Shown in pieces: positions 1-64,000 of a DNA stretch of 64,000 nucleotides. The stretch lies in NCBI RefSeq assembly GCF_001013475.1, contig NZ_JZEF01000003.1:310001-374000 (forward strand), given 5' to 3'. This DNA is from Xanthomonas arboricola pv. juglandis. Its GTDB lineage: Bacteria > Pseudomonadota > Gammaproteobacteria > Xanthomonadales > Xanthomonadaceae. Made by a program: the position numbers and the translations under genes. Position 1 is the stretch's first letter. The number at the start of each line of letters is the position of its first letter. The notes below the pieces were generated by a model. It was not told where the DNA came from. It saw only the letters and a list, made by a program, of their open reading frames with translations, and searched no databases.

Positions 1-333
1 GGCAAGATCATTCGTCGCGAAATTCCGGCCAACATCGTCTATGAAGACGACGAGGTGCTGGGCTTTCAGGACATCGCACCGCAGGCGCCGGTGCATGTGC
101 TGTTCATTCCCAAGCAGCATGCCATTCCCACGCTGGACGACGTGCCGCCGGAGCAGGCGTTGTTGGTGGGCAGGCTCGCACTCGCTGCAGCGTCGTATGC
201 ACGGGAGCAGGGGCTGGCACAGGACGGCTATCGCATCGTGATGAACTGCCGCGAGCATGCCGGCCAGACAGTGTTCCATATCCATCTGCATCTGCTGGCC
301 GGTGCGCCGCTGGGACGGTTCGGCACGCCCTGA
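1..333 (+). CDS. HIT family protein (histidine triad nucleotide-binding), 5' end cut by window
   Basis: The reading frame is open from base 1 and ends at a TGA at 331-333, so the first few codons lie outside the window. The visible 110 residues begin GKIIRREIPANIVYEDDEVL, the usual start of bacterial HinT-like proteins just after the initiator. The C-terminal part carries the histidine triad HIHLHLLAG, where the three alternating histidines bind the alpha-phosphate and perform nucleoside phosphoramidate hydrolysis. Length and motif spacing fit a small cytosolic HinT-like purine nucleoside phosphoramidase. The gene is followed by a strong hairpin terminator and faces the minus-strand slp gene. 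The family is clear; the physiological substrate is not known from sequence. Confidence 0.93.
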   Translation, partial: GKIIRREIPANIVYEDDEVLGFQDIAPQAPVHVLFIPKQHAIPTLDDVPPEQALLVGRLALAAASYAREQGLAQDGYRIVMNCREHAGQTVFHIHLHLLAGAPLGRFGTP

Positions 334-389
334 CCTGGTTGCTTGATCGAGCGCGTCAGCGCCTGTTTGAGCCGCCGTATCGCATAAAC

Positions 390-420
390 AAAAACGCCGC
401 TCCCTGCGAGCGGCGTTTTT
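390..420. terminator. Rho-independent terminator between convergent genes
   Basis: AACGCCGCT and AGCGGCGTT form a 9-bp GC-rich stem around the loop CCCTGCG, with A residues on the left and a T run on the right. Because both sides have the right tract, it can end the HIT transcript (+) and the slp operon (-). Confidence 0.85.
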
Positions 421-444
421 GCGTGTCACTGACTCAGCGGTCGA

Positions 445-978
445 TTACCACCAGCCGCGGCCCCAGCCCCAGCCACCGCCCCAGCGCGGACCCCACGGGT
501 CGCCCCACGGGCCGTACGGATAGGCCGGCACCACATCCACCTCGCGCACGACCGGCCATAGGTAGACCACGTCGGCATTCACCTTGGGCAACTTGTAGTC
601 GTACTCGCCGATCTTGGTGGTTTCGTAGCCTTCGATCTTGCCGATGAAGGTCACTTCGCGGCCGGGCTCGAACACGGCCGGGTCGTAGAAGCCCGAGCGG
701 CAAGTCAGGAAGCGGCCATCGCTGGCGTCCACGGCGTTGCGGTCCGGACGGCCACTGGCATTGAGCGGACGCGAGATCAGCTCGAAACAGGTCTGGCCCT
801 GCCCGGGCTTGGTCTGGATGATCTTGCCGCCCCAGCGCACCGACGTGCCGACCTGGGCGCTGGCGGTGGAATCGCTCGGACTGACCGTAGGGAACTGACC
901 CTGCAGCGGCTTGGGCGCGGTGGCGCAGGCGGCGAGCCCGAGCGCGGCGACAATGGGAAGAAGAAAGCGGGTACTCAT
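445..978 (-). CDS. Slp family outer-membrane lipoprotein
   Basis: The 177-residue product starts with a lipoprotein signal peptide: MSTRF, a hydrophobic core and the lipobox LAAC, with Cys18 as the expected lipidated residue. The body (VGTSVRWGGKI, then FLTCRSGFYDPAVFEPGREV and a VTFIGKIEGYE-like segment) resembles the Slp/YeaY family of starvation-inducible outer-membrane lipoproteins. The C-terminus is unusual: after about residue 148 it becomes a Pro/Tyr-rich then Gly/Trp/Arg-rich tail (PYGPWGDPWGPRWGG and on to GRGWW). Its ATG overlaps the stop of the upstream transglutaminase gene by four bases (ATGA), so it is co-translated as the last gene of the moxR operon. The molecular role of Slp proteins is not established. 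Confidence 0.85.
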   Translation of the reverse strand: MSTRFLLPIVAALGLAACATAPKPLQGQFPTVSPSDSTASAQVGTSVRWGGKIIQTKPGQGQTCFELISRPLNASGRPDRNAVDASDGRFLTCRSGFYDPAVFEPGREVTFIGKIEGYETTKIGEYDYKLPKVNADVVYLWPVVREVDVVPAYPYGPWGDPWGPRWGGGWGWGRGWW

Positions 979-2927
979 GAGGAAGCTCCGGTTCGCGGGC
1001 GATGCTGCTGCAGATCTTTGAGGAGTGAGGCGCTGTCCGAATCAGCGCCAGCGTAGCGCGCGGCAGCGAAACGTTGGCTGAGTGCCAACAATGCCGGATT
1101 CGGGTGTGAACGGGCGACACGTTGCGCCCAGGCGATGGCCGGTTCGTGCGGTTCGCGGGCCAGGCCGAGCTTGTCGTAGCGGCGGCCCAGGCGATGCCAG
1201 GCGCGCAGCAGCGGGTCGCGTTCACGCTCGCCGCGCGCCAGCAGCCAACCCATCCACGCCAGCGCGCTGACCGCAAACACGCCGAAGATGGCGGCCAGCT
1301 GTGAGCTGTCCAGGCGATCGATGCCGAAGGGTTGCAGCAGCCGCTGCTGGCGGTCGGCATCGAAGGACAGCACCAGATCGTTCCAGCCGCGGCGCAGCAG
1401 GTCGCTGACCTGGCCCAGGCTGGCCCACATGCCGAGCTGGGCAAAATTGTTGCCCGCGCCGACCTGCACGCGGTCTTCCAGCGTGTCGTAGATGCGCTCC
1501 GGCGCCACCGCCGCGGTGGGGTCCACCCGCACCCAGCCGCGCCCGGCCAGCCAGACTTCGGTCCAGGCATGCGCATCCATGCGCCGCACCACCCAGTAAT
1601 TGCCGAAGCCGTTGTAGGTGCCGCCGGCATACCCGGTGACCACGCGCGCGGGGATGCCGGCCGCTCGCATCAGCACCACGAACGAAGAGCTGAAGTGCTC
1701 GCAGAACCCGGCCTTCTGCTGAAACAGGAATTCGTCGACGCTGTTGCGGCCGAGCAGGGGGGTATCCAGGGTGTAGGCGAAGTCGCGGGTGATCCACTGC
1801 AGCGCGCGCTGCACCACGGCATCGTCGTTGCTGCCGGCTTCCGCGCGCCATTGCCGTGCCAGCGCGAGCGTACGTGGATTGAAGCCCGGCGGCAGGGCGA
1901 GGGCGCGCTTGCGCAACTGGTCGGGTAGGTCGGTGTCGAAGCGTGCCGGTGGCGCCGATTGCAGCTCCCAGCGGGTCAACGCACTCAATGGCCGCTGCGC
2001 GAACAGTTCGTAGTCGGGTGACAGCTCGGCATTGGCCACCGCCTGCGTGGGCAGGTCCAGCGACACCAGCTGGCGACGATCGGTGGGCTCGTAGTCCAGG
2101 CGATAGCGATAGCGCTGCGGCCCGGCGGTGACCGAGGCGGGTTGGCCGCGGCCGGTCCAGCGCGCGCGCTGCCAGGTCCGGCCATCGAAGTCCCACATCA
2201 CCGGCCCGCGCCAGTAGCGTTGCTGCGGCGGTGGCGCGTTGCCGGTGAACTGCACGCGCAGCGCCGGGCTGTCGTCGGCCATCAGGTCGATCCATTCGCC
2301 CGGCGACATGTTGTCCGACAGGCCCGGCCGCGACAGCGCGCGCTCGGGCACGCCCCACAGCGGCGAGCTCAGACGCGGCAGCAGCCAGAACGTGGCCAGG
2401 GCCAGCGGCACGCCGATGGCGACCAGCTTGCCGATGCCGCGCAACTGCATCCGCAGCGCAGGCGTGGCGGTACGGTGTTCCTCGTCGGCCAGCCGCTGCA
2501 TGCTCAGCAGCGCGCTCACTACCGCCAGCAGCGCCAGCCCCATCGTCGCCGGCCCCTGGTCGAGCAGAAACGCCGCAAACGGGGCGAACAACGCAAAGCC
2601 GAGCAGGCTGCGCGCATCGCGCAAGGTGCGCAGCTCGGAGGCCTTGATCGCCAGCATCGCGGCCAGCACCGCGCAGCCGGTGTCGCGGCCGAAGCGCATG
2701 CCGATCTGCCAGTACACCGCGCCCAGCATCGCCACCACCAGCAACAGCCGCACCGGTGCCATCACGGTGCCGCGCCAGCTCAGCACGCCGACCAGCACGG
2801 CGGCCACGGCAACGGTGCCGGCGAGCAGGCCGGGCAGCTGCAACAGCAACGGCGCCAGTGCCAGCCAGCTGGTGACCAGCACCCAGGCGCGGCTGGCCTG
2901 GGTGATCGGGACGGACGGCTCAGTCAT
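975..2927 (-). CDS. tgpA: TgpA-like membrane transglutaminase (DUF3488 / transglutaminase-core)
   Basis: Expected product 650 residues, ATG at 2927 (MTEPSVPITQ), overlapping the end of the DUF58 gene. Residues about 12-190 hold a cluster of hydrophobic segments (the DUF3488 membrane domain), followed by a periplasmic transglutaminase-like domain. The catalytic triad is visible: Cys409 in AGFCEHFSSSF, His453 in MDAHAWTEVW and Asp469 in VRVDPTAAV. Another membrane segment near residue 560 precedes a DUF4129-like cytosolic tail. The order moxR-DUF58-tgpA is the standard neighbourhood of this family, named after Pseudomonas aeruginosa TgpA, a viability-associated protein. The natural substrate is unknown; envelope protein cross-linking or proteolysis is an inference from the fold. 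Confidence 0.9.
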   Translation of the reverse strand: MTEPSVPITQASRAWVLVTSWLALAPLLLQLPGLLAGTVAVAAVLVGVLSWRGTVMAPVRLLLVVAMLGAVYWQIGMRFGRDTGCAVLAAMLAIKASELRTLRDARSLLGFALFAPFAAFLLDQGPATMGLALLAVVSALLSMQRLADEEHRTATPALRMQLRGIGKLVAIGVPLALATFWLLPRLSSPLWGVPERALSRPGLSDNMSPGEWIDLMADDSPALRVQFTGNAPPPQQRYWRGPVMWDFDGRTWQRARWTGRGQPASVTAGPQRYRYRLDYEPTDRRQLVSLDLPTQAVANAELSPDYELFAQRPLSALTRWELQSAPPARFDTDLPDQLRKRALALPPGFNPRTLALARQWRAEAGSNDDAVVQRALQWITRDFAYTLDTPLLGRNSVDEFLFQQKAGFCEHFSSSFVVLMRAAGIPARVVTGYAGGTYNGFGNYWVVRRMDAHAWTEVWLAGRGWVRVDPTAAVAPERIYDTLEDRVQVGAGNNFAQLGMWASLGQVSDLLRRGWNDLVLSFDADRQQRLLQPFGIDRLDSSQLAAIFGVFAVSALAWMGWLLARGERERDPLLRAWHRLGRRYDKLGLAREPHEPAIAWAQRVARSHPNPALLALSQRFAAARYAGADSDSASLLKDLQQHRPRTGASS

Positions 2928-3876
2928 GGGGAAGCAGGGCCAGGGCGCGCAGACACAGGTGATGGTGGGCCGGACCTTGCGCAGGCCCAAGCGGCGGTTG
3001 GCCTGGCAACAACAAGCGGTAGCGCCGCCCGTCGCGCTCGGCCAGGTTGACCCAGCGGGCAAGCCGCGCGATGCGGCGCTCGTACGGCAGCGCATTGAGC
3101 GTGCGCCAGTCCAGCGTGACTTCGATGCCCAGCGGCTGCTCGTACTCGCGCACCAGCAGGCTGTCGCGGCGTGCCGAGTGCTTCCAGGAAATCGTGCGTG
3201 GCGCATCGCCGGCGCGATACGGGCGCAGTTGGTGCAGCTCCTCGCCTTGCGGGTGCAGGCGGGTCTGGTTGGGCGAACCGGCGCCCTCGGGCAATGCCGG
3301 CCCTTGTTCCTCGGGCCTGGGATAGGCCAGCAGCGGTGTCTCCGGCCAGACCCACGACCAGGCGCGCACCAGCCCCAGCGGCTGGGTGCTGGACAGGCGG
3401 ATGCGTTCGATGTCCTGCCAGCCGCGCCGTTCGGTGGGCACCGCCAGGTCGACCTCGGCCATGTCGTGCTCGAGCAACGCACAGAAGCCGCTGCTGTCCA
3501 GGTGATCCAGGCGCAGCCCACGCCGTGCGCGGCTGTCGCGACGTGCCAGCGACACCCGCATGCGCAACGGTTCGCCGGCGACCACCGGTTCGGCCGACAC
3601 CGCCTCGACGCGCAGTGCCGACAACTGCAGGTGCGCCATGATGCTGCTGGCAATCCCGGCAGTGGCCAGCAACAGCGCCAGCAGCAGGGCCGGGTTGTTG
3701 TTGTAGTTCAATGCGCCCAGCAGCATCGCCAGCAGCAAGGCGGTGACGAACAGCCCGAAGCGCGTCGGCAGCACGTAGATGCGCCGCCGATCCAGCACGA
3801 TCGGCAAGGCCTCCGCGCCCCGCGGGCGTGCCAGCAGGCTGAGTCGGCGGCCAATGCCGCGCACGTGCGCACGCAC
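2920..3876 (-). CDS. DUF58 domain protein
   Basis: About 318 residues from a likely GTG at 3876 (another GTG at 3864 is possible and has an AGGTG upstream). Two hydrophobic segments near the N-terminus (LFVTALLLAMLLGAL and ALLLALLLATAGIA) anchor it in the inner membrane. The rest contains the DUF58 hallmark EGEELHQLRPYRAGDAPRTI-like block (here RPYRAGDAPRTISWKHSARR), found in proteins with a von Willebrand A-like fold encoded beside MoxR ATPases. The gene begins five bases after the moxR stop and overlaps tgpA by eight bases, so the three are one transcriptional unit. A role as client or partner of the MoxR chaperone is the accepted guess for the family. Confidence 0.88.
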   Translation of the reverse strand: MRAHVRGIGRRLSLLARPRGAEALPIVLDRRRIYVLPTRFGLFVTALLLAMLLGALNYNNNPALLLALLLATAGIASSIMAHLQLSALRVEAVSAEPVVAGEPLRMRVSLARRDSRARRGLRLDHLDSSGFCALLEHDMAEVDLAVPTERRGWQDIERIRLSSTQPLGLVRAWSWVWPETPLLAYPRPEEQGPALPEGAGSPNQTRLHPQGEELHQLRPYRAGDAPRTISWKHSARRDSLLVREYEQPLGIEVTLDWRTLNALPYERRIARLARWVNLAERDGRRYRLLLPGQPPLGPAQGPAHHHLCLRALALLPHD

Positions 3877-3881
3877 CTGGG

Positions 3882-4835
3882 TCAGTCCACCGGCACGCTG
3901 TGCAGCAGCGCCTTGGCCAATGCCGGCCCGGACGAGGATTCGGCCTCCGGCACCAGCCGGTGCCCGGCCACCGCCACGAACAACGCCTGCACGTCTTCCG
4001 GCAGCACGTGCTCGCGGCCGAGCAGCAGCGCGTAGGCCTTGGCCGCGCGCAGCAGCGCGATGCCGGCACGCGGCGACAGCCCCACGCGCACTCCTGCGTG
4101 CTGGCGGCTGCGCAGCAGCAAGGCCTGCACATAGCCGATCAGCGCATCGCTGGTATGGATCTGGCCCACCACCGTGCGCAGTGCCACCACGTCGGCGTCG
4201 CTGAGCTGGGGTGCGGCCTGGGCGATCAGCTCGCGCCGATCCACGCCCGACAGCAACGCGCGCTCGGCGTCGGCGCTGGGGTAGCCCAGGCTGAGCCGCA
4301 GCAGGAAGCGATCCAGTTGCGAATCCGGTAGCGGAAAGGTGCCGGACAGATCGACCGGGTTCTGCGTGGCGATCACGAAGAACGGCTCCGGCAACGCATG
4401 GGTGACGCCGTCGAGCGTGACCTGCTGTTCGGCCATGGCCTCCAGCAGCGAGCTTTGCGTACGCGGCGGGGCGCGATTGATTTCGTCGGCCAGCAGCACG
4501 TTGGTGAACACCGGGCCGGGATGGAACTGGAACTGGCGCGAGGCGGCGTCGTAGACCGACACGCCCAGCACGTCTGCCGGCAGTAGGTCGGAGGTGAACT
4601 GCACGCGCTGGAAGCCCAGCCCCAGGCTGGAGGCCATTGCGTGGGCGAGGGTGGTCTTGCCCAGGCCGGGCAGGTCTTCGATCAGCAGATGTCCGCCGGA
4701 CAGCAGTGCCACGAACGCCAGGCGCACTTCCTGCGCCTTGCCCAGCAGCAGTGAATTGACCTGGTCTTGTGCGCGCCGCAGCGATTGGCGCAGCGCATCG
4801 GTTAGCATTTCCGTGGAACGCAGCGGTGTCGACAT
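3882..4835 (-). CDS. MoxR family AAA+ ATPase
   Basis: 317 residues from ATG 4835. Walker A is EDLPGLGKTT at about residues 53-62, Walker B is LLADEINRAPP from about 114, and the sensor region IATQNPVDLSGTFPLPDSQLDRF is typical of MoxR proteins. It should act as a cytosolic ATP-dependent chaperone that matures or inserts cofactors into VWA-type partners; the adjacent DUF58 protein is the likely partner. It is the first gene of the minus-strand operon. The ATG lies only 24 bases from the divergent start at 4860, so the promoters of the two units must overlap coding sequence. Confidence 0.93.
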   Translation of the reverse strand: MSTPLRSTEMLTDALRQSLRRAQDQVNSLLLGKAQEVRLAFVALLSGGHLLIEDLPGLGKTTLAHAMASSLGLGFQRVQFTSDLLPADVLGVSVYDAASRQFQFHPGPVFTNVLLADEINRAPPRTQSSLLEAMAEQQVTLDGVTHALPEPFFVIATQNPVDLSGTFPLPDSQLDRFLLRLSLGYPSADAERALLSGVDRRELIAQAAPQLSDADVVALRTVVGQIHTSDALIGYVQALLLRSRQHAGVRVGLSPRAGIALLRAAKAYALLLGREHVLPEDVQALFVAVAGHRLVPEAESSSGPALAKALLHSVPVD

Positions 4836-4859
4836 CACAATTCCGTAGGTGGAAGAAGA

Positions 4860-6713
4860 GTGCACAGGGCAATGCAAGGGGACCAACGCGCACATCGCAC
4901 CTTCGTGATCCTGTGGACACTGGCGACGGCCGTCAAGCTGTTGATCGCCGCGCGGCTGCCGCTGTTCGTCGACGAGGCGTTCTACTGGCAGGAAGGCCAG
5001 CATCTGGCCGCCGCGTATTCGGATCTGCCGGGCATGACCGCCTGGCTGGCGCGGCTGGGCGTGGAACTGGGCGGGCATCATCTGCTGGCGCTGCGCCTGC
5101 CGTTTCTGGCCATTGCCGCGCTGATTCCCTGGTTGATCGCGCATATCGCCACGCGCTGGTTCGGCTCCACGCTGGGCTGGCAGGCCGGCAGCCTGACCCT
5201 GCTGATGCCGTTGTCGGCCACGCTCGGCATCCTGGCGGTGCCGGATGTGCCGATGGCGCTGGCGGCGGTGCTGTGCATGGATGCCGGCGCGCGGCTGCTG
5301 CGCGAGGTCGATGCCACCAGTGCGCTCGAGCTCGCCATCGGCCTGGTGATCGGCGCGCTCAGTCATTACCGCTTTGCCGGGGTGATCGGGGTGGGCTGCA
5401 TCGCGCTGCTGTGCATTCCGCAGGGGCGCGCGGTCATGCGCGACCCGCGCATCTGGATGGCGCTGACGGTGGGCGCGGTGAGCTGGCTGCCGCTGTTGTT
5501 CTGGAATACCGAGCATGACGAGGCCGGGCTGCGCTTCCAGCTGGTCGACCGGCATCCCTGGCGCTTTCAGATCACCGGGCTGTGGTTCTTGCTGATACAG
5601 GCGGTGCTGGTGACCCCGCTGCTGGCCTGGGCGATGCTCAAGGTCGGCCTGGCCGGCACGCGCGCCGGTGGCGGTTCGCGTGCGCAGTGGCGGTATTTCG
5701 GCCTGCTGGGCGGGATTTCGACCGTGGCGATCTTCGTGCTCGGCTTCTTCAGCGATGCCGAGCGGATCAGCTTCCACTGGCCGCTGCCGGGCTACCTGGC
5801 CTTGCTGGTGGCGGTGCCGGTGATCCTGATGCGTTGGCCGCATACGCTGCGTCGCGCGGCCTGGGCGATTGCGCTGCTCGGCACCCTGGGTGCGTACGGC
5901 TATTACCTGGCCGTGTCGGTGCCCTCGATTCGCGCGTATGCGGCCGGCGAAAAATACTATCCGCGCAACTTTGCCGGGTGGAAGGACCTGGCGCGCGCGG
6001 TCGAGCTCCGGCTCGCGCAGATGCCGCCTGGCACGCGCGTGCTGGCGGAAAACTTCAAGGTCGGTGCCGAGCTGGGCTTTCAACTGCACGATGCCAACGT
6101 GGAAGTGCTGCGCGCGGAGTTGAACGACAAGCACGGGCGCAGTGCCCAGCTGCAGCAGTGGGGGCTGCTCAGCGATGGCACGCGCGCCGGGCCGCGGCTG
6201 CTGGTGCTCTCGCCCAGCGATCAGCGCTACCGCGACCTGTTGAAGCGCTACCACGACATCTGCGAGATGGTCGGGCCGCTGCCGCCGCCTACCGTGGTGT
6301 CCACCGATCACGGTTACCAGCGCTTCCTGCTGTTCGCGCTGCCGGCGCAACGCCAGCCCGGGCCGTGCATCGCTCCGGCGATGGCCTGGATCGACACGCC
6401 GCTGCCGGACGTGCGCGTGGCCGGGCAGGTGCAGGTGGGCGGCTGGGCATTCAAGGACGGCGTCGGGCTGTCGCAGGTGGAGCTGCTGCTGGACGGGCGC
6501 CCGGTCGCGCAGGCCGAGTACGGCACGCCACTGGATGTGCGCCCGTACTGGAAGATCTCCACCGACCCGCAGCACCCCAACGTCGGTTTCAACGCCACCT
6601 TCGACACGCATGCGCTGCCGCCGGGCACGTATTGGCTGGGACTACGCCTGCATGGCCACGACGGCAGCGTCGAGGACTGGTGGGAACAGCCCATCACCGT
6701 TTCCGCACCTTAG
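4860..6713 (+). CDS. GT39/ArnT-like membrane glycosyltransferase
   Basis: 617 residues from a GTG at 4860 preceded by GGTGGAAGA; an in-frame ATG at 4872 is the alternative. The N-terminal two thirds contains around ten hydrophobic segments, with the early acidic motif VDEAFYWQEGQHL on the first periplasmic loop, the pattern seen in PMT/ArnT-type (GT39/GT83) enzymes that use polyprenyl-phosphate sugars. The C-terminal ~120 residues form a soluble domain (GQVQVGGWAFKDGVGLSQVE) resembling a small beta-sandwich. Downstream lie a GT2 transferase and another polytopic protein, suggesting a pathway in which a cytosolic GT2 charges a lipid carrier and this enzyme uses it outside. Acceptor unknown. 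Confidence 0.8.
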   Translation: MHRAMQGDQRAHRTFVILWTLATAVKLLIAARLPLFVDEAFYWQEGQHLAAAYSDLPGMTAWLARLGVELGGHHLLALRLPFLAIAALIPWLIAHIATRWFGSTLGWQAGSLTLLMPLSATLGILAVPDVPMALAAVLCMDAGARLLREVDATSALELAIGLVIGALSHYRFAGVIGVGCIALLCIPQGRAVMRDPRIWMALTVGAVSWLPLLFWNTEHDEAGLRFQLVDRHPWRFQITGLWFLLIQAVLVTPLLAWAMLKVGLAGTRAGGGSRAQWRYFGLLGGISTVAIFVLGFFSDAERISFHWPLPGYLALLVAVPVILMRWPHTLRRAAWAIALLGTLGAYGYYLAVSVPSIRAYAAGEKYYPRNFAGWKDLARAVELRLAQMPPGTRVLAENFKVGAELGFQLHDANVEVLRAELNDKHGRSAQLQQWGLLSDGTRAGPRLLVLSPSDQRYRDLLKRYHDICEMVGPLPPPTVVSTDHGYQRFLLFALPAQRQPGPCIAPAMAWIDTPLPDVRVAGQVQVGGWAFKDGVGLSQVELLLDGRPVAQAEYGTPLDVRPYWKISTDPQHPNVGFNATFDTHALPPGTYWLGLRLHGHDGSVEDWWEQPITVSAP

Positions 6714-6721
6714 ATCACGCA

Positions 6722-7717
6722 ATGACCGACGCCATGACTGTTGTCCCTCCCGTGCCTGTGCCCGGGATCCGAATCGCCGTGCTGGTGCCCTGCCATAACG
6801 AGGCGGCGACGGTCGCCTCGGTGGTCGCTGCGTTTGCTGCTGCCTTGCCGGGCGCGGCAATCCATGTGCTGGACAACAATTCCAGCGATGCCACCGCGAC
6901 GATCGCCGCGGCGGCCGGCGCGCAGGTGTGCCGCGTGGCGCTGCAGGGCAAGGGCAATGTGGTGCGGCGTGGATTTGCCGATGTGGAAGCGGACATCTAT
7001 GTGCTGGTCGATGGCGATGCCACGTACGACGCGGCCGCCGCACCGGCGCTGGTGCGCAAGCTGATCGACGAAGGCCTGGACATGGTGGTCGGCGCGCGCC
7101 GCGATCAGCAGCAGGCCGCGTATCGACCCGGTCATCGCGTCGGCAACGTGTTGCTGACGCGGTGCGCGGGGCTGCTGTTCGGCCGCAGTTTCGACGACAT
7201 GCTGTCCGGCTATCGGGTGTTCTCGCGGCGCTACGTCAAATCCTTCGCTGCGCATGCGCAGGGATTCGAAACCGAAACCGAACTGGCCGTGCACGCATTG
7301 CAGCTGCGCATGCCGGTGGCCGAGGTCGAAACCGCCTACGGTGTGCGCCCGGAGGGCTCGCAAAGCAAGTTGAATACCTGGCGCGATGGCTGGCGCATCC
7401 TCACCACCATCGCCAAGTTATTCAAGGCCGAGCGGCCGTTGTTGTTCTTCTCCATCGGCTTTGTGCTTAGCGCCACATTGTCGATCGTGCTGGCGATTCC
7501 GTTGTTCGAAACCTATTTCCAGACCGGGCTGGTGCCGCGGTTTCCCACGGCGATCCTGTGCGTGGCGCTGATGCTGCTGGGTTTCCTGTTGCTGGCGTGC
7601 GGGCTGATCCTGGATACGGTCACGCGCGGACGCGTCGAGGCCAAGCATCTGGCGTATCTGGCCGAGCCGGGCGTCGCTACTGTTGTCGCTGCACGTGCAC
7701 CTGGAGCCGCCCGCTGA
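6722..7717 (+). CDS. Glycosyltransferase family 2 protein (DPMS/GtrB-like)
   Basis: 331 residues from ATG 6722, nine bases after the preceding gene. The GT-A fold is recognisable: IAVLVPCHNEAATVASVV at the N-terminus, LDNNSSDATATIAAAAGA, then the nucleotide-sugar/metal motif VDGDATYDA, and GYRVFSRRYVKSF with FETETEL further on. Two hydrophobic segments at the C-terminus (LFFSIGFVLSATLSIVLAI and AILCVALMLLGFLLLACGLI) anchor it to the membrane, as in dolichol/undecaprenyl-phosphate sugar synthases. Likely role: transfer of a sugar from an NDP-sugar to a polyprenyl phosphate on the cytosolic face, feeding the neighbouring GT39-like enzyme. The sugar is not predictable. Confidence 0.88.
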   Translation: MTDAMTVVPPVPVPGIRIAVLVPCHNEAATVASVVAAFAAALPGAAIHVLDNNSSDATATIAAAAGAQVCRVALQGKGNVVRRGFADVEADIYVLVDGDATYDAAAAPALVRKLIDEGLDMVVGARRDQQQAAYRPGHRVGNVLLTRCAGLLFGRSFDDMLSGYRVFSRRYVKSFAAHAQGFETETELAVHALQLRMPVAEVETAYGVRPEGSQSKLNTWRDGWRILTTIAKLFKAERPLLFFSIGFVLSATLSIVLAIPLFETYFQTGLVPRFPTAILCVALMLLGFLLLACGLILDTVTRGRVEAKHLAYLAEPGVATVVAARAPGAAR

Positions 7718-9549
7718 TGGCAGCCATCGCGACATCGACGCCGGTTGCCCGGCGGCAGCGGCTGTTGGGTTGGGCCGATCGCCATTTCGGCTTTCATTCG
7801 CCACGCCAGATCGCCGCGGCGGTGACGGCGGTCGTGCTGCTGGGTGCGCTGCTGTCACTTGGGCTGGGCCAGGACGCCAACTGGGACCTGCGCAACTACC
7901 ACCTCTATATCGGCGATGCCTGGGCGCACGACCGGCTGGGCGTGGATCTGGCGCCGGCGCAGATGCAGAGTTACTTCAGCCCATTGCTCGATGTCCTGCA
8001 TGCCTGGCTGATGCTGCAGCTTCCCGGGCCGGTGGCCGGGCTGCTGCTGGGCGGCTTGCATGCGCTGGTGTTCGTTCCGGTGGCGGCAGTGGCATGGCGC
8101 GTATTGGCGGGGCAAGCGCGGCGCGCGCAATGGGCGCCGCTGCTTGCAGTGGCCGGCATGTGCAGCGCGGTGTTTCTGTCCGGGCTTGGCGGCACCATGG
8201 GCGATACGGCTAGCGCGATCCCGGTGCTGGCCGCGCTGGCGCTGGTGTTGTCGGCGCAGGCGCGGGCGCGGCAGGGCACGCATGCCGTGCATCGATGGGC
8301 CATTGCCGGCGCACTGATCGGCCTGGCCGTCTCGCTCAAGCTCACCAATGCGCTCTACGCGTTGGCGCTGGTGCCGGCGGTCCTGTGCGATGGTGGGCGG
8401 CTGCGCTCCCGCGTGCTGGGTCTTGGCGTGCTTTCCGGCGTTGCGGCGCTGGTGTTGGTGCTGATGGCCGGGCCCTGGTATTGGCAGGTCTGGCAACACC
8501 TGGGCAATCCGCTGTTTCCGCAGTTCAACGGAGTCTTCAAATCGCCGCTGGCGCAGCCGGTGTCGATCGCCGATGTGCGGTGGTTGCCGCGCAATCTCGG
8601 CGAGCAACTGATCTGGCCGCTGCTGTTTACCTTCAAGCCGCAGCGCATCGGCGATCTTGGTCTGGTGCAGGCCGGTTGGGCGGTGCTGTATGCGGTGACC
8701 CTGGTCGCTGTAGGACGCAGCGTGCTGCGCCGGCCCGTACGACAGGTCGGGCTGGATCGCTCGGCCGTGGTCCTGCTGGTGTTCTTCGGCGTTGCGTACG
8801 CGCTGTGGCAGGCCATTTTCAGCATCCATCGCTATCTGGTGGTGCTGGAGCTGCTTGCGCCGTTGTTGCTCTGGATCGTGTGCCGGCATGCATTTGCCAC
8901 ACACGCCGATCGCAAGGCGGCCTGGTTGATCGGGCTATGCGCCCTGGTCGCGGTGGTCGGGTGGAAGGATTGGGGGCATGAAGCCTGGGCCCACGACAGC
9001 TTCCAGGTGCAGCAACCGGCGATGGGCGAACCTGCCGCCTCCACGGTGTTGCTGGTCGGCGACGAGCCGCAGTCCTGGCGGGCGCCGCTGCTTCCGCGGC
9101 AGGCGCGTTACATCGGTGTGGCGACGAATATTGCCGAGACCGACCAGTACCGGCAGCGCGTGCGCACGTTGATTGCCGAGCGGCCGCAGCTCTACGCCAT
9201 GTTGGGCGCGGCGCGCGACAAGCAGCAGTTGCGGATCGACCGGATGAATCGCTGGGCGCAGCAGCTGGGGTGGAGCGTGCAACCGCAATGCACACGCCTG
9301 CGCTGGTTGATCGCACATGGTCTGCGTGCCGAACTGGATGCATCGCAGCCGGGCCGCTGCGTACTCCACGTTGCCAAGGGCAGGGCGCTGGACATCGCCG
9401 CCGCCGACCATGCCGTGCGCGAGGCCGCGCAGCAGCGCCTGGCCGCGTACGGGCTGACGCTGGACCCTGCGCGCTGCCGCACGCTGTCCTCGCGCGTGGG
9501 GCAGGCCGATTATCCGTATCAGTTCTGTGAGTTGACTCGGCCCGATTAG
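7717..9549 (+). CDS. Polytopic membrane protein, probable glycosyltransferase-like
   Basis: 610 residues; its ATG (7717) shares one base with the TGA of the GT2 gene, so translation is coupled. About ten to twelve hydrophobic segments run from residue 30 to about 420, with the early acidic loop GLGQDANWDLRNYHLYIGDA, reminiscent of the acidic first loop of GT-C enzymes. The C-terminal ~170 residues are soluble and include VLLVGDEPQSWRAPLLPRQA. No catalytic motif can be named with confidence. Position in the three-gene unit argues for a GT-C transferase or a carrier protein of the same glycosylation pathway. Confidence 0.7.
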   Translation: MAAIATSTPVARRQRLLGWADRHFGFHSPRQIAAAVTAVVLLGALLSLGLGQDANWDLRNYHLYIGDAWAHDRLGVDLAPAQMQSYFSPLLDVLHAWLMLQLPGPVAGLLLGGLHALVFVPVAAVAWRVLAGQARRAQWAPLLAVAGMCSAVFLSGLGGTMGDTASAIPVLAALALVLSAQARARQGTHAVHRWAIAGALIGLAVSLKLTNALYALALVPAVLCDGGRLRSRVLGLGVLSGVAALVLVLMAGPWYWQVWQHLGNPLFPQFNGVFKSPLAQPVSIADVRWLPRNLGEQLIWPLLFTFKPQRIGDLGLVQAGWAVLYAVTLVAVGRSVLRRPVRQVGLDRSAVVLLVFFGVAYALWQAIFSIHRYLVVLELLAPLLLWIVCRHAFATHADRKAAWLIGLCALVAVVGWKDWGHEAWAHDSFQVQQPAMGEPAASTVLLVGDEPQSWRAPLLPRQARYIGVATNIAETDQYRQRVRTLIAERPQLYAMLGAARDKQQLRIDRMNRWAQQLGWSVQPQCTRLRWLIAHGLRAELDASQPGRCVLHVAKGRALDIAAADHAVREAAQQRLAAYGLTLDPARCRTLSSRVGQADYPYQFCELTRPD

Positions 9550-9568
9550 GGCTGCGTGCCTGGGTGCA

Positions 9569-9588
9569 GGGATTGGGGATTGGGGAGT
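9569..9588 (+). repeat. GGGATTG heptamer repeat
   Basis: Two and a half tandem copies of GGGATTG follow the membrane-protein gene. They resemble the GATTCCC (GGGAATC on the other strand) array in front of acnD at 25784, suggesting one dispersed heptamer family. Confidence 0.6.
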
Positions 9589-9650
9589 TTTGCTCGTGCC
9601 CGATCTTTTCCGTGCGTGCGCGGCCTTCACTCCTGGCCGCACGGCAATTC

Positions 9651-10223
9651 TTACGGAATCTCGAACCCCGCCTGCCGCAGCAGCCGTGCCAGCGCGATCA
9701 GCGGCAGACCGACCAGGGCAGTGGGGTCCTGCGAGCGAATGGCGTCGAACAGGCTGATCCCGAAGCCCTCGCACTTGAAGCTGCCAGCGCAATCCAGCGC
9801 TGGCTCGGCGGCCAGGTAGCGGTCGATCCCGGCGGGCGTCAGCGGGCGCAGCTGCACCTCGGTCAGGTCCAGCGCGTGCGCGGTGCGGCCAGGGCCGACC
9901 AGGCTCACTGCCGTATGGAAGCGCACCACGCGGCCGGACATCGCGGTCAGCTGCGCATGCGCCCGTTCCAGCGTGCCCGGTTTGCCCAGGGCCAGGCCAT
10001 CCAGGTCGGCGACCTGGTCCGAACCGATCACCCAGGCGTCGGGCGCCTGCGCAGCCACCGCTGCCGCCTTTTCGGCAGCCAGCCGGCTGGCCAGCGCGTC
10101 CGGGCGCTCCCCAGGCTGCGCCTGCTCGTCGACCTCCGGCCGGGCGGTGCTGAAGTCCAGGCGCAGCCGGCCGAGCAACTCGCGCCGATAGACAGAGGTG
10201 GAGGCAAGAATCAGGCGTGGCAT
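9651..10223 (-). CDS. yceF: Maf-like nucleoside triphosphate pyrophosphatase, YceF type
   Basis: 190 residues from the ATG at 10223 (MPRLILASTSVYRRELLGRL); ATGs at 10226 and 10238 are possible but extend past the family's usual start. Family motifs are the N-terminal LASTS phosphate-binding loop, PEVDE, IGSDQVADLDG, GKPGT, the CAGSFKCEGFGI segment and VGLPLIAL near the end. The combination SDQV and CAGSFK.EGFGI matches the E. coli YceF subgroup, which hydrolyses m7GTP, rather than YhdE/Maf (dTTP/UTP). The gene diverges from yceD-rpmF-fab, with 113 bases between starts; in E. coli yceF is likewise divergent from yceD-rpmF. Confidence 0.92.
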   Translation of the reverse strand: MPRLILASTSVYRRELLGRLRLDFSTARPEVDEQAQPGERPDALASRLAAEKAAAVAAQAPDAWVIGSDQVADLDGLALGKPGTLERAHAQLTAMSGRVVRFHTAVSLVGPGRTAHALDLTEVQLRPLTPAGIDRYLAAEPALDCAGSFKCEGFGISLFDAIRSQDPTALVGLPLIALARLLRQAGFEIP

Positions 10224-10336
10224 CATGGGGTGCTGCACAGGACGGGCAGGGGAGTCTGCCAGCCTTGGCGCCTTGCGAGGCGCGTGAATAGGGGTATTTG
10301 ACAGGGCGTCGGCGGATCTTTAACATTCTGCGGCTT

Positions 10337-10846
10337 ATGTCCGCGAACGTACCCGAAATGCTGGATGCTTGGCGGATGGTCGCAGCGCGCAGGCGCTTCG
10401 ATGGCCGCATCCCGCTCTCTGCGATGACCCGCCTGCAAGGGAGCTTGGTCGATACCGAGGGCGAGTGTGTCTATTCGCTCCAGTTCGATCATGACGACCT
10501 GCTGAAGGTCGCCTATGTCGAACTCAGTGTCGATGTCGAGCTTCCGCTGGCATGCCAGCGTAGCCTGCAGCGTTTTCTGTATCCGGTGCAAATCAGACAG
10601 CGTCTTGGTTTGATCCGTGACGAAGCCGACGAAGCTGCGTTGCCGGCCGAGTACGAGGCCTTGCTGGTGCCGGAAGATGGCATGCTGCGGGCCGCGGATC
10701 TGGTCGAGGACGAACTGGTCCTGTCGATACCAGTGGTGCCGATGGCGCCGGGCAGCGAGGCCGTCGAGGCCGAGTGGGTTCCGACCCAGGAAGAGCAAGA
10801 CAAGGCCAGTCCGTTCGCGGCGCTGGCAGCGTTCAAAAAACAGTAA
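10337..10846 (+). CDS. yceD: YceD family (DUF177) protein
   Basis: 169 residues from ATG 10337; an upstream in-frame TTG at 10298 is less likely. The protein shows the DUF177 pattern of a beta-rich body with VELSVDVELPLACQRSLQRF followed by an acidic segment (EDGMLRAADLVEDELVLSIPVVPMAP). The usual CxxC is not visible. YceD proteins are linked to 23S rRNA accumulation and are encoded directly in front of rpmF in most proteobacteria, as here. First gene of the yceD-rpmF-fab cluster. Confidence 0.9.
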   Translation: MSANVPEMLDAWRMVAARRRFDGRIPLSAMTRLQGSLVDTEGECVYSLQFDHDDLLKVAYVELSVDVELPLACQRSLQRFLYPVQIRQRLGLIRDEADEAALPAEYEALLVPEDGMLRAADLVEDELVLSIPVVPMAPGSEAVEAEWVPTQEEQDKASPFAALAAFKKQ

Positions 10847-10943
10847 CCGCCGCTGTGAAGGGCGGAAAGACAGGTCGGCGCGGGCGTGAAGCGTCCTGTT
10901 CGACTCGACAGACAAGTTATCGAACTTAAGTTGGAGCAATCCC

Positions 10944-11138
10944 ATGGCTGTGCAGAAATCCCGAGTTACCCCGTCGCGTCGCGGCCAGCGTCGTTCGCAC
11001 GATGCCCTGACCGCCAAGCAGCTGTCGACCGATCCGACCAGCGGCGAGATCCATCTGCGCCACCACATCACCGCTGACGGTTACTACCGCGGCAAGAAGG
11101 TGATTGCGACCAAGTCGTCGGCCGTCCAAGAAGATTGA
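10944..11138 (+). CDS. rpmF: 50S ribosomal protein L32
   Basis: 64 residues ([20 protein letters not shown]...[18 protein letters not shown]), the full length of bacterial L32 in the non-zinc form: the paired cysteines of zinc-binding L32 are absent. A GTTGGAG ribosome site sits just upstream. Position between yceD and fabH is conserved in proteobacteria and links ribosome synthesis with membrane lipid synthesis. Confidence 0.97.
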
Positions 11139-11145
11139 TTCGTGG

Positions 11146-11173
11146 CACCCGGCGCGTTCGACGCTGCCGGGTG
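11146..11173 (+). other. Hairpin between rpmF and fabH
   Basis: CACCCGGC and GCCGGGTG form a perfect 8-bp stem with a 12-base loop, without a following T run. It may attenuate read-through from rpmF into fabH or protect the rpmF transcript; this is inference only. Confidence 0.4.
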
Positions 11174-11228
11174 ACCCTCGCTTCTTCCGGAGCCGCCGAT
11201 CACCGCGGCTCTTGCAACAGGGAACAGT

Positions 11229-12206
11229 ATGAGCAAGCGGATCTATTCCAGAATCGCGGGCACGGGTAGCTATTTGCCCGAAAAGGTGTTGACCAACGAC
11301 GACATGTCCAAGATCGTCGACACCAGCGATGAATGGATCTTCTCGCGCACTGGTATCCGTGAGCGTCACATCGTCGCCGACGACCAGACCACCAGCGACC
11401 TGGCGTATTTCGCCTCGCTGAAGGCGATGGAAGCGGCCGGCGTCACCGCCGACCAGCTCGACCTGATCGTTGTCGGTACCACCACCCCGGACCTGATCTT
11501 CCCGTCCACTGCCTGCCTGTTGCAGGCGCGGCTGGGCAACGTCGGGTGCGGCGCGATGGACGTCAACGCCGCCTGCTCGGGCTTTGTCTACGCGCTCAGC
11601 GTGGCCGACAAGTTCGTGCGCAGCGGCGATGCCAAGACCGTGCTGGTGGTGGGCGCCGAAACCCTGACCCGCATCGTCGACTGGACCGACCGCACCACCT
11701 GCGTGCTGTTCGGCGATGGCGCTGGCGCGGTCGTGCTCAAGGCCGACGAAGACACCGGCATCCTCAGCACCCATCTGCACGCCGATGGCAGCAAGAAAGA
11801 GCTGCTGTGGGATCCGGTCGGCGTGTCGGTGGGCTTCGGTGAAGGCAAGAACGGCGGTGGCGCGTTGCTGATGAAGGGCAACGACGTGTTCAAGTACGCG
11901 GTCAAGGCGCTGGATTCGGTGGTCGACGAGACCCTGGCCGCCAATGGCTACGACAAGCACGACCTGGACTGGCTGATCCCGCACCAGGCCAACCTGCGCA
12001 TCATCGAAGCCACCGCCAAGCGGCTGGATCTGCCGATGGAGCAGGTCGTCGTCACCGTGGATCGCCACGGCAATACCTCCTCGGCCTCGGTGCCGCTGGC
12101 ACTGGACGAAGCGGTACGCTCCGGCCGCGTGCAGCGGGGTCAATTGCTGCTGCTGGAAGCGTTCGGTGGTGGATTTACCTGGGGCTCGGCGCTGCTGCGC
12201 TACTGA
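11229..12206 (+). CDS. fabH: Beta-ketoacyl-ACP synthase III
   Basis: 325 residues, full length. FabH condenses acetyl-CoA with malonyl-ACP to begin fatty acid synthesis in the cytosol. The thiolase-fold catalytic triad is visible: Cys116 in DVNAACSGF, His252 in IPHQANLRI and Asn282 in HGNTSSASV. The C-terminal [13 protein letters not shown] is typical. A GGGAACAGT ribosome site precedes the ATG. First true fab gene in the order fabH-(kinase-like)-fabD-fabG-acpP-fabF. Confidence 0.97.
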
Positions 12207-12266
12207 GTTCCGCAGGCAGCGCCGCGTCCGCCGGCGATGCCTGACAGCGTCAGGGACGGACCCGTT

Positions 12267-13049
12267 ATGGCAGAACCCATCGTCATCGCCGGACAGCGCG
12301 TCTGGCTGAAGCAGTACCGCCGCGACAGCCGGGCGGTCTCGCTCGGAGCACTCAACTTCGTCGCCCGCCGCTGGGGCCTGGACGCCTTGCGTCCACCGCC
12401 GCACCGTGGCGGCGATGCCGCGCGCGATCTGGAAGCGCGCCGGCTCGGCGAACTGCAGGCGCAAGCGGTGAATGTGCCGCGCGTGGTCGGTTGCGGGCAG
12501 GCAGCCCTGGTGCTCAGCGACAACGGCCGCTCCTTTGCCAGCTGCCTGCGCGAGGCCGACGCGCCCGAGCGCGACCGCCTGATCGCGCTGGCAGTGGCCG
12601 CCATTGCTGCTGCCCATCGCGATGGCGCGTACTTCGGCCAGCCGCTTCCGCGCAACATGACCTTCGACGGGCAGGCGGTCGGCTTCATCGATTTCGAAGA
12701 AGATCCGCTGGAAGTGATGGACCTGGCGCAGGCCCAGGCGCGCGACTGGCTGGTGTTCGGCTACGGCGTGGCCAAGTACTACCGTGGCCGCCGCGAGGTG
12801 CTGCAGCGGTTGATGACGGGCGCCTTCGATGCGGCCGGCCCGGCGGTGGCGGCGCATGCGCATGTGGTGACTGGGCGCCTGCAGCGGTTTGCGCAGCTCA
12901 CCGGTCGCCTGGGGCGCTCGGCCGGGGCGCTGGCGCGCGCCATTTTAGCCATTCACGCGGCGACCTCCCTGGCCGTGGTGCTGGTGCTGGTGATGTGCGT
13001 GGACTGGCTCGCCGATGGCGAAATGGACCTGCTCAACGCCTTGCTGTAA
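12267..13049 (+). CDS. Kinase-like phosphotransferase (Kdo-kinase/Bud32-like fold), membrane anchored
   Basis: About 260 residues from ATG 12267, chosen because AGGGACGG lies eight bases upstream; an ATG at 12237 would add ten residues. A weak protein-kinase-like pattern is present: AAHRDGAYFGQPLPRNMTF corresponds to the catalytic HxD...N loop and VGFIDFEEDP to the metal-binding DFG-like segment. The region up to residue ~215 would be the kinase fold; the last ~40 residues hold one hydrophobic segment (AATSLAVVLVLVMCVDWLA). It lies between fabH and fabD, where E. coli has no gene. A role phosphorylating a lipid or lipopolysaccharide precursor is plausible but not shown; such genes are sometimes annotated as serine/threonine phosphatases, which I do not see support for. 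Confidence 0.6.
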   Translation: MAEPIVIAGQRVWLKQYRRDSRAVSLGALNFVARRWGLDALRPPPHRGGDAARDLEARRLGELQAQAVNVPRVVGCGQAALVLSDNGRSFASCLREADAPERDRLIALAVAAIAAAHRDGAYFGQPLPRNMTFDGQAVGFIDFEEDPLEVMDLAQAQARDWLVFGYGVAKYYRGRREVLQRLMTGAFDAAGPAVAAHAHVVTGRLQRFAQLTGRLGRSAGALARAILAIHAATSLAVVLVLVMCVDWLADGEMDLLNALL

Positions 13050-13153
13050 GTGTGCCGGCGGTCGCGCCGGACGGGCCTTGCATACGCGGCAGTACAGACG
13101 CCGGGGCGATTTCGCACGTATCATCCCGGCTCGATTTTTGTAGGCAGCAACGC

Positions 13154-14098
13154 GTGACCGAATCCACTCTCGCCTTCGTGTTCCCCGGCCAGGGCTCGCA
13201 GTCCCTGGGCATGCTGGCCGAACTGTCCGAGCTGCACCCGCAGATCCGCGAAACATTTGCCGAAGCCTCCGATGGCGCCGGCGTCGACCTGTGGGCCCTG
13301 TCCCAGGGCGGCCCGGAAGAGATGCTCAACCGCACCGAATATACCCAGCCGGCCCTGCTGGCCGCGGGTGTGGCGGTCTGGCGGCTGTGGAATGCGCAGC
13401 GCGGGCAGCGCCCGGCGGTCCTGGCCGGGCACAGCCTGGGCGAATACACCGCGCTGGTCGCTGCCGGCGCGCTGTCGCTGCACGACGGTGCGCACCTGGT
13501 GCGGCTGCGCGGCCAGTTCATGCAGGCCGCCGCGCCGGCCGGTGTCGGTGCGATGGCGGCGGTGCTGGGTGCCGAGGATGCGCTGGTGCTGGAGGTCTGT
13601 GCCGAGGCGGCCGGCAGCCAGGTAGTGGTGCCGGCCAATTTCAACTCGCCCGGTCAGATCGTGATCGGCGGCGATGCGGCGGCGGTGGATCGCGCGCTGG
13701 CCCTGCTGGCCGAGCGCGGCGTGCGCAAGGCGGTCAAGCTGGCGGTGAGCGTGCCCTCGCATACCCCGTTGATGCGCGATGCCGCCAACCAGCTCGCCGA
13801 AGCAATGGCCGGACTGAGCTGGCACGCCCCGCAGATTCCGGTGGTGCAAAACGTCGATGCACGCGTGCACACCGGCAGCGATGCGATCCGCCAGGCGCTG
13901 GCCGAGCAGCTGTACCTGCCGGTGCAGTGGACCGGCTGCGTGCAGGCGCTGGCCGCCCAGGGCATCACCCGGGTCGCCGAATGCGGCCCCGGCAAGGTGC
14001 TGAGCGGGCTGATCAAGCGCATCGACAAGAGCCTGGACGCCCGTCCGCTGGCCACGCCTGCCGATTACGCCGGCGCGCTCGAGGCGTGGACGCACTGA
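13154..14098 (+). CDS. fabD: Malonyl-CoA:ACP transacylase
   Basis: 314 residues from a GTG at 13154 (TESTLAFVFPGQGSQSLGML). FabD loads malonyl groups from CoA onto acyl carrier protein. The catalytic Ser94 lies in AGHSLGEYTAL and the partner His203 in VPSHTPLM; FVFPGQGSQ and GPGKVLSGLIKRI are the other family signatures. Same order and orientation as in E. coli fabHDG. Length matches the family. Confidence 0.97.
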   Translation: MTESTLAFVFPGQGSQSLGMLAELSELHPQIRETFAEASDGAGVDLWALSQGGPEEMLNRTEYTQPALLAAGVAVWRLWNAQRGQRPAVLAGHSLGEYTALVAAGALSLHDGAHLVRLRGQFMQAAAPAGVGAMAAVLGAEDALVLEVCAEAAGSQVVVPANFNSPGQIVIGGDAAAVDRALALLAERGVRKAVKLAVSVPSHTPLMRDAANQLAEAMAGLSWHAPQIPVVQNVDARVHTGSDAIRQALAEQLYLPVQWTGCVQALAAQGITRVAECGPGKVLSGLIKRIDKSLDARPLATPADYAGALEAWTH

Positions 14099-14180
14099 TT
14101 CGACGTACCTGCCGGCGCTGCCGGCAGCCCTCATCGTTCGCGGCTGCGGTCGCGGGCTCCCCACTCGAGGAACAGCATTC

Positions 14181-14924
14181 ATGAGCAAGCCTCTGCAGGG
14201 CGAGATCGCCCTCGTCACCGGTGCCAGTCGCGGCATCGGCGCGGCCATCGCCGACACGCTGGCCGCCCAGGGCGCCACCGTGATCGGCACCGCGACCTCG
14301 GCCTCCGGCGCTGCGGCGATCGGCGCGCGCCTGGCTGCCCAGGGCGGCCACGGCCGTGAGCTCAACGTCACTGACGCTGCTGCGGTCGATGGCCTGATCG
14401 ATGCGATCGGCAAGGAGTTCGGCGCGATCTCGATCCTGGTCAACAATGCCGGCATCACCCGCGACAACCTGTTGATGCGGATGAAGGACGACGACTGGCA
14501 GGCGATCATCGACACCAACCTGACCAGCGTGTTCCGCACCTCCAAGGCGGTGATGCGCGGCATGATGAAGGCGCGCAAGGGCCGCATCGTCAACATCGCC
14601 TCGGTGGTGGGCGTGACCGGCAACCCCGGCCAGACCAACTACGCCGCGGCCAAGGCCGGCATCATCGCGTTCTCCAAGTCGCTGGCCAAGGAAATCGGCT
14701 CGCGCGGGGTCACCGTGAATGTGGTGGCGCCCGGCTTCATCGATACCGACATGACCAAGGCGCTGCCGGAGGAGGCCAAGGCCGCCCTGCTGCAGCAGAT
14801 CGCGCTCGGGCATCTGGGCGCGCCGGAAGACATCGCCAACGCGGTGGCATTCCTGGCCGGCCCGAGCGCCGGTTACATCACCGGTGAGACCCTGCACGTC
14901 AACGGCGGCATGTACATGCCGTGA
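14181..14924 (+). CDS. fabG: 3-oxoacyl-ACP reductase
   Basis: 247 residues, classical short-chain dehydrogenase. The NADPH-binding GASRGIG is near the N-terminus, NNAG follows at about residues 89-92, and the catalytic pair is Tyr154 and Lys158 in NYAAAKAG, with the serine in IVNIASVVG. The enzyme reduces beta-ketoacyl-ACP in each elongation round. A GAGGAACAGC ribosome site precedes the ATG. It is directly followed by a terminator-like hairpin and acpP. Confidence 0.97.
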   Translation: MSKPLQGEIALVTGASRGIGAAIADTLAAQGATVIGTATSASGAAAIGARLAAQGGHGRELNVTDAAAVDGLIDAIGKEFGAISILVNNAGITRDNLLMRMKDDDWQAIIDTNLTSVFRTSKAVMRGMMKARKGRIVNIASVVGVTGNPGQTNYAAAKAGIIAFSKSLAKEIGSRGVTVNVVAPGFIDTDMTKALPEEAKAALLQQIALGHLGAPEDIANAVAFLAGPSAGYITGETLHVNGGMYMP

Positions 14925-15016
14925 GCGTGCGGCGCCGGGAGGCGCTAAGTGGCTGATCGGCCGGGACTTGTGATGCAATGCAAGGCTCGGTCGCTTCCAC
15001 TACACTATCCAACGCG

Positions 15017-15043
15017 GCCATCGCAGCCCGATGGCGTTTTTTT
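15017..15043 (+). terminator. Terminator-like hairpin between fabG and acpP
   Basis: GCCATCG and CGATGGC form a 7-bp stem with a short loop, followed by seven T residues. It would uncouple the fabHDG transcript from the highly expressed acpP gene, which then needs its own promoter. Confidence 0.65.
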
Positions 15044-15079
15044 CGTACCACCACTACTCCATCTGGAGCGATATCCCCA

Positions 15080-15319
15080 ATGAGCACCATCGAAGAACGC
15101 GTCAAGAAAATCGTCGTCGAACAACTCGGCGTCAAGGAAGAGGAAGTCACCACCAGCGCATCGTTCGTCGATGACCTGGGTGCCGACTCGCTGGACACCG
15201 TCGAGCTGGTGATGGCGCTGGAAGAAGAGTTCGAGTGCGAGATCCCGGACGAAGAGGCTGAGAAGATCACCTCGGTCCAGCAGGCGATCGACTACGTCAA
15301 GGCTCACGTCAAGAGCTGA
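15080..15319 (+). CDS. acpP: Acyl carrier protein
   Basis: 79 residues ([20 protein letters not shown]...), acidic, with the phosphopantetheine attachment Ser37 in [15 protein letters not shown]. Carries growing acyl chains for FabD, FabF, FabG and FabH encoded around it. It is bracketed by two hairpin terminators, consistent with a separate, abundant monocistronic transcript. Confidence 0.98.
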
Positions 15320-15377
15320 TGCGTTGTTCCTGACCGCGGTGGCGTGCGTCAAGCCGCTGCTGCGTCAGACATTCCAT

Positions 15378-15405
15378 GGGGCCGCTGATGCGGCCCTGTG
15401 TTTTT
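15378..15405 (+). terminator. Rho-independent terminator after acpP
   Basis: GGGCCGC and GCGGCCC pair over a TGAT loop, followed by TGTGTTTTT. It lies between acpP and fabF and would limit read-through into fabF. Confidence 0.75.
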
Positions 15406-15460
15406 CAAGCGTCATCCGCAAACCGCAAGCACCGTCCGTTCCGTGGTGAGGAGATCTGCA

Positions 15461-16696
<1,236 letters not shown>

Positions 16697-16709
16697 CGTC
16701 CCGGCGTTG

Positions 16710-16739
16710 GTGTACCGCGAACAATGCTTCGCGGTACAC
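16710..16739 (+). other. Perfect 12-bp hairpin after fabF
   Basis: GTGTACCGCGAA and TTCGCGGTACAC form a perfect stem over the six-base loop CAATGC, 14 bases after the fabF stop. No T run follows, so it may be an mRNA-stabilising or factor-dependent terminator structure, or a protein site. Confidence 0.5.
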
Positions 16740-16877
16740 GCCGCACCCAGGTTACGGCGATCGGGCAGGGCGCGTGTACGCGGCCGAACGTCGCTCCGCG
16801 AGCTGATCCTTCTCTTCATGTGTGCCCTGCCTCTCTCGCAGGGCGGCGCCTCTTAGCACCCCACGCCCAACCGGCCG

Positions 16878-18233
16878 ATGACGCTCACCAGACCCCTGCA
16901 CGCCGACATCGACCTGCTGGCGCTGCATCGGCTGGCGCCGCAGCGGTATCCGGCACTGCTCGAATCCACCGCCTCCGGCAACGCGCACGGTCGCTGGGAT
17001 GTGCTGCTGCTTGCAGACGGCGCACGCCTGCGGCTGGATGCCGATGGGCGCACGCGCGACGGCGATGGACGCGTGCTGGACGGCGGCTTTCTGCAGGCAC
17101 TGGATGCGGCCTGGCAGGCCGAGCGCGTGCCGCACGATGCGACCAGCCCCTGGCCGTTTCGCGGCGGCTGGGCGGTATTGCTGGATTACGAACTGGCCGC
17201 GCAGGTCGAACCGATTCTGCAGCTGCCCACGCGCAGCGATGGCCTGCCGAGTGCACTGGCCTTGCGCGCGCCTGCCGCGGTGCTGCGCGACCGGGTGCAA
17301 GGCCGCTGCATCGCGCTGGCCGAGCCGGGCCGCGAGGATCTGCTGACCCGCATCGTCGAGGACATCGCCGCCTGCGCCGCGCTGCCGCCGTTGCCCGGCT
17401 GGGTCGGGCCGCTGGCTGTCGATGAGGACGCGCCGGAGCGCTTCACCGAAGCAGTGGAGCGCGTGCTCGATTATCTGCGCGCAGGCGATGTGTTCCAGGC
17501 CAATATCTCGCGCGCCTGGCATGCGAGGTTCGCCGCGGCGGTCGATCCGGCGGCGTTGCATGCGCGCCTGCGCGCGGCCAATCCCGCCCCGTTTGCCGGC
17601 CTGTTCGTCGCGGCAGGACGCGCGGTGGTGAGTTCCTCGCCGGAGCGGCTGGTGTCGGTGCAGGGCGATGTGGTGCAGACGCGCCCGATCGCCGGTACCC
17701 GCGCGCGCTTTGCCGGCGACGACGATGCCGCACGCATCCGCGAGCTGGTCGGCCATCCGAAGGAGCGCGCCGAGCACGTCATGCTGATCGACCTGGAACG
17801 CAACGACCTGGGACGCATCTGCGCGCCCGGCACGGTGGAGGTGGACGAGCTGATGGGCGTGGAAAGCTACGCGCACGTGCACCACATCGTCAGCAATGTA
17901 CGCGGCCGTCTGCGCGCCGACGTCACTCCGGGCGAGGCGATCGCCGCGGTGTTTCCCGGCGGCACCATCACCGGTTGCCCGAAGGTGCGCTGCATGCAGA
18001 TCATCGCCGAGCTCGAACGCACCGCGCGGGGCGCCTATACCGGCGCATTCGGCTGGCTCAATCGCGACGGCGACATGGATCTGAATATCCTGATCCGCAC
18101 CGCCGAGGTGGCCGGGGAGCAGGTGCATTTCCGCACCGGCGCCGGGATCGTGGTGGATTCGGACCCGCAGCGCGAACTGGACGAGACCCGCGCCAAGGCG
18201 CGCGGCGTGCTGCGCGCCTTCGACCAGGCATGA
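16878..18233 (+). CDS. pabB: Aminodeoxychorismate synthase component I (chorismate-binding family)
   Basis: 451 residues. The C-terminal chorismate-utilising domain is clear: FQANISRAW, SSSPERLVSV, HPKERAEHVMLIDLERNDLG, VHHIVSNVRG, FPGGTITGCPKVRCMQII and RTGAGIVVDSDP. With PabA glutamine amidotransferase (not in this window) it would make 4-amino-4-deoxychorismate for folate. Overall similarity and gene position (after fabF, before mltG, where E. coli has pabC) point to PabB. However, the motif that is PIKGT in E. coli PabB reads PIAGTR here, as in anthranilate synthase TrpE, so the lysine nucleophile described for E. coli PabB is missing. PabB remains the best call; TrpE-type activity is the alternative. 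Confidence 0.85.
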   Translation: MTLTRPLHADIDLLALHRLAPQRYPALLESTASGNAHGRWDVLLLADGARLRLDADGRTRDGDGRVLDGGFLQALDAAWQAERVPHDATSPWPFRGGWAVLLDYELAAQVEPILQLPTRSDGLPSALALRAPAAVLRDRVQGRCIALAEPGREDLLTRIVEDIAACAALPPLPGWVGPLAVDEDAPERFTEAVERVLDYLRAGDVFQANISRAWHARFAAAVDPAALHARLRAANPAPFAGLFVAAGRAVVSSSPERLVSVQGDVVQTRPIAGTRARFAGDDDAARIRELVGHPKERAEHVMLIDLERNDLGRICAPGTVEVDELMGVESYAHVHHIVSNVRGRLRADVTPGEAIAAVFPGGTITGCPKVRCMQIIAELERTARGAYTGAFGWLNRDGDMDLNILIRTAEVAGEQVHFRTGAGIVVDSDPQRELDETRAKARGVLRAFDQA

Positions 18234-18293
18234 GCGCTTCAACGGGACATCACCGGCGCGCGGTATCCTGCGCGGCGCTGGGGCAATGACGAG

Positions 18294-19358
18294 GTGCGTG
18301 TGGCGGTGACTGGCAAACGTGGATGTCTGGCCGTGCTGGGCACGGCCCTGTTGCTCGTGGCGCTGCTGGCGATTGCGGGGCTGGTGGCGTGGCGGCATTA
18401 CCTGCACTTTGCCGACACACCGGTGAGCGCGAGCGCGCCCAGCGTGGTGATCGCGCCCGGCGATTCGCTCAAGGCCACGTTGCGCAAGTTGCGCGCCGCC
18501 GGCGTGGCGCAGGGCACCGATCTGGAATGGCAGTTGCTCGCGCGCCAGGTCGATGCGGCCGGCAAACTCAAGGTGGGCGAATACGCGCTGGCGCCGGCGC
18601 TGTCACCGCGCGAGCTGCTCGAACGCATGCGCCAGGGCCGGGTGATCCAGTACCGCTTTACCATCGTGGAAGGCTGGAATTTCCGCCAGCTGCGCGCCGC
18701 GATCGCCACCGCCACGCCGCTGCAGCAATCCATCGCTGCGCTGGACGATGCGGCGTTGATGGCGCGGCTGGGGTTCGCCAACCAGCACCCGGAAGGACGC
18801 TTCCTGCCGGAAACCTATCTCTACCAGCGCGGCGACAGCGATCTGGACGTGCTCAAGCGTGCCCACCTGGCCATGGACAAGGCCTTGGCGCAGGCCTGGG
18901 AGCAGCGCGCGCCCGATCTGCCGCTCGGCTCGCCGGAACAGGCGTTGATCCTGGCCTCGATCATCGAAAAGGAAACCGCGCTGGGCTCTGAGCGTCCGCT
19001 GATTGCCGGCGTGTTCCTGCGCCGCCTGCAGCTGGGCATGAAGCTGCAGACCGACCCCACCGTGATCTACGGCATCGGCAGCAGCTACGACGGCAATATC
19101 CGTCGCCGCGACCTGACCACCGATACGCCGTACAACACCTACACACGTACCGGCCTGACCCCGACGCCGATCGCCATGCCCGGCCGTGAGGCCTTGCTGG
19201 CGGCGGTGCGTCCGGCGCCGGGGAATGCCCTGTACTTCGTGGCGGTCGGCGATGGCACCGGCGCGCATGCGTTCTCGGCCACCCTGGCCGAACACAATGC
19301 CGCGGTGGCGCGTTACCTGCAGCGCCGTCGCCTGCCGCAACCGGAGCCCACTCCATGA
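18294..19358 (+). CDS. mltG: Endolytic murein transglycosylase MltG
   Basis: About 354 residues from GTG 18294; a second GTG at 18300 is better placed relative to GAGG and may be the true start. One N-terminal membrane segment (AVLGTALLLVALLAIAGLVAW) is followed by a LysM-like subdomain and the YceG-like catalytic domain. The catalytic glutamate is in ILASIIEKETALGSERPLIA, and LQTDPTVIYGIG and TPYNTYTRTGLTPTPIAMPG are family signatures. It cuts nascent glycan strands and is thought to terminate their elongation. Overlaps holB by four bases (ATGA). In E. coli tmk lies between mltG and holB; it is absent here. Confidence 0.95.
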   Translation: MRVAVTGKRGCLAVLGTALLLVALLAIAGLVAWRHYLHFADTPVSASAPSVVIAPGDSLKATLRKLRAAGVAQGTDLEWQLLARQVDAAGKLKVGEYALAPALSPRELLERMRQGRVIQYRFTIVEGWNFRQLRAAIATATPLQQSIAALDDAALMARLGFANQHPEGRFLPETYLYQRGDSDLDVLKRAHLAMDKALAQAWEQRAPDLPLGSPEQALILASIIEKETALGSERPLIAGVFLRRLQLGMKLQTDPTVIYGIGSSYDGNIRRRDLTTDTPYNTYTRTGLTPTPIAMPGREALLAAVRPAPGNALYFVAVGDGTGAHAFSATLAEHNAAVARYLQRRRLPQPEPTP

Positions 19359-20314
19359 CCACTGCGTTTTCACCCTGGCAGCAGCGCGCCTACGACCAGA
19401 CGCTGGCGGCACTGGACGCCGGCCGGCTCGGGCACGGCCTGCTGATCTGCGGGCCGGATGGCCTGGGCAAGCGTGCGGTGGCCCTGGCGCTGGCCGAGCA
19501 CGTGCTGGCCAGCTCGCCGGACCCGGCGCTGGCGCAGCGCAGCCGGCAGCTGATCGCCGCCGGAACTCACCCGGACCTGCAGCTGATCTCGTTCATTCCC
19601 AACCGCACCGGCGACAAACTGCGCACCGAGATCGTGATCGAGCAGGTGCGCGAGATTTCGCAAAAGCTCTCGTTGACCCCGCAGTACGGCATCGCCCAGA
19701 TCGTGATCGTCGACCCGGCCGATGCGATCAATCGCGCTGCCTGTAACGCGCTGCTCAAGACGCTGGAAGAACCCTCGCCGGGGCGCTACCTGTGGCTGAT
19801 CAGCGCGCAGCCGGCACGCTTGCCGGCGACCATCCGCAGCCGCTGCCAGCGGCTGGAATTCAAGCTGCCGCCCGCGCACGAGGCGCTGGCCTGGCTGCTG
19901 TCGCAGGGCGTCGACGAGCGGGCTGCGCAGGAAGCGCTGGACGCCGCGCGCGGTCATCCGGGGCTTGCGGCGCAGTGGCTGCGCGAGGATGGCCTGGCGG
20001 TGCGGCGCGCGGTGGCGCAGGACCTGGAACAGATCGCCGCCGGGCGCGCCGGCGCAGTGGAGGTTGCGCAGCGCTGGACCAACGACGGCCAGGCCGACCA
20101 ACGGCTGCGCCACGCGGCGGACCTTGCGCTGGCACAGGCATCGGCCGGCTTGACCGATCCATCGCGGTTGCACAAGCTGGCGACCTGGTTCGACGCCGCC
20201 AATCGCACCCGCGACCTGCTGCGCACCACCGTCCGCGCCGATCTGGCGGTGACGGAATTGTTGCTGGCCTGGCGCGAGGGAGAGCGTCCGGCACGTTCTA
20301 GGGGAACTCGATGA
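19355..20314 (+). CDS. holB: DNA polymerase III subunit delta'
   Basis: 319 residues. The RFC-like AAA+ fold is seen from the N-terminal LLICGPDGLGKRAVALALAE, the AGTHPDLQLISF segment, and NALLKTLEEPSPGRYLWLIS with RSRCQRLEF (SRC motif). The P-loop is degenerate (GKR in place of GKT/S), as expected for delta', which stays ATP-inactive in the clamp loader. The four zinc-binding cysteines of E. coli delta' have no counterpart (the corresponding stretch reads SSPDPALAQRSRQLIA). It overlaps both mltG and pilZ by four bases. Confidence 0.93.
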   Translation: MTTAFSPWQQRAYDQTLAALDAGRLGHGLLICGPDGLGKRAVALALAEHVLASSPDPALAQRSRQLIAAGTHPDLQLISFIPNRTGDKLRTEIVIEQVREISQKLSLTPQYGIAQIVIVDPADAINRAACNALLKTLEEPSPGRYLWLISAQPARLPATIRSRCQRLEFKLPPAHEALAWLLSQGVDERAAQEALDAARGHPGLAAQWLREDGLAVRRAVAQDLEQIAAGRAGAVEVAQRWTNDGQADQRLRHAADLALAQASAGLTDPSRLHKLATWFDAANRTRDLLRTTVRADLAVTELLLAWREGERPARSRGTR

Positions 20315-20664
20315 GTGCAATGAATGCACGCCAGGGCATTTTGTCGCTGGCGTTGAAGGACAAGCCGGCGCTCTACAGTGCCTACATGCCGTTCGTGAAA
20401 GGTGGCGGCATCTTCGTGCCCACGCCCAAGCGCTACATGCTCGGCGACGAAGTCTTCCTGCTGCTGACCCTGCCGGACTCCAGCGAACGCCTGCCGGTTG
20501 CCGGCAAGGTCATCTGGACCACCCCGGCCGGTGCGCAGGGCAACCGCGCCGCCGGCATCGGCGTGCAGTTCCCGGACGGCCAGGAAGGCGAGAGCGTGCG
20601 CAACAAGATCGAGACGCTGCTGGCGGGATTGACGACCTCCGACAAGCCGACGCACACGATGTGA
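20311..20664 (+). CDS. pilZ: Type IV pilus assembly protein PilZ
   Basis: 117 residues; single PilZ domain with VFLLLTLPDSSERLPVAGKVIW and AAGIGVQF. The c-di-GMP signature is missing: there is no RxxxR in the N-terminal part and the (D/N)xSxxG position reads VKGGGIFVP. This matches the founding PilZ class, which does not bind c-di-GMP itself but acts as an adaptor in type IV pilus assembly and FimX signalling in Xanthomonas and Pseudomonas. The ATG overlaps the holB stop, as in other gammaproteobacteria. Confidence 0.95.
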   Translation: MSAMNARQGILSLALKDKPALYSAYMPFVKGGGIFVPTPKRYMLGDEVFLLLTLPDSSERLPVAGKVIWTTPAGAQGNRAAGIGVQFPDGQEGESVRNKIETLLAGLTTSDKPTHTM

Positions 20665-20846
20665 TGCGGCGCGCTGCGGTCGCGCGCGTGATCGCCGTTG
20701 TCTGGCGCGGGGCATCGACGGGCGTATCGGGCATCTGACGGCGCCGAATCGACTGCCACAGCGTCGCGCCAGGGAGTCATGGCGCCACGCCCAGCCACCG
20801 GAATGGGGCGTTTTCGAGCGCATTGCCGCCGTCGCCGATGAACCTG

Positions 20847-20874
20847 TTGACGATCGCCGCAGCTGCCCTATAAT
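20847..20874 (+). promoter_or_regulatory. Sigma-70 promoter of tRNA-Val
   Basis: TTGACG (-35) and TATAAT (-10) separated by 16 bases, about 17 bases before the mature tRNA 5' end. A near-consensus promoter for a stable RNA. Confidence 0.85.
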
Positions 20875-20891
20875 GTGCGGCTCGCGTCACC

Positions 20892-20966
20892 GGGCGGTTA
20901 GCTCAGCGGTAGAGCATTGCCTTCACACGGCAAGGGTCACAAGTTCGAACCTTGTACCGCCCACCA
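20892..20966 (+). tRNA. tRNA-Val(CAC)
   Basis: 75 bases. The acceptor stem GGGCGGT pairs with ACCGCCC, the D arm is GCTCAGCGGTAGAGC, the anticodon stem TTGCC/GGCAA encloses the loop TTCACAC with anticodon CAC, and the T arm contains TTCGAAC. The 3' CCA is encoded. It reads GUG codons. Confidence 0.97.
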
Positions 20967-21007
20967 TCGAAATCCAGCAACAACAAGGGTTTCAACGCGA
21001 GAAGAAG

Positions 21008-21031
21008 AGCCGGCCATGCGCCGGCTTTTTT
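21008..21031 (+). terminator. Rho-independent terminator after tRNA-Val
   Basis: AGCCGG and CCGGCT flank the loop CCATGCG and are followed by a T run. It ends the tRNA transcript. Confidence 0.85.
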
Positions 21032-21273
21032 GTTTTCCTGAAGGCGCTCCTGCAACCGCCTTGGGCGTCTGGCTCGCTTGAAGTGATGTGGACCAGCCGA
21101 TGCCGTCAAATCGCAGGTGTCGCCGCTATCCGTGCGAGTGGGATGCAGAGCCCGTTGATCCCAACGACTTGTTCAAGTCGCTGACAGGCCTGTTCATCCG
21201 GTTGTGCCTGCTTGTTGCAGGCGCGGGAACGAATCGCCATCCTGCAGTCCCCCGCGTTGAAGAAGGAGTGGCG

Positions 21274-21600
21274 ATGAAGGCGCTGCTTGGAAGTGCTCTG
21301 GTTGCGATGGCGTTGCTGGCCGGCTGTGCACGCGATGTGGGCGAGCAGTACGTGGGCAGGTGGGTCAACACGACGTCGGATAAGAACGTGCTCAGCATCG
21401 AGCACAACGGCGAGAGCTTCATCATTCGCGATACCACGCCGGAGCGGCTCGGCGGCGGCGTCAGGACGAAGAATCATCCGGCGATCTTGAACAAGGGCGT
21501 GCTGCAGGTGTCCGGCGCCGATGGCACCGTCAACTATGCGATCGACCAGGCGACCGGGCACCTGAGTACGGGCGATACCGAGTACATGCGGGTCAAGTGA
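21274..21600 (+). CDS. Small lipoprotein of unknown function
   Basis: 108 residues from ATG 21274, chosen for the excellent ribosome site AGAAGGAG and because it begins a signal peptide (MKALLGSALVAMALLAGC) with lipobox LAGC; the longer frame from 21088 is rejected. The mature part (QYVGRWVNTTSDKNVLSIEHN...FIIRDTTPE) looks like a small beta-sheet domain of the lipocalin-like or DUF kind, with a conserved-looking GRWV start. Function unknown; location periplasm or outer membrane. Confidence 0.75.
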   Translation: MKALLGSALVAMALLAGCARDVGEQYVGRWVNTTSDKNVLSIEHNGESFIIRDTTPERLGGGVRTKNHPAILNKGVLQVSGADGTVNYAIDQATGHLSTGDTEYMRVK

Positions 21601-21787
21601 TCGCTGCGCACTCGTTCAATGGGCGGGTGCTGGATAGCGGCGCTGCGTGTGATCACATCACCAATGGGGCAGCACCCCCGGCGTGTGGAACGCGGCGCAT
21701 GACCTGTCGCCGCGAGCGCGCGGCTGGCGTTGTGAAGATTCGCGAAACAGGTCTGCGCGTGCAGCCCGGCCAGGCGAGGCCTGTATC

Positions 21788-23395
21788 TCAATCCCGCGAT
21801 GCCGCTGCGTGTGCCTGCATCCAGCGCCACAACGTCGTGCGCGAGACGCCCAGTGCCTGTGCGGCGAGGGCGCGATTGCCGTTTGCGCGATCGAGCGCTG
21901 CGCGGACCGCCGCTGCGGTGAGTTGCAGGCGCGAGCTCGCAAGATCGGTGTGCCCGGGTGCTGCTGCGCCATCGCCATCGCCAATGCGCATCTCGAACAG
22001 CTCAGGTGCCCAGCGTTCCAGTTGATCCAGGTCAAGGCTGTGGCGCGGTTGTGCCTTCCAATGAATGCACAGGCGCTCGACCAGATTGCGTAATTCGCGC
22101 ACGTTGCCCGGCCATGCGTGCTGTTGCAGCCGCTGCAGTGCTATCGATGACAGCGGGGAAGGCATGTTGCCGAGGTGCTGGAAGTAATGCGCCAGCAACA
22201 AGGCGATCTCGTCGGGGCGGTTGCGCAGTGGCGGCAGGGCGATGCGTAGCGCTGCCAGGCGATAGAAGAGGTCGCGGCGGAAGCATCCTTGCTCGACCAG
22301 TGCCTGCAGCGGCTGCAGGCTGGCGGCGACCACGCGCACGTCCACGGCGACCGGCAGGGTGGCGCCAACCCGCAGCACTTCGCGCTCTTCCAGCACGCGT
22401 AGCAGGCGTGTCTGCAGCGGCATCGGCAGTTCGCCGATTTCGTCGAGAAACAGCGTGCCGTCCTGCGCGGCTTCGATCAGGCCGACATGGCCGCCGCGGC
22501 GTGCGCCGGTAAAGGCGCCGTCGCTGTAGCCGAACAATTCCGCCTCCAGCAACGACTCGCTGATGGCACCGCAGTTGATGGCGACGAAGCGGCCACGCCG
22601 GCGGCTGCCGGCATGCAACTGGCGTGCGACCAGTTCCTTGCCGGTGCCGGTCTCGCCGCTGATCAGCACGGTGCCCGGATGTGGGGCGTACAGCTGCACC
22701 AGCTCGCGCACCTGCGTGATTGCAGCATCGTCGCCCAGCAATGCGTCGGTGCGCCGTACCCGTCGGGTGCCGGTGCGGCTGGCGGAGTGATCGTTGCCGG
22801 GTGCGCTCCCCAGCGCGATGGCGTGCTCGAGTGCCAGGCGGACCGAATCTGCCGAATACAGCAGTACCCCGGGCAAGCCGGCCTGCTCGGCGAAATCGAT
22901 CGCCATGCCGGTGCCGACGATGACCTGGATGCCGCTGGCACGCAGGTCGGCGATGCAGTCGCGCGCGTCCTCGGCGGTGACGAAGCGACGATGTTCGATG
23001 TCCAGGTCGAAGCTGTCCTGAAACGCGCGGAATGAGGGCACGTCGGTGGCATGGGTGACCACGCCGATGCGCGGTGCGATGCGGCGTGCGCGCGCCAGCG
23101 CTTCCATCAGATCGAATCCGGTGGCCTGGATCGGCGCCAGTGGCAATGCGAGCCGGCTGCGCAGATAGGCGGCGTTGGAGCCGCCGGCGACCAGCACGTC
23201 GCAGCGCTCGCGGCGCAGGCGCTGGCCGATGACCTCCACCGCCTCGGCAAAGCCGAGGTTGACCTGCTCGATGCGCGCGCGCTGGTCGAACTCGGGGATG
23301 ACGTCGGCCAGCAGGCCGGTCAGGCGAGAGACGCTGACGGTCCAGATGACGGGGCCAGAGGTCTCCGTCGGCTCGATAAATCGGGGGCTGCGCAT
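21788..23395 (-). CDS. prpR: Propionate catabolism sigma-54 activator PrpR
   Basis: 535 residues from ATG 23395; ATGs at 23425 and 23455 lie inside the operator region and beyond the family start. The N-terminal sensor domain (about 1-200) contains [24 protein letters not shown] and [13 protein letters not shown], which recognises 2-methylcitrate in the family. The AAA+ domain has Walker A GETGTGKE (about 247-254), the sigma-54 contact loop GAFTGA (about 293-298) and Walker [10 protein letters not shown]. The C-terminus has a Fis-type helix-turn-helix ([20 protein letters not shown]). It is divergent from prpB and should activate the sigma-54 promoter found there. Confidence 0.95.
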
Positions 23396-23407
23396 CGGTG
23401 GCGTCGC

Positions 23408-23453
23408 GTTGCAGGGATGTTGCATCGTGCTTGGCGCGTTGCAGTATTGCAAC
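23408..23453. promoter_or_regulatory. Candidate PrpR operator array
   Basis: GTTGCA occurs at 23408, 23419 and 23438, and the last copy forms a perfect inverted repeat with TGCAAC (GTTGCA-GTAT-TGCAAC, 23438-23453). The array lies just upstream of prpR and about 40 bases upstream of the sigma-54 promoter, where an enhancer-binding protein would sit. Confidence 0.65.
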
Positions 23454-23493
23454 ATTCGGCGCTAGCTGGTCCAGTCGAATCAATGGCTTGGCG

Positions 23494-23509
23494 TTGGCAT
23501 GCCATTTGC
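23494..23509 (+). promoter_or_regulatory. Sigma-54 promoter of the prp operon
   Basis: TTGGCATGCCATTTGC gives the -24 GG (23496-23497) and -12 GC (23508-23509) with exactly ten bases between them, matching the RpoN consensus. It lies 33 bases before the prpB ATG and fits activation by PrpR. Confidence 0.85.
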
Positions 23510-23541
23510 GCTCTATCCCGCATCCCAACTCTGGAATCGCC

Positions 23542-24438
23542 ATGACGTCCTCATCCACCGCTTCCGCCGGCACGCGCTTCCGCGCGGCGTTGGCTGCCGA
23601 ATCGCCGCTGCAGGTGATCGGCGCGATCAATGCCAACCATGCGCTGCTGGCGCAGCGTGCCGGCTACCAGGCCATCTACCTGTCTGGCGGCGGTGTGGCG
23701 GCCGGTTCGCTGGGGTTGCCGGACCTGGGCATCAATACGCTGGAAGACGTGCTGATCGACGTGCGCCGCATCACCGATGTCTGCGAGCTGCCGCTGCTGG
23801 TGGACGTAGACACCGGCTTTGGGCCGAGCGCGTTCAATATCGAGCGCACCATCAAGTCGCTGATCAAGGCGGGTGCAGCCGGCTGCCATATCGAGGACCA
23901 GGTCGGCGCCAAGCGTTGCGGACATCGGCCGGGCAAGGAGATCGTCAGCCAGGCCGAGATGGTCGACCGGGTCAAGGCGGCAGCCGATGCCAAGACCGAT
24001 GCGGCGTTCTTCCTGATTGCGCGCACCGATGCGATCCAGATGGAAGGCGTGGATGCGGCGATCGAACGTGCGATCGCCTGCGTGGAAGCCGGTGCCGACG
24101 GCATCTTTGCCGAAGCCGCGTACGACCTGGACACCTACACGCGTTTTGTCGATGCAGTGGGCGTGCCGGTGCTGGCCAACATCACCGAATTTGGCAAGAC
24201 ACCGCTGTTCACGCGCGACCAGCTTGCGCAGGCCGGTGTGGCGATCCAGCTGTTTCCGCTGTCGGCATTCCGCGCAGCCAACAAGGCGGCCGAGGCGGTC
24301 TACACCGCGATCCGGCGCGATGGCCATCAGCAGGCCGTGCTGGACACCATGCAGACGCGCGAGGAGCTGTACGAGCGCATCGGCTACCACGGCTACGAGC
24401 AGCGCCTGGACGCGTTGTTTGCACGCAAAGGCGCATGA
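23542..24438 (+). CDS. prpB: 2-methylisocitrate lyase
   Basis: 298 residues from ATG 23542. Isocitrate-lyase superfamily barrel that splits 2-methylisocitrate into pyruvate and succinate, the last step of the methylcitrate cycle. Visible signatures are [17 protein letters not shown], the metal-binding VDVDTGFG, the catalytic [10 protein letters not shown] (Cys acid) and [10 protein letters not shown]. First gene of prpB-prpC-acnD-prpF behind the sigma-54 promoter. Confidence 0.96.
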
Positions 24439-24513
24439 TCGCGCCTTGCCGCGTGCAGGTTCCGCAATTTCATCCGTGACACCTCAACACGACACCGTTT
24501 GGGAGCGCATCGC

Positions 24514-25668
24514 ATGAACGACACCGTCAATCCCGGCTTCAAGCCGAAGAAATCCGTCGCACTGTCCGGCACTGCTGCAGGCAACACCGCGCTGTGCACG
24601 GTGGGCCGCAGCGGCAACGATCTGCATTACCGCGGCTACGACATCCTGGATCTGGCCACCACCAGCGAGTTTGAGGAAATTGCCTATCTGCTGGTGCACG
24701 GCAAGCTGCCCAACAACGGCGAACTGCGCGGCTACAAGGCCAAGCTGCGTTCGCTGCGCGGCGTGCCGGCGGCAGTGAAAACCGCACTGGAGCAGCTGCC
24801 GCCGTCGGCGCATCCGATGGATGTGATGCGCACTGGCGTGTCGGTGCTGGGTTGCCTGCAGCCGGAGAAGGACGATCACAATCATCCCGGCGCGCGCGAT
24901 ATCGCCGACAAGCTGATGGCCTCGCTGGGATCAATGCTGCTGTACTGGTACCACTACAGCCACAACGGCAAGCGCATCGAGGTGGAAACCGACGACGACT
25001 CGATCGGCGGGCACTTCCTGCATCTGCTGCACGGGTTTGCGCCGAAGGACTCGTGGGTGCGTGCGATGCACACCAGCCTGATCCTGTACGCCGAACACGA
25101 GTTCAATGCCTCCACGTTTGCAAGCCGGGTGATCGCCGGCACCGGCAGCGACATGTACAGCGCCATCGCCGGCGGCATCGGCGCATTGCGCGGTCCCAAG
25201 CATGGCGGCGCCAACGAGGTGGCCTTCGAGGTGCAGAAGCGCTACGACACCCCGGACGAGGCCGAGGCCGACATCAAGGCGCGTGTTGAACGCAAGGAAG
25301 TGGTGATCGGCTTCGGGCACCCGGTCTACACCGTGTCCGATCCGCGCAACAAGGTGATCAAGGACGTGGCGCGCGAACTCTCTGACGAGCAGGGCAGCCG
25401 CAAGATGTACGACATCGCCGAGCGCCTGGAGACGGTGATGTGGGACATCAAGAAGATGTTCCCGAACCTGGATTGGTTCAGTGCGGTGAGCTACCACATG
25501 ATGGGCGTGCCGACGGCGATGTTTACGCCGCTGTTCGTGCTGGCGCGCACTGCCGGGTGGAGCGCGCACATCATCGAGCAGCGCATGGACGGCAAGATCA
25601 TTCGTCCCTCGGCCAATTACACCGGCCCGGAAGATCAGGTCTTCGTACCGCTGGATCAGCGTTCCTGA
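24514..25668 (+). CDS. prpC: 2-methylcitrate synthase
   Basis: 384 residues from ATG 24514 ([20 protein letters not shown]). Citrate-synthase fold condensing propionyl-CoA with oxaloacetate. Motifs: [18 protein letters not shown], the substrate histidine in [13 protein letters not shown], and the catalytic [17 protein letters not shown]. The short length and the [15 protein letters not shown] start mark it as PrpC rather than GltA. Follows prpB by 75 bases. Confidence 0.95.
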
Positions 25669-25697
25669 GGACGCGCCAGCGGTTGGATTAATCCGCT

Positions 25698-25724
25698 GAT
25701 CGCCTTCGTTCAATGAAGGCGATC
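25698..25724. other. 10-bp perfect hairpin between prpC and acnD
   Basis: GATCGCCTTC and GAAGGCGATC flank GTTCAAT. There is no T run. It could tune prpC-acnD mRNA stability; no function can be assigned. Confidence 0.5.
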
Positions 25725-25783
25725 GAGCTCACGAAAGCGCAATGAGAGATGGCAAAAATCATCGGTGCCTGAAACCCTGATCC

Positions 25784-25818
25784 GATTCCCGATTCCCGAT
25801 TCCCGATTCCCGATTCCC
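25784..25818 (+). repeat. Five tandem GATTCCC heptamers
   Basis: Five exact head-to-tail copies of GATTCCC sit in the leader of acnD, 34 bases before its ATG. Similar heptamers occur at 9569. Copy number is likely to vary between strains. Confidence 0.9.
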
Positions 25819-25851
25819 GAAATACCCCCGCCCGCTTCGATATCGCCAGCC

Positions 25852-28443
25852 ATGAACAGCCAGTACCGCAAGCCCTTGCCGGGCACCTCGTTGGAGTATT
25901 TCGATGCACGCGCCGCCGTGGATGCGCTGCAGCCCGGCGCCTATGCAACGCTGCCGTACACCGCACGTGTGCATGCGGAGAATCTGGTGCGGCGCGCCGA
26001 ACCGCAGATGCTGGAGGCCTACCTGCGCCAGTTGATCGAGCGCAAGCGCGACCTGGATTTTCCATGGTTTCCGGCGCGTGTGGTCTGTCACGACATCCTG
26101 GGGCAGACCGCGCTGGTCGATCTGGCCGGGCTACGCGACGCGATCGCCGAGCAGGGTGGCGACCCGGCGCAGGTCAACCCTGTGGTGCCGGTGCAGTTGA
26201 TCGTCGATCACTCGCTTGCGGTGGAATACGCCGGTTTCGACAAGCAGGCCTTCGCCAAGAATCGCAGCGTGGAAGATCGCCGCAACGCCGACCGCTTCCA
26301 CTTCATCGAATGGACCAAGCGCGCATTCGAAAACATGGAGGTGATTCCGCCGGGCAACGGGATCATGCATCAGATCAATCTGGAGAAGATGTCGCCGGTG
26401 ATCTACACGCTCGATGGCGTGGCGTTCCCGGATACCTGCGTAGGCACCGACAGTCACACCCCGCATGTGGATGCGCTGGGTGTGATCGCAGTCGGGGTGG
26501 GGGGGCTGGAAGCGGAAAACGTGATGCTGGGGCGCGCGTCGTGGATGCGCCTGCCCGACATCATCGGTGTGGAACTGCTGGGCCGGCCGGCGCCCGGCAT
26601 CACCGCCACCGACATCGTGCTGGCCTTGACCGAGTTCCTGCGCCAGCAACGTGTGGTCGGTGCCTATCTGGAGTTCTACGGGGCCGGCGCCAGCGCACTG
26701 ACCATCGGCGACCGCGCGACCATCTCCAACATGACGCCGGAATTCGGTGCCACCGCGGCGATGTTCTATATCGACCAGCAGACGCTGGATTACCTGCGTC
26801 TGACCGGGCGCGAGGACGCACAGATCGCACTGGTGGACATCTACGCGCGCCACACCGGCCTGTGGGCGGACGACCTGGTGACTGCGCAGTACGAGCGTGT
26901 GCTGCAGTTCGACCTGTCGAGCGTGGTACGCAACATGGCCGGGCCGTCCAATCCGCACAAGCGCGTGGCCACCAGCGAGCTGTCAAACCGTGGCATCGCC
27001 GCTGCGTGGGACGACGTGCCGGGGCAGATGCCCGATGGCGCGGTGATCATCGCCGCGATCACCTCGTGCACCAATACCTCCAACCCGCGCAATGTCATTG
27101 CCGCCGGCTTGCTGGCGCGTAACGCGAACGCGCGTGGACTGACGCGCAAACCCTGGGTGAAAAGTTCGCTGGCGCCGGGCTCCAAGGCGGTGCAATTGTA
27201 TCTGGAAGAAGCCGGCCTGTTGGGCGAGCTGGAACAACTCGGCTTCGGCATCGTCGCGTTTGCCTGCACCACCTGCAACGGCATGAGTGGCGCACTGGAT
27301 CCGGCGATCCAGCAGGAAATCATCGACCGCGATCTGTATGCCACCGCGGTGTTGTCGGGCAACCGCAATTTCGACGGGCGCATCCATCCGTATGCGAAGC
27401 AGGCGTTCCTGGCATCGCCGCCGTTGGTGATTGCCTATGCCATCGCCGGGACGGTGCGCTTCGATATCGAAAAGGATGTGCTGGGCATCGACGCCGATGG
27501 CGTGGCGGTGACGCTCAAGGATCTGTGGCCAAGCGATGCGGAGATCGATGCGGTGGTGGCGCGCAGCGTCAAGCCGGAACACTTCCGCAGCGTCTATGAC
27601 CCGATGTTCAAGCGCAGCGTGGGGCAGGGCATCCGCGTCAGTCCGTTGTACGACTGGCGGCCGACCAGTACCTACATCCGGCGCCCGCCGTATTGGGAAG
27701 GCGCGCTCGCCGGTGCACGCAGTTTGCAGGGCCTGCGCCCGTTGGCGGTGCTGGGCGACAACATCACCACCGACCATCTGTCGCCGTCGAACGCGATCCT
27801 GGCCGGCAGCGCGGCCGGCGAATATCTGGCGCAGATGGGCGTGCCGGAGGAAGACTTCAATTCCTACGCCACCCATCGCGGCGACCACCTCACCGCGCAG
27901 CGCGCTACTTTCGCCAATCCCAAGCTGGTCAACGAAATGGCGGTGGTCGATGGGCAGGTCAAGGCAGGCTCGCTGGCGCGCCTGGAACCGGAAGGGCAGG
28001 TGCTGCGCATGTGGGAGGCGATCGAAACCTACATGACGCGCAAGCAGCCGCTGATCATCATTGCCGGTGCCGATTACGGCCAGGGCTCCTCGCGTGACTG
28101 GGCCGCCAAGGGCGTGCGTCTGGCCGGGGTGGAGGTGATCGTGGCCGAAGGCTTCGAGCGGATTCACCGCACCAACCTGATCGGCATGGGTGTGTTGCCG
28201 CTGGAGTTCAAGCCGGGCACCGATCGCAAGACGCTGGGCATCGACGGTGGTGAAACCTTCGATGTGGTCGGCGAGCGCACGCCAGGCGCCACGCTGACAC
28301 TGTCGATCCATCGCCGTAATGGCGAGCAGTTGCAGGTGCCGGTGACCTGTCGCTTGGATACCGCCGAAGAAGTGTCGATCTACGCGGCGGGCGGTGTGCT
28401 GCAGCGCTTTGCGCAGGATTTTCTGGAAGCCTCAGTGGCCTGA
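25852..28443 (+). CDS. acnD: Fe/S-dependent 2-methylcitrate dehydratase AcnD
   Basis: 863 residues from ATG 25852. Aconitase-family enzyme: [4Fe-4S] ligands are the cysteine in ITSCTNTSNPRNVI and the pair in FACTTCNGMSG. DSHTPHVDALGVIAVGVGGL and, in the swivel domain, GADYGQGSSRDWAAKG are standard aconitase motifs. In the AcnD type of methylcitrate cycle it dehydrates 2-methylcitrate and needs PrpF, encoded downstream, to make the product usable; no prpD is present in the window, consistent with this variant. Confidence 0.95.
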   Translation: MNSQYRKPLPGTSLEYFDARAAVDALQPGAYATLPYTARVHAENLVRRAEPQMLEAYLRQLIERKRDLDFPWFPARVVCHDILGQTALVDLAGLRDAIAEQGGDPAQVNPVVPVQLIVDHSLAVEYAGFDKQAFAKNRSVEDRRNADRFHFIEWTKRAFENMEVIPPGNGIMHQINLEKMSPVIYTLDGVAFPDTCVGTDSHTPHVDALGVIAVGVGGLEAENVMLGRASWMRLPDIIGVELLGRPAPGITATDIVLALTEFLRQQRVVGAYLEFYGAGASALTIGDRATISNMTPEFGATAAMFYIDQQTLDYLRLTGREDAQIALVDIYARHTGLWADDLVTAQYERVLQFDLSSVVRNMAGPSNPHKRVATSELSNRGIAAAWDDVPGQMPDGAVIIAAITSCTNTSNPRNVIAAGLLARNANARGLTRKPWVKSSLAPGSKAVQLYLEEAGLLGELEQLGFGIVAFACTTCNGMSGALDPAIQQEIIDRDLYATAVLSGNRNFDGRIHPYAKQAFLASPPLVIAYAIAGTVRFDIEKDVLGIDADGVAVTLKDLWPSDAEIDAVVARSVKPEHFRSVYDPMFKRSVGQGIRVSPLYDWRPTSTYIRRPPYWEGALAGARSLQGLRPLAVLGDNITTDHLSPSNAILAGSAAGEYLAQMGVPEEDFNSYATHRGDHLTAQRATFANPKLVNEMAVVDGQVKAGSLARLEPEGQVLRMWEAIETYMTRKQPLIIIAGADYGQGSSRDWAAKGVRLAGVEVIVAEGFERIHRTNLIGMGVLPLEFKPGTDRKTLGIDGGETFDVVGERTPGATLTLSIHRRNGEQLQVPVTCRLDTAEEVSIYAAGGVLQRFAQDFLEASVA

Positions 28444-28534
28444 CACCTCCGATGCTCAAGGACACCAGGTCGCCTGCTTGCACCCACCCAACCAGACGCG
28501 CACACTTTGGCAATCTTTGCCATCAGGAGGTCGC

Positions 28535-28777
28535 ATGGCCACGATGAACATCTCTTTGCCCGACGAGCTCAAGCAGTTCGTCGATCAGCAAGTCCAGGAG
28601 CATGCCTACGGTTCCAGCAGCGAGTACCTGCGCGAACTGATCCGCAAGCAACGCGATGTGGAACAGCTGCGTGGGTTGCTGCTGGATGGGGTCAACTCCG
28701 GGCCGGCCGTGGCAACGGAGCCTGATTTCTTCGACAAGATGCGTGAGCGCGCGCAGGCACGCGCTGCCAGCAAGTGA
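28535..28777 (+). CDS. parD: ParD-like type II antitoxin
   Basis: 80 residues from ATG 28535 after a strong ribosome site (CAGGAGG). The N-terminus MATMNISLPDELKQFVDQQV is a ribbon-helix-helix DNA-binding domain, and GSSSEYLRELIRKQRD is the ParD signature; the C-terminal half would wrap the toxin. It should neutralise ParE and autorepress the pair. It starts 91 bases after acnD, in the same direction, and overlaps parE. Confidence 0.92.
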   Translation: MATMNISLPDELKQFVDQQVQEHAYGSSSEYLRELIRKQRDVEQLRGLLLDGVNSGPAVATEPDFFDKMRERAQARAASK

Positions 28778-29091
28778 AGCCGGCGCGCTGGCGCCCGTTG
28801 GCGCTGCGCGACGTCGACGAAGCCGCTGCGTGGTATGGCGAACAAGCCGGGCTCGCGCTGGAACTGGCGTTTGCCGACGCGCTGGAGTCGGCGGTCAAGA
28901 TGCTGATGCAGCACCCGGGTGTCGGTTCCAGCCGACATGCGGTGCTGTTGAAGCTGCAGGACCTGCGGGTGTGGCCACTCAAGGGATTTCCCTATTTGAT
29001 TTTCTACATCGAACGCGACACGGACATCGTCATCTGGCGTGTGCTGCAGATGCAGCGCGACATTCCTGCGTGGATGAGCGGCGACGCCTGA
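28774..29091 (+). CDS. parE: ParE-like type II toxin
   Basis: 105 residues from a GTG that overlaps the parD stop (GTGA), typical coupling of antitoxin then toxin. The RelE/ParE fold shows as LALRDVDEAAAWYGEQAG, HPGVGSSRHAVLLKLQDLRVWPLKGFPYLIFY and IVIWRVLQMQRDIPAWM. ParE toxins usually act on DNA gyrase. Located between acnD and prpF, it interrupts the prp operon. Confidence 0.92.
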   Translation: MKPARWRPLALRDVDEAAAWYGEQAGLALELAFADALESAVKMLMQHPGVGSSRHAVLLKLQDLRVWPLKGFPYLIFYIERDTDIVIWRVLQMQRDIPAWMSGDA

Positions 29092-29183
29092 GCGGTTCGA
29101 CGCGAGTTTTGCCTTAACTCTCCGGCAGCGCCGCAGTCAGTGCGTCTTCGCTGCGATCACGATCACCGAGATAGACCGAGCCC

Positions 29184-30383
29184 ATGACCCATCTCCCCCA
29201 ACTCCGCATCCCGGCCACCTACATGCGTGGCGGCACCAGCAAGGGCGTGTTCTTTCGCCTGCAGGATCTGCCCGCTGCCGCGCAGCAGCCCGGGCCTGCG
29301 CGCGATGCGTTGTTGCTGCGGGTGATCGGCAGCCCCGATCCCTACGGCAAGCAGATCGATGGCATGGGCGGGGCGACTTCCAGCACCAGCAAAAGCGTGA
29401 TCGTGTCGGCCAGTACGCGCGCCGGGCATGATGTGGACTATCTGTTCGGGCAGGTGTCCATCGACAGCGCGTTCGTGGACTGGAGCGGCAACTGCGGCAA
29501 CCTGTCGGCGGCGGTGGGGCCGTTTGCGATCGCCAATGGCCTGGTCGATGCCGCGCGGGTGCCGCGCGATGGCGTGGCGACGGTGCGGATCTGGCAGGCC
29601 AATATCGGCAAGACCATCGTGGCGCATGTACCGATGACCGATGGCCAGGTGCAGGAAACCGGCGACTTCGAACTGGATGGGGTGACCTTTCCTGCCGCCG
29701 AAGTGCAGCTGGAATTTCTTGATCCAGCCGACGATGCCGAAGGCGAGGGCGGTGCGATGTTCCCCACCGGCCAGCTGATCGATCAGCTGGAGATTCCCGG
29801 CCTGGGCACGATCGCCGCGACGCTGATCAATGCCGGCATCCCGACCATCTTCGTCAACGCGCGCGATCTGGGCTATACCGGCACCGAGCTGCAGGAAGCG
29901 ATCAATGGCGACCCGCGTGCATTGACGATGTTCGAGACCCTGCGTGCGCACGGCGCGGTGCGGATGGGGTTGATTGCGAAGGTGGAAGATGCCGCCACGC
30001 GGCAACACACGCCGAAGGTGGCGTTCGTGGCGCCGCCGGCCGATTACACCGCCTCCAGCGGCAAACCGGTGCACGCTGCCGAGCTCGATCTGCTGGTGCG
30101 CGCGATGTCGATGGGCAAGTTGCATCACGCCATGATGGGCACCGCCGCGGTGGCAATCGGCACCGCGGCCGCGGTGCCCGGCACCCTGGTCAATCTGGCG
30201 GCGGGCGGCGCGGCGCGTTCTGCGGTGCACTTCGGGCATCCCTCCGGAACCCTGCGCGTCGGCGCCGAGGCGCAGCTGGTGGACGGCCAGTGGCAGGTGA
30301 CCAAGGCACTGATGAGCCGCAGTGCGCGGGTGCTGATGGAAGGCTGGGTGCGGGTGCCGGTCGATGCCGCCGGTGGCGGCTGA
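29184..30383 (+). CDS. prpF: 2-methylaconitate cis-trans isomerase
   Basis: 399 residues. PrpF-type diaminopimelate-epimerase fold: PATYMRGGTSKGVFFRLQDL near the N-terminus, GMGGATSSTSKSVIV and WSGNCGNLSAAVGPFAI carry the family signature, with MGKLHHAMMGTAAVAIG towards the end. It isomerises the aconitate product of AcnD so the hydratase can proceed. Separated from acnD by the parDE pair. Confidence 0.95.
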   Translation: MTHLPQLRIPATYMRGGTSKGVFFRLQDLPAAAQQPGPARDALLLRVIGSPDPYGKQIDGMGGATSSTSKSVIVSASTRAGHDVDYLFGQVSIDSAFVDWSGNCGNLSAAVGPFAIANGLVDAARVPRDGVATVRIWQANIGKTIVAHVPMTDGQVQETGDFELDGVTFPAAEVQLEFLDPADDAEGEGGAMFPTGQLIDQLEIPGLGTIAATLINAGIPTIFVNARDLGYTGTELQEAINGDPRALTMFETLRAHGAVRMGLIAKVEDAATRQHTPKVAFVAPPADYTASSGKPVHAAELDLLVRAMSMGKLHHAMMGTAAVAIGTAAAVPGTLVNLAAGGAARSAVHFGHPSGTLRVGAEAQLVDGQWQVTKALMSRSARVLMEGWVRVPVDAAGGG

Positions 30384-30440
30384 TCGCCCGCTGAGACCGG
30401 GCAGGCCCCAACGCACAAATTGCATGCGCGTGTTGCATTA

Positions 30441-30460
30441 ATTCGAACGCCTTTTCGAAT
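30441..30460. promoter_or_regulatory. Palindromic operator-like site upstream of TonB receptor
   Basis: ATTCGAA and TTCGAAT form a perfect 7-bp inverted repeat with a six-base spacer, in an AT-richer 190-base intergenic region. It has the look of a dimeric repressor or activator site controlling the receptor at 30572. Confidence 0.55.
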
Positions 30461-30571
30461 TCGGAAAACTTTTTCGCACGCGCTCTGCCAAATTTGTGTA
30501 AATCGTGTTAATTCTGTTGCAACGCGGCATGCAGATCAGGCCGCTCCGCCAACCGAATTCGGAGTCTTCCC

Positions 30572-32788
30572 ATGTCCGCCAGCCGGTCGCTCAAGATCAG
30601 CGCGCTCGCCGTTGCCGTTGCTTCCCTTCTCCCGCTCCATGCCGCTGCCCAGCAGGCGCCCGGCGACGACGGTGTCGTGCGCCTGGACGCGGTCAAGGTC
30701 ACGGTCGAGCGCCGCTCGGAAGATTCCAAGGACGTGCCGGTCTCGGCATCGGTGCTGCGTCCGGAGTTCCTGGATGCCATCTCCACCAGCGGCTCGGATA
30801 TCCGCGTGCTCGCGGGCAAGGCGCCCAGCCTCAACATCGAATCGTCCAACGGCCGTGTGTTCCCGCGCGTGTACATCCGCGGCTACGGCAACACCGACTT
30901 CAACACCTATGCCTCGCAGCCGGTGTCGCTGATCTATGACGACGTGGTGCAGGAAAATGCATTCCTGAAGGGCTTCCCGATCTTCGATCTGGAAGGCCTG
31001 GAAGTGCTGCGCGGCCCGCAGGGCACGCTGTTCGGCCGCAACACGCCGGCCGGCGTGGTCAAGTTCAACTCGGTCAAGCCGGCCATCGGCGCCAATGACG
31101 GCTACGCCAGCCTGTCCTACGGCACCTACGGCACCATGACCCTGGAAAGCGGCCTGAGCATCGCGATGGGCGACTATTGGGCGGCGCGTCTGTCCACGCT
31201 GGGCCAGCGCCGCGACGACTGGGTGGAAAACCGCGATGGCCGCGATCTGGAAGGCTATACCGACTCGGCCGTGCGCCTGCAGCTGCTGTACCAGGCCAGC
31301 GACGATTTCAGCGCCTTGTTCAACGCCCATGCGCGTCACTTGGACGGCACCGCGCGGCTGTTCCGCGCCAACATCATCCAGCCCGGCACCAACCAGCTGG
31401 TGGACGGCTTCGACGAAGAGAAGTCCTTCATCGACGGCGCCAACAACCAGGAACTGCAGACCTACGGCGGCAGCGCCAATCTGACCTGGGACCTGGGCGA
31501 CATCGCGCTGCACTCGATCACCGCCTACGAAGGCATCGGCAAGTACTACAGCCGCGGCGATATCGATGGCGGCTTCGGCGCGGTGTTCGCACCGCCGTCC
31601 GGCCCGGGCGTGATTCCGTTCCCGGTGGAAACCGCCGGCGGCATCAAGAGCCTGGACCAGTACAGCCAGGAGCTGCGTGCCGAATCGCAATACGAAGGCC
31701 CGCTCAACTGGCAGGCCGGCCTGTACTACTTCCACGACGATGTGGAAGGCGAAAACTACACCTACAACACCTTCAGCGGCGGCGATCTGGCCAGCTACCA
31801 GCTGACCCGCCAGCGCAATACCTCGTGGGCGGCATTCGGCTCGTTGAACTACGCGGCCACCGATCGCCTGAACCTGCGCGCCGGCATCCGCTACACCTAC
31901 GACAAGAAGACCTTCGACGTGCTGGCGCTGGACCGCGTCACGCTGGTCGAGCCGTCCAGCGGCGAGACCGACAATTCCAAGGTCACCGGCGATCTGGCGG
32001 CCACCTTCGCCATCAACGACGACGTCAACGTGTACGCCCGTGCCGCACGCGGCTTCCGCGGCGCCAGCTTCGGCGTGCCCTCGGGCACCGCACCGCTGAC
32101 CGTGGCCGAGCCGGAAACGGTGGATTCGTTCGAGATCGGCATCAAGTCCGACCTGTTCGACAACCGCGCGCGTCTGAGCTTTGACATCTACGATTTCCGC
32201 GTCAAGAACCAGCAGCTCACCGCAGTGGGCGGCGTCTCCAACGACGTGCGCCTGCTCAACGCCGACAAGACCAAGGCGCGCGGCGCCGAGTTCGACTTCG
32301 AAGCGCTGCTCACCCAGAACCTGCGCGTCACCGCCGGCGGCGCCTACAACTGGACCCGCATCGACGACCCGACCCTGTCGGTGGGCGTGTGCCGCACCTG
32401 CACCGTGACCGACCCGCTCAATGCGGCCGGCAATGCCATCATCGACGGCAACGACCTGCCGCAGGCTGCCAAGTGGATGGCCAATGCCACCCTGCGTTAC
32501 GGCATCCCGATGGGCAACGACGGCGAGCTGTTCTTCTACACCGACTGGTCCTACCGCAGCGAAGTGAACTTCTTCCTGTACGACTCCAAGGAGTTCACCG
32601 GCCAGCCGCTGGTCGAGGGCGGCGCCAAGATCGGCTACAACTGGGGCGCGGGCGCGTACGAGTTGTCGGTGTTCTGCCGCAACTGCACCAACCAGATCCG
32701 CGTGACCGGTGCGATTGACTTCAACAACCTCACCGGCTTCATCAACGACCCGCGCATCGTCGGTGCGCAGTTCCGCGCCAACTTCTGA
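30572..32788 (+). CDS. TonB-dependent outer-membrane receptor
   Basis: 738 residues. Signal peptide MSASRSLKISALAVAVASLL ending in AAAQQ, then a TonB-box-like stretch, the plug domain (VPVSASVLRPEFLD, VYIRGYGNTDFNTY, LEGLEVLRGPQGTLFGRNTPAGVV) and a beta barrel ending in the aromatic AQFRANF expected for BAM recognition. The plug resembles siderophore- or nutrient-type receptors of the FepA/IroN class. It is followed by a strong terminator and, beyond it, an exported nucleoside hydrolase, so nucleosides or their derivatives are a possible ligand. Confidence 0.93.
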   Translation: MSASRSLKISALAVAVASLLPLHAAAQQAPGDDGVVRLDAVKVTVERRSEDSKDVPVSASVLRPEFLDAISTSGSDIRVLAGKAPSLNIESSNGRVFPRVYIRGYGNTDFNTYASQPVSLIYDDVVQENAFLKGFPIFDLEGLEVLRGPQGTLFGRNTPAGVVKFNSVKPAIGANDGYASLSYGTYGTMTLESGLSIAMGDYWAARLSTLGQRRDDWVENRDGRDLEGYTDSAVRLQLLYQASDDFSALFNAHARHLDGTARLFRANIIQPGTNQLVDGFDEEKSFIDGANNQELQTYGGSANLTWDLGDIALHSITAYEGIGKYYSRGDIDGGFGAVFAPPSGPGVIPFPVETAGGIKSLDQYSQELRAESQYEGPLNWQAGLYYFHDDVEGENYTYNTFSGGDLASYQLTRQRNTSWAAFGSLNYAATDRLNLRAGIRYTYDKKTFDVLALDRVTLVEPSSGETDNSKVTGDLAATFAINDDVNVYARAARGFRGASFGVPSGTAPLTVAEPETVDSFEIGIKSDLFDNRARLSFDIYDFRVKNQQLTAVGGVSNDVRLLNADKTKARGAEFDFEALLTQNLRVTAGGAYNWTRIDDPTLSVGVCRTCTVTDPLNAAGNAIIDGNDLPQAAKWMANATLRYGIPMGNDGELFFYTDWSYRSEVNFFLYDSKEFTGQPLVEGGAKIGYNWGAGAYELSVFCRNCTNQIRVTGAIDFNNLTGFINDPRIVGAQFRANF

Positions 32789-32813
32789 TCGGCGTCGTGG
32801 TGTAGCACTATCG

Positions 32814-32844
32814 AACCGCCGGCCAATATGCCGGCGGTTTTTTT
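32814..32844 (+). terminator. Rho-independent terminator after TonB receptor
   Basis: AACCGCCGG and CCGGCGGTT pair over an eight-base loop and are followed by a T run (to 32844). Confidence 0.9.
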
Positions 32845-32864
32845 ATGGTCGCAGGAGTGGATGC

Positions 32865-33872
32865 ATGCAGCGGAGATGGCGAAACATGTGGTGGATGCTG
32901 GGGCTGTGGTGTGCGTCGGCAGTGGCATGGGCGCAGACGCCTGCCGCCACTGCAGCGCAGCCAACGCCCACATCGACGTCGACGTCCCCCGAGTTGCTGG
33001 TGGTCTCCACCGACATCGGCGACGACATCGACGATGCGTTTGCGCTCGGGTTGTTGCTGCGTAGCCCGCAGCTGCATGTGCTGGGCATCGCATCGGCCTG
33101 GGGCGACACCAGCGTGCGTGCGCAGTTGCTGCAGCGCCTGTTGCAGCAGGCCGGGCGCAGCGAGATTCCGTTGGCGGTGGGCGCACGCACCACCAGCGCG
33201 ATCCCCTTCAGCCAGGCGCGCTGGGCCGCCAGGGGACAGTTGCCCGGCAAGCTGCCGGATGCGGCGGCGATGATCCTGCAGCAGGCGCGCCTGCACCCTG
33301 GCAAGGTGACCTTGCTGGTATTGGGGCCGATGACCGACGCCGCAGTGGCGCAGCAGCGCGACCCGGCCGGCTTTGCCAAGCTCAAGCGCATCGTGGCGAT
33401 GGGTGGTTCGGTACGCGTTGGCTACGGCAAGTCGGCCTATCGTCCGGCCAGCGCGCCGGCGCCGGAGTACAACATCCTGGCCGATGTGCCGGCGGCGCAG
33501 CGGGTGTTCGCGGCCGGCGTGCCGATCGTGTTGCTGCCCTTGGACGCCACCCAGATCACGCTGGAAGAACCCGAGCGCATCGCCTTGTTTGCACATGGCG
33601 ATGGGCTCACCGATGCGCTTACCCAGCTGTATTACCAGTGGCGCAATACCGACCAGCCCTGGGCCAGCGCCACGCCGACCCTGTTCGACGCAGTGCCGGT
33701 GGCCTGGCTGCTGCGCCCCGACCTGTGCCCGACCACGCCGCTGCATCTGGACGTCGATGCGCAGGGCTACACCCGCGAAAGCACAGGCACGCCGAACGTG
33801 CAGGCCTGCCTGCGTGCGGACAAGCCGGCGTTGATCGACCTGTACATGCGCACGGTGCTGCAGTTGCGCTAG
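32865..33872 (+). CDS. Exported nucleoside hydrolase (IunH family)
   Basis: 335 residues from ATG 32865, chosen for GGAG seven bases upstream; a second ATG at 32886 would give the same signal peptide core. Signal peptide WWMLGLWCASAVAWAQ, then a Thr/Pro-rich linker. The calcium-binding aspartate cluster reads STDIGDDIDDAFALG, a variant of the usual DTDPGxDDA. VLGPMTDAAVAQ and KRIVAMGGSV are also family features. It should cut the N-glycosidic bond of nucleosides in the periplasm, giving base and ribose. Paired by position with the TonB receptor upstream. Confidence 0.88.
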   Translation: MQRRWRNMWWMLGLWCASAVAWAQTPAATAAQPTPTSTSTSPELLVVSTDIGDDIDDAFALGLLLRSPQLHVLGIASAWGDTSVRAQLLQRLLQQAGRSEIPLAVGARTTSAIPFSQARWAARGQLPGKLPDAAAMILQQARLHPGKVTLLVLGPMTDAAVAQQRDPAGFAKLKRIVAMGGSVRVGYGKSAYRPASAPAPEYNILADVPAAQRVFAAGVPIVLLPLDATQITLEEPERIALFAHGDGLTDALTQLYYQWRNTDQPWASATPTLFDAVPVAWLLRPDLCPTTPLHLDVDAQGYTRESTGTPNVQACLRADKPALIDLYMRTVLQLR

Positions 33873-33990
33873 GAGCGGCTGTCAACAATGTGGTGAGTGC
33901 CGGCTTGGTGGCGAGTGAAGTGGTTCATCGGCCGCACTTTGGGATGCAGTCAAAAGCCTGGTTGGTCGTGTGCGCGATGCCCTCACCGCT

Positions 33991-34059
33991 CGCGGGACAC
34001 GCCGCAAGTACGTCCTTGTAGGCTCGGTGGCGGCATCCATGCCGCCACACGGTCCCGCA
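33991..34059 (+). repeat. Dispersed palindromic element, copy 1 (forward)
   Basis: Begins CGCGGGACACGCCGCAAGTA and ends ACGGTCCCGC. Inside is the hairpin GTGGCGGCAT-CCATGCCGCCAC. Its first ~40 bases are near identical to the reverse complement of copy 2 at 34217-34318, so the copies face each other. Confidence 0.85.
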
Positions 34060-34216
34060 ATCGGCGAGGACACCGCACCAGAAAATGCGTCGGTTGCTTG
34101 GTTGAACGCCTGCTTGTTGCTCTGCTTGCGATGGAACGGTTGTTGGACGCACCATCCTCCGAACAATGCACGCCATGCCCTGTGTGCGCCCCTGCACACC
34201 GACCATCTCGACTGGT

Positions 34217-34318
34217 CCTTGCCCGCCCACCGTCGCGGGACCTTACGCGGCATGGATGCCGCGTAAGAGCCTACATGGACGTACTTGCGGCGTGTCCCGC
34301 GATGGTGGGCGGGTAAGG
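34217..34318 (-). repeat. Dispersed palindromic element, copy 2 (inverted)
   Basis: About 102 bases with terminal arms of 25 bases (34217-34241 and 34294-34318, two mismatches) around an internal near-perfect palindrome TTACGCGGCAT-GGATGCCGCGTAA. On the minus strand it reads CGGGACACGCCGCAAGTACG as in copy 1, but copy 1 lacks most of the outer arms. Confidence 0.85.
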
Positions 34319-34547
34319 GCCCTGCAGCCAAGCCGCAACTCAGCGACCTGCCATGGACCGTCAAACCACTGCGCTCACCGTTGGTCGAGCGCGCAGGTGC
34401 CATCGCAGCGCTGGCCCGGTGGCGCGTCATCGCCGCCCATCGGCAAGTCCCCGCGTCGCCTCATGCCGCCATCGGTGACATGAACGGCATCGCTATACTT
34501 ACGTCCTCAGTCATCGGGTAGTGCGAATGGACAGCCGGGAATCAGGG

Positions 34548-37500
34548 ATGAAGTGGTCGGGCACGCGGCGCATGTTGCTGTGGGTGGTCTTGCTGGGCGT
34601 GGCGATCGGCGCGGTGGCGTGCAAGCGCAACGAAAGCGGCCAGCTGCCTGCCGCCACTGGCGAGGCGATCAAGGCCGACAAGCAGGCCATCACCGGTTTT
34701 GCGCTGGCGCGCGCCTATCCCGACCAGACCGGCGACGGCCTGTCGCTGGCGCTGGAATTCTCGCGGCCGTTGGTGGGCACGCAGGACTTCGATGCGCTGG
34801 TGCGTTTCGAGGAAAAGGTCGGCACCGGCGACAGCAGCTGGACGCTGTCCGACGACGGCAAGACGCTGCGCTACCCGTACGTGGAAGCGGCCAAGGACTA
34901 CACCGTGCTGGTCGACGCCAACCTGCTGGCCGCCGATGGCAGCCGCCTGGGCAAGCCGTTCAAGCAGAAGGTCTACACCGGCGCGCTCAAGCCAGTGGCC
35001 GGGTTCGCTTCGCAAGGCAGCGTGCTGCCGGCACGCGAGAGCCGCGGTCTGCCGGTGGTGTCGGTCAACGTGCCGGAAGTGGACGTGGAGTTCCTGCGCG
35101 TGCGCGAGAAGTCGCTGCCGGCGTTCTTCCAGCAGTTCCAGCGCGGCGGTCGTCGCGGCAGCTGGGAGCTGGAGAGCGAATATAACGACAAGCAGCCGTT
35201 GTCCAAGCTGGCTGACCCGGTCTACGTCAATCGTTTCATTCTCGGCGGCAAGCAGAACGAGCGCGTGCTGACCTACCTGCCCACGCAGGACATCAAGGAA
35301 CTGCAGGAGCCGGGCCTGTACTTTGCGGTGATGAAGCGTGCCGGCAGTTTCGACAATGGCTTCGACACCGCGTTCTTCACCGTCAGCGACATCGGCCTGC
35401 ACACGCGCGCCTACAAGGACAAGCTGTTCGTGCACACCGCCTCGCTGCAGAGCGGCGAGCCGATCAAGAACGTGGAAGTGCGCGTCCTCGATGCCAAGGG
35501 CGAGCTGTTCCTCAAGGGCGCCACCGACGGCAACGGCAATGCGCTGCTCAACTACACGCTCGATGCCGGCCACGTGCTGGTGGCGCGCAGCAAGACCGAT
35601 ATCTCGGTGCTGCCGTTCAACCAGCCGGCGCTGGATTTGAGCGAATTCGCAGTGGCCGGGCGCGAGAGCGCCTGGTTCGACGTGTTCGCCTGGGCCGGCC
35701 GCGACCTGTATCGCCCCGGCGAGACCATGCGCGTGTCGGCGATCCTGCGCGACAACGACGGCAAGCCGACCAAGCCGCAACCGGTATTCCTGCGCCTCAA
35801 GCAACCGGACGGCAAGACCTTCCGCGAGACCAAGCTGCAGCCGGGCGAGCAGGGCTATTTCGAGTTCAGCCAGCAGATTCCGGCCGATGCGCCGACCGGC
35901 CGCTGGCAGGTGGAATTCCGCACCGATCCGGCCAGCAAGGACGCCGTGCAGGGCATGACCGTGCGCGTGGAAGAGTTCCTGCCCGAGCGCATGAAGCTGG
36001 ATCTGGACAGCACCCAAAAGACCCTGAGCGCCGGCCAGCCGTTCACGCTGGTCGCCAATGCCGCGTATCTGTATGGCGCGCCGGCCGATGGCAACCGCTT
36101 CACCGCCAAGCTTGCGGTCAGCGTCGAGCAGCATCCGCTCGAGTCCTTGCCGGGCTGGTTCTTCGGCGACCCCACGCTGGAGCTCCCGCGCGACGCCAAG
36201 GACGTGATCGACACCGAGTTCGGCAGCGATGGCGTATTGCGCGAAGACATCGCGCTGCCTGCCGAAGCCAAGCCGGTCAGCACGATTGCGGCGGTGGTCT
36301 CGGGCAGTGTGTACGAGACCGGCGGGCGTACCGTCACCCGCAGCGTCAAGCGCGTGCTGTGGCCGGCCAAGGCGCTGGTCGGCGTGCGCCCCCTGTTCGA
36401 CGACAAGGACGGTACCGACGCCAACGGCACCGCGCGCTTCGAAATCACCCGCGTGGATGCCGATGGCAAGCCGCAACCGGCCAAGGGCCTGAAGGCCACG
36501 CTGGTGCGCGAGCTGCGCGACTACCACTGGAACTACACCGACGACCATTGGGATTACGACTTCACCCGCCGCTTCGAGAACAAGGACACGCGCACGCTCG
36601 ACATTGCCGGCGGCAACGCCAAGCTCGAGGTCCCGGTGGAGTGGGGCGAGTACCGCCTGGACGTGTTCGACCCGGCCACCGGGCTGACCACGCGCTACCC
36701 GTTTCGCGCCGGCTGGAGCTGGAACGACGAGAACCGCGGCCTGGATGCGCGCCCGGACAAGGTCAAGCTGGCCTTGGACAAGACCGCCTATCGCGCCGGC
36801 GACACGCTCACCGTCACGCTGACCCCGCCGCATGCCGGCAAGGGCGTGCTGCTGGTGGAAAGCGACAAGCTGCTGTACGTGCAGGACATCGACGTCAAGC
36901 CGGGCAGCAGCTTCGAAATCCCGGTGACCGACGCGTGGGAACGCCACGATGTCTACGTCACCGCGCTGGTGTTCCGCGGCGGCAGTGCGCCGAGCAAGAT
37001 CACCCCGGCGCGTGCGGTGGGTGTGGCGTATGTGCCGATGGACCGCAAGGCGCGACGCGTGGCGGTGGGCCTGGCTGTGCCCAAGCAGATGCGCCCCGAG
37101 CAGGCGTTGCCGGTGACGGTAAGCGTGCCCGAGCTGGCCGGCAAGGCGGCGCACGTGACCATCTCGGCGGTGGACGTGGGCATCCTCAACATCACCCGCT
37201 TCCCGGTGCCCGATGCCAACGCGCAGTTCTTCGCGCAGCGTCGTCTGGGCACCGATGCCTACGACATCTATGGCCGCGTGATCGAGAGCTTCGAAGGCGC
37301 CAGCGGCAAGCTCAAGTTCGGCGGCGACATGGCGCTGGAAGCCTTGCCGCAGGCCAAGCGCCCGACCGCGCGCGTGCAGACCGTGGACCTGTTCTCCGGC
37401 TCGGTGAAGCTCGATGCCAAGGGCAATGCGCGCGTGCAACTGCCGGTGCCGGATTTCAACGGCACGCTGCGGGTGTCGGCGTTGGTGTATTCGGATACGC

Positions 37501-39449
37501 GGTTCGGCAACCACGCGGTGGAAACCGTGGTGCGCGCCCCGATCCTGGCCGAGGCCAGCATGCCGCGCGTGATGGCGCCGGGCGACCGCAGCACGGTGAC
37601 GCTGGATGTGCAGAACTTCACCGGCAAACCGGGCGAGTTCAATGTGCGCGTGGACGGGATCGGCCCGCTGGCCATCGCCGAGGCGGCGCGCAGCGTCAAG
37701 CTTGGTGTGGATGCCAAGCAGACGCTGAGCTTCCCGCTGAGCGCCACCGAAGGCTATAGCGTGGCCAAGGTGCGCGTACGTGTGGACGGCAACGGCTTCA
37801 AGGCCGACCGCAGCTACGACCTGCCGGTGCGTGCGGGCTGGCCGCAGGTGTTGCGTGCGCAGACGCGCGTGCTTGATCCGCTGGCGCCGATCACCCTGGA
37901 CAGCGGCTTTGCCGATGGCCTGATGGCCGGCTCGGTGACCGCGCGCATGGTGGTCAGCCCGCTGCCGCCGATTCCGTTCGCCAGCGCCCTGCAGGGGGCG
38001 TTGGACTATCCGTATGGCTGCGCCGAGCAGACCACCAGCAAGGGCTACGCCGCACTCTTGCTCGACGATGCCACCGCCAGGGCGCTGGGCACCAAGGGGC
38101 TGGAGGCGGGCAAGCGCCGCGAGCGCATGGAAGGCGCATTCGGTCGCCTGGCCTCGATGCAGATCGCCAGCGGGCATTTTTCGATGTGGGGCGACGACGG
38201 GTACGTCAATCCGGGCCTGACCCCGTATATCGCCGAGTTCCTGCTCGACGCCAAGGACGCCGGTTTTGCGGTGCCCGACAACGTGCTGCAGAAGGCGCTC
38301 AATCGACTCAGCGAGGATCTGCTGTCCGGTGGCAACGAGTTCTACGGGCAGGATCGCCGCGATAGCCTGAAGTTCGCCAACCAGGCCTGGTCCGGCTATG
38401 TGCTGGCACGCGTCAACCGCGCCCCGCTGGGCACGCTGCGCGCGCTCTACGACAACCAGCGCGACAAGGCGCTGACTGGTTTGTCGCTGGTGCATCTGGG
38501 CGCGGCGTTGTCGCTGCAGGGCGACACCAAGCGTGGGCAGGCGGCGATCAAGGCCGGTTTTGCCAAGGACAGCAGCGAGCGCCCGCCGTACCTCGCCGAT
38601 TACGGCAGCGCGATCCGCGACGATGCCTTGATGATGGCGTTGCTGCACGAGCGTGGCTTGTCCAAGCCCGACTACGACACCCGCGCAGTGGCATTGGGCC
38701 GCGCGCTGGATGCACGCCGCGCCACCGGCTGGCTGTGGCTGAGCACGCAGGAGCAGGTGGCGCTGGCGCGCTTGGGCAAGGCCTTGATGGTCGGCCAGGG
38801 CAAGCAGGTGTCCGGCACCTTGACTGTTGGCGGCCAGACGCAGGAGATTGCGCCGGCACGCCTGTTCGGGCGCAGTTTCGACAGCGCCGCCCTGGCGCGC
38901 GGCGTGCAGTTCGCACCGCAGGGCGAGGCACCGATGTACGCCAGCCTGGAAGTGGCCGGCATCCCGCGCAGCGCACCGGAGCCGGACACGCGCAATCTCA
39001 GCGTGGAGCGCAGCTGGTACACCACCGACGGCAAACCCTGGACCCCGCGTGCATTGAAGGAAGGCGAAGCGCTGATCGTGCGCGTCACCATCACCGCCAA
39101 CAGCGACATGCCGGACGCGCTGCTGACCGACCTGTTGCCGGCCGGCCTGGAGATCGAGAACTTCAATCTCGGCGATGCCAAGCAATGGGCCGATGTGGTG
39201 GTGGACGGCATCGGCATCAGCGAGCGTTCCAGCGCCGCCGACGTCAAGCACGAAGAGTTCCGCGACGACCGCTATGTGGCCGCGCTGGCGCTGTCCTCGG
39301 GCAGCAAGGCGCAGCTGTATTACCTGGTGCGCGCAGTCACCCCGGGCACCTACACGGTGCCGCCATCGTTGGTGGAAGACATGTACCGCCCCGAGCTGCG
39401 CGGCGTGGGGCGCAGCACGCCAGCGACGCTGACGGTGGTGCAGCCGTAA
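34548..39449 (+). CDS. Bacterial alpha-2-macroglobulin lipoprotein with intact thioester motif
   Basis: About 1633 residues from ATG 34548 (GGGA seven bases upstream); ATG 34527 and GTG 34521 are alternatives. Signal peptide MKWSGTRRMLLWVVLLGVAI with lipobox ending in Cys25. Macroglobulin (MG) domains follow, including SDIGLHTRAYKDKLFVHTA and the bait-region area with VDLFSGSVKLDAKGNARVQLP. The thioester motif PYGCAEQTTS places Cys1158 and the Gln three residues on, so covalent trapping of proteases is possible; the all-alpha thioester domain follows. It corresponds to E. coli YfhM, usually encoded beside the PBP1C gene pbpC. Here pbpC lies about 6 kb further on in the same direction. Confidence 0.93.
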   Translation: MKWSGTRRMLLWVVLLGVAIGAVACKRNESGQLPAATGEAIKADKQAITGFALARAYPDQTGDGLSLALEFSRPLVGTQDFDALVRFEEKVGTGDSSWTLSDDGKTLRYPYVEAAKDYTVLVDANLLAADGSRLGKPFKQKVYTGALKPVAGFASQGSVLPARESRGLPVVSVNVPEVDVEFLRVREKSLPAFFQQFQRGGRRGSWELESEYNDKQPLSKLADPVYVNRFILGGKQNERVLTYLPTQDIKELQEPGLYFAVMKRAGSFDNGFDTAFFTVSDIGLHTRAYKDKLFVHTASLQSGEPIKNVEVRVLDAKGELFLKGATDGNGNALLNYTLDAGHVLVARSKTDISVLPFNQPALDLSEFAVAGRESAWFDVFAWAGRDLYRPGETMRVSAILRDNDGKPTKPQPVFLRLKQPDGKTFRETKLQPGEQGYFEFSQQIPADAPTGRWQVEFRTDPASKDAVQGMTVRVEEFLPERMKLDLDSTQKTLSAGQPFTLVANAAYLYGAPADGNRFTAKLAVSVEQHPLESLPGWFFGDPTLELPRDAKDVIDTEFGSDGVLREDIALPAEAKPVSTIAAVVSGSVYETGGRTVTRSVKRVLWPAKALVGVRPLFDDKDGTDANGTARFEITRVDADGKPQPAKGLKATLVRELRDYHWNYTDDHWDYDFTRRFENKDTRTLDIAGGNAKLEVPVEWGEYRLDVFDPATGLTTRYPFRAGWSWNDENRGLDARPDKVKLALDKTAYRAGDTLTVTLTPPHAGKGVLLVESDKLLYVQDIDVKPGSSFEIPVTDAWERHDVYVTALVFRGGSAPSKITPARAVGVAYVPMDRKARRVAVGLAVPKQMRPEQALPVTVSVPELAGKAAHVTISAVDVGILNITRFPVPDANAQFFAQRRLGTDAYDIYGRVIESFEGASGKLKFGGDMALEALPQAKRPTARVQTVDLFSGSVKLDAKGNARVQLPVPDFNGTLRVSALVYSDTRFGNHAVETVVRAPILAEASMPRVMAPGDRSTVTLDVQNFTGKPGEFNVRVDGIGPLAIAEAARSVKLGVDAKQTLSFPLSATEGYSVAKVRVRVDGNGFKADRSYDLPVRAGWPQVLRAQTRVLDPLAPITLDSGFADGLMAGSVTARMVVSPLPPIPFASALQGALDYPYGCAEQTTSKGYAALLLDDATARALGTKGLEAGKRRERMEGAFGRLASMQIASGHFSMWGDDGYVNPGLTPYIAEFLLDAKDAGFAVPDNVLQKALNRLSEDLLSGGNEFYGQDRRDSLKFANQAWSGYVLARVNRAPLGTLRALYDNQRDKALTGLSLVHLGAALSLQGDTKRGQAAIKAGFAKDSSERPPYLADYGSAIRDDALMMALLHERGLSKPDYDTRAVALGRALDARRATGWLWLSTQEQVALARLGKALMVGQGKQVSGTLTVGGQTQEIAPARLFGRSFDSAALARGVQFAPQGEAPMYASLEVAGIPRSAPEPDTRNLSVERSWYTTDGKPWTPRALKEGEALIVRVTITANSDMPDALLTDLLPAGLEIENFNLGDAKQWADVVVDGIGISERSSAADVKHEEFRDDRYVAALALSSGSKAQLYYLVRAVTPGTYTVPPSLVEDMYRPELRGVGRSTPATLTVVQP

Positions 39450-39458
39450 GGCGACAAG

Positions 39459-39526
39459 GTAGGAGCGCGCTCGCGCGCGATGGGGCTTTCCCGGTAACGC
39501 CCCATCGCGCGCAAGCGCGCTCCTAC
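39459..39526. repeat. REP palindrome 1 (left of RAYT-1)
   Basis: GTAGGAGCGCGCTCGCGCGCGA pairs with its complement TCGCGCGCAAGCGCGCTCCTAC across a ~24-base centre (nearly perfect 22-bp arms). It begins nine bases after the macroglobulin stop and lies left of the RAYT at 39601. Confidence 0.95.
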
Positions 39527-39600
39527 GTTCGGGGTTTTCTCACCGAAGCGAGTGTCCGACTCCGATGCAAGCGTTTGCGTGGCTGGGCCAGCATGCATCG

Positions 39601-40067
39601 ATGGTCAACTCTACTTCCGCAGGACATCGCGCGCTTCGTCGTGGCCGGCGCTCGCTGGCAGTTGCTGCTATCTCCTCACCGTAACAACCTGCCAGCGGCG
39701 ACGTGTATTCGACGATTTTCAGCTGGCCGCATCAGCATGCCGCGCGTTCATCGCCGCGCTGCCAGAAGATGCCACGTTACTTGCCTGGGTGCCGATGCCG
39801 GACCATGTCCACTGGCTGGTGCAGTTAGGCGATGTCACTCCGCTCGCGCGGACCGTGTCATGCATGAAGGCGGCAAGCACGCGTGCGGTCAACCAGCAAC
39901 GCAGGATGCCCGACGTGGTCTGGGCGCGGGCCTACCACGACCGCGGCCTGCGCAAGGACGACGATCTGCGCATCGTGGCTCGTTACCTGATCGCCAACCC
40001 GCTGCGCGCCGGGCTGGTCGAGCGGGTCGGCGACTATCCATTCCGGGATGCAATCTGGCTGCCGTAG
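39601..40067 (+). pseudogene. REP-associated tyrosine transposase (RAYT), N-terminal frameshift
   Basis: Translation from ATG 39601 gives MVNSTSAGHRALRRGRRS, which matches the start of the intact RAYT at 54966 (MANTNSPGHRALRRGRQS). The frame then runs to a stop (TAA at 39681), while the rest of the protein (YLLTVTTCQRRRVFDDF onwards) continues in another frame. Between the codon for GR and the YLLT tyrosine this copy has 20 bases and the other copy 21, so one base is missing. The downstream part has the HUH-type metal site MPDHVHWL and the catalytic-tyrosine region ARYLIANPLRAGLV. The stop codon lies inside the right REP. Either inactivated or started at an internal codon. Confidence 0.85.
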
Positions 40068-40131
40068 GAGCGCGCTTGCGCGCGATCGGGCGTCACCGGG
40101 AAAGCCCCATCGCGCGCAAGCGCGCTCCTAC
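40064..40131. repeat. REP palindrome 2 (right of RAYT-1)
   Basis: GTAGGAGCGCGCTTGCGCGCGAT pairs with ATCGCGCGCAAGCGCGCTCCTAC. Same family and same subtype (GCGCGC core) as REP 1; together they enclose RAYT-1, the arrangement of a REP-RAYT unit. Confidence 0.95.
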
Positions 40132-40275
40132 GCCAGCGCTTCTTCGCTTACGGCGACATCGTTGCGCACTGTCTTATCGATGAGATGCCAGCGACACGCA
40201 AGGGTCATTTTTGCTGGCTACGGTGGCGTGCTTTCTCACAGGCGCGGCATTCCCGCTGCGCGATCTCGGGATTCC

Positions 40276-43200
40276 ATGCAGCGCTCCGATTCGTACCGTT
40301 TGCACTTGTCCGCTCTCGCCGTTGCCATTGCGGCGTGTTCGCCAGCCTCGCAGGCATGCGCCCACGAGTGGGCGGCCAGTCCAGTCGACGCTTCAGCTCA
40401 AACGTCTGTTGCGGCCATGACCGCGACCGCGGGCGCATCAGCGAGCGCAGCTATAGCTACAGCTACAGCTACAGCTACAGCTCATAATGACCAGGCAACC
40501 ACACCCAAGGCCGAAGTTGCGACTGCAAGGCAACGTTCTTCATTGCCAGCAGATGCATCCGCTGATTCCATAGACCCTGCATCCCCTGCATCCCCTGCAT
40601 CCCCTGCATCCCCTGCATCGTCCACGTCGCCTGCAGCGCCCACGTTGCCTGCATCGGCACAAGGCGAGGCATCCAGTAGCGACGCATCGGCCACCACCAA
40701 AACCGGCGTGCAGACCCTCGATGCCATGCAGGTCACCGGCGTGCGCCGTGCCAATGCCGCCGCGGTGGAAAGCAAGCGCGCGGCAACCAATATCACCGAT
40801 GTGATCAGCGCCACCGATGTGCGCGCCTTGCCCGACAGCACCATCGTCGAAGCGCTGCGCCGCGTGCCCGGCCTGTCGGTATTGCCGGCCACCGACAACG
40901 AGCATCCGCGCGACGAGGCCGCCACCCCGGTCTTGCGCGGCCTGGGCCCGTCCTACAACAACGTCACCATCGATGGGCTGACCATTGCCTCGCCCGGCAC
41001 GCCGAACGGCACGCTTGGCTCGATCACCCGCGGGGTGCGTCTGGACCTGCTGCCGGCATCGATGGTCAGCGAGTTGCAGGTGGTCAAGACCTTCACACCC
41101 GACCTGGACCCCAACGCAACGGGCGGGGCGATCAACCTCAAGACGCGCAGCGCCTTCGAAAACGGCGGCAAGCCCTTCTTCAGTGCCGAAGCCGCGCTGG
41201 GCCACGCCAACGATGTCGGCAAGCCGCGCGACCAGGACGACCCCGGCTATCGCTTGAACGCCACCGGCAGCCGCACCTTCGGCAGCGAGCAGCAGTACGG
41301 GGTCACCCTGTCGGCCAACTACCAGACGCTGAGCAGCTACACCGAAACCCATATGACCACCGACACGGTGCATTACGGGTTCTACGACAACAACGGCGTG
41401 CTGCAGACCGGCGCCAACCTCGGCAATGGCTGGGCGGTGCCGCAGCAGGACAAGTACTGGTACGTGCAGAACCAGCGCGACCGCTATGGCGTCACCGGCA
41501 AGTTCGAAGTGCATCCCAGTGCCGCGCTCGAAGCCTATGCGACGGCCGGCTACTACTATTTCAAGGACAATATGGAGCGCAACGAGGTCCTCATCGACCC
41601 GCGCAACCGTGGCCAGGTGTTCAATCAGACCGCCACCTCCGGCAGCTATCCCGGCGGCGACATCGAGGTGGGCTATTCCAACCAGATCGTCACCACGCGC
41701 ACCAAGGTCGCGCAGCTGGGCACGATCTGGCGGCCGACCGATCGGCAACAGTTTTCCGCGCGCGGCGCGTGGTCGGACGCGACCTACGACGAGCCGATCC
41801 GCATGATCAAGTACGCCACCGGCATCACCCGCGCCGCACCGGTAGCGCTGGGCCAGACCGGCAGCGGTGTGACCATCAATGCCACGCCCAACTACGCATT
41901 CAACTACGACACCTCCGGCTTCGATCAGCGCTTCGGGGTGTCGCCGCAGGCCTACAACGACCTGGGCAACTACAGCCTGTCGTACTGGCGCCCGGACTAC
42001 AAACGCACTGCGGCCGATCGCATCCTCACCGGCCGGCTGGATTACGGTTTCAACCAGGGCGAGAGCGATCAGGGGATCGGCTTTGCCGCAGGCGTGTCGT
42101 ACACCACCGACAAACCGTCCTACGACATCTATCGCGTCGAGTATCAGCCCAATACCAGTGCGCCGGCGTTTGGCTTGGCCGATGTTGCGGGTACCGGCCG
42201 GGCGCCGATGCGCTACGCCGGTTTGAACCTGATCACCATCGATCCAGACAAGGCCAATCGCGCATTGGCTGCAACGCCACTGAGCGCGTTCAACAGCACC
42301 GACCAGCAGGCCTTCAGCAATCAGGACAACTTCACCCATACCGAAAAGACCTTCGGCAGCTATGGCCTGGTCAGCTACCGCAGCGAGCGTTTCAATGTGC
42401 AGGGCGGCCTGCATTTCGACAGCACCAGGCTCGATACGGTGGGTCGCCAGCGGCAGCTGGATGCCGCGACCAACCGCTATGTGTATGTCGATAACCCGAC
42501 CAGTGCCGATTACCACTATCTGCTGCCCTCGGCCATCATGACCTACCACCTGACCGATGCACTGGACCTGCGCGCCGGCGCAAGCCGTACGCTCGGCCGC
42601 CCGCCATACGATGCGTATGCGGCGCGCACCTCGATCGGCTTCGTCAACACGGCCGATGCCGGCAACCCGAATGCGCAAGGCGTCACCGTCACCATCGGCA
42701 ACCCGGACATCAAGCCGCGCGTGTCCAATAACCTGGATCTGTCGCTGGAATGGCGCCTGCCTGGCGATTTCGACGCGTTCGCGTCCACGGCCGTGTTCGA
42801 CAAGCGCATCCAGGACGAGATCTTTACGCTTTCGCGCACCGACAGCTTCACGTTCGACGGCACCACTTACGCCAACGCGCTGATCAGCACGCCGGCCAAT
42901 GCCGCCAAGGCGCGTATCCGCGGGGTGGAGTTCAACGGCATCGTCAACAACCTGGCGCCGATCGCGCCGTGGCTGAGTGGGGTCGGTTTCAGTGCAAATT
43001 TTGCGGTGCTCGATGGCAGCCTGGATGTGCCCTACAGCGTTGGCAGCGGCAGCAATGTGAGCCAGCGCGAGCGCAAGCTCGACAACCTGGTCGGGCAGCC
43101 CGACTACACCGCCAACGCCACGCTGTTCTACAACACCGGCGGGCTGGAGCTGCGCGCGGCCTACAATCGTCAGGGCAAGGCCTTGCGTGCCATCGTCAGC

Positions 43201-43419
43201 AATATCGATTGGCAGGACCTGTATTGGTCGCCGCGTTCGCAGCTGGATTTCACCGCGACCTATGCGATCAGCAAACAGCTCAGCCTGATCGGCCAGGTCA
43301 GCAACCTCACCCACAGCCGCATCACCAGCGTGACCGGCCCCGGGCAGAACCTGCTCAAGGACAGTTATTCGGTACCCACGACGTATTGGTTCGGTCTGCG
43401 CTTTACGCCGACGTTCTAG
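40276..43419 (+). CDS. TonB-dependent receptor (TonB-Xanth-Caul type) with repetitive N-terminal linker
   Basis: 1047 residues from ATG 40276. After a signal-like start (MQRSDSYRLHLSALAVAIAA) comes a ~120-residue low-complexity segment with ATATATAT and SPASPASPAS repeats, then the plug: KRAATNITDVISATDVRALP, VEALRRVPGLSVLPA, VLRGLGPSYNNVTIDGLTIA and VKTFTPDLDPNATGGAINL, the pattern of the large receptor family expanded in Xanthomonas and Caulobacter. The barrel ends TYWFGLRFTPTF. An exported glycerophosphodiesterase gene follows, hinting at phosphate or glycerophosphodiester uptake. The repeats would vary linker length without breaking frame. Confidence 0.92.
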   Translation: MQRSDSYRLHLSALAVAIAACSPASQACAHEWAASPVDASAQTSVAAMTATAGASASAAIATATATATAHNDQATTPKAEVATARQRSSLPADASADSIDPASPASPASPASPASSTSPAAPTLPASAQGEASSSDASATTKTGVQTLDAMQVTGVRRANAAAVESKRAATNITDVISATDVRALPDSTIVEALRRVPGLSVLPATDNEHPRDEAATPVLRGLGPSYNNVTIDGLTIASPGTPNGTLGSITRGVRLDLLPASMVSELQVVKTFTPDLDPNATGGAINLKTRSAFENGGKPFFSAEAALGHANDVGKPRDQDDPGYRLNATGSRTFGSEQQYGVTLSANYQTLSSYTETHMTTDTVHYGFYDNNGVLQTGANLGNGWAVPQQDKYWYVQNQRDRYGVTGKFEVHPSAALEAYATAGYYYFKDNMERNEVLIDPRNRGQVFNQTATSGSYPGGDIEVGYSNQIVTTRTKVAQLGTIWRPTDRQQFSARGAWSDATYDEPIRMIKYATGITRAAPVALGQTGSGVTINATPNYAFNYDTSGFDQRFGVSPQAYNDLGNYSLSYWRPDYKRTAADRILTGRLDYGFNQGESDQGIGFAAGVSYTTDKPSYDIYRVEYQPNTSAPAFGLADVAGTGRAPMRYAGLNLITIDPDKANRALAATPLSAFNSTDQQAFSNQDNFTHTEKTFGSYGLVSYRSERFNVQGGLHFDSTRLDTVGRQRQLDAATNRYVYVDNPTSADYHYLLPSAIMTYHLTDALDLRAGASRTLGRPPYDAYAARTSIGFVNTADAGNPNAQGVTVTIGNPDIKPRVSNNLDLSLEWRLPGDFDAFASTAVFDKRIQDEIFTLSRTDSFTFDGTTYANALISTPANAAKARIRGVEFNGIVNNLAPIAPWLSGVGFSANFAVLDGSLDVPYSVGSGSNVSQRERKLDNLVGQPDYTANATLFYNTGGLELRAAYNRQGKALRAIVSNIDWQDLYWSPRSQLDFTATYAISKQLSLIGQVSNLTHSRITSVTGPGQNLLKDSYSVPTTYWFGLRFTPTF
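40449..40482 (+). repeat. Hexamer microsatellite AGCTAC inside TonB receptor gene
   Basis: AGCTAT then four AGCTAC units and AGCTCA encode alternating Ala-Thr. Unit length is a multiple of three, so slippage changes only linker length. Confidence 0.9.
40575..40619 (+). repeat. Five tandem CCCTGCATC nonamers inside TonB receptor gene
   Basis: Five exact nine-base copies encode Pro-Ala-Ser repeats in the periplasmic linker before the plug domain. In-frame variation is expected. Confidence 0.95.
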
Positions 43420-43575
43420 GCGCGGCGAAGCTGGCATGACGAGCAGAGCTCAGGCAAGTGCGCGCGGTGCGTGGAAATCAAGGTGTGCACCTGGCAGGCG
43501 CCATGCTGAGTACCCGCCGCGCCTACCTGACCGACACGCAATAGTTCTGTTAATCCCTTCAAGCGGAGTTGTTCG

Positions 43576-44523
43576 ATGACCTTACGTACTGCCGCCACCG
43601 TCGCGGCCATGCTGTGCGCGGCACTGGCCACCCATGCGAGCGCGGCGCCCACCGGCGTGGCTGCAATCCAGGCCCGGCTGACCAATCCTGACGGCGGCAT
43701 CGTGGTGGTGGCCCATCGCGGTTGCCATGCGCCGGCACCGGAACATGGTTTCAAGGACAGCGCACCGGAGAACTCGCTGGCCGCGCTGGAGCGCTGCATC
43801 GCCATCGGTGCCGACGTGATGGAGACCGATGTGCGCCGCGCCGCCGACGGCACTCTGGTGATGCTGCACGACGCCACCGTGGACCGCACCACCGACGGCA
43901 CCGGCAAGCTGTCCGAGCTGACCTTGACCGACCTGCAAAAATTGCGGCTGCGCAGCGACGAAGGTGGCGCGCAGGCACCGCTGACCGATCAACGCGTGGT
44001 CACGCTCGAGCAGATGCTGGCCAGGTCCAAGGGCCACATCCTGCTCAACCTGGACGTCAAGGATGCGATCTACGTGCAGGTGGTCGATGCGGTTGCCCGT
44101 GCCGGCATGCAGCACCAGGTGATCGTCAAGGCCGAAGCCGGCATCGCTACGCCGCCACTGGCGGCGATGCTGCCGTTCGACAAGGTGTATTTCTTCCCGA
44201 TCCTGATCAACGCCCATGGCACTGCCGACCTGGCCGCGATCGCCACTGCGCAGACACGCAACGCGCATCCGGTCGCGTTCGAGCTGCCCAAGATGACAGC
44301 AGCGCAATTGCCGGCGTTGGTTGCAGTGAGCAAGGCACATAACGTGCGGCTGATGGTCAACTCGCTGTGGGAAGGGTTCATTGCCGGCTATGGCGGCGAC
44401 GCCGATGCCGAGCGCGATCCGGACAAGGTCTGGGGCCGCATGCACCGCGATGGCATTTCCATCATCCAGACCGATGCGCCGGAAGCCTTGCTGCGCTATC
44501 GCGCGTCGCTGGAGCAGCGGTGA
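43576..44523 (+). CDS. Exported glycerophosphodiester phosphodiesterase
   Basis: 315 residues with signal peptide MTLRTAATVAAMLCAALATH ending ASAAP. GDPD barrel motifs: VVAHRGCHAP, the ENSLAALERCIAIGADVMETDVR region with metal-binding Glu and Asp, and LVMLHDATVDRTTDGTG with the catalytic histidine. It hydrolyses glycerophosphodiesters to glycerol-3-phosphate and alcohol in the periplasm. Position 157 bases after the TonB receptor suggests a joint nutrient-scavenging unit. Confidence 0.93.
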   Translation: MTLRTAATVAAMLCAALATHASAAPTGVAAIQARLTNPDGGIVVVAHRGCHAPAPEHGFKDSAPENSLAALERCIAIGADVMETDVRRAADGTLVMLHDATVDRTTDGTGKLSELTLTDLQKLRLRSDEGGAQAPLTDQRVVTLEQMLARSKGHILLNLDVKDAIYVQVVDAVARAGMQHQVIVKAEAGIATPPLAAMLPFDKVYFFPILINAHGTADLAAIATAQTRNAHPVAFELPKMTAAQLPALVAVSKAHNVRLMVNSLWEGFIAGYGGDADAERDPDKVWGRMHRDGISIIQTDAPEALLRYRASLEQR

Positions 44524-44654
44524 GCGTCGCGTTGCATCACCGCATGCAGCTGGCCTGCGACGGGAGCGGATGTCGCCGCGCAATGTGATCCGTAGAACTG
44601 CGTCGGTGGTGTTGCCGTTATAGTCAGCGTTCGTTTGCACGCAAGGACGTCTGC

Positions 44655-45431
44655 ATGCCGCTCGATACATCCCTGCGCCGACTCACACCGCATGTCGTCT
44701 GGTTGTTGGTGCTGCTGGTCGCGCTGCAGGTGCGCGATGTCGCCAAGGCCCTCGGTTTTCCAATCCCGAAAATTCCGGTCCCTTACGGCGGTGGGATTCT
44801 CGACAATCTGCTCAGCGTAGTGGTCGTGCTCGTCGCAGCGGCGTTGCTGCGTCCTGGCATGCCAGGCGAGCTCGCGGCGCGTCTGGGGTTGCGTTGGAAC
44901 GGCTTGCGCGGCCCGGCGCTGACGTTGCTGGCCACACTGCCGTGTTGGCTGGGGCTGTGGACGCAGTCCAGCTCGGTCGGCACCGACGATCTGCTTGGCC
45001 TGCTCTGGTTGGCGCTGCTGTTTCCGCTAGCGGAAGAAATCGTGTTTCGCGGTTTCGGCTTCGTCTTTGCCTGCCGTGCGCTGGCCTGGCGTCCGGCAAT
45101 CGTCGCGCTGGTGCAGGCGGTTGTGTTTGGCGGTGTGCATTGGCTCGGGGCTGGCGGTGGAGGTGGCGAGGCGTTGTTGATCTTCGCCATTACCGGTATC
45201 GGTGCGCTGCTGTTTGCCATCGTGGACGCGCAGGATGGCTACACGATCTGGAGCGGCTGGGTGTTGCATGTCTCGCTCAACGCGGCCTGGACGGTCTTTG
45301 CGGTCTCCGATTCGGCCGCCAGCGGCTGGCTCGGCATTGCGTTGCGCCTGTCTGCGGTATTCCTGGCGATGGGGCTGCTGCGGCTGTTCGTAAGGCCGCG
45401 TCGCTCGCCGCACGCGGACGTGGTGGGCTAG
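44655..45431 (+). CDS. CPBP family intramembrane metalloprotease
   Basis: 258 residues with about seven to eight hydrophobic segments. The CPBP/Abi (Rce1-like) motif 1 is AEEIVFRGFGF (EExxxR), and the second motif FGGVHWLGAG supplies the histidine. A third conserved region is AWTVFAV near the end (Asn in HVSLNAAW). Such proteins are intramembrane glutamic-type or metallo proteases; the substrate is unknown. Lies between the phosphodiesterase and pbpC. Confidence 0.88.
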   Translation: MPLDTSLRRLTPHVVWLLVLLVALQVRDVAKALGFPIPKIPVPYGGGILDNLLSVVVVLVAAALLRPGMPGELAARLGLRWNGLRGPALTLLATLPCWLGLWTQSSSVGTDDLLGLLWLALLFPLAEEIVFRGFGFVFACRALAWRPAIVALVQAVVFGGVHWLGAGGGGGEALLIFAITGIGALLFAIVDAQDGYTIWSGWVLHVSLNAAWTVFAVSDSAASGWLGIALRLSAVFLAMGLLRLFVRPRRSPHADVVG

Positions 45432-45542
45432 CGCACCTGTCGTCGCGCAAGCAGGAGCGTACAGTCACGTTGATCGCTCAACGCCGCAGCTTGCCGCGCG
45501 CGATGGTGGCCGAAATGCGTTTTGCCCTGCATCCTTGGCAGG

Positions 45543-47963
45543 ATGGATGAGCAGCAGCACGCGCAGGCAAGGATCGACCAGACGCAGGAACGCGTCGCTG
45601 GCGACGATGGTGTGGCTCGGCGTGGCCGGCGCTGGTTGACGGGGCTACGCTGGAGCGCCGTGGCACTGTTGTCTGCGGTGTTGCTGCTGGACCTGGCCTT
45701 CCCACTGCCGCTGCCCAAATCACGGGACACCTCCACGCTGGTGGTGGCACGCGATGGCACGCCGCTGCGCGCGTTCGCCGACCGCAACGGGGTGTGGCGT
45801 TATCCGGCCAGCCCGCAGAGTGTGTCGCCGCTGTATCTGCAGGCGCTGCTCAATTACGAGGACCGCTGGTTCTGGCGCCATCCCGGAGTCAACCCGTGGG
45901 GCCTGCTGCGTGCCGGCGGGCAGTGGATCGGGCAGGGGCGCATCGTCTCCGGCGGTTCGACGTTGACCATGCAGGTGGCGCGCATCCTCGACCCGCATAC
46001 GCGCACGCCGTGGGGCAAGGCCAAGCAGCTGCTGCGCGCGCTGCAGCTGGAAGCGCACCTGAGCAAGCGCGAGATTCTGACGCTGTATCTGGAGCGTGCG
46101 CCCTATGGCGGCACCATCGAAGGCGTGGAAGCGGCCAGCTGGGCGTACCTGGGCAAGCCGGCCAGGGCCTTGTCGCAGGCCGAGGCTGCGCTGCTGGCGG
46201 TGTTGCCGCAATCGCCCAGCCGCCTGCGCCCGGATCGCCATCCCGAGGCCGCGCAACGCGCGCGCGACAAGGTGCTCGATCGCATGGTGGAGCTGGGCGT
46301 GTGGTCGCGCGCGCAGGTGGACGATGCGCGGATCGAGCCGGTGGTGACGCGCTCGCTCAAACCGCCGTTGCATGCGGCGCTGCTCGCGCAGAGGCTGCAT
46401 AGCGCGCAACCGCGCGCGGCACGCATCGTGACCACGCTGGATGTGGAGCTGCAGCGCACCCTGGAAGAACGCGTCACGACATACTTTTCGCAGCTGCCCG
46501 AGCGTACCTCCGCGGCATTGCTGGTGGTGGACAACACCACCATGGAAGCACGCGCATACGTGGGCTCGGCCAGCTTCGGCGATCGCAAGCGGCTGGGGCA
46601 TGTGGACATGGTGCAGGCCTGGCGCTCGCCCGGTTCCACGCTCAAGCCGTTCCTGTACGGCATGGCGTTGGACGATGGGTTGATCCACTCCGAAAGCCTG
46701 TTGGTGGATGCGCCGCAGAGTTTTGGCAGCTACCGGCCCGGCAATTTCGATGCGGCCTTCAATGGGCCGGTGAGCGCGGCGACGGCGTTGCGGTTGTCGC
46801 TGAACGTGCCGGCGGTGGACCTGCTCGACCGGATCGGCCCGGCGCGGTTTGCCGCGCGGCTGTCCAATGCCGGGATCGAGCTGCGCTTTGCGCACGGCAG
46901 CGTGCCCAATCTGGCGTTGATCCTGGGTGGCACAGGCGCGCAATTGCAGGAACTGGTCGGTGCATTTGCGGCGCTCAATCGCGGCGGCATCGCCGGGCGC
47001 GTGCGCTATACGCCGGACGATCCGCGCATCGAGCGCCGGCTGATGTCGCCGGGTGCGGCCTGGATCGTGCGCGAGATCCTGCAAAGCAATCCGCGCCCCG
47101 GGTACGGCAGCGGCACCTTCGACACCGCCACGCGCCCGGGCGTGGCCTGGAAGACCGGCACCAGCTACGGCTACCGCGATGCCTGGGCGATCGGCGGCAC
47201 GCGCCGTTACACGGTCGGGGTGTGGGTGGGGCGTCCGGACGGTACGCCGCTGCCGGGCCAGTACGGCGCCGTCACCGCGCTGCCGCTGATGTTCGAAGTC
47301 ATCGATGCCTTACCGCGCAGCGCCGGCGATAGCGCGCCGGTGCCGATGCCGGCCACCGTGCAGGCGCTGGACATCTGCTGGCCGCTCGGCGGCGCGGCCG
47401 ATCAGACACCGCCGGCGCAATGCGCACGCCGTGCCGACGCCTACGTGCTCGATGGCGCAGTGCCGCCCACCTTTGCCGAGCGCGACGCACGGCTATGGCA
47501 AAGCGGGCAGCTGCATTTCGACGTGGATGCGCGCAGCGGCCAGCGGCTGTCGCAGGAGTGCAGCCAGGCGCATGAACGCGTGCCGCATGCAGTGGCGCGC
47601 TGGCCGGCATTGGTCTCGCCCTGGCTCAGCGCCGCCGAGCGCAATGCTGCGCAACTGCCGCCACTTGCGCGGGACTGTCTGCCCGATGGGCGCATGACCG
47701 GTGGCGGTGTGCTGCGTATCGACGGGCTGAGCGATCGCGCCACGCTGGCGCGTGCCAACGCCACCTCGCGTCCGGTGCGCCTGCAACTGCGTGCCCTGGG
47801 CAGCGACGCGCGCATCGACTGGCTGCTGGACGGCCGCTGGATCGCGCAGACCAACGGACGCCAGGGATTTCAGCGCGAATTTGCCGAGGTCGGCACGCAT
47901 ACGCTCACCGCAATGGCCAGCGACGGTGCCTGGACGCAGCTGCGCTTTCGCGTATTGCGCTGA
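45543..47963 (+). CDS. pbpC: Penicillin-binding protein 1C
   Basis: 806 residues from ATG 45543. One N-terminal membrane segment (WSAVALLSAVLLLDLAF), then the GT51 transglycosylase domain (NYEDRWFWRHPGVNPWGLLR, SGGSTLTMQVARIL, ERAPYGGTIEGVEAASWAYLG) and the transpeptidase domain with the acylated Ser365 in SPGSTLKPF, and WKTGTSYGYRDAW as the KTG box. The C-terminal BiPBP_C domain (about 715-806) is characteristic of PBP1C. It is the usual genomic partner of the macroglobulin lipoprotein found at 34548. Confidence 0.95.
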   Translation: MDEQQHAQARIDQTQERVAGDDGVARRGRRWLTGLRWSAVALLSAVLLLDLAFPLPLPKSRDTSTLVVARDGTPLRAFADRNGVWRYPASPQSVSPLYLQALLNYEDRWFWRHPGVNPWGLLRAGGQWIGQGRIVSGGSTLTMQVARILDPHTRTPWGKAKQLLRALQLEAHLSKREILTLYLERAPYGGTIEGVEAASWAYLGKPARALSQAEAALLAVLPQSPSRLRPDRHPEAAQRARDKVLDRMVELGVWSRAQVDDARIEPVVTRSLKPPLHAALLAQRLHSAQPRAARIVTTLDVELQRTLEERVTTYFSQLPERTSAALLVVDNTTMEARAYVGSASFGDRKRLGHVDMVQAWRSPGSTLKPFLYGMALDDGLIHSESLLVDAPQSFGSYRPGNFDAAFNGPVSAATALRLSLNVPAVDLLDRIGPARFAARLSNAGIELRFAHGSVPNLALILGGTGAQLQELVGAFAALNRGGIAGRVRYTPDDPRIERRLMSPGAAWIVREILQSNPRPGYGSGTFDTATRPGVAWKTGTSYGYRDAWAIGGTRRYTVGVWVGRPDGTPLPGQYGAVTALPLMFEVIDALPRSAGDSAPVPMPATVQALDICWPLGGAADQTPPAQCARRADAYVLDGAVPPTFAERDARLWQSGQLHFDVDARSGQRLSQECSQAHERVPHAVARWPALVSPWLSAAERNAAQLPPLARDCLPDGRMTGGGVLRIDGLSDRATLARANATSRPVRLQLRALGSDARIDWLLDGRWIAQTNGRQGFQREFAEVGTHTLTAMASDGAWTQLRFRVLR

Positions 47964-48001
47964 CTGGGCACGTGCTGCGCCCGACCAGCGTGCACACACT
48001 C

Positions 48002-48069
48002 GTAGGAGCGCACCTGGGCGCGATGAAGCGTTACAGGGGATGCCCCGTCGCGCCCGGGTGCGCTCCTAC
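48002..48069. repeat. REP palindrome 3
   Basis: GTAGGAGCGCACCTGGGCGCGA pairs with TCGCGCCCGGGTGCGCTCCTAC; subtype with an ACC(T/C)GGGCGCGA core. It is solitary, between pbpC and the convergent ferritin-like gene. Confidence 0.95.
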
Positions 48070-48111
48070 GGCAGCAGGCAACCACACACCATCCAACGGC
48101 ACACAAAACAG

Positions 48112-48136
48112 ACAGGGCGCTCAAGGCGCCCTGTTT
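48112..48136. terminator. Bidirectional terminator between pbpC and the ferritin-like gene
   Basis: ACAGGGCGC and GCGCCCTGT form a 9-bp stem with a five-base loop, followed by TTT and preceded by an A-rich tract. The genes on either side converge. Confidence 0.75.
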
Positions 48137-48232
48137 GCTTAAATCATCGAGTCGATTTCAACTTTCAACGTCACTGTGGATGTCGATACCGATCATCGAT
48201 CGCAACGCATCGCTGCATTGCAATCGCTCGGC

Positions 48233-48793
48233 TTACTCGCCGATCCAGCCTTCCAGCAGGTCGGCGAACTCGTCGGCGTGCTCTTCTTCCTGGGCCAGGA
48301 TGTCTTCCAGGATGCGCTTGGTGGTGGTGTCCTTGTCGCCGATGAAATCGATCATCTCGCGGTAGCTGTCGATGGCGATGCGCTCGGCGATCAGGTTTTC
48401 CTTGACCATGTCGCGCAGGTCGCTGCCTTCCTTGTATTCGGCATGCGAGCGCTTGGTCAGCGTGTCCGGGTTGAGATCCGGTTCGCCGCCCAGCTGCACG
48501 ATGCGCTCGGCGAGCCTGTGTGCGTGCGCCTGTTCCTGCTGCGCATGCTCCAGGAACTCGCCCTTGACCGCGTCGGCAAGCATGCCCTTGGCCATGAAAT
48601 AGTGGCGGTAATACCGCAGGGTGCACACGTATTCGGTGGCCAGTGCGGTGTTGAGCAGCTCGATCACCGCCTCGCGGTCGGCGTGGTAGCTCTCGGTGAT
48701 GGCACCGTCTTCGATGCTCTGGCGTGCGCGGCTGCGCAAGGTGGCGGTATCGGTGATGCCTTGGGGGAGTTGCTTGGCTGGCTGGTTAGACAT
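48233..48793 (-). CDS. Ferritin-like / bacterioferritin-type protein
   Basis: 186 residues from ATG 48793 (MSNQPAKQLPQGITDT). A four-helix ferritin-like bundle is indicated by LNTALATEYVCTLRYYRHYF, FLEHAQQEQAHAHRLAERI, NLIAERIAIDSYREMI and ILAQEEEHADEFADLL; the two ExxH motifs (EHAQQEQAH, EEEHADE) supply di-iron ligands. It probably stores or detoxifies iron. The N-terminal 25 residues are an extension of unknown role. Next upstream on the same strand is a peroxiredoxin, suggesting an oxidative stress pair. Confidence 0.88.
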   Translation of the reverse strand: MSNQPAKQLPQGITDTATLRSRARQSIEDGAITESYHADREAVIELLNTALATEYVCTLRYYRHYFMAKGMLADAVKGEFLEHAQQEQAHAHRLAERIVQLGGEPDLNPDTLTKRSHAEYKEGSDLRDMVKENLIAERIAIDSYREMIDFIGDKDTTTKRILEDILAQEEEHADEFADLLEGWIGE

Positions 48794-48836
48794 GGCTGGC
48801 CGGTTTCCTTCTGAGTGGTTGGGGGGAATCAATGCA

Positions 48837-49319
48837 TCAATCGGGCAGGTGCTGCAGTACGTAATCGGCGGCGGACACCTTGAATTCGCCGGGTTCCTCG
48901 ACGAACAAGGCCTTGACCACGGCGTCGTCGGCATACAGTGCGTAGCGGCGCGAGCGCAGGCCCATACCCGAGCCGCTGGCGTCGATCTCCAGGCCCAGTG
49001 CGCGGGCCAGTTCGGCGTTGCCGTCGGGCAGCAGGTGCAGGCCGTCGGGGATCAGCTGGCTGCGGCCCCAGGCTTGCATCACGAACGGGTCGTTGACCGC
49101 GGTGCACAGCACCTCGATGCCGCGTTTGCGGAATGCGTCGAAGTGCTCCACATAGCCCGGCAGGTGTTTGGCCGAGCAGGTCGGGGTAAAGGCGCCCGGC
49201 ACCGCGAACAGCAGCACCTTGCGGCCGGCAAACAGGCTGTGGGTGTCCACCGCCTCGATGCCCTCGCGCAGGCGCTTGAGCACGACTTCGGGAATGCGGT
49301 CACCAACGTGGATGGTCAT
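48837..49319 (-). CDS. Peroxiredoxin (Prx5/AhpC-TSA type)
   Basis: 160 residues from ATG 49319 (MTIHVGDRIPEVVLKRL). The peroxidatic cysteine lies in VPGAFTPTCSAKHLPGY, the Prx5 signature; VNDPFVMQAWG and GLRSRRYALYADD are also typical. It reduces hydroperoxides with thiol donors in the cytosol. Only one other obvious cysteine (in IEVLCTAVND) is present, the structural one of the subfamily, so a 1-Cys or glutaredoxin-dependent cycle is possible. Confidence 0.94.
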   Translation of the reverse strand: MTIHVGDRIPEVVLKRLREGIEAVDTHSLFAGRKVLLFAVPGAFTPTCSAKHLPGYVEHFDAFRKRGIEVLCTAVNDPFVMQAWGRSQLIPDGLHLLPDGNAELARALGLEIDASGSGMGLRSRRYALYADDAVVKALFVEEPGEFKVSAADYVLQHLPD

Positions 49320-49382
49320 GGGGCTGGGCTCCTGCGGCTGAACGAAGTCTAGAAAGGGGCGAGGGAAAAGCGCGTCAACGCG

Positions 49383-49410
49383 CTTGAAATCCGCAGCGGC
49401 ACGCCTATCT
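49383..49410 (+). promoter_or_regulatory. Candidate sigma-32 heat-shock promoter
   Basis: CTTGAAA is an exact -35 for RpoH and is followed, after 14 bases, by CCTATCT (consensus CCCCATNT). It lies about 70 bases before the hsp20 gene. Confidence 0.6.
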
Positions 49411-49481
49411 GACGCACATGGCCGGCGCAACGGCGCGCGCCGCGGCAGCCGGCCCCTCACCCAACCTTTTGGAGGCTCGCA

Positions 49482-49958
49482 ATGAACATCGTTCGTTATC
49501 CCCAGTGGCCCACCCATGCGCTGCAAAACGAGATCAAGCACGTGTTCGACCGTTTCTTCGAGCAGAACGGCGAGACCGACGAATCGGCGGTGGTGACCGC
49601 GCAGTGGGTGCCGCGTGTGGACATCAAGGAAGAGGCCAACCACTTCGTGCTGTATGCCGACCTGCCGGGCATCGACCCCGGCCAGATCGAGGTGCAGATG
49701 GACAAGGGCATCCTGTCGATCAAGGGCGAGCGCAAGGGCGAGTCCAGCACCGAGACCGAGCGCTTCTCGCGCATCGAGCGCCGCTACGGCAGCTTCCACC
49801 GCCGCTTCGCGCTGCCTGACAGTGCCGACCCCGACGGCATCACCGCGACCGGGCACAACGGTGTGCTGGAAATCCGCATCCCCAAGCGCCCGGCGGCCAC
49901 CCCGCGCCGTATCCAGGTCGGCAACGGCCAGGACCCGGCCGGCAATACGGTGCAGTAA
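49482..49958 (+). CDS. Hsp20 small heat-shock protein
   Basis: 158 residues preceded by the ribosome site GGAGG. The alpha-crystallin domain spans about residues 40-140: WVPRVDIKEEANHFVLYADL, GILSIKGERKGE, RYGSFHRRFALPDSAD and GVLEIRIPKRP, with the IxI-like C-terminal tail RRIQVGNG. It holds unfolded proteins for refolding by DnaK/DnaJ. A heat-shock-type promoter is visible upstream and a DnaJ-class gene follows. Confidence 0.95.
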   Translation: MNIVRYPQWPTHALQNEIKHVFDRFFEQNGETDESAVVTAQWVPRVDIKEEANHFVLYADLPGIDPGQIEVQMDKGILSIKGERKGESSTETERFSRIERRYGSFHRRFALPDSADPDGITATGHNGVLEIRIPKRPAATPRRIQVGNGQDPAGNTVQ

Positions 49959-50098
49959 GGCAGCAAAACCTGGAGCGGAGCGGCATGCTTCGCTTCCCGG
50001 CGGCAACCGCACCGTAGAATAGGTGCGGTTGCCCGCCCGGCTGCGATATGACTGGCTCGTGGCCTCGGCTGCGGGCCGTTTTTTTCAGAGGTGATTAG

Positions 50099-50995
50099 AT
50101 GGAATTCAAGGATTACTACGCAACGCTGGGCGTGGAGCCCAGCGCAGGCGATGCGGAGATCAAGACCGCCTACCGCCGGCTGGCGCGCAAGTACCACCCC
50201 GACGTCAGCAAGGAGGCCGGCGCCGAAGACAAGTTCAAGGCGATCAACGAAGCCTACGAGGCGCTGCGCGACCCGGCCAAGCGCAAGGCCTACGACCAGC
50301 TCAAGGCGCAGGGCTTCCGCCCGGGCGACGAGTTCCAGGCCCCGCCCAGCTACGGCGGTGGGCAGGGCTACGACTACGAGGAAGTGTTCGGCAACGGCGG
50401 CGCCGGTGGCGGCTTCAGCGATTTCTTCGAAAGCCTGTTCGCCGGCCAGCGCGGGGGCCGTCCGCGTGGCCCGGGCGCCGGCCCTGGTGCGGGCGCCGGT
50501 TCGCAGGCGCGCGGGGATACCCGCGCCAAGCTGGCGGTGCCGTTGGAAGCGGTGTATGCGGGCGACAGCGTGCGCATCACCATCAACGGCAAGCAGCTGG
50601 ATGTGCGCGTGCCCAAGGGCGTGCAGCCCGGCCAGGTGATCCGCCTGAGCGGGCAGGGCAACGGCGGCGGCAACCTGCTGCTGGAGATCGAATACGCCGC
50701 ACACCCGCAGTTCGAGGTGGACGGGCGCAACATCCTGTACACCCTGCAGGTCATGCCCTGGCAGGCGGCACTGGGCACCGCCATCAGCGTGCCGACCCTG
50801 GGCGGGTCGGTGGAGTTGAAGGTGCCGGCCGACTCGGACGCCGGGCGCAAGCTGCGCCTGCGCGGCCGCGGCCTGCCGGGCACCACGCCGGGCGACCAGA
50901 TCGTGGAGCTGGAAATCCTGGCCCCGGCCCCCACCGACGATGCGCAGAAGAAGGCCTACCGCAACCTGGCCAAGGCGTTCGGCGAATCGGTGTAG
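50099..50995 (+). CDS. cbpA: DnaJ-class co-chaperone (CbpA-like)
   Basis: 298 residues. J domain at 1-70 (MEFKDYYATLGVEPSAGDAE, with the HPD in ARKYHPDVSKEAG), then a Gly/Phe-rich linker (GGAGGGFSDFFESLFAGQRGG) and two C-terminal substrate-binding domains (VRVPKGVQPGQVIRLSGQGN; LRLRGRGLPGTTPGDQIVEL). The zinc-finger CxxCxGxG repeats of DnaJ are absent, which makes it CbpA/DnaJ class II. It stimulates DnaK ATPase. Lies 140 bases after hsp20. Confidence 0.94.
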   Translation: MEFKDYYATLGVEPSAGDAEIKTAYRRLARKYHPDVSKEAGAEDKFKAINEAYEALRDPAKRKAYDQLKAQGFRPGDEFQAPPSYGGGQGYDYEEVFGNGGAGGGFSDFFESLFAGQRGGRPRGPGAGPGAGAGSQARGDTRAKLAVPLEAVYAGDSVRITINGKQLDVRVPKGVQPGQVIRLSGQGNGGGNLLLEIEYAAHPQFEVDGRNILYTLQVMPWQAALGTAISVPTLGGSVELKVPADSDAGRKLRLRGRGLPGTTPGDQIVELEILAPAPTDDAQKKAYRNLAKAFGESV

Positions 50996-51087
50996 GCCGC
51001 GTGGGGTCGACGCGGGGATGAGGTGAGGGTTCGGCAGGCAGGTGGTGCGCCAGTGAACGTCGATCTGCGCGGTTGAATCGCCGCCGT

Positions 51088-51134
51088 CCCCTCATCCGGC
51101 GCTGCGCGCCACCTTCTCCCGATGGGAGAAGGGA
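51088..51134. repeat. Small dispersed hairpin element
   Basis: CCCTCATCCGGCGCTGCGCGCC leads into the perfect hairpin CCTTCTCCC-GAT-GGGAGAAGG. This sits in the 385-base gap between cbpA and the response regulator, which otherwise shows no gene. Confidence 0.6.
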
Positions 51135-51380
51135 GCAATCGCCTCTGCTCTGGTGAAGGATTGAGGGCAGGGCAGCATGCACGCGATGCAGCGGTGAACG
51201 ACCTTCTGCGACGCTGTTGAATCCAGTTGCCCCTGTGCAACGTAGTACGCGTTGACCAGGGCAACAGCAACGCGCCACCGGATCAATACCTCGCAACAGC
51301 ATCGCCGGGCGCACCGCCTGGCCCAGCTACCGAAAGCGCGGCCGGCGCACTACACTCGCCGCGCACACTAGGGGAAACAC

Positions 51381-51767
51381 ATGGCACGCATTCTGATCGT
51401 CGACGACTCGCCGTCGCAGCTGCTGGGGATTCAGCGCATCGTCGAGAAGCTGGGGCACGAAACCATCACCGCAACCGATGGTGCCGCCGGCGTGGAAGCG
51501 GCCAAGTCCTCGCTGCCGGATCTGGTGCTGATGGATGTGGTGATGCCCAACCTCAACGGCTTCCAGGCCACGCGCACGCTCAAGCGCGAGCCGGCCACCC
51601 AGCACATCCCGGTGATCCTGGTAACCACCAAGGACCAGGACACCGATCGCATGTGGGGCATGCGCCAGGGCGCACGCGCCTACATCACCAAGCCGTTTTC
51701 CGAAGACGAGTTGCTGGAAGTGATGGAGCGCGTGTTCAACCAGAAAGACGAACCGCCGACCGTCTAA
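51381..51767 (+). CDS. pilH: Twitching motility response regulator PilH
   Basis: 128 residues, a lone receiver domain. Acidic pocket VDDSPS at 8-13, phospho-acceptor Asp52 in VLMDVVMPNLNGFQATR, and the conserved Thr/Lys in LVTTKDQDTD and YITKPFSEDELL. MARILIVDDSPSQLLGIQRI and NGFQATRTL closely resemble Pseudomonas PilH. Such CheY-like proteins act with PilG and the Chp system on type IV pilus motors. It is isolated here from other pil genes, so a PilG/CheY role is not excluded. Confidence 0.88.
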   Translation: MARILIVDDSPSQLLGIQRIVEKLGHETITATDGAAGVEAAKSSLPDLVLMDVVMPNLNGFQATRTLKREPATQHIPVILVTTKDQDTDRMWGMRQGARAYITKPFSEDELLEVMERVFNQKDEPPTV

Positions 51768-52553
51768 GCGCGCCGGCGAGGTGCGACCGGGGCGCAGGTT
51801 CGCTCCGCGGTGCGACAAGCCGGCGCTGACCGCGGCTGGTGCGATCGACGAAGGCATGCGCAGGGGGCCGCATTCGACCGCGTTGGGCAGTGCCACTCGC
51901 CACCCGGGGCTGATGCCACAACCAACTGCGTGACCTTGCCATCTGCACGTGGGTGCTCTCAGGCCAACGGTTGCGTTCCGCCCGATCGCCCGCGGGCGGC
52001 AGGTTGCTTGCATGCAGGTCCGGTTGCTTGCCAGGCCACGCGCGTCTGATGCGTGTCGGCCTCCAGGCGCGGCGCTGCGGCGCGACATGCGGAAGGCGTC
52101 CCGACGGCGAGCGCGCTTCCGGCGCACGCGCATCAACAACTCACTGGCAACGCATCCGTTGCGCAACCTGGCCGTGGTCCTGCTTGATCCAGCTTCGCCC
52201 GGCGTGGAATCGCTAAACCGACAGGCGCCCTGCACCAGCGAGCATCACGTGGCTACCGGCAGCAACGCGCATCGAGGGCCGCTCACCTCCTTCCTTGCCT
52301 GACCCCGAACACCAAGGTCAGCACATGCGCGCCTTTCCGGCCCCCGGGATCGCGTCGACACGCGCCTGGACCGGATCGGGCCCTGCCGTCGCCCGATGCG
52401 TCGCCGCCCGATCCACCCCAGCGGCTAAACCGGGATGCGCCAATCGGGGCCTTTCAAAACGGTCGGTCTGCCCCATCTAGTAGAATCATCGAATCACACA
52501 ACACGGCGGCACTGCGGGACTGGCCCGCACAGCCCCTCGATCATGGAGCGTGC
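51768..52553. other. Long gap without a convincing gene
   Basis: About 790 bases between pilH and hflK. Open frames on both strands exist but lack ribosome sites or recognisable motifs, and no RNA gene was identified. The last part (TAGTAGAATCATCGAATCAC, about 52480-52500) may hold the hflK promoter. Confidence 0.55.
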
Positions 52554-53693
52554 ATGGCCTGGAACACACCCGGCAACAAGGGCGGAGACGGCCCGGACCC
52601 CAACCGTCGCAGATCCTGGGGCCCGCGCGGTGGTGGCAACGGTGGTGGCTGGGGCAATCTGCCCGCCCCGTTGAAGGAGCTGTTCGATGGCGGCGTGGGG
52701 CGCTGGATTCTGGTCGCGGTGGTGCTGATGGTGCTGTTCTCCAGCTTCCAGCTCATCGGCGAGCAGCAGCGCGGTGTGGTGCTGCGCTTCGGCCAGTTCT
52801 CGCGCATCCTGCAGCCCGGCCCCAACTTCAAGCTGCCCTGGCCGGTCGAGTCGGTGCGCAAGGTCAACGCCACCGAGATCAAGACCTTCAGCAACCAGGT
52901 GCCGGTGCTGACCCGCGACGAGAACATCGTCAACGTCTCGCTCAACGTGCAGTACCAGATCAGCGACCCGCGCAAATACCTGTTCGGTTCGCGCAATGCC
53001 GATCTGGTGCTGGAGCAGGCCGCGCAAAGCGCCGTGCGTGAGCAGGTGGGTCGTTCCGACCTCAATACCGTGCTCAACAATCGCGGCCCGCTGGCCATCG
53101 CCTCCAAGGACCGCCTGCAGGCGGCACTGGATGCCTACAACACGGGTCTGTCCGTCACCGGTGTGACCCTGCCGGACGCGCGTCCGCCGGAAGAAGTGAA
53201 GCCGGCCTTCGACGAGGTCAACGGCGCCCAGCAGGTGCGCGAGCGCCTGATCAACGAAGCCCAGGCCTACGCCGCCAAGGTGGTGCCCGAGGCGCGCGGC
53301 CAGGGTGCGCGCACCCGGACCGGCGCCGAAGGCTACAAGCAGGCGGTGATCTCCAAGGCCGAGGGCGACGCCGATCGCTTCACGCTGTTGCAGGAGCAGT
53401 ACGCCAACGCCCCCGAGGTCACGCGCAAGCGCCTGTGGCTGGAAACTGTGCAGAAGGTGCTGTCGGAGAACCGCAAGGTGATCGGCAGCGATGGCCGCCA
53501 GGTCATCTATGTGCCGTTGCCGGCCGACGCCAGCAAGTCCGCAGGCAATAGCGGCGCTGCGGGCAACAGTGGTATGCCGTCGATGGTGCCGCAGGATGTG
53601 CTGTTGAATCCGCCGCAAACCAGTGGCGGCAGCGAGAGCATCCGCAATCCGGAGCGCGGCCCGCGCCCGACCGGCCGCGAGGGAACCGAATAA
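52554..53693 (+). CDS. hflK: FtsH protease modulator HflK
   Basis: 379 residues. An N-terminal Gly/Pro/Arg-rich cytosolic segment (GPRGGGNGGGWGNLP) precedes one membrane segment (WILVAVVLMVLFSSFQLI) and the SPFH/band-7 domain (QQRGVVLRFGQFSRILQPG; LPWPVESVRKVNATEIKTF; NIVNVSLNVQYQISDPR). A Gly/Ser/Pro-rich C-terminal tail follows. Forms the HflKC complex around FtsH in the inner membrane. One base of its TAA overlaps the hflC ATG. Confidence 0.95.
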   Translation: MAWNTPGNKGGDGPDPNRRRSWGPRGGGNGGGWGNLPAPLKELFDGGVGRWILVAVVLMVLFSSFQLIGEQQRGVVLRFGQFSRILQPGPNFKLPWPVESVRKVNATEIKTFSNQVPVLTRDENIVNVSLNVQYQISDPRKYLFGSRNADLVLEQAAQSAVREQVGRSDLNTVLNNRGPLAIASKDRLQAALDAYNTGLSVTGVTLPDARPPEEVKPAFDEVNGAQQVRERLINEAQAYAAKVVPEARGQGARTRTGAEGYKQAVISKAEGDADRFTLLQEQYANAPEVTRKRLWLETVQKVLSENRKVIGSDGRQVIYVPLPADASKSAGNSGAAGNSGMPSMVPQDVLLNPPQTSGGSESIRNPERGPRPTGREGTE

Positions 53694-54556
53694 TGAAGAA
53701 TTCGCTAGTCATCGGCCTGATCGTCGCCGTGTTGCTGACCCTAATGGGCTCGGTGTTCGTGGTGCGCGAGGACCAGACCGCCATGGTGCTCAACCTGGGC
53801 CGTGTGGTGCGTGCCGACCTCAAGCCCGGGTTGCACTTCAAGATCCCGGTGGTGGAATCGGTGCGCGTGTTCGACCGCCGCTTCCAGGTGCTGGACACCG
53901 CCCCGGCGCGTTACTTCACCGCCGAGCAGAAAGACGTGAGCGTGGACTTCTTCGCCATCGGCTACATCTCCGATGTGCGGGCGTTCTATCGCGCCACCGG
54001 TGGTGAGGAGTCCGTCGCCAATTCGCGCCTGGCCCCGATCATCACCGACTCGCTGCGTAACCAGATCAACTCGCGCACCCTGCAGCAGCTGGTCTCCGGC
54101 GACCGCAGCGAATTGATCGCCAACCAGCTCAAGGGCATCAACGGCGCCATCAAGGGCTTAGGGATGCAGATCACCGACCTGCGCATCAAGCAGATCGACC
54201 TGCCGACCGACAGCCAGGTGATCACCGACGTCTACGAGCGCATGCGCGCCCAGCGCAAGCAGGAAGCCAGCAAGCTGCGCGCCGAAGGCGAGGAACAGGC
54301 CCTGACCATCCGCGCCCAGGCCGACCGCGAGTCCACCGTGATCGTGGCCGATGCCGAGCGCGATGCGCAGAAGCTGCGCGGCGAAGGCGATGCCGACGCG
54401 GCCCGCATCTACGGCCAGGCCGGCTCCAAGGATCCGTCGTTCTACGCGTTCTACCGCAGCCTGGAGGCCTATCGCGGCTCCATGACCGACGGCAACGGCG
54501 TGGTGGTGCTGGACAAGAACGACCCGTTCCTGCAATACCTCAAGAGCGATCGTTGA
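53693..54556 (+). CDS. hflC: FtsH protease modulator HflC
   Basis: 287 residues. N-terminal membrane anchor MKNSLVIGLIVAVLLTLMGS followed by the band-7 domain (VREDQTAMVLNLGRVVRADL; GLHFKIPVVESVRVFDRRFQ) and a long coiled-coil (RMRAQRKQEASKLRAEGEEQ...ADRESTVIVADAERDA). Partner of HflK; overlapping start and stop imply coupled translation. In E. coli the order is hflK-hflC-yjeT-purA; here a RAYT/REP block separates hflC from the other two. Confidence 0.95.
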   Translation: MKNSLVIGLIVAVLLTLMGSVFVVREDQTAMVLNLGRVVRADLKPGLHFKIPVVESVRVFDRRFQVLDTAPARYFTAEQKDVSVDFFAIGYISDVRAFYRATGGEESVANSRLAPIITDSLRNQINSRTLQQLVSGDRSELIANQLKGINGAIKGLGMQITDLRIKQIDLPTDSQVITDVYERMRAQRKQEASKLRAEGEEQALTIRAQADRESTVIVADAERDAQKLRGEGDADAARIYGQAGSKDPSFYAFYRSLEAYRGSMTDGNGVVVLDKNDPFLQYLKSDR

Positions 54557-54575
54557 TCGCTCTGCGCTGAATCGA

Positions 54576-54600
54576 CAACGCCCGCGTGATGCGGGCGTTG
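54576..54600 (+). terminator. Hairpin terminator after hflC
   Basis: CAACGCCCGC and GCGGGCGTTG form a 10-bp stem with a five-base loop 20 bases past the hflC stop; the following tract is not T-rich, so efficiency is uncertain. Confidence 0.65.
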
Positions 54601-54632
54601 TCGTATGTGCCTGTCACTGCCGCGCGCCCACT

Positions 54633-54698
54633 GTAGGAGCGCACCCGGGCGCGACCGGCTTTACCGGGGCTGCCCGTCGCGCCCGGGTGCGCTCCTAC
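54633..54698. repeat. REP palindrome 4
   Basis: GTAGGAGCGCACCCGGGCGCGA pairs with TCGCGCCCGGGTGCGCTCCTAC, near-perfect arms. First member of the cluster around RAYT-2. Confidence 0.95.
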
Positions 54699-54821
54699 GC
54701 ACGGCACATGTGGCCGATGATCGAGCGAATGGTCTTTCGTGCACTGCGATGCCGATGGGTATGTCCGGAATCCGTAGCTGCCTGGAACGCCTTTCCCGTC
54801 GTGTTGGCCAGACTCGGCCCG

Positions 54822-54862
54822 GTAGGAGCGCACCCGGGCGCGACGGGCCTTACCGGCGGACC
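54822..54862 (+). repeat. REP half-element 5 (right arm missing)
   Basis: GTAGGAGCGCACCCGGGCGCGA followed by CGGGCCTTACCGGCGG, but no complementary right arm follows. A solo or truncated REP about 100 bases before RAYT-2, on the same strand. Confidence 0.9.
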
Positions 54863-54965
54863 CCGCTGATTGCCTTTGACAATCAGTCGCCATATGGATT
54901 CCCCCTAGTGCAGAACGCGGCAACCGCCGATATCCCGCGTGGTCCAAGGCCGTCAGCATCGCGCC

Positions 54966-55430
54966 ATGGCCAACACCAACTCTCCAGGGCATCGCGCGCT
55001 GCGCCGCGGTAGGCAGTCTTCGCCCAACAGCGTTTACCTGCTGACCACCACGACATGGCGGCGTCGCGCCGTATTCGCAGATTTTCTGCTTGCAGCAACC
55101 GCCTGCCGGGCATTCACCGCAGCAACGCCTCGCGATGCCAGGCTGCTGGCCTGGGTGTTGATGCCGGATCATGCACATTGGCTGTTGCAGCTGGGGAGCG
55201 TCACCTCGTTGGCCGACGCCGTGTCCCGCATGAAAGCGTGCGCAGCGCGTTCGGTGAACGATCAGCGGCAGCATCACGCACCGGTCTGGAGCCGCAGCTA
55301 CCACGACCACGCGTTGCGCAAAGACGACGACCTGCACGCAGCCGCGCGTTACCTCATCGCCAATCCACTCCGGGGCGGGCTGGTCACCCACATCGGTGAT
55401 TATCCGTTCTGGGACGCGATCTGGCTCTGA
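54966..55430 (+). CDS. REP-associated tyrosine transposase (RAYT)
   Basis: 154 residues from ATG 54966 (MANTNSPGHRALRRGRQSSP). The IS200/IS605-like Y1 transposase fold is seen in NSVYLLTTTTWRRRAVFADF, the metal-binding HUH motif LMPDHAHWLLQL and the tyrosine helix AARYLIANPLRGGLV. RAYTs nick single-stranded REP sequences and are thought to spread REP elements; they are domesticated, usually single copy. Two members are found here. Surrounded by REPs 4-8, it is intact, unlike the copy at 39601. Confidence 0.93.
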   Translation: MANTNSPGHRALRRGRQSSPNSVYLLTTTTWRRRAVFADFLLAATACRAFTAATPRDARLLAWVLMPDHAHWLLQLGSVTSLADAVSRMKACAARSVNDQRQHHAPVWSRSYHDHALRKDDDLHAAARYLIANPLRGGLVTHIGDYPFWDAIWL

Positions 55431-55492
55431 GCTTCGAGCTTCGAGCTGCGAGCACAACTATTGCGCGCCCACCGTTTGCCGCGGTTGGCCCG

Positions 55493-55558
55493 GTAGGAGC
55501 GCACCTGGGCGCGATTGGCTTTATCGGGAATGCCCGTCGCGCCCGGGTGCGCTCCTAC
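55493..55558. repeat. REP palindrome 6
   Basis: GTAGGAGCGCACCTGGGCGCGA with TCGCGCCCGGGTGCGCTCCTAC; 63 bases after the RAYT-2 stop. Confidence 0.95.
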
Positions 55559-55648
55559 GGTGTGGGTTTGTCGGGGGGTGCCCGTCGTGGATCGGGCGAT
55601 GGTGCTTTGGGCGGTCTGCAGGTTTGACTAGGCTCGCTACGTTGCCGC

Positions 55649-55714
55649 GTAGGAGCGCACCTGGGCGCGACCGGCTCTACCGGGAATGCCTGTCGCGCCC
55701 AGGTGCGCTCCTAC
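55649..55714. repeat. REP palindrome 7
   Basis: GTAGGAGCGCACCTGGGCGCGA with TCGCGCCCAGGTGCGCTCCTAC; arms almost perfectly complementary. Lies before the broken yjeT gene. Confidence 0.95.
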
Positions 55715-55777
55715 GCGGTGCGTGTCGGGCTGCCGAACCGGGCACACTGCAGCTCCCATGTTGTCCTGGTGTTGCTG

Positions 55778-55963
55778 ATGCACGAGTTCCTGTCCGCGTT
55801 ATGCCTGATCTTCGTCATCTAAGGCCTGCTGCTGTTCGCCGCGCCCGCCGCCTGGAAGCGGATGGTCGAGCAGCTGTTCAGCCTGCCCACGGCCCAACTG
55901 CGTGCCATCGGCGGTGTGACCCTGGTGCTGGGCGCGATCGCGCTGTGGGTGGTGCGTCACTGA
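55778..55963 (+). pseudogene. yjeT: DUF2065 (YjeT-like) gene interrupted by in-frame TAA
   Basis: From ATG 55778 the frame reads MHEFLSALCLIFVI, then TAA at 55820-55822, then GLLLFAAPAAWKRMVEQLFS and on to LGAIALWVVRH before a TGA. Apart from the stop this is a complete 61-codon DUF2065 protein: two short hydrophobic segments with P..W..M in between, as in E. coli YjeT (LVLEGLGPMLYPKAWKKM). The stop stands where YjeT has a conserved Glu, so a single G-to-T change in a GAA codon explains it. Position between hflC and purA matches E. coli. Genuine loss or a sequence error; too short to say more. Confidence 0.85.
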
Positions 55964-55995
55964 GTGGGTGGTCCATTCCGAGCGCAACGGTCAGC

Positions 55996-56060
55996 GTAGG
56001 AGCGCACCTGGGCGCGACGGCTTCACCGGGAATGCCTATCGCGCCCAGGTGCGCTCCTAT
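55996..56060. repeat. REP palindrome 8
   Basis: GTAGGAGCGCACCTGGGCGCGA with TCGCGCCCAGGTGCGCTCCTAT-like right arm. Between the broken yjeT gene and purA. Confidence 0.9.
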
Positions 56061-56103
56061 GAGCCATTGGGATTCTCGCTACGGTGATCTTCCAGGCTAG
56101 GGG

Positions 56104-56120
56104 CCCTAGGGACCCTAGGG
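56104..56120. repeat. Doublet of CCCTAGGG palindromes
   Basis: CCCTAGGG occurs twice, one base apart, with a further CTAG at 56097. CTAG is usually rare in enterobacterial and many other bacterial genomes, so the density stands out. No function known. Confidence 0.6.
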
Positions 56121-56201
56121 GCCGGCAGCGCTCCGAGCACCGCGTAACCGACGGCCAGCCGCAACCTGACCCGCCCCCGATCCGCCGTCCGCCAGGGGTA
56201 G

Positions 56202-57701
<1,500 letters not shown>

Positions 57702-57726
57702 TCGGCTGACGCCGACGCGGCATCGT

Positions 57727-57755
57727 CCAACGGCCCGGCTTGTCCGGGCCGTTGG
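57727..57755 (+). terminator. Hairpin terminator after purA
   Basis: CCAACGGCCCGG and CCGGGCCGTTGG form a perfect 12-bp stem around CTTGT. Only a weak T tract follows. Confidence 0.7.
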
Positions 57756-57875
57756 CATTTGAGAATTGCTGAGATTTGCCATGACTTCCGGCGGTGCCTG
57801 CACGCACTGTTCCGGCGGATCATCCGCGGCCTGGTGCCGCTTGCCTGCCCACTTTGCCCACATCGAGAATTTCCC

Positions 57876-60539
57876 ATGCGTCTTCCCCTGGTGACCGCCA
57901 TCGCACTGGCCCTGGTCGGTACAAATCCGGCCGCCTCCGTGCTCGCCGCCGCGCCCGCGCCGACGAGCGCCGCCGCCTCGTCCATCACCACCCAGTTGCC
58001 GCACACGGCCAAGCCCACGCATTACGCGGTGGAGATCACGCCGCATGCCGACAAGATGACGTTCGACGGCAAGGTCGCCATCGACGTCAGCGTGCTGCAG
58101 GCCACCGACCGCATCGTGTTGCAGGCCGCCAACCTGAGCTTGGCGCGTGGCACGCTGACGCAAAAAGGCGGCAAGCCGCAAGCTGCCAAGGTCAGCACCG
58201 ATGCCGAGGCGCAGACCGCCACGTTCGCATTCGACAAGCCGCTGGCAGTGGGCGAGTACGTGCTGTCCATCGACTACAGCGGCGTGATCAACACGCAGGC
58301 CAACGGCTTGTTCGCGCTGGATTACACCACCGCGCAAGGTGCGCGCCGCGCGTTGTTCACCCAGTTCGAAAACTCCGATGCGCGGCGCTTCATTCCCTCC
58401 TGGGACGAGCCCAACTTCAAGGCCACCTTCGACCTGGCGATCAATGCGCCGGCCGGGCAGATGGCGGTGAGCAACATGCCGGTCGCCTCGTCCAAGCCGG
58501 GCGCAAACGGGCGTACCCGCATCGCATTCCAGACCTCGCCCAAGATGTCCACGTACCTGCTGTTCGTCAGCGTGGGCGATTTCGAGCGTGCCACCGTCAC
58601 CGCCGACAACGGCACCGAGATCGGCGTGATCGCACAGAAGGGCAAGGTCGACCAGGCGCAGTTCGCGCTGGAATCCGGCCGCGACGTGCTGCACGAATAC
58701 AACGCCTACTTCGGCATCCCGTACCCGCTGCCCAAGCTGGACAACATCGCCGCGCCCGGGCGCAGCCAGTTCTTCAGCGCCATGGAAAACTGGGGCGCGA
58801 TCTTCACCTTCGAATACTCGTTGTTGCTGGATCCGGCGGTGGCCAACATCGACACCAAGCAAGGCGTGTTCACCGTCGCCGCGCATGAGATCGCGCACCA
58901 GTGGTTCGGCAACCTGGTGACCATGGCGTGGTGGGACGACCTGTGGCTCAACGAAGGCTTCGCCAACTGGATGGAGGCGCGCACCACGGCAAAACTGCAT
59001 CCGGAATGGGATATCGACAAGACCGGCCCGGCGCTGAAAAGCCGCGCGGCGATGCGGCGCGATGCGTATGCGACCACCCACCCGGTGGTGCAGCACGTGG
59101 CCACCGTGGAGCAGGCCAGCCAGGCCTTCGACGCCATCACCTACCAGAAGGGCGAGGCGGTGATTGCCATGCTGGAAGACTACGTCGGCTCGGACCGCTG
59201 GCGCACCGGCGTGCGCAGCTACATCAAGCAGCACCAGTACGGCAACGCGGTGACCGACCAGTTGTGGCAGCAGATCGACGCGGTGGCCCCGGGCAAGCAA
59301 TTCACCCAGGTGGCGCACGACTTCACCCTGCAGCCGGGTGTGCCGTTGATCAAGGCCAGTAGCCGCTGCGTGGGCGGCCAGACCGCGGTGACGCTGGAGC
59401 AGGGCGAGTTCACGCTGGACCGCCCTGACAAGCAGCCGTTGCGCTGGCATGTGCCGGTCGTCCTGCGCAGCGGCAATGGCGCGCCGGTGCGCGTGCTGGT
59501 GGACGGCACCGCCCAGGTGCAGGTGCCCGGCTGCGACGCACCGGTGGTGGTCAATGCCGGGCAAAAGGGCTACTTCCGCACCTGGTATGCGCCCGCGCAG
59601 TTCAAGGCGCTGACCACCAGGTTTGCCGCGCTACCGGTGGTGGACCAGGTGGGCGTGTTGAACGACACCAACGCACTGGCCGGTGCCGGCGTGCAGGCGC
59701 AGGCCGACGTGCTGGATCTCACCGCCCAGGTGGCGGCAGGTGCATCGCCCGATGTCTGGGACATGGTGGCCAGCATCTACGACGATGTGGATGGCAGCTT
59801 CGAGCGCGACCCGGCTGCGCGCGCCACGTGGCGTGCCTATGCCGTGCCGCGCCTGTCGGCCGAATTCGCAACGCTGGGCTGGGACAACCGCGCTGGCGAT
59901 TCGGCGCAGATCCAGCAGTTGCGTACCCGCCTGATCGCCACCCTCAGCGACATGGGCGATGCCGCCGTGATCGCCGAGGCGCGCCGGCGCTTTGCCGCCT
60001 TCCAGGCCAACCCCGCCTCGCTGTCGCCGGAGCTGCGCGACAGCGTGCTGGGCGCGGTTGCGCACAATGCCGACGCCGCCACCTGGGACGCCTTGCATGC
60101 CTTGGCCAGGCAGGAAACCTCGTCGATGGTGCGCGACACCTATTACGACTTCCTCTCCATGCCCAACGACGAGGCGCTGGCCAGGCGCGCGCTGGAACTG
60201 GCGTTGACAGCCGAGCCGGGCGCCACCACCGGTGCGAGCATGATCGACCGGGTCGCTTCCCGGCACCCGGAACTTGCCTTCGACTTCGCGGTGGCGCATC
60301 GCACGCAGGTGGACACCCTGGTGGATCCCACCTCGCGTGCCCGCTATTACCCCGGCCTGGGCATGGACTCGGCCGAGCTTGCCACCGCCGACCGGATCAA
60401 GGCCTATGCCGAGCAGTACATCGCACCCACCTCGCGGCAGGCCGCAGACAACGCCATCAACACGATCCAGACGCGGGTGAAGCTGCGGGCGGCCTCGCTG
60501 CCGCAGATCAAGGCGTGGTTGAAGGCACGCAAGCGCTGA
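57876..60539 (+). CDS. Exported M1 family zinc aminopeptidase
   Basis: 887 residues from ATG 57876, beginning with a signal peptide (MRLPLVTAIALALVGTNPAA ... VLAAAPAP). The aminopeptidase motif FSAMENWGAIFTFEYSLL (GAMEN-type, with Ser in place of Gly) precedes the zinc site HEIAHQW: ligands His337, His341 and Glu360 (LNEGFANWMEA), with Glu338 catalytic. The C-terminal ERAP1-like helical domain is complete. It probably trims peptides in the periplasm. Organisation and length fit the M1 family; exact specificity is unknown. The IS4 element starts directly behind it. Confidence 0.94.
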   Translation: MRLPLVTAIALALVGTNPAASVLAAAPAPTSAAASSITTQLPHTAKPTHYAVEITPHADKMTFDGKVAIDVSVLQATDRIVLQAANLSLARGTLTQKGGKPQAAKVSTDAEAQTATFAFDKPLAVGEYVLSIDYSGVINTQANGLFALDYTTAQGARRALFTQFENSDARRFIPSWDEPNFKATFDLAINAPAGQMAVSNMPVASSKPGANGRTRIAFQTSPKMSTYLLFVSVGDFERATVTADNGTEIGVIAQKGKVDQAQFALESGRDVLHEYNAYFGIPYPLPKLDNIAAPGRSQFFSAMENWGAIFTFEYSLLLDPAVANIDTKQGVFTVAAHEIAHQWFGNLVTMAWWDDLWLNEGFANWMEARTTAKLHPEWDIDKTGPALKSRAAMRRDAYATTHPVVQHVATVEQASQAFDAITYQKGEAVIAMLEDYVGSDRWRTGVRSYIKQHQYGNAVTDQLWQQIDAVAPGKQFTQVAHDFTLQPGVPLIKASSRCVGGQTAVTLEQGEFTLDRPDKQPLRWHVPVVLRSGNGAPVRVLVDGTAQVQVPGCDAPVVVNAGQKGYFRTWYAPAQFKALTTRFAALPVVDQVGVLNDTNALAGAGVQAQADVLDLTAQVAAGASPDVWDMVASIYDDVDGSFERDPAARATWRAYAVPRLSAEFATLGWDNRAGDSAQIQQLRTRLIATLSDMGDAAVIAEARRRFAAFQANPASLSPELRDSVLGAVAHNADAATWDALHALARQETSSMVRDTYYDFLSMPNDEALARRALELALTAEPGATTGASMIDRVASRHPELAFDFAVAHRTQVDTLVDPTSRARYYPGLGMDSAELATADRIKAYAEQYIAPTSRQAADNAINTIQTRVKLRAASLPQIKAWLKARKR

Positions 60540-60575
60540 GCGTTGCGGTCATCGCAATACAGGAAACAGCCCGGC

Positions 60576-61998
60576 CTTGCCGTAATGCTGTTCACTTAGG
60601 CGGAGCAGCCTTCCGATCTACCGGATAGCGGGTCTTCGAGATCTTCACCGTCCTTGGCCGGGTAGGCCTTGGACGGTGATCGAGGAACAGGCTCGCGATG
60701 CCTGAGCGAAGCTGGGATAAGCGTCTTCCTGTGGCGGAAGCTGGATTGGCTGCGGCCATCACGATGAGTTGCACTGCGATGTACTGGCAAACCGGTTTGA
60801 ATCGGATGTCCGAAGGCGTTTTGCCAAACGCCTCCGCTGCCTGACCGGCTTCACGTCGAATGATGTTGTAAGCCAGCAGCAACCCCCAGACCTCCTGGTA
60901 CACCAAGTCGATCTTCTTGCTACGTAAGGTCGTCGCGTTGTGCTGCATCGAGCTTTTGATGTCGCGCAAACTCAGTTCGATTTCCCATCGCTCCTGGTAA
61001 AGCAGTGCGACAGACTTGGTGCTGTAAGTGGTGACAGGCAACGAGGTCAGCACCGACTTTCTCTTCCCCTGATGCAGATAGCTCACTTCACGTACGTCCC
61101 AGTGCGTGGGAAGCGCTGGATTGCGTTTTCTGGCCTGCGGCGAGACACGCATGCGCAGTAACCGATCATCAGTGCCATAACGCGTGATTTCCTCAGCCAC
61201 CAGGCCTTTGCGTGCTGGTGTCAGCCAGTGGCGTGCAGTGCCAGTGTTGGCTAGCGAAAGCAACAGATCAGCGCTCCAGAATCCTTTGTCGAACAAGGTG
61301 ACCGAATGGTCGGGAATGGAGTGTAGAAACGGCTCGCTCAAGCGAATTTCGCTGCGCCGGTACGGACTGAGCTGGGCATTGAGCAAGACATGCGAGCGTA
61401 CGTTCATCAGTGCAACCAATCGCAGCATGGGAAATGGTGTCTGACGGTCCGTGCTGGTATTACCGGAACCAAAATGTTCGCGCAGTTCTTCAGTGTCTGG
61501 CGTCCGCAGCAGCGCGCCATCCACGGCAAAGACCTGCAATCCCTGCCATTCATCGCCTTTGTAGCGTTCGCATCCCCACTGCGCCCCAGTCGTTGCAAAC
61601 AGGTGGTGGACCGGGTCGGCGCCCAGTCGCGCGCGCGCCTGACTGACACCGCTGCGAGCCAACAGATCTTCTGAGGCCAGCCCTTGTGCGCAGATGTTCA
61701 AACGACGTGCGACCTCGTGCACCGGTTCGTCACGGAACAACGCCATGCCCAGGACAAGCCACAACACCTGATCACTGGGAAGACGCCGACGCCGGATGCT
61801 GGCCTTGGAAGACAGTTCCAGCGCGCTGGCCACCCACTCCACCGGAATATTCTGCGTAAACGTGCTCAGGTCGGAGAAGTTGAACAGATCGCCAAGGTCG
61901 AACAGCTGCTGTTGAAGGGACACAAAAAATCCGATACCAGAGGTCTGATACCAGATTTTCGGTAACTCAATTGCTTAAGTGAACAGCATTACCGCAAG
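60576..61998 (-). mobile_element. IS4-family insertion sequence
   Basis: A single transposase gene is bounded by terminal inverted repeats CTTGCCGTAATGCTGTTCACTTA (60576-60598) and TAAGTGAACAGCATTACCGCAAG (61976-61998). Seventeen bases are perfect (60582-60598 with 61976-61992), with one mismatch if extended to 23. No clear target duplication is seen. The flanks AGCCCGG and AGCGGGGCTTTTTT look like the two arms of a terminator (see findings). Total about 1.42 kb. Confidence 0.92.
60592..61923 (-). CDS. IS4-family DDE transposase
   Basis: 443 residues (MSLQQQLFDLGDLFNFSDLS). An N-terminal IS4 domain (QNIPVEWVASALELSSKASI, LPSDQVLWLVLGMALFRDEP) precedes the RNase-H-like core. Acidic residues: Asp in LQVFAVDGALLRTPD, Asp in SVTLFDKGFWSADLL, and Glu in the YREK motif YQERWEIELSLRDIK. 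The full-length frame suggests the element is still functional. The stop lies inside the left inverted repeat. Confidence 0.95.
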   Translation of the reverse strand: MSLQQQLFDLGDLFNFSDLSTFTQNIPVEWVASALELSSKASIRRRRLPSDQVLWLVLGMALFRDEPVHEVARRLNICAQGLASEDLLARSGVSQARARLGADPVHHLFATTGAQWGCERYKGDEWQGLQVFAVDGALLRTPDTEELREHFGSGNTSTDRQTPFPMLRLVALMNVRSHVLLNAQLSPYRRSEIRLSEPFLHSIPDHSVTLFDKGFWSADLLLSLANTGTARHWLTPARKGLVAEEITRYGTDDRLLRMRVSPQARKRNPALPTHWDVREVSYLHQGKRKSVLTSLPVTTYSTKSVALLYQERWEIELSLRDIKSSMQHNATTLRSKKIDLVYQEVWGLLLAYNIIRREAGQAAEAFGKTPSDIRFKPVCQYIAVQLIVMAAANPASATGRRLSQLRSGIASLFLDHRPRPTRPRTVKISKTRYPVDRKAAPPK

Positions 61999-62019
61999 AG
62001 CGGGGCTTTTTTCTTGGCC

Positions 62020-62382
62020 TTAGTGCCGGGGACGAGGGCGGAGATCTATCCGCTCGATCCCGATGGGTTCCTTGGGGCGGGGGACATTGTCCTTTTCCTT
62101 GTTCTTCTTGCGCGTCTCCCGCCATTCTTCGACGGACGCCGGCATGGTCGGCACGACGCTGCGATCGACAGCCGCTCGTTTGACGAGGATGGGCTGGGAT
62201 GGGGCCATGGTCGATGCCTGCGTTTGACCGGCCGGCCCTGGCCCGCCGAGCCTCAGCAGCTCTGCCGCTAGATCGAGCGCGTATTGGATGTCTTCCACCT
62301 CATGCGGGGGAAGGCGGGTCGTGCGCTGCTGAAGGAGGTGGCCGAGCAAGCGACTGGCGACCTGAATCTGTGTCTGGTGCAT
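62020..62382 (-). CDS. Hypothetical protein
   Basis: About 120 residues from ATG 62382 (MHQTQIQVASRLLGHLLQQR), preceded by the ribosome site AGGAG; the longer start at 62415 is less likely. The first half is predicted helical (VEDIQYALDLAAELLRLGG); the second half is rich in Pro, Arg and Lys (SVEEWRETRKKNKEKDNVPR) and likely disordered. I do not recognise a family. It is followed by the IS element and preceded by the AT-richer gap. Confidence 0.6.
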   Translation of the reverse strand: MHQTQIQVASRLLGHLLQQRTTRLPPHEVEDIQYALDLAAELLRLGGPGPAGQTQASTMAPSQPILVKRAAVDRSVVPTMPASVEEWRETRKKNKEKDNVPRPKEPIGIERIDLRPRPRH

Positions 62383-62871
62383 GGGTGCTCCTGTGTTGGG
62401 TGAGCCCTCATCCAACCAAGAACCGGCACTTACGCAAGAGCTCGCTTTCGGCCGTATTTCACAAATTTGAATGCGCGAAAAAGTTTGATTTTAGGTATGT
62501 CAATAGGTAATAGCGGCGCCAAGCATCCGGATTTGCTTATGGCTGGCTGGGGACATTGCCAGCCTGCGGGAATGTCCTTGAGCCGCCGCCGTTGCCTCGC
62601 TATGATCAGGTATCAACCGGGGTATCATTTTTGGATCACCCCATTCCGGGATAAGCTAGGAAAATCAATTGGTTGGCGCGGGAGGATTCTGTTCCCATCG
62701 CCCGCTCCAAAGCACATCTCAATGTCCAGCAAAGAGGTAGTAAGGGCGGGGTAGCAAAAAGTTTTCATTTGTAATCCAGTATGCGTCGCACATGCCGCCG
62801 GCATTGAGCTAGGCCGGGCTTGGGCGCTCCAGGTTTATTGATATTCGGCGATAGACCTTTTGCCTGACACT
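62383..62871. other. AT-richer gap
   Basis: No supported gene in about 490 bases. A frame at 62467-62754 (+) lacks a ribosome site and motif. GGACATT and AATGTCC around 62551-62577 make a 7-bp inverted repeat with a 13-base loop. Confidence 0.5.
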
Positions 62872-64000
62872 TCAGTCTCCGATCAGACATGCGCGCCCAT
62901 TCATGGCGTCTAGATGCAATTTGGATTTTGAAATAAAATCATAGCCCATTCGCCACGAAACTGGGAAAACCATTCCTTTCTGGTCGGTGACAGAAGCATT
63001 TATAACAAAGGTTCTCGAATTTAGAACCATTGTAACGGTAGATTCTGCGTAGCTTATTGTTCTTTCCCCGAAAAGATCGACCACTTTTTTTGTCCTGAGA
63101 TCTTTTTGCGGGAATCCGGTCAAATCGATTCCTGATGCTTCAAGCGAGGTAGATGATCCGGTGTCAAGTAGTACCAGTTCTTCGCGCCCCCGAATAATTG
63201 CAGGTATCCGGGGCGCCATAGGAGAGCCCCATATCAGAGACGTCAGTCGAAAGTTGTCTTTGCAGGAGTGGTTTAAGTCACGCCCTAAAATTTTAAAACC
63301 CTCTTTGGATATCTCAACTGCACCAAGCTGCCGAAGCAAGTCCATTCCGATGATATTGACGGGCACGGATTCGCTGGTCGAAAAAGATGCATTCTCGAGA
63401 GTTAGTTCTCCGAACTTCAAATCAACCGGATCGGCTAGGTTGAATAAAATTTCTCTTGACGCGCCTATTGTGTCCCTATGGAAATTATTAGTAATTTTGA
63501 GTCCTAAAGAACGAGCAAATCTTTCATTAAGAATTGATCTAGTGGAGCCAGTATCTACAATAAAATCGGAAGCCACATCACGATGCTTGCCATCCAGCCC
63601 TCCATGTATTGTTGCCTTAACTACAGGGACGCCACCGGCGCTTACGAGAGGTAGAACAACCGGTGCGGTAATTGATTTAAGTGTTCCTGATTGTTTGCGT
63701 GCGAGAAAGGCTTCAAAGTGCGGCCAGGTAATCGCGTCAGCATCGTCGTCTGCTTTAAGGTTTGGCTTTATGTTCTGCGTATAAATTTTACGCACATCCA
63801 GCATTGTGCGCGCCCATCCGGCAATGTCACCTAGTGCAAGTGAATTTCCGGCTTGCAGGCTCTTGCATAAATAAAGCGCCCCCGCACCTTTTTGCCCCAA
63901 CACCTTTTCATCTTTTAAGCACGCTTCGATTGCTTTATTTGAAGCGTCGAAATTTGATTCGACCCGGAATAGTCCGGCTTTCGCCGGTAGCTTTGCAAGA
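62872..64000 (-). CDS. Retropepsin-like aspartic protease with two DTG motifs (N-terminus beyond window)
   Basis: At least 375 residues; the frame stays open to base 64000, so the start lies outside. Two separate catalytic triplets are visible: SDFIVDTGSTRSIL in the first half and LVLLDTGSSTSLE in the second, each with the hydrophobic residues that precede the Asp in retropepsin-like domains (gag-asp-protease/aspartyl protease families). MDLLRQLGAVEI after the first triplet matches the flap-to-second-half pattern. One chain could thus form the full dimeric active site. The N-terminal ~100 residues (GALYLCKSLQAGNSLALGD) are helical and may be Sel1/TPR-like. GC is visibly lower than in the rest of the window. 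Function unknown. Confidence 0.75.
   Translation of the reverse strand, partial: LAKLPAKAGLFRVESNFDASNKAIEACLKDEKVLGQKGAGALYLCKSLQAGNSLALGDIAGWARTMLDVRKIYTQNIKPNLKADDDADAITWPHFEAFLARKQSGTLKSITAPVVLPLVSAGGVPVVKATIHGGLDGKHRDVASDFIVDTGSTRSILNERFARSLGLKITNNFHRDTIGASREILFNLADPVDLKFGELTLENASFSTSESVPVNIIGMDLLRQLGAVEISKEGFKILGRDLNHSCKDNFRLTSLIWGSPMAPRIPAIIRGREELVLLDTGSSTSLEASGIDLTGFPQKDLRTKKVVDLFGERTISYAESTVTMVLNSRTFVINASVTDQKGMVFPVSWRMGYDFISKSKLHLDAMNGRACLIGD

What the first reader, a model, noticed from the sequence alone, without database searches (positions are those of the whole stretch)
39459..40131. RAYT transposase boxed between two REP palindromes, with a one-base frameshift near its N-terminus
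Seen: the sequences at 39459-39526 and 40064-40131 are the same palindrome subtype, and the HUH-tyrosine transposase lies exactly between them with its stop codon inside the right palindrome. Compared with the intact copy at 54966, the segment between the conserved GR and Tyr codons is 20 instead of 21 bases, so the N-terminal MVNSTSAGHRALRRGRRS frame is cut off. Known: RAYTs and REPs are thought to form non-autonomous mobile units. Inference: this may be a captured snapshot of a REP-RAYT unit after insertion, now decaying, or one relying on frameshifting or an internal start.
Basis: partly seen in the sequence, partly recalled or inferred. Interest (0 to 1): 0.75.

Follow-up and report, generated by a model that had tools for sequence, protein, structure and literature searches.

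The report
Old RAYT gene between REP repeats
A Xanthomonas chromosome carries a known type of tamed transposase gene between two copies of its own DNA repeat; its first codons are out of frame in this species and one relative, yet the rest of the gene still looks protected by selection, so it is an ordinary locus with one modest puzzle.

Summary
A RAYT (REP-associated tyrosine transposase) core lies between two 69-nt REPINs; its stop codon is the TAG of the right REPIN's GTAG head, and its N-terminal segment is one base short. This arrangement and REP type were described for Xanthomonas in 2010. The "snapshot after insertion" reading fails: in all 11 of 35 Xanthomonas genomes with this RAYT it sits at one site, between an alpha-2-macroglobulin-like and a TonB-receptor-like gene, with REPINs, and no second location was found. 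Two genomes hold deletion remnants, 15 another dispersed repeat, 4 neither; 3 gave no match to the upstream gene. The frameshift is unlikely to be a sequencing error: X. arboricola pv. guizotiae has the same short segment, while 9 of 9 other orthologues are one base longer. Between the two carriers the 132-codon core shows dN/dS 0.24, with fewer replacements than random placement gives (p 0.004-0.007); intact RAYT2 gives 0.22 over the whole gene, about 0.14 over the same core. Cognate REP copies stay mostly exact in both. Best reading: a domesticated locus, exchanged between species by recombination, whose core was still used after the shift, perhaps from a GTG at 39579. In this genome decay may be starting.

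The parts
39459..39527 (.). left REPIN (two inverted GTAG-headed REPs); 9 nt lie between it and the stop codon of the upstream gene
   Evidence: present in 11 of 11 RAYT1 genomes (cut by N in G002) and in remnants G009 and G047
39579..40067 (+). RAYT core frame with the only ATG/GTG/TTG (GTG 39579) that both frameshift carriers share upstream of the tyrosine codon at 39669; the frame is open 57 codons upstream of that codon
   Evidence: Pfam Y1_Tnp and NF047646 hits for the ORF read from GTG 39552; use of the start at 39579 is inferred, no Shine-Dalgarno-like motif found
39601..39684 (+). N-terminal segment of RAYT1 from the ordinary ATG, ending in TAA after 27 codons because of the one-base-short segment
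40065..40067 (+). RAYT stop codon TAG = last three bases of the right REPIN's GTAG head
   Evidence: 11 of 11 orthologues
40064..40132 (.). right REPIN
34521..39449 (+). upstream neighbour: large ORF, alpha-2-macroglobulin-like lipoprotein gene (name from recall, no family search run), used as left anchor of the site
   Evidence: its 3' part matched in 32 of 35 genomes
40276..43419 (+). downstream neighbour: TonB-dependent-receptor-like gene (name from recall, no family search run); listed ORF starts at 40048 but the ATG at 40276 is kept in several relatives by eye
54966..55430 (+). second, intact RAYT (RAYT2, 67% identical over the matched part) with its own REP type nearby

Best explanation
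This is an old, single-copy, domesticated RAYT locus (RAYT1), not a fresh insertion. The protein belongs to the HUH/tyrosine single-strand DNA nucleases of the TnpA-REP kind, and its cognate REPINs bound the gene and supply its stop codon (shown by sequence). The locus stays at one chromosomal place; its presence and its alleles change between species by recombination and deletion rather than by transposition of the gene (tree conflict, mosaic identity and deletion remnants are shown; the mechanism is inferred). Before the split of this species and X. arboricola pv. guizotiae one base was lost near the N-terminus, putting the arginine-rich N-terminal extension out of frame while leaving the first strand, the HUH motif, the tyrosine and the C-terminus in one open frame (the shared short segment is shown; single origin and direction are inferred). 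That core shows purifying selection between the two carriers (shown for the pair), so it was most likely still translated without the normal N-terminus, the best candidate start being the shared GTG at 39579 (inferred), and kept its REPIN population mostly exact (correlation). In this genome the core has collected replacements at conserved sites, so it may now be losing function (inferred).
For: Family: NF047646 above cut-off, Pfam Y1_Tnp, solved TnpArep 4er8 first by profile (E 6.7e-13). Same site in 11 of 11 RAYT1 genomes out of 35 searched. Same one-base-short segment in G000 and G041, 9 of 9 others longer. Core dN/dS 0.24 for G000-G041 (11 silent, 8 replacement); intact RAYT2 in the same pair 0.22 over the whole gene; same changes placed at random, p 0.004 and 0.007, simpler binomial p 0.014. 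REP1 exact copies: RAYT1-positive median 32 (n 11), negative median 2 (n 24), p 2e-5. Exact share of copies 0.88 (G000) and 0.91 (G041) against 0.55 in close relative G009, which lost the gene. RAYT1 tree rejects three groupings expected from the species tree, AU p 1.0e-6, 9.5e-8, 8.7e-7. No heptameric slip site in register and no run of 4 or more in the overlap.
Against: No expression data. No start codon with a Shine-Dalgarno-like motif in the core frame, though by eye the ordinary ATG has none either. Over the same 132-codon core intact RAYT2 shows a lower ratio (7 silent, 3 replacement, about 0.14) than the shifted gene. G000 alone carries 4 replacement and 1 silent change at sites where the other ten agree, one of them at a nearly invariant family column and one beside the HUH motif; the selection signal may come mainly from the G041 lineage (0 unique replacements). 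If the two taxa lost the base independently after their split, the selection test says little. Exact share is not a clean marker: RAYT1-bearing G002 (0.57), G049 (0.62) and G017 (0.70) lie below RAYT1-less G048 (0.79) and G020 (0.72). The REP correlation is confounded by ancestry: of 6 independent pairs 4.4 on average go with it and 0 against at a cut of 17 copies (median p 0.125), 3.1 and 0 at a cut of 5 (median p 0.25). REP2 counts also follow RAYT1 (p 0.003), a sign of that confounding. The AU groups come from the species and flank trees but were tested after a first RAYT1 tree had been seen.
Confidence: 0.55

Rival explanations
1. Plain pseudogene: the frameshift killed the gene and it is decaying; the REPIN copies are leftovers.
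For: N-terminal extension out of frame in both carriers; four replacements unique to G000, one at a nearly invariant column and one beside the HUH motif; pseudogenised RAYTs with frameshifts are known in Pseudomonas and Stenotrophomonas (PMC3686654, passages); G008 has an in-frame stop, and G047 and G009 hold deletions.
Against: dN/dS 0.24 between the two carriers, null p 0.004-0.007; core frame fully open in both; REP1 exact share in both carriers (0.88, 0.91) is among the highest of the 20 genomes compared.
Confidence: 0.35
2. Captured snapshot of a REP-RAYT-REP unit that recently transposed into this site.
For: Its ends are REPINs, and 19 of the 32 genomes whose upstream gene was matched have neither RAYT1 nor a remnant there.
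Against: Same site in 11 of 11 carriers, no second location in 35 genomes, some of them drafts; dS among carriers up to about 0.5; Nunvar 2010 reports no IS-like mobility of RAYTs (PMC2817692, passages); of the 24 genomes without the full gene 15 hold another repeat and 2 hold remnants; only G024, the most distant, shows a short spacer with neither repeat.
Confidence: 0.03
3. Programmed -1 frameshifting makes the full-length protein, as in several insertion sequences.
For: The direction needed (-1) is a usual one for insertion sequences (recalled), and the two frames overlap for 84 nt from the ATG to the TAA.
Against: No X-XXY-YYZ heptamer in register and no homopolymer of 4 or more in the overlap; 9 of 9 other orthologues have the longer segment and need none.
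Confidence: 0.04
4. Sequencing or assembly error in this genome.
For: Single-base indels are common assembly errors; the reads were not available.
Against: A separate genome (X. arboricola pv. guizotiae CFBP 7408, locus L072, handle G041) has the same short segment, with other differences around it.
Confidence: 0.03

Closest known systems
Xanthomonas RAYTs Xcam (NP_636415) and Xaxo (NP_641493) of Nunvar et al. 2010 (PMC2817692)
   Same: The paper's table pairs Xcam with the REP type that flanks RAYT1 here and Xaxo with the REP type around RAYT2 here; RAYT genes flanked by two inverted REPs; REPs very close to the rayt stop; 3' rayt fragments built into repeat clusters, as in G014 and G042 here (passages and section 6 seen)
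Frameshifted and lost RAYTs with decaying REPs in Pseudomonas and Stenotrophomonas, Nunvar et al. 2013 (PMC3686654)
   Same: RAYTs with frameshift or nonsense mutations or deletions, uneven REP counts, REP decay proposed after RAYT loss, horizontal transfer suspected (passages seen)
   Different: Here the broken gene shows a low dN/dS between two carriers of the break
E. coli TnpA-REP (PDB 4er8) and the group 3 enzymes of Corneloup et al. 2021 (PMC8266576)
   Same: HUH region and tyrosine region aligned by profile; the paper notes extra N-terminal residues in group 3 (abstract, outline and part 1 of the Discussion seen)
   Different: Low sequence similarity; the frameshift removes an N-terminal extension; assignment to group 3 was not tested here
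IS200/IS605 transposases
   Same: Same Y1/HUH superfamily
   Different: NF033573 below cut-off; no multiple copies, no change of location

Membership tests
RAYT / TnpA-REP | Y1 transposase domain of the REP-associated subfamily | tested here: met
   NF047646 114.9 bits against cut-off 80 for the ORF holding the core, 132.8 for RAYT2; PF01797 32 bits against 23
RAYT / TnpA-REP | HUH motif and C-terminal catalytic tyrosine present | tested here: met
   Invariant His-x-His and Tyr columns of A1 present in the window core; which tyrosine is catalytic is taken from the known family
[quoted passage not shown]
   96% complementary 69-nt arms at 39459 and 40063; REPINs on both sides in 11 of 11 orthologues (some cut by N in G002 and G013)
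RAYT / TnpA-REP | cognate REPs dispersed in the genome | tested here: met
   21 exact copies here, control 0
RAYT / TnpA-REP | complete reading frame including the N-terminal extension | tested here: not met
   68 against 69 nt, ordinary frame stops after 27 codons; so this copy is filed as a broken or re-started family member
RAYT / TnpA-REP | cleavage and strand transfer on single-stranded REP | not testable with these tools
   needs biochemistry
autonomous insertion sequence (IS200/IS605) | multiple copies or changes of location | tested here: not met
   one RAYT1 locus per genome, same site in 11 of 11; local tandem fragments in G013, G014, G042
programmed ribosomal frameshift gene | slippery heptamer in register in the overlap | tested here: not met

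The most novel reading that the evidence does not exclude
Loss of the normal N-terminus did not end this RAYT: in the common ancestor of two Xanthomonas taxa the catalytic core was re-started from an upstream GTG and went on maintaining its REPINs, so the arginine-rich N-terminal extension is dispensable or replaceable in this branch of RAYTs.
Probability: 0.3. Interest if true: 0.45.

Novelty: new member of a known kind. Interest (0 to 1): 0.3.

Why it matters
The site is a natural ladder of RAYT states within one genus: intact, N-terminally shifted, stop, partial deletion, absent. The cognate repeat can be counted in each, which makes the idea that REPIN populations need their RAYT testable by comparison. 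The shifted core with signs of preserved selection asks which part of a RAYT is needed. Beyond that the locus is ordinary.

Tried and rejected
Recent insertion: rejected by the shared site in 11 of 11 carriers. Programmed slip: no motif. Sequencing error: made unlikely by G041. Re-initiation after the TAA of the short frame: the next ATG/GTG/TTG in the core frame lies 40 codons past the tyrosine codon in G000 and 12 past it in G041, too late to keep the fold's first strand. A2M-based tree as species tree: given up because G002 is mosaic there; replaced by gyrB plus rpoB. Clean empty site: looked for by eye and BLAST in the genomes without RAYT1; 15 hold another dispersed repeat instead, G024 comes nearest to empty. 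Structure prediction could not be run. Rows dropped: 3 of 35 genomes gave no match to the upstream gene; the exact-share comparison used the 20 of 35 genomes with at least 8 copies; G044 (RAYT2 in two pieces) was left out of the RAYT2 count; for G013 and G042, which hold partial extra copies, one main copy each was used; alignment A1 holds 21 rows chosen from the window and the 31 loci, after L083, L088, L089 and L095 (given) were left out.

Full report
What is there. The block at 39459-40132 is REPIN - RAYT - REPIN. Each flank is a full REPIN, i.e. two inverted REPs with GTAG heads, not a single REP. The flanks are 90% alike in direct and 96% in inverted register. The ORF that holds the core hits NCBIfam NF047646 REP-associated tyrosine transposase above its cut-off and Pfam Y1_Tnp. 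A profile of the family finds TnpArep 4er8 first in the PDB (E 6.7e-13). The stop codon TAG is the tail of the right REPIN's GTAG in 11 of 11 orthologues. The genome holds three RAYT-type matches: this one (RAYT1), RAYT2 at 54966 (67% over the matched part) and a third at 37% to RAYT2.

Where it occurs. Of the 35, 11 have RAYT1 at 85% identity or more, 15 have an unbroken RAYT2-type match, and one (G044) has RAYT2 in two pieces. All 35 have a more distant match at about 35-39% identity, that of G049 partial and holding a stop. RAYT1 lies downstream of the same A2M-like gene in 11 of 11. Named relatives with it include X. arboricola pv. guizotiae, X. hortorum, X. pisi, X. arboricola NL_P126 and X. 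sp. Leaf148. At this site 2 further genomes hold remnants, read by eye and BLAST: G047 has the left REPIN, the 5' third of the gene and part of a right REP; G009 has the left REPIN, the leader and the first codons. Fifteen hold copies, some partial, of another palindromic repeat; four gave neither by BLAST in the stretch read (1.5 kb past the upstream gene); three gave no match to the upstream gene. No genome showed both RAYT1 and the other repeat at the site. That repeat is dispersed in all 35 genomes (2 to 50 matches with up to 3 mismatches).

History of the block. On a gyrB+rpoB tree of 35 genomes RAYT1 needs 7 changes of state. The RAYT1 tree (11 rows) joins G002 and G049 with G000 and G041, and G013 and G008 with G042 and G014; three groupings expected from the species tree are rejected (AU p 1.0e-6, 9.5e-8, 8.7e-7; a first RAYT1 tree had been seen before). 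G002 is mosaic against this genome: 0.97 in the A2M gene at 36500-37299, 0.86-0.90 at 37300-39449, 0.92 in the RAYT core, 0.96-0.98 in the TonB gene at 40690-43000, with 0.956 over gyrB+rpoB. So alleles of the region seem to pass between species by recombination, while the gene does not change place. Block-less G001 is closest to RAYT1-bearing G008 on both flanks (0.987 and 0.926), so no long foreign tract is visible there.

The frameshift. The distance from the ordinary ATG to the first-strand tyrosine codon is 68 nt in G000 and G041 and 69 in the other nine. The two short ones come from separate genomes and differ around the place, so the state is probably real and inherited; a single origin is inferred, not proven. 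The ordinary frame ends after 27 codons. The core frame is open 57 (G000) and 69 (G041) codons upstream of the tyrosine codon, and the two share one ATG/GTG/TTG there, GTG at 39579. It has no Shine-Dalgarno-like motif in that scan; by eye the ordinary ATG has none either. No slippery heptamer in register and no run of four was found in the overlap.

Selection after the shift. Over 132 core codons G000 and G041 differ by 11 silent and 8 replacement changes, dN/dS 0.24. Intact RAYT2 in the same pair gives 0.22 over 154 codons, and 7 silent, 3 replacement, about 0.14, over the same core. Putting the same 19 changes at random places gives 13.5 replacements on average, and 8 or fewer in 0.35% and 0.7% of 4000 draws each way; a simpler binomial gives 0.014. 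Other RAYT1 pairs, G008 left out, have median 0.17, range 0.09-1.02, n 28. Against this, changes unique to G000 are 4 replacement and 1 silent, those unique to G041 0 and 1. One of the G000 replacements falls at a nearly invariant column of the wider alignment, another next to the HUH motif at a column that otherwise holds two similar residues. Some intact orthologues have similar unique-change ratios (G017 5:0, G046 3:0), so that count alone shows no decay.

Repeats and gene. Exact REP1 copies: RAYT1-positive 5-87, median 32, n 11; negative 0-18, median 2, n 24; p 2e-5. The share of exact among exact plus one-mismatch copies is 0.88 in G000, 0.91 in G041 and 0.55 in G009; positives against negatives p 0.0014 in the 20 genomes with 8 copies or more, with overlap: positives G017 0.70, G049 0.62 and G002 0.57 lie below negatives G048 0.79 and G020 0.72. 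Corrected for ancestry, 6 independent pairs go 4.4 with and 0 against on average at a cut of 17 copies (median p 0.125), 3.1 with and 0 against at a cut of 5 (median p 0.25). REP2 counts follow RAYT2 (p 0.0002) but also RAYT1 (p 0.003); REP1 counts do not follow RAYT2 (p 0.17). The pattern agrees with published work: RAYT-bearing E. coli have more REPINs (PMC8049555, passages), and REPs are proposed to decay after RAYT loss (PMC3686654, passages).

Known or new. Nunvar et al. 2010 already list Xanthomonas RAYTs with these two REP types, the inverted flanking REPs, REPs close to the stop codon, 3' rayt pieces inside repeat clusters, and no sign of IS-like mobility (PMC2817692, passages and section 6). 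Frameshifted RAYTs are reported in 2013 (PMC3686654, passages). Searches of the held library for RAYT with Xanthomonas, with REPIN, with frameshift and with alternative start showed in their listings no paper on a shifted RAYT kept under selection; of the listed papers four were opened, none read whole. The finding is a new member of a known kind, with one modest open question.

Noticed in passing
site 39450-40270 and the same site in L038, L041, L014-L021, L024, L026, L107, L115, L120: In 15 of 35 Xanthomonas genomes the same intergenic site holds copies, some partial, of another dispersed palindromic repeat instead of the REPIN-RAYT-REPIN block; the two were not found together at the site. 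The repeat occurs in all 35 genomes.
   Followed up: partly
L036 (G013), L039 (G014), L125 (G042), L124 (G049): Tandem arrays of REPINs, in the first three with 5' or 3' RAYT fragments, built out from the block, as described for BIMEs by Nunvar 2010.
   Followed up: partly
L037:1073-6028 and L034:1308-7839: In G021 and G004 about 5 and 6.5 kb sit at this site; L037 holds three ORFs of about 300 aa, by eye alike, the first of which is closely matched in G004. The region attracts variation.
   Followed up: no
L035 (G009) and L107 (G043): Both appear to have lost much of the downstream TonB-receptor-like gene: no match to its start in 10.9 kb of G009, and only an inner piece seen by eye in G043; in G009 the break lies just inside the RAYT start.
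   Followed up: no
window 40448-40619: Short tandem repeats (CTACAG-like and a 9-nt unit) in the N-terminal coding region of the TonB-receptor-like gene, among the most variable parts of the flank.
   Followed up: no
L100 (X. dyei, same coordinates as G044): RAYT2 matches there in two pieces in different frames, the second with a stop: another broken RAYT in the genus.
   Followed up: no
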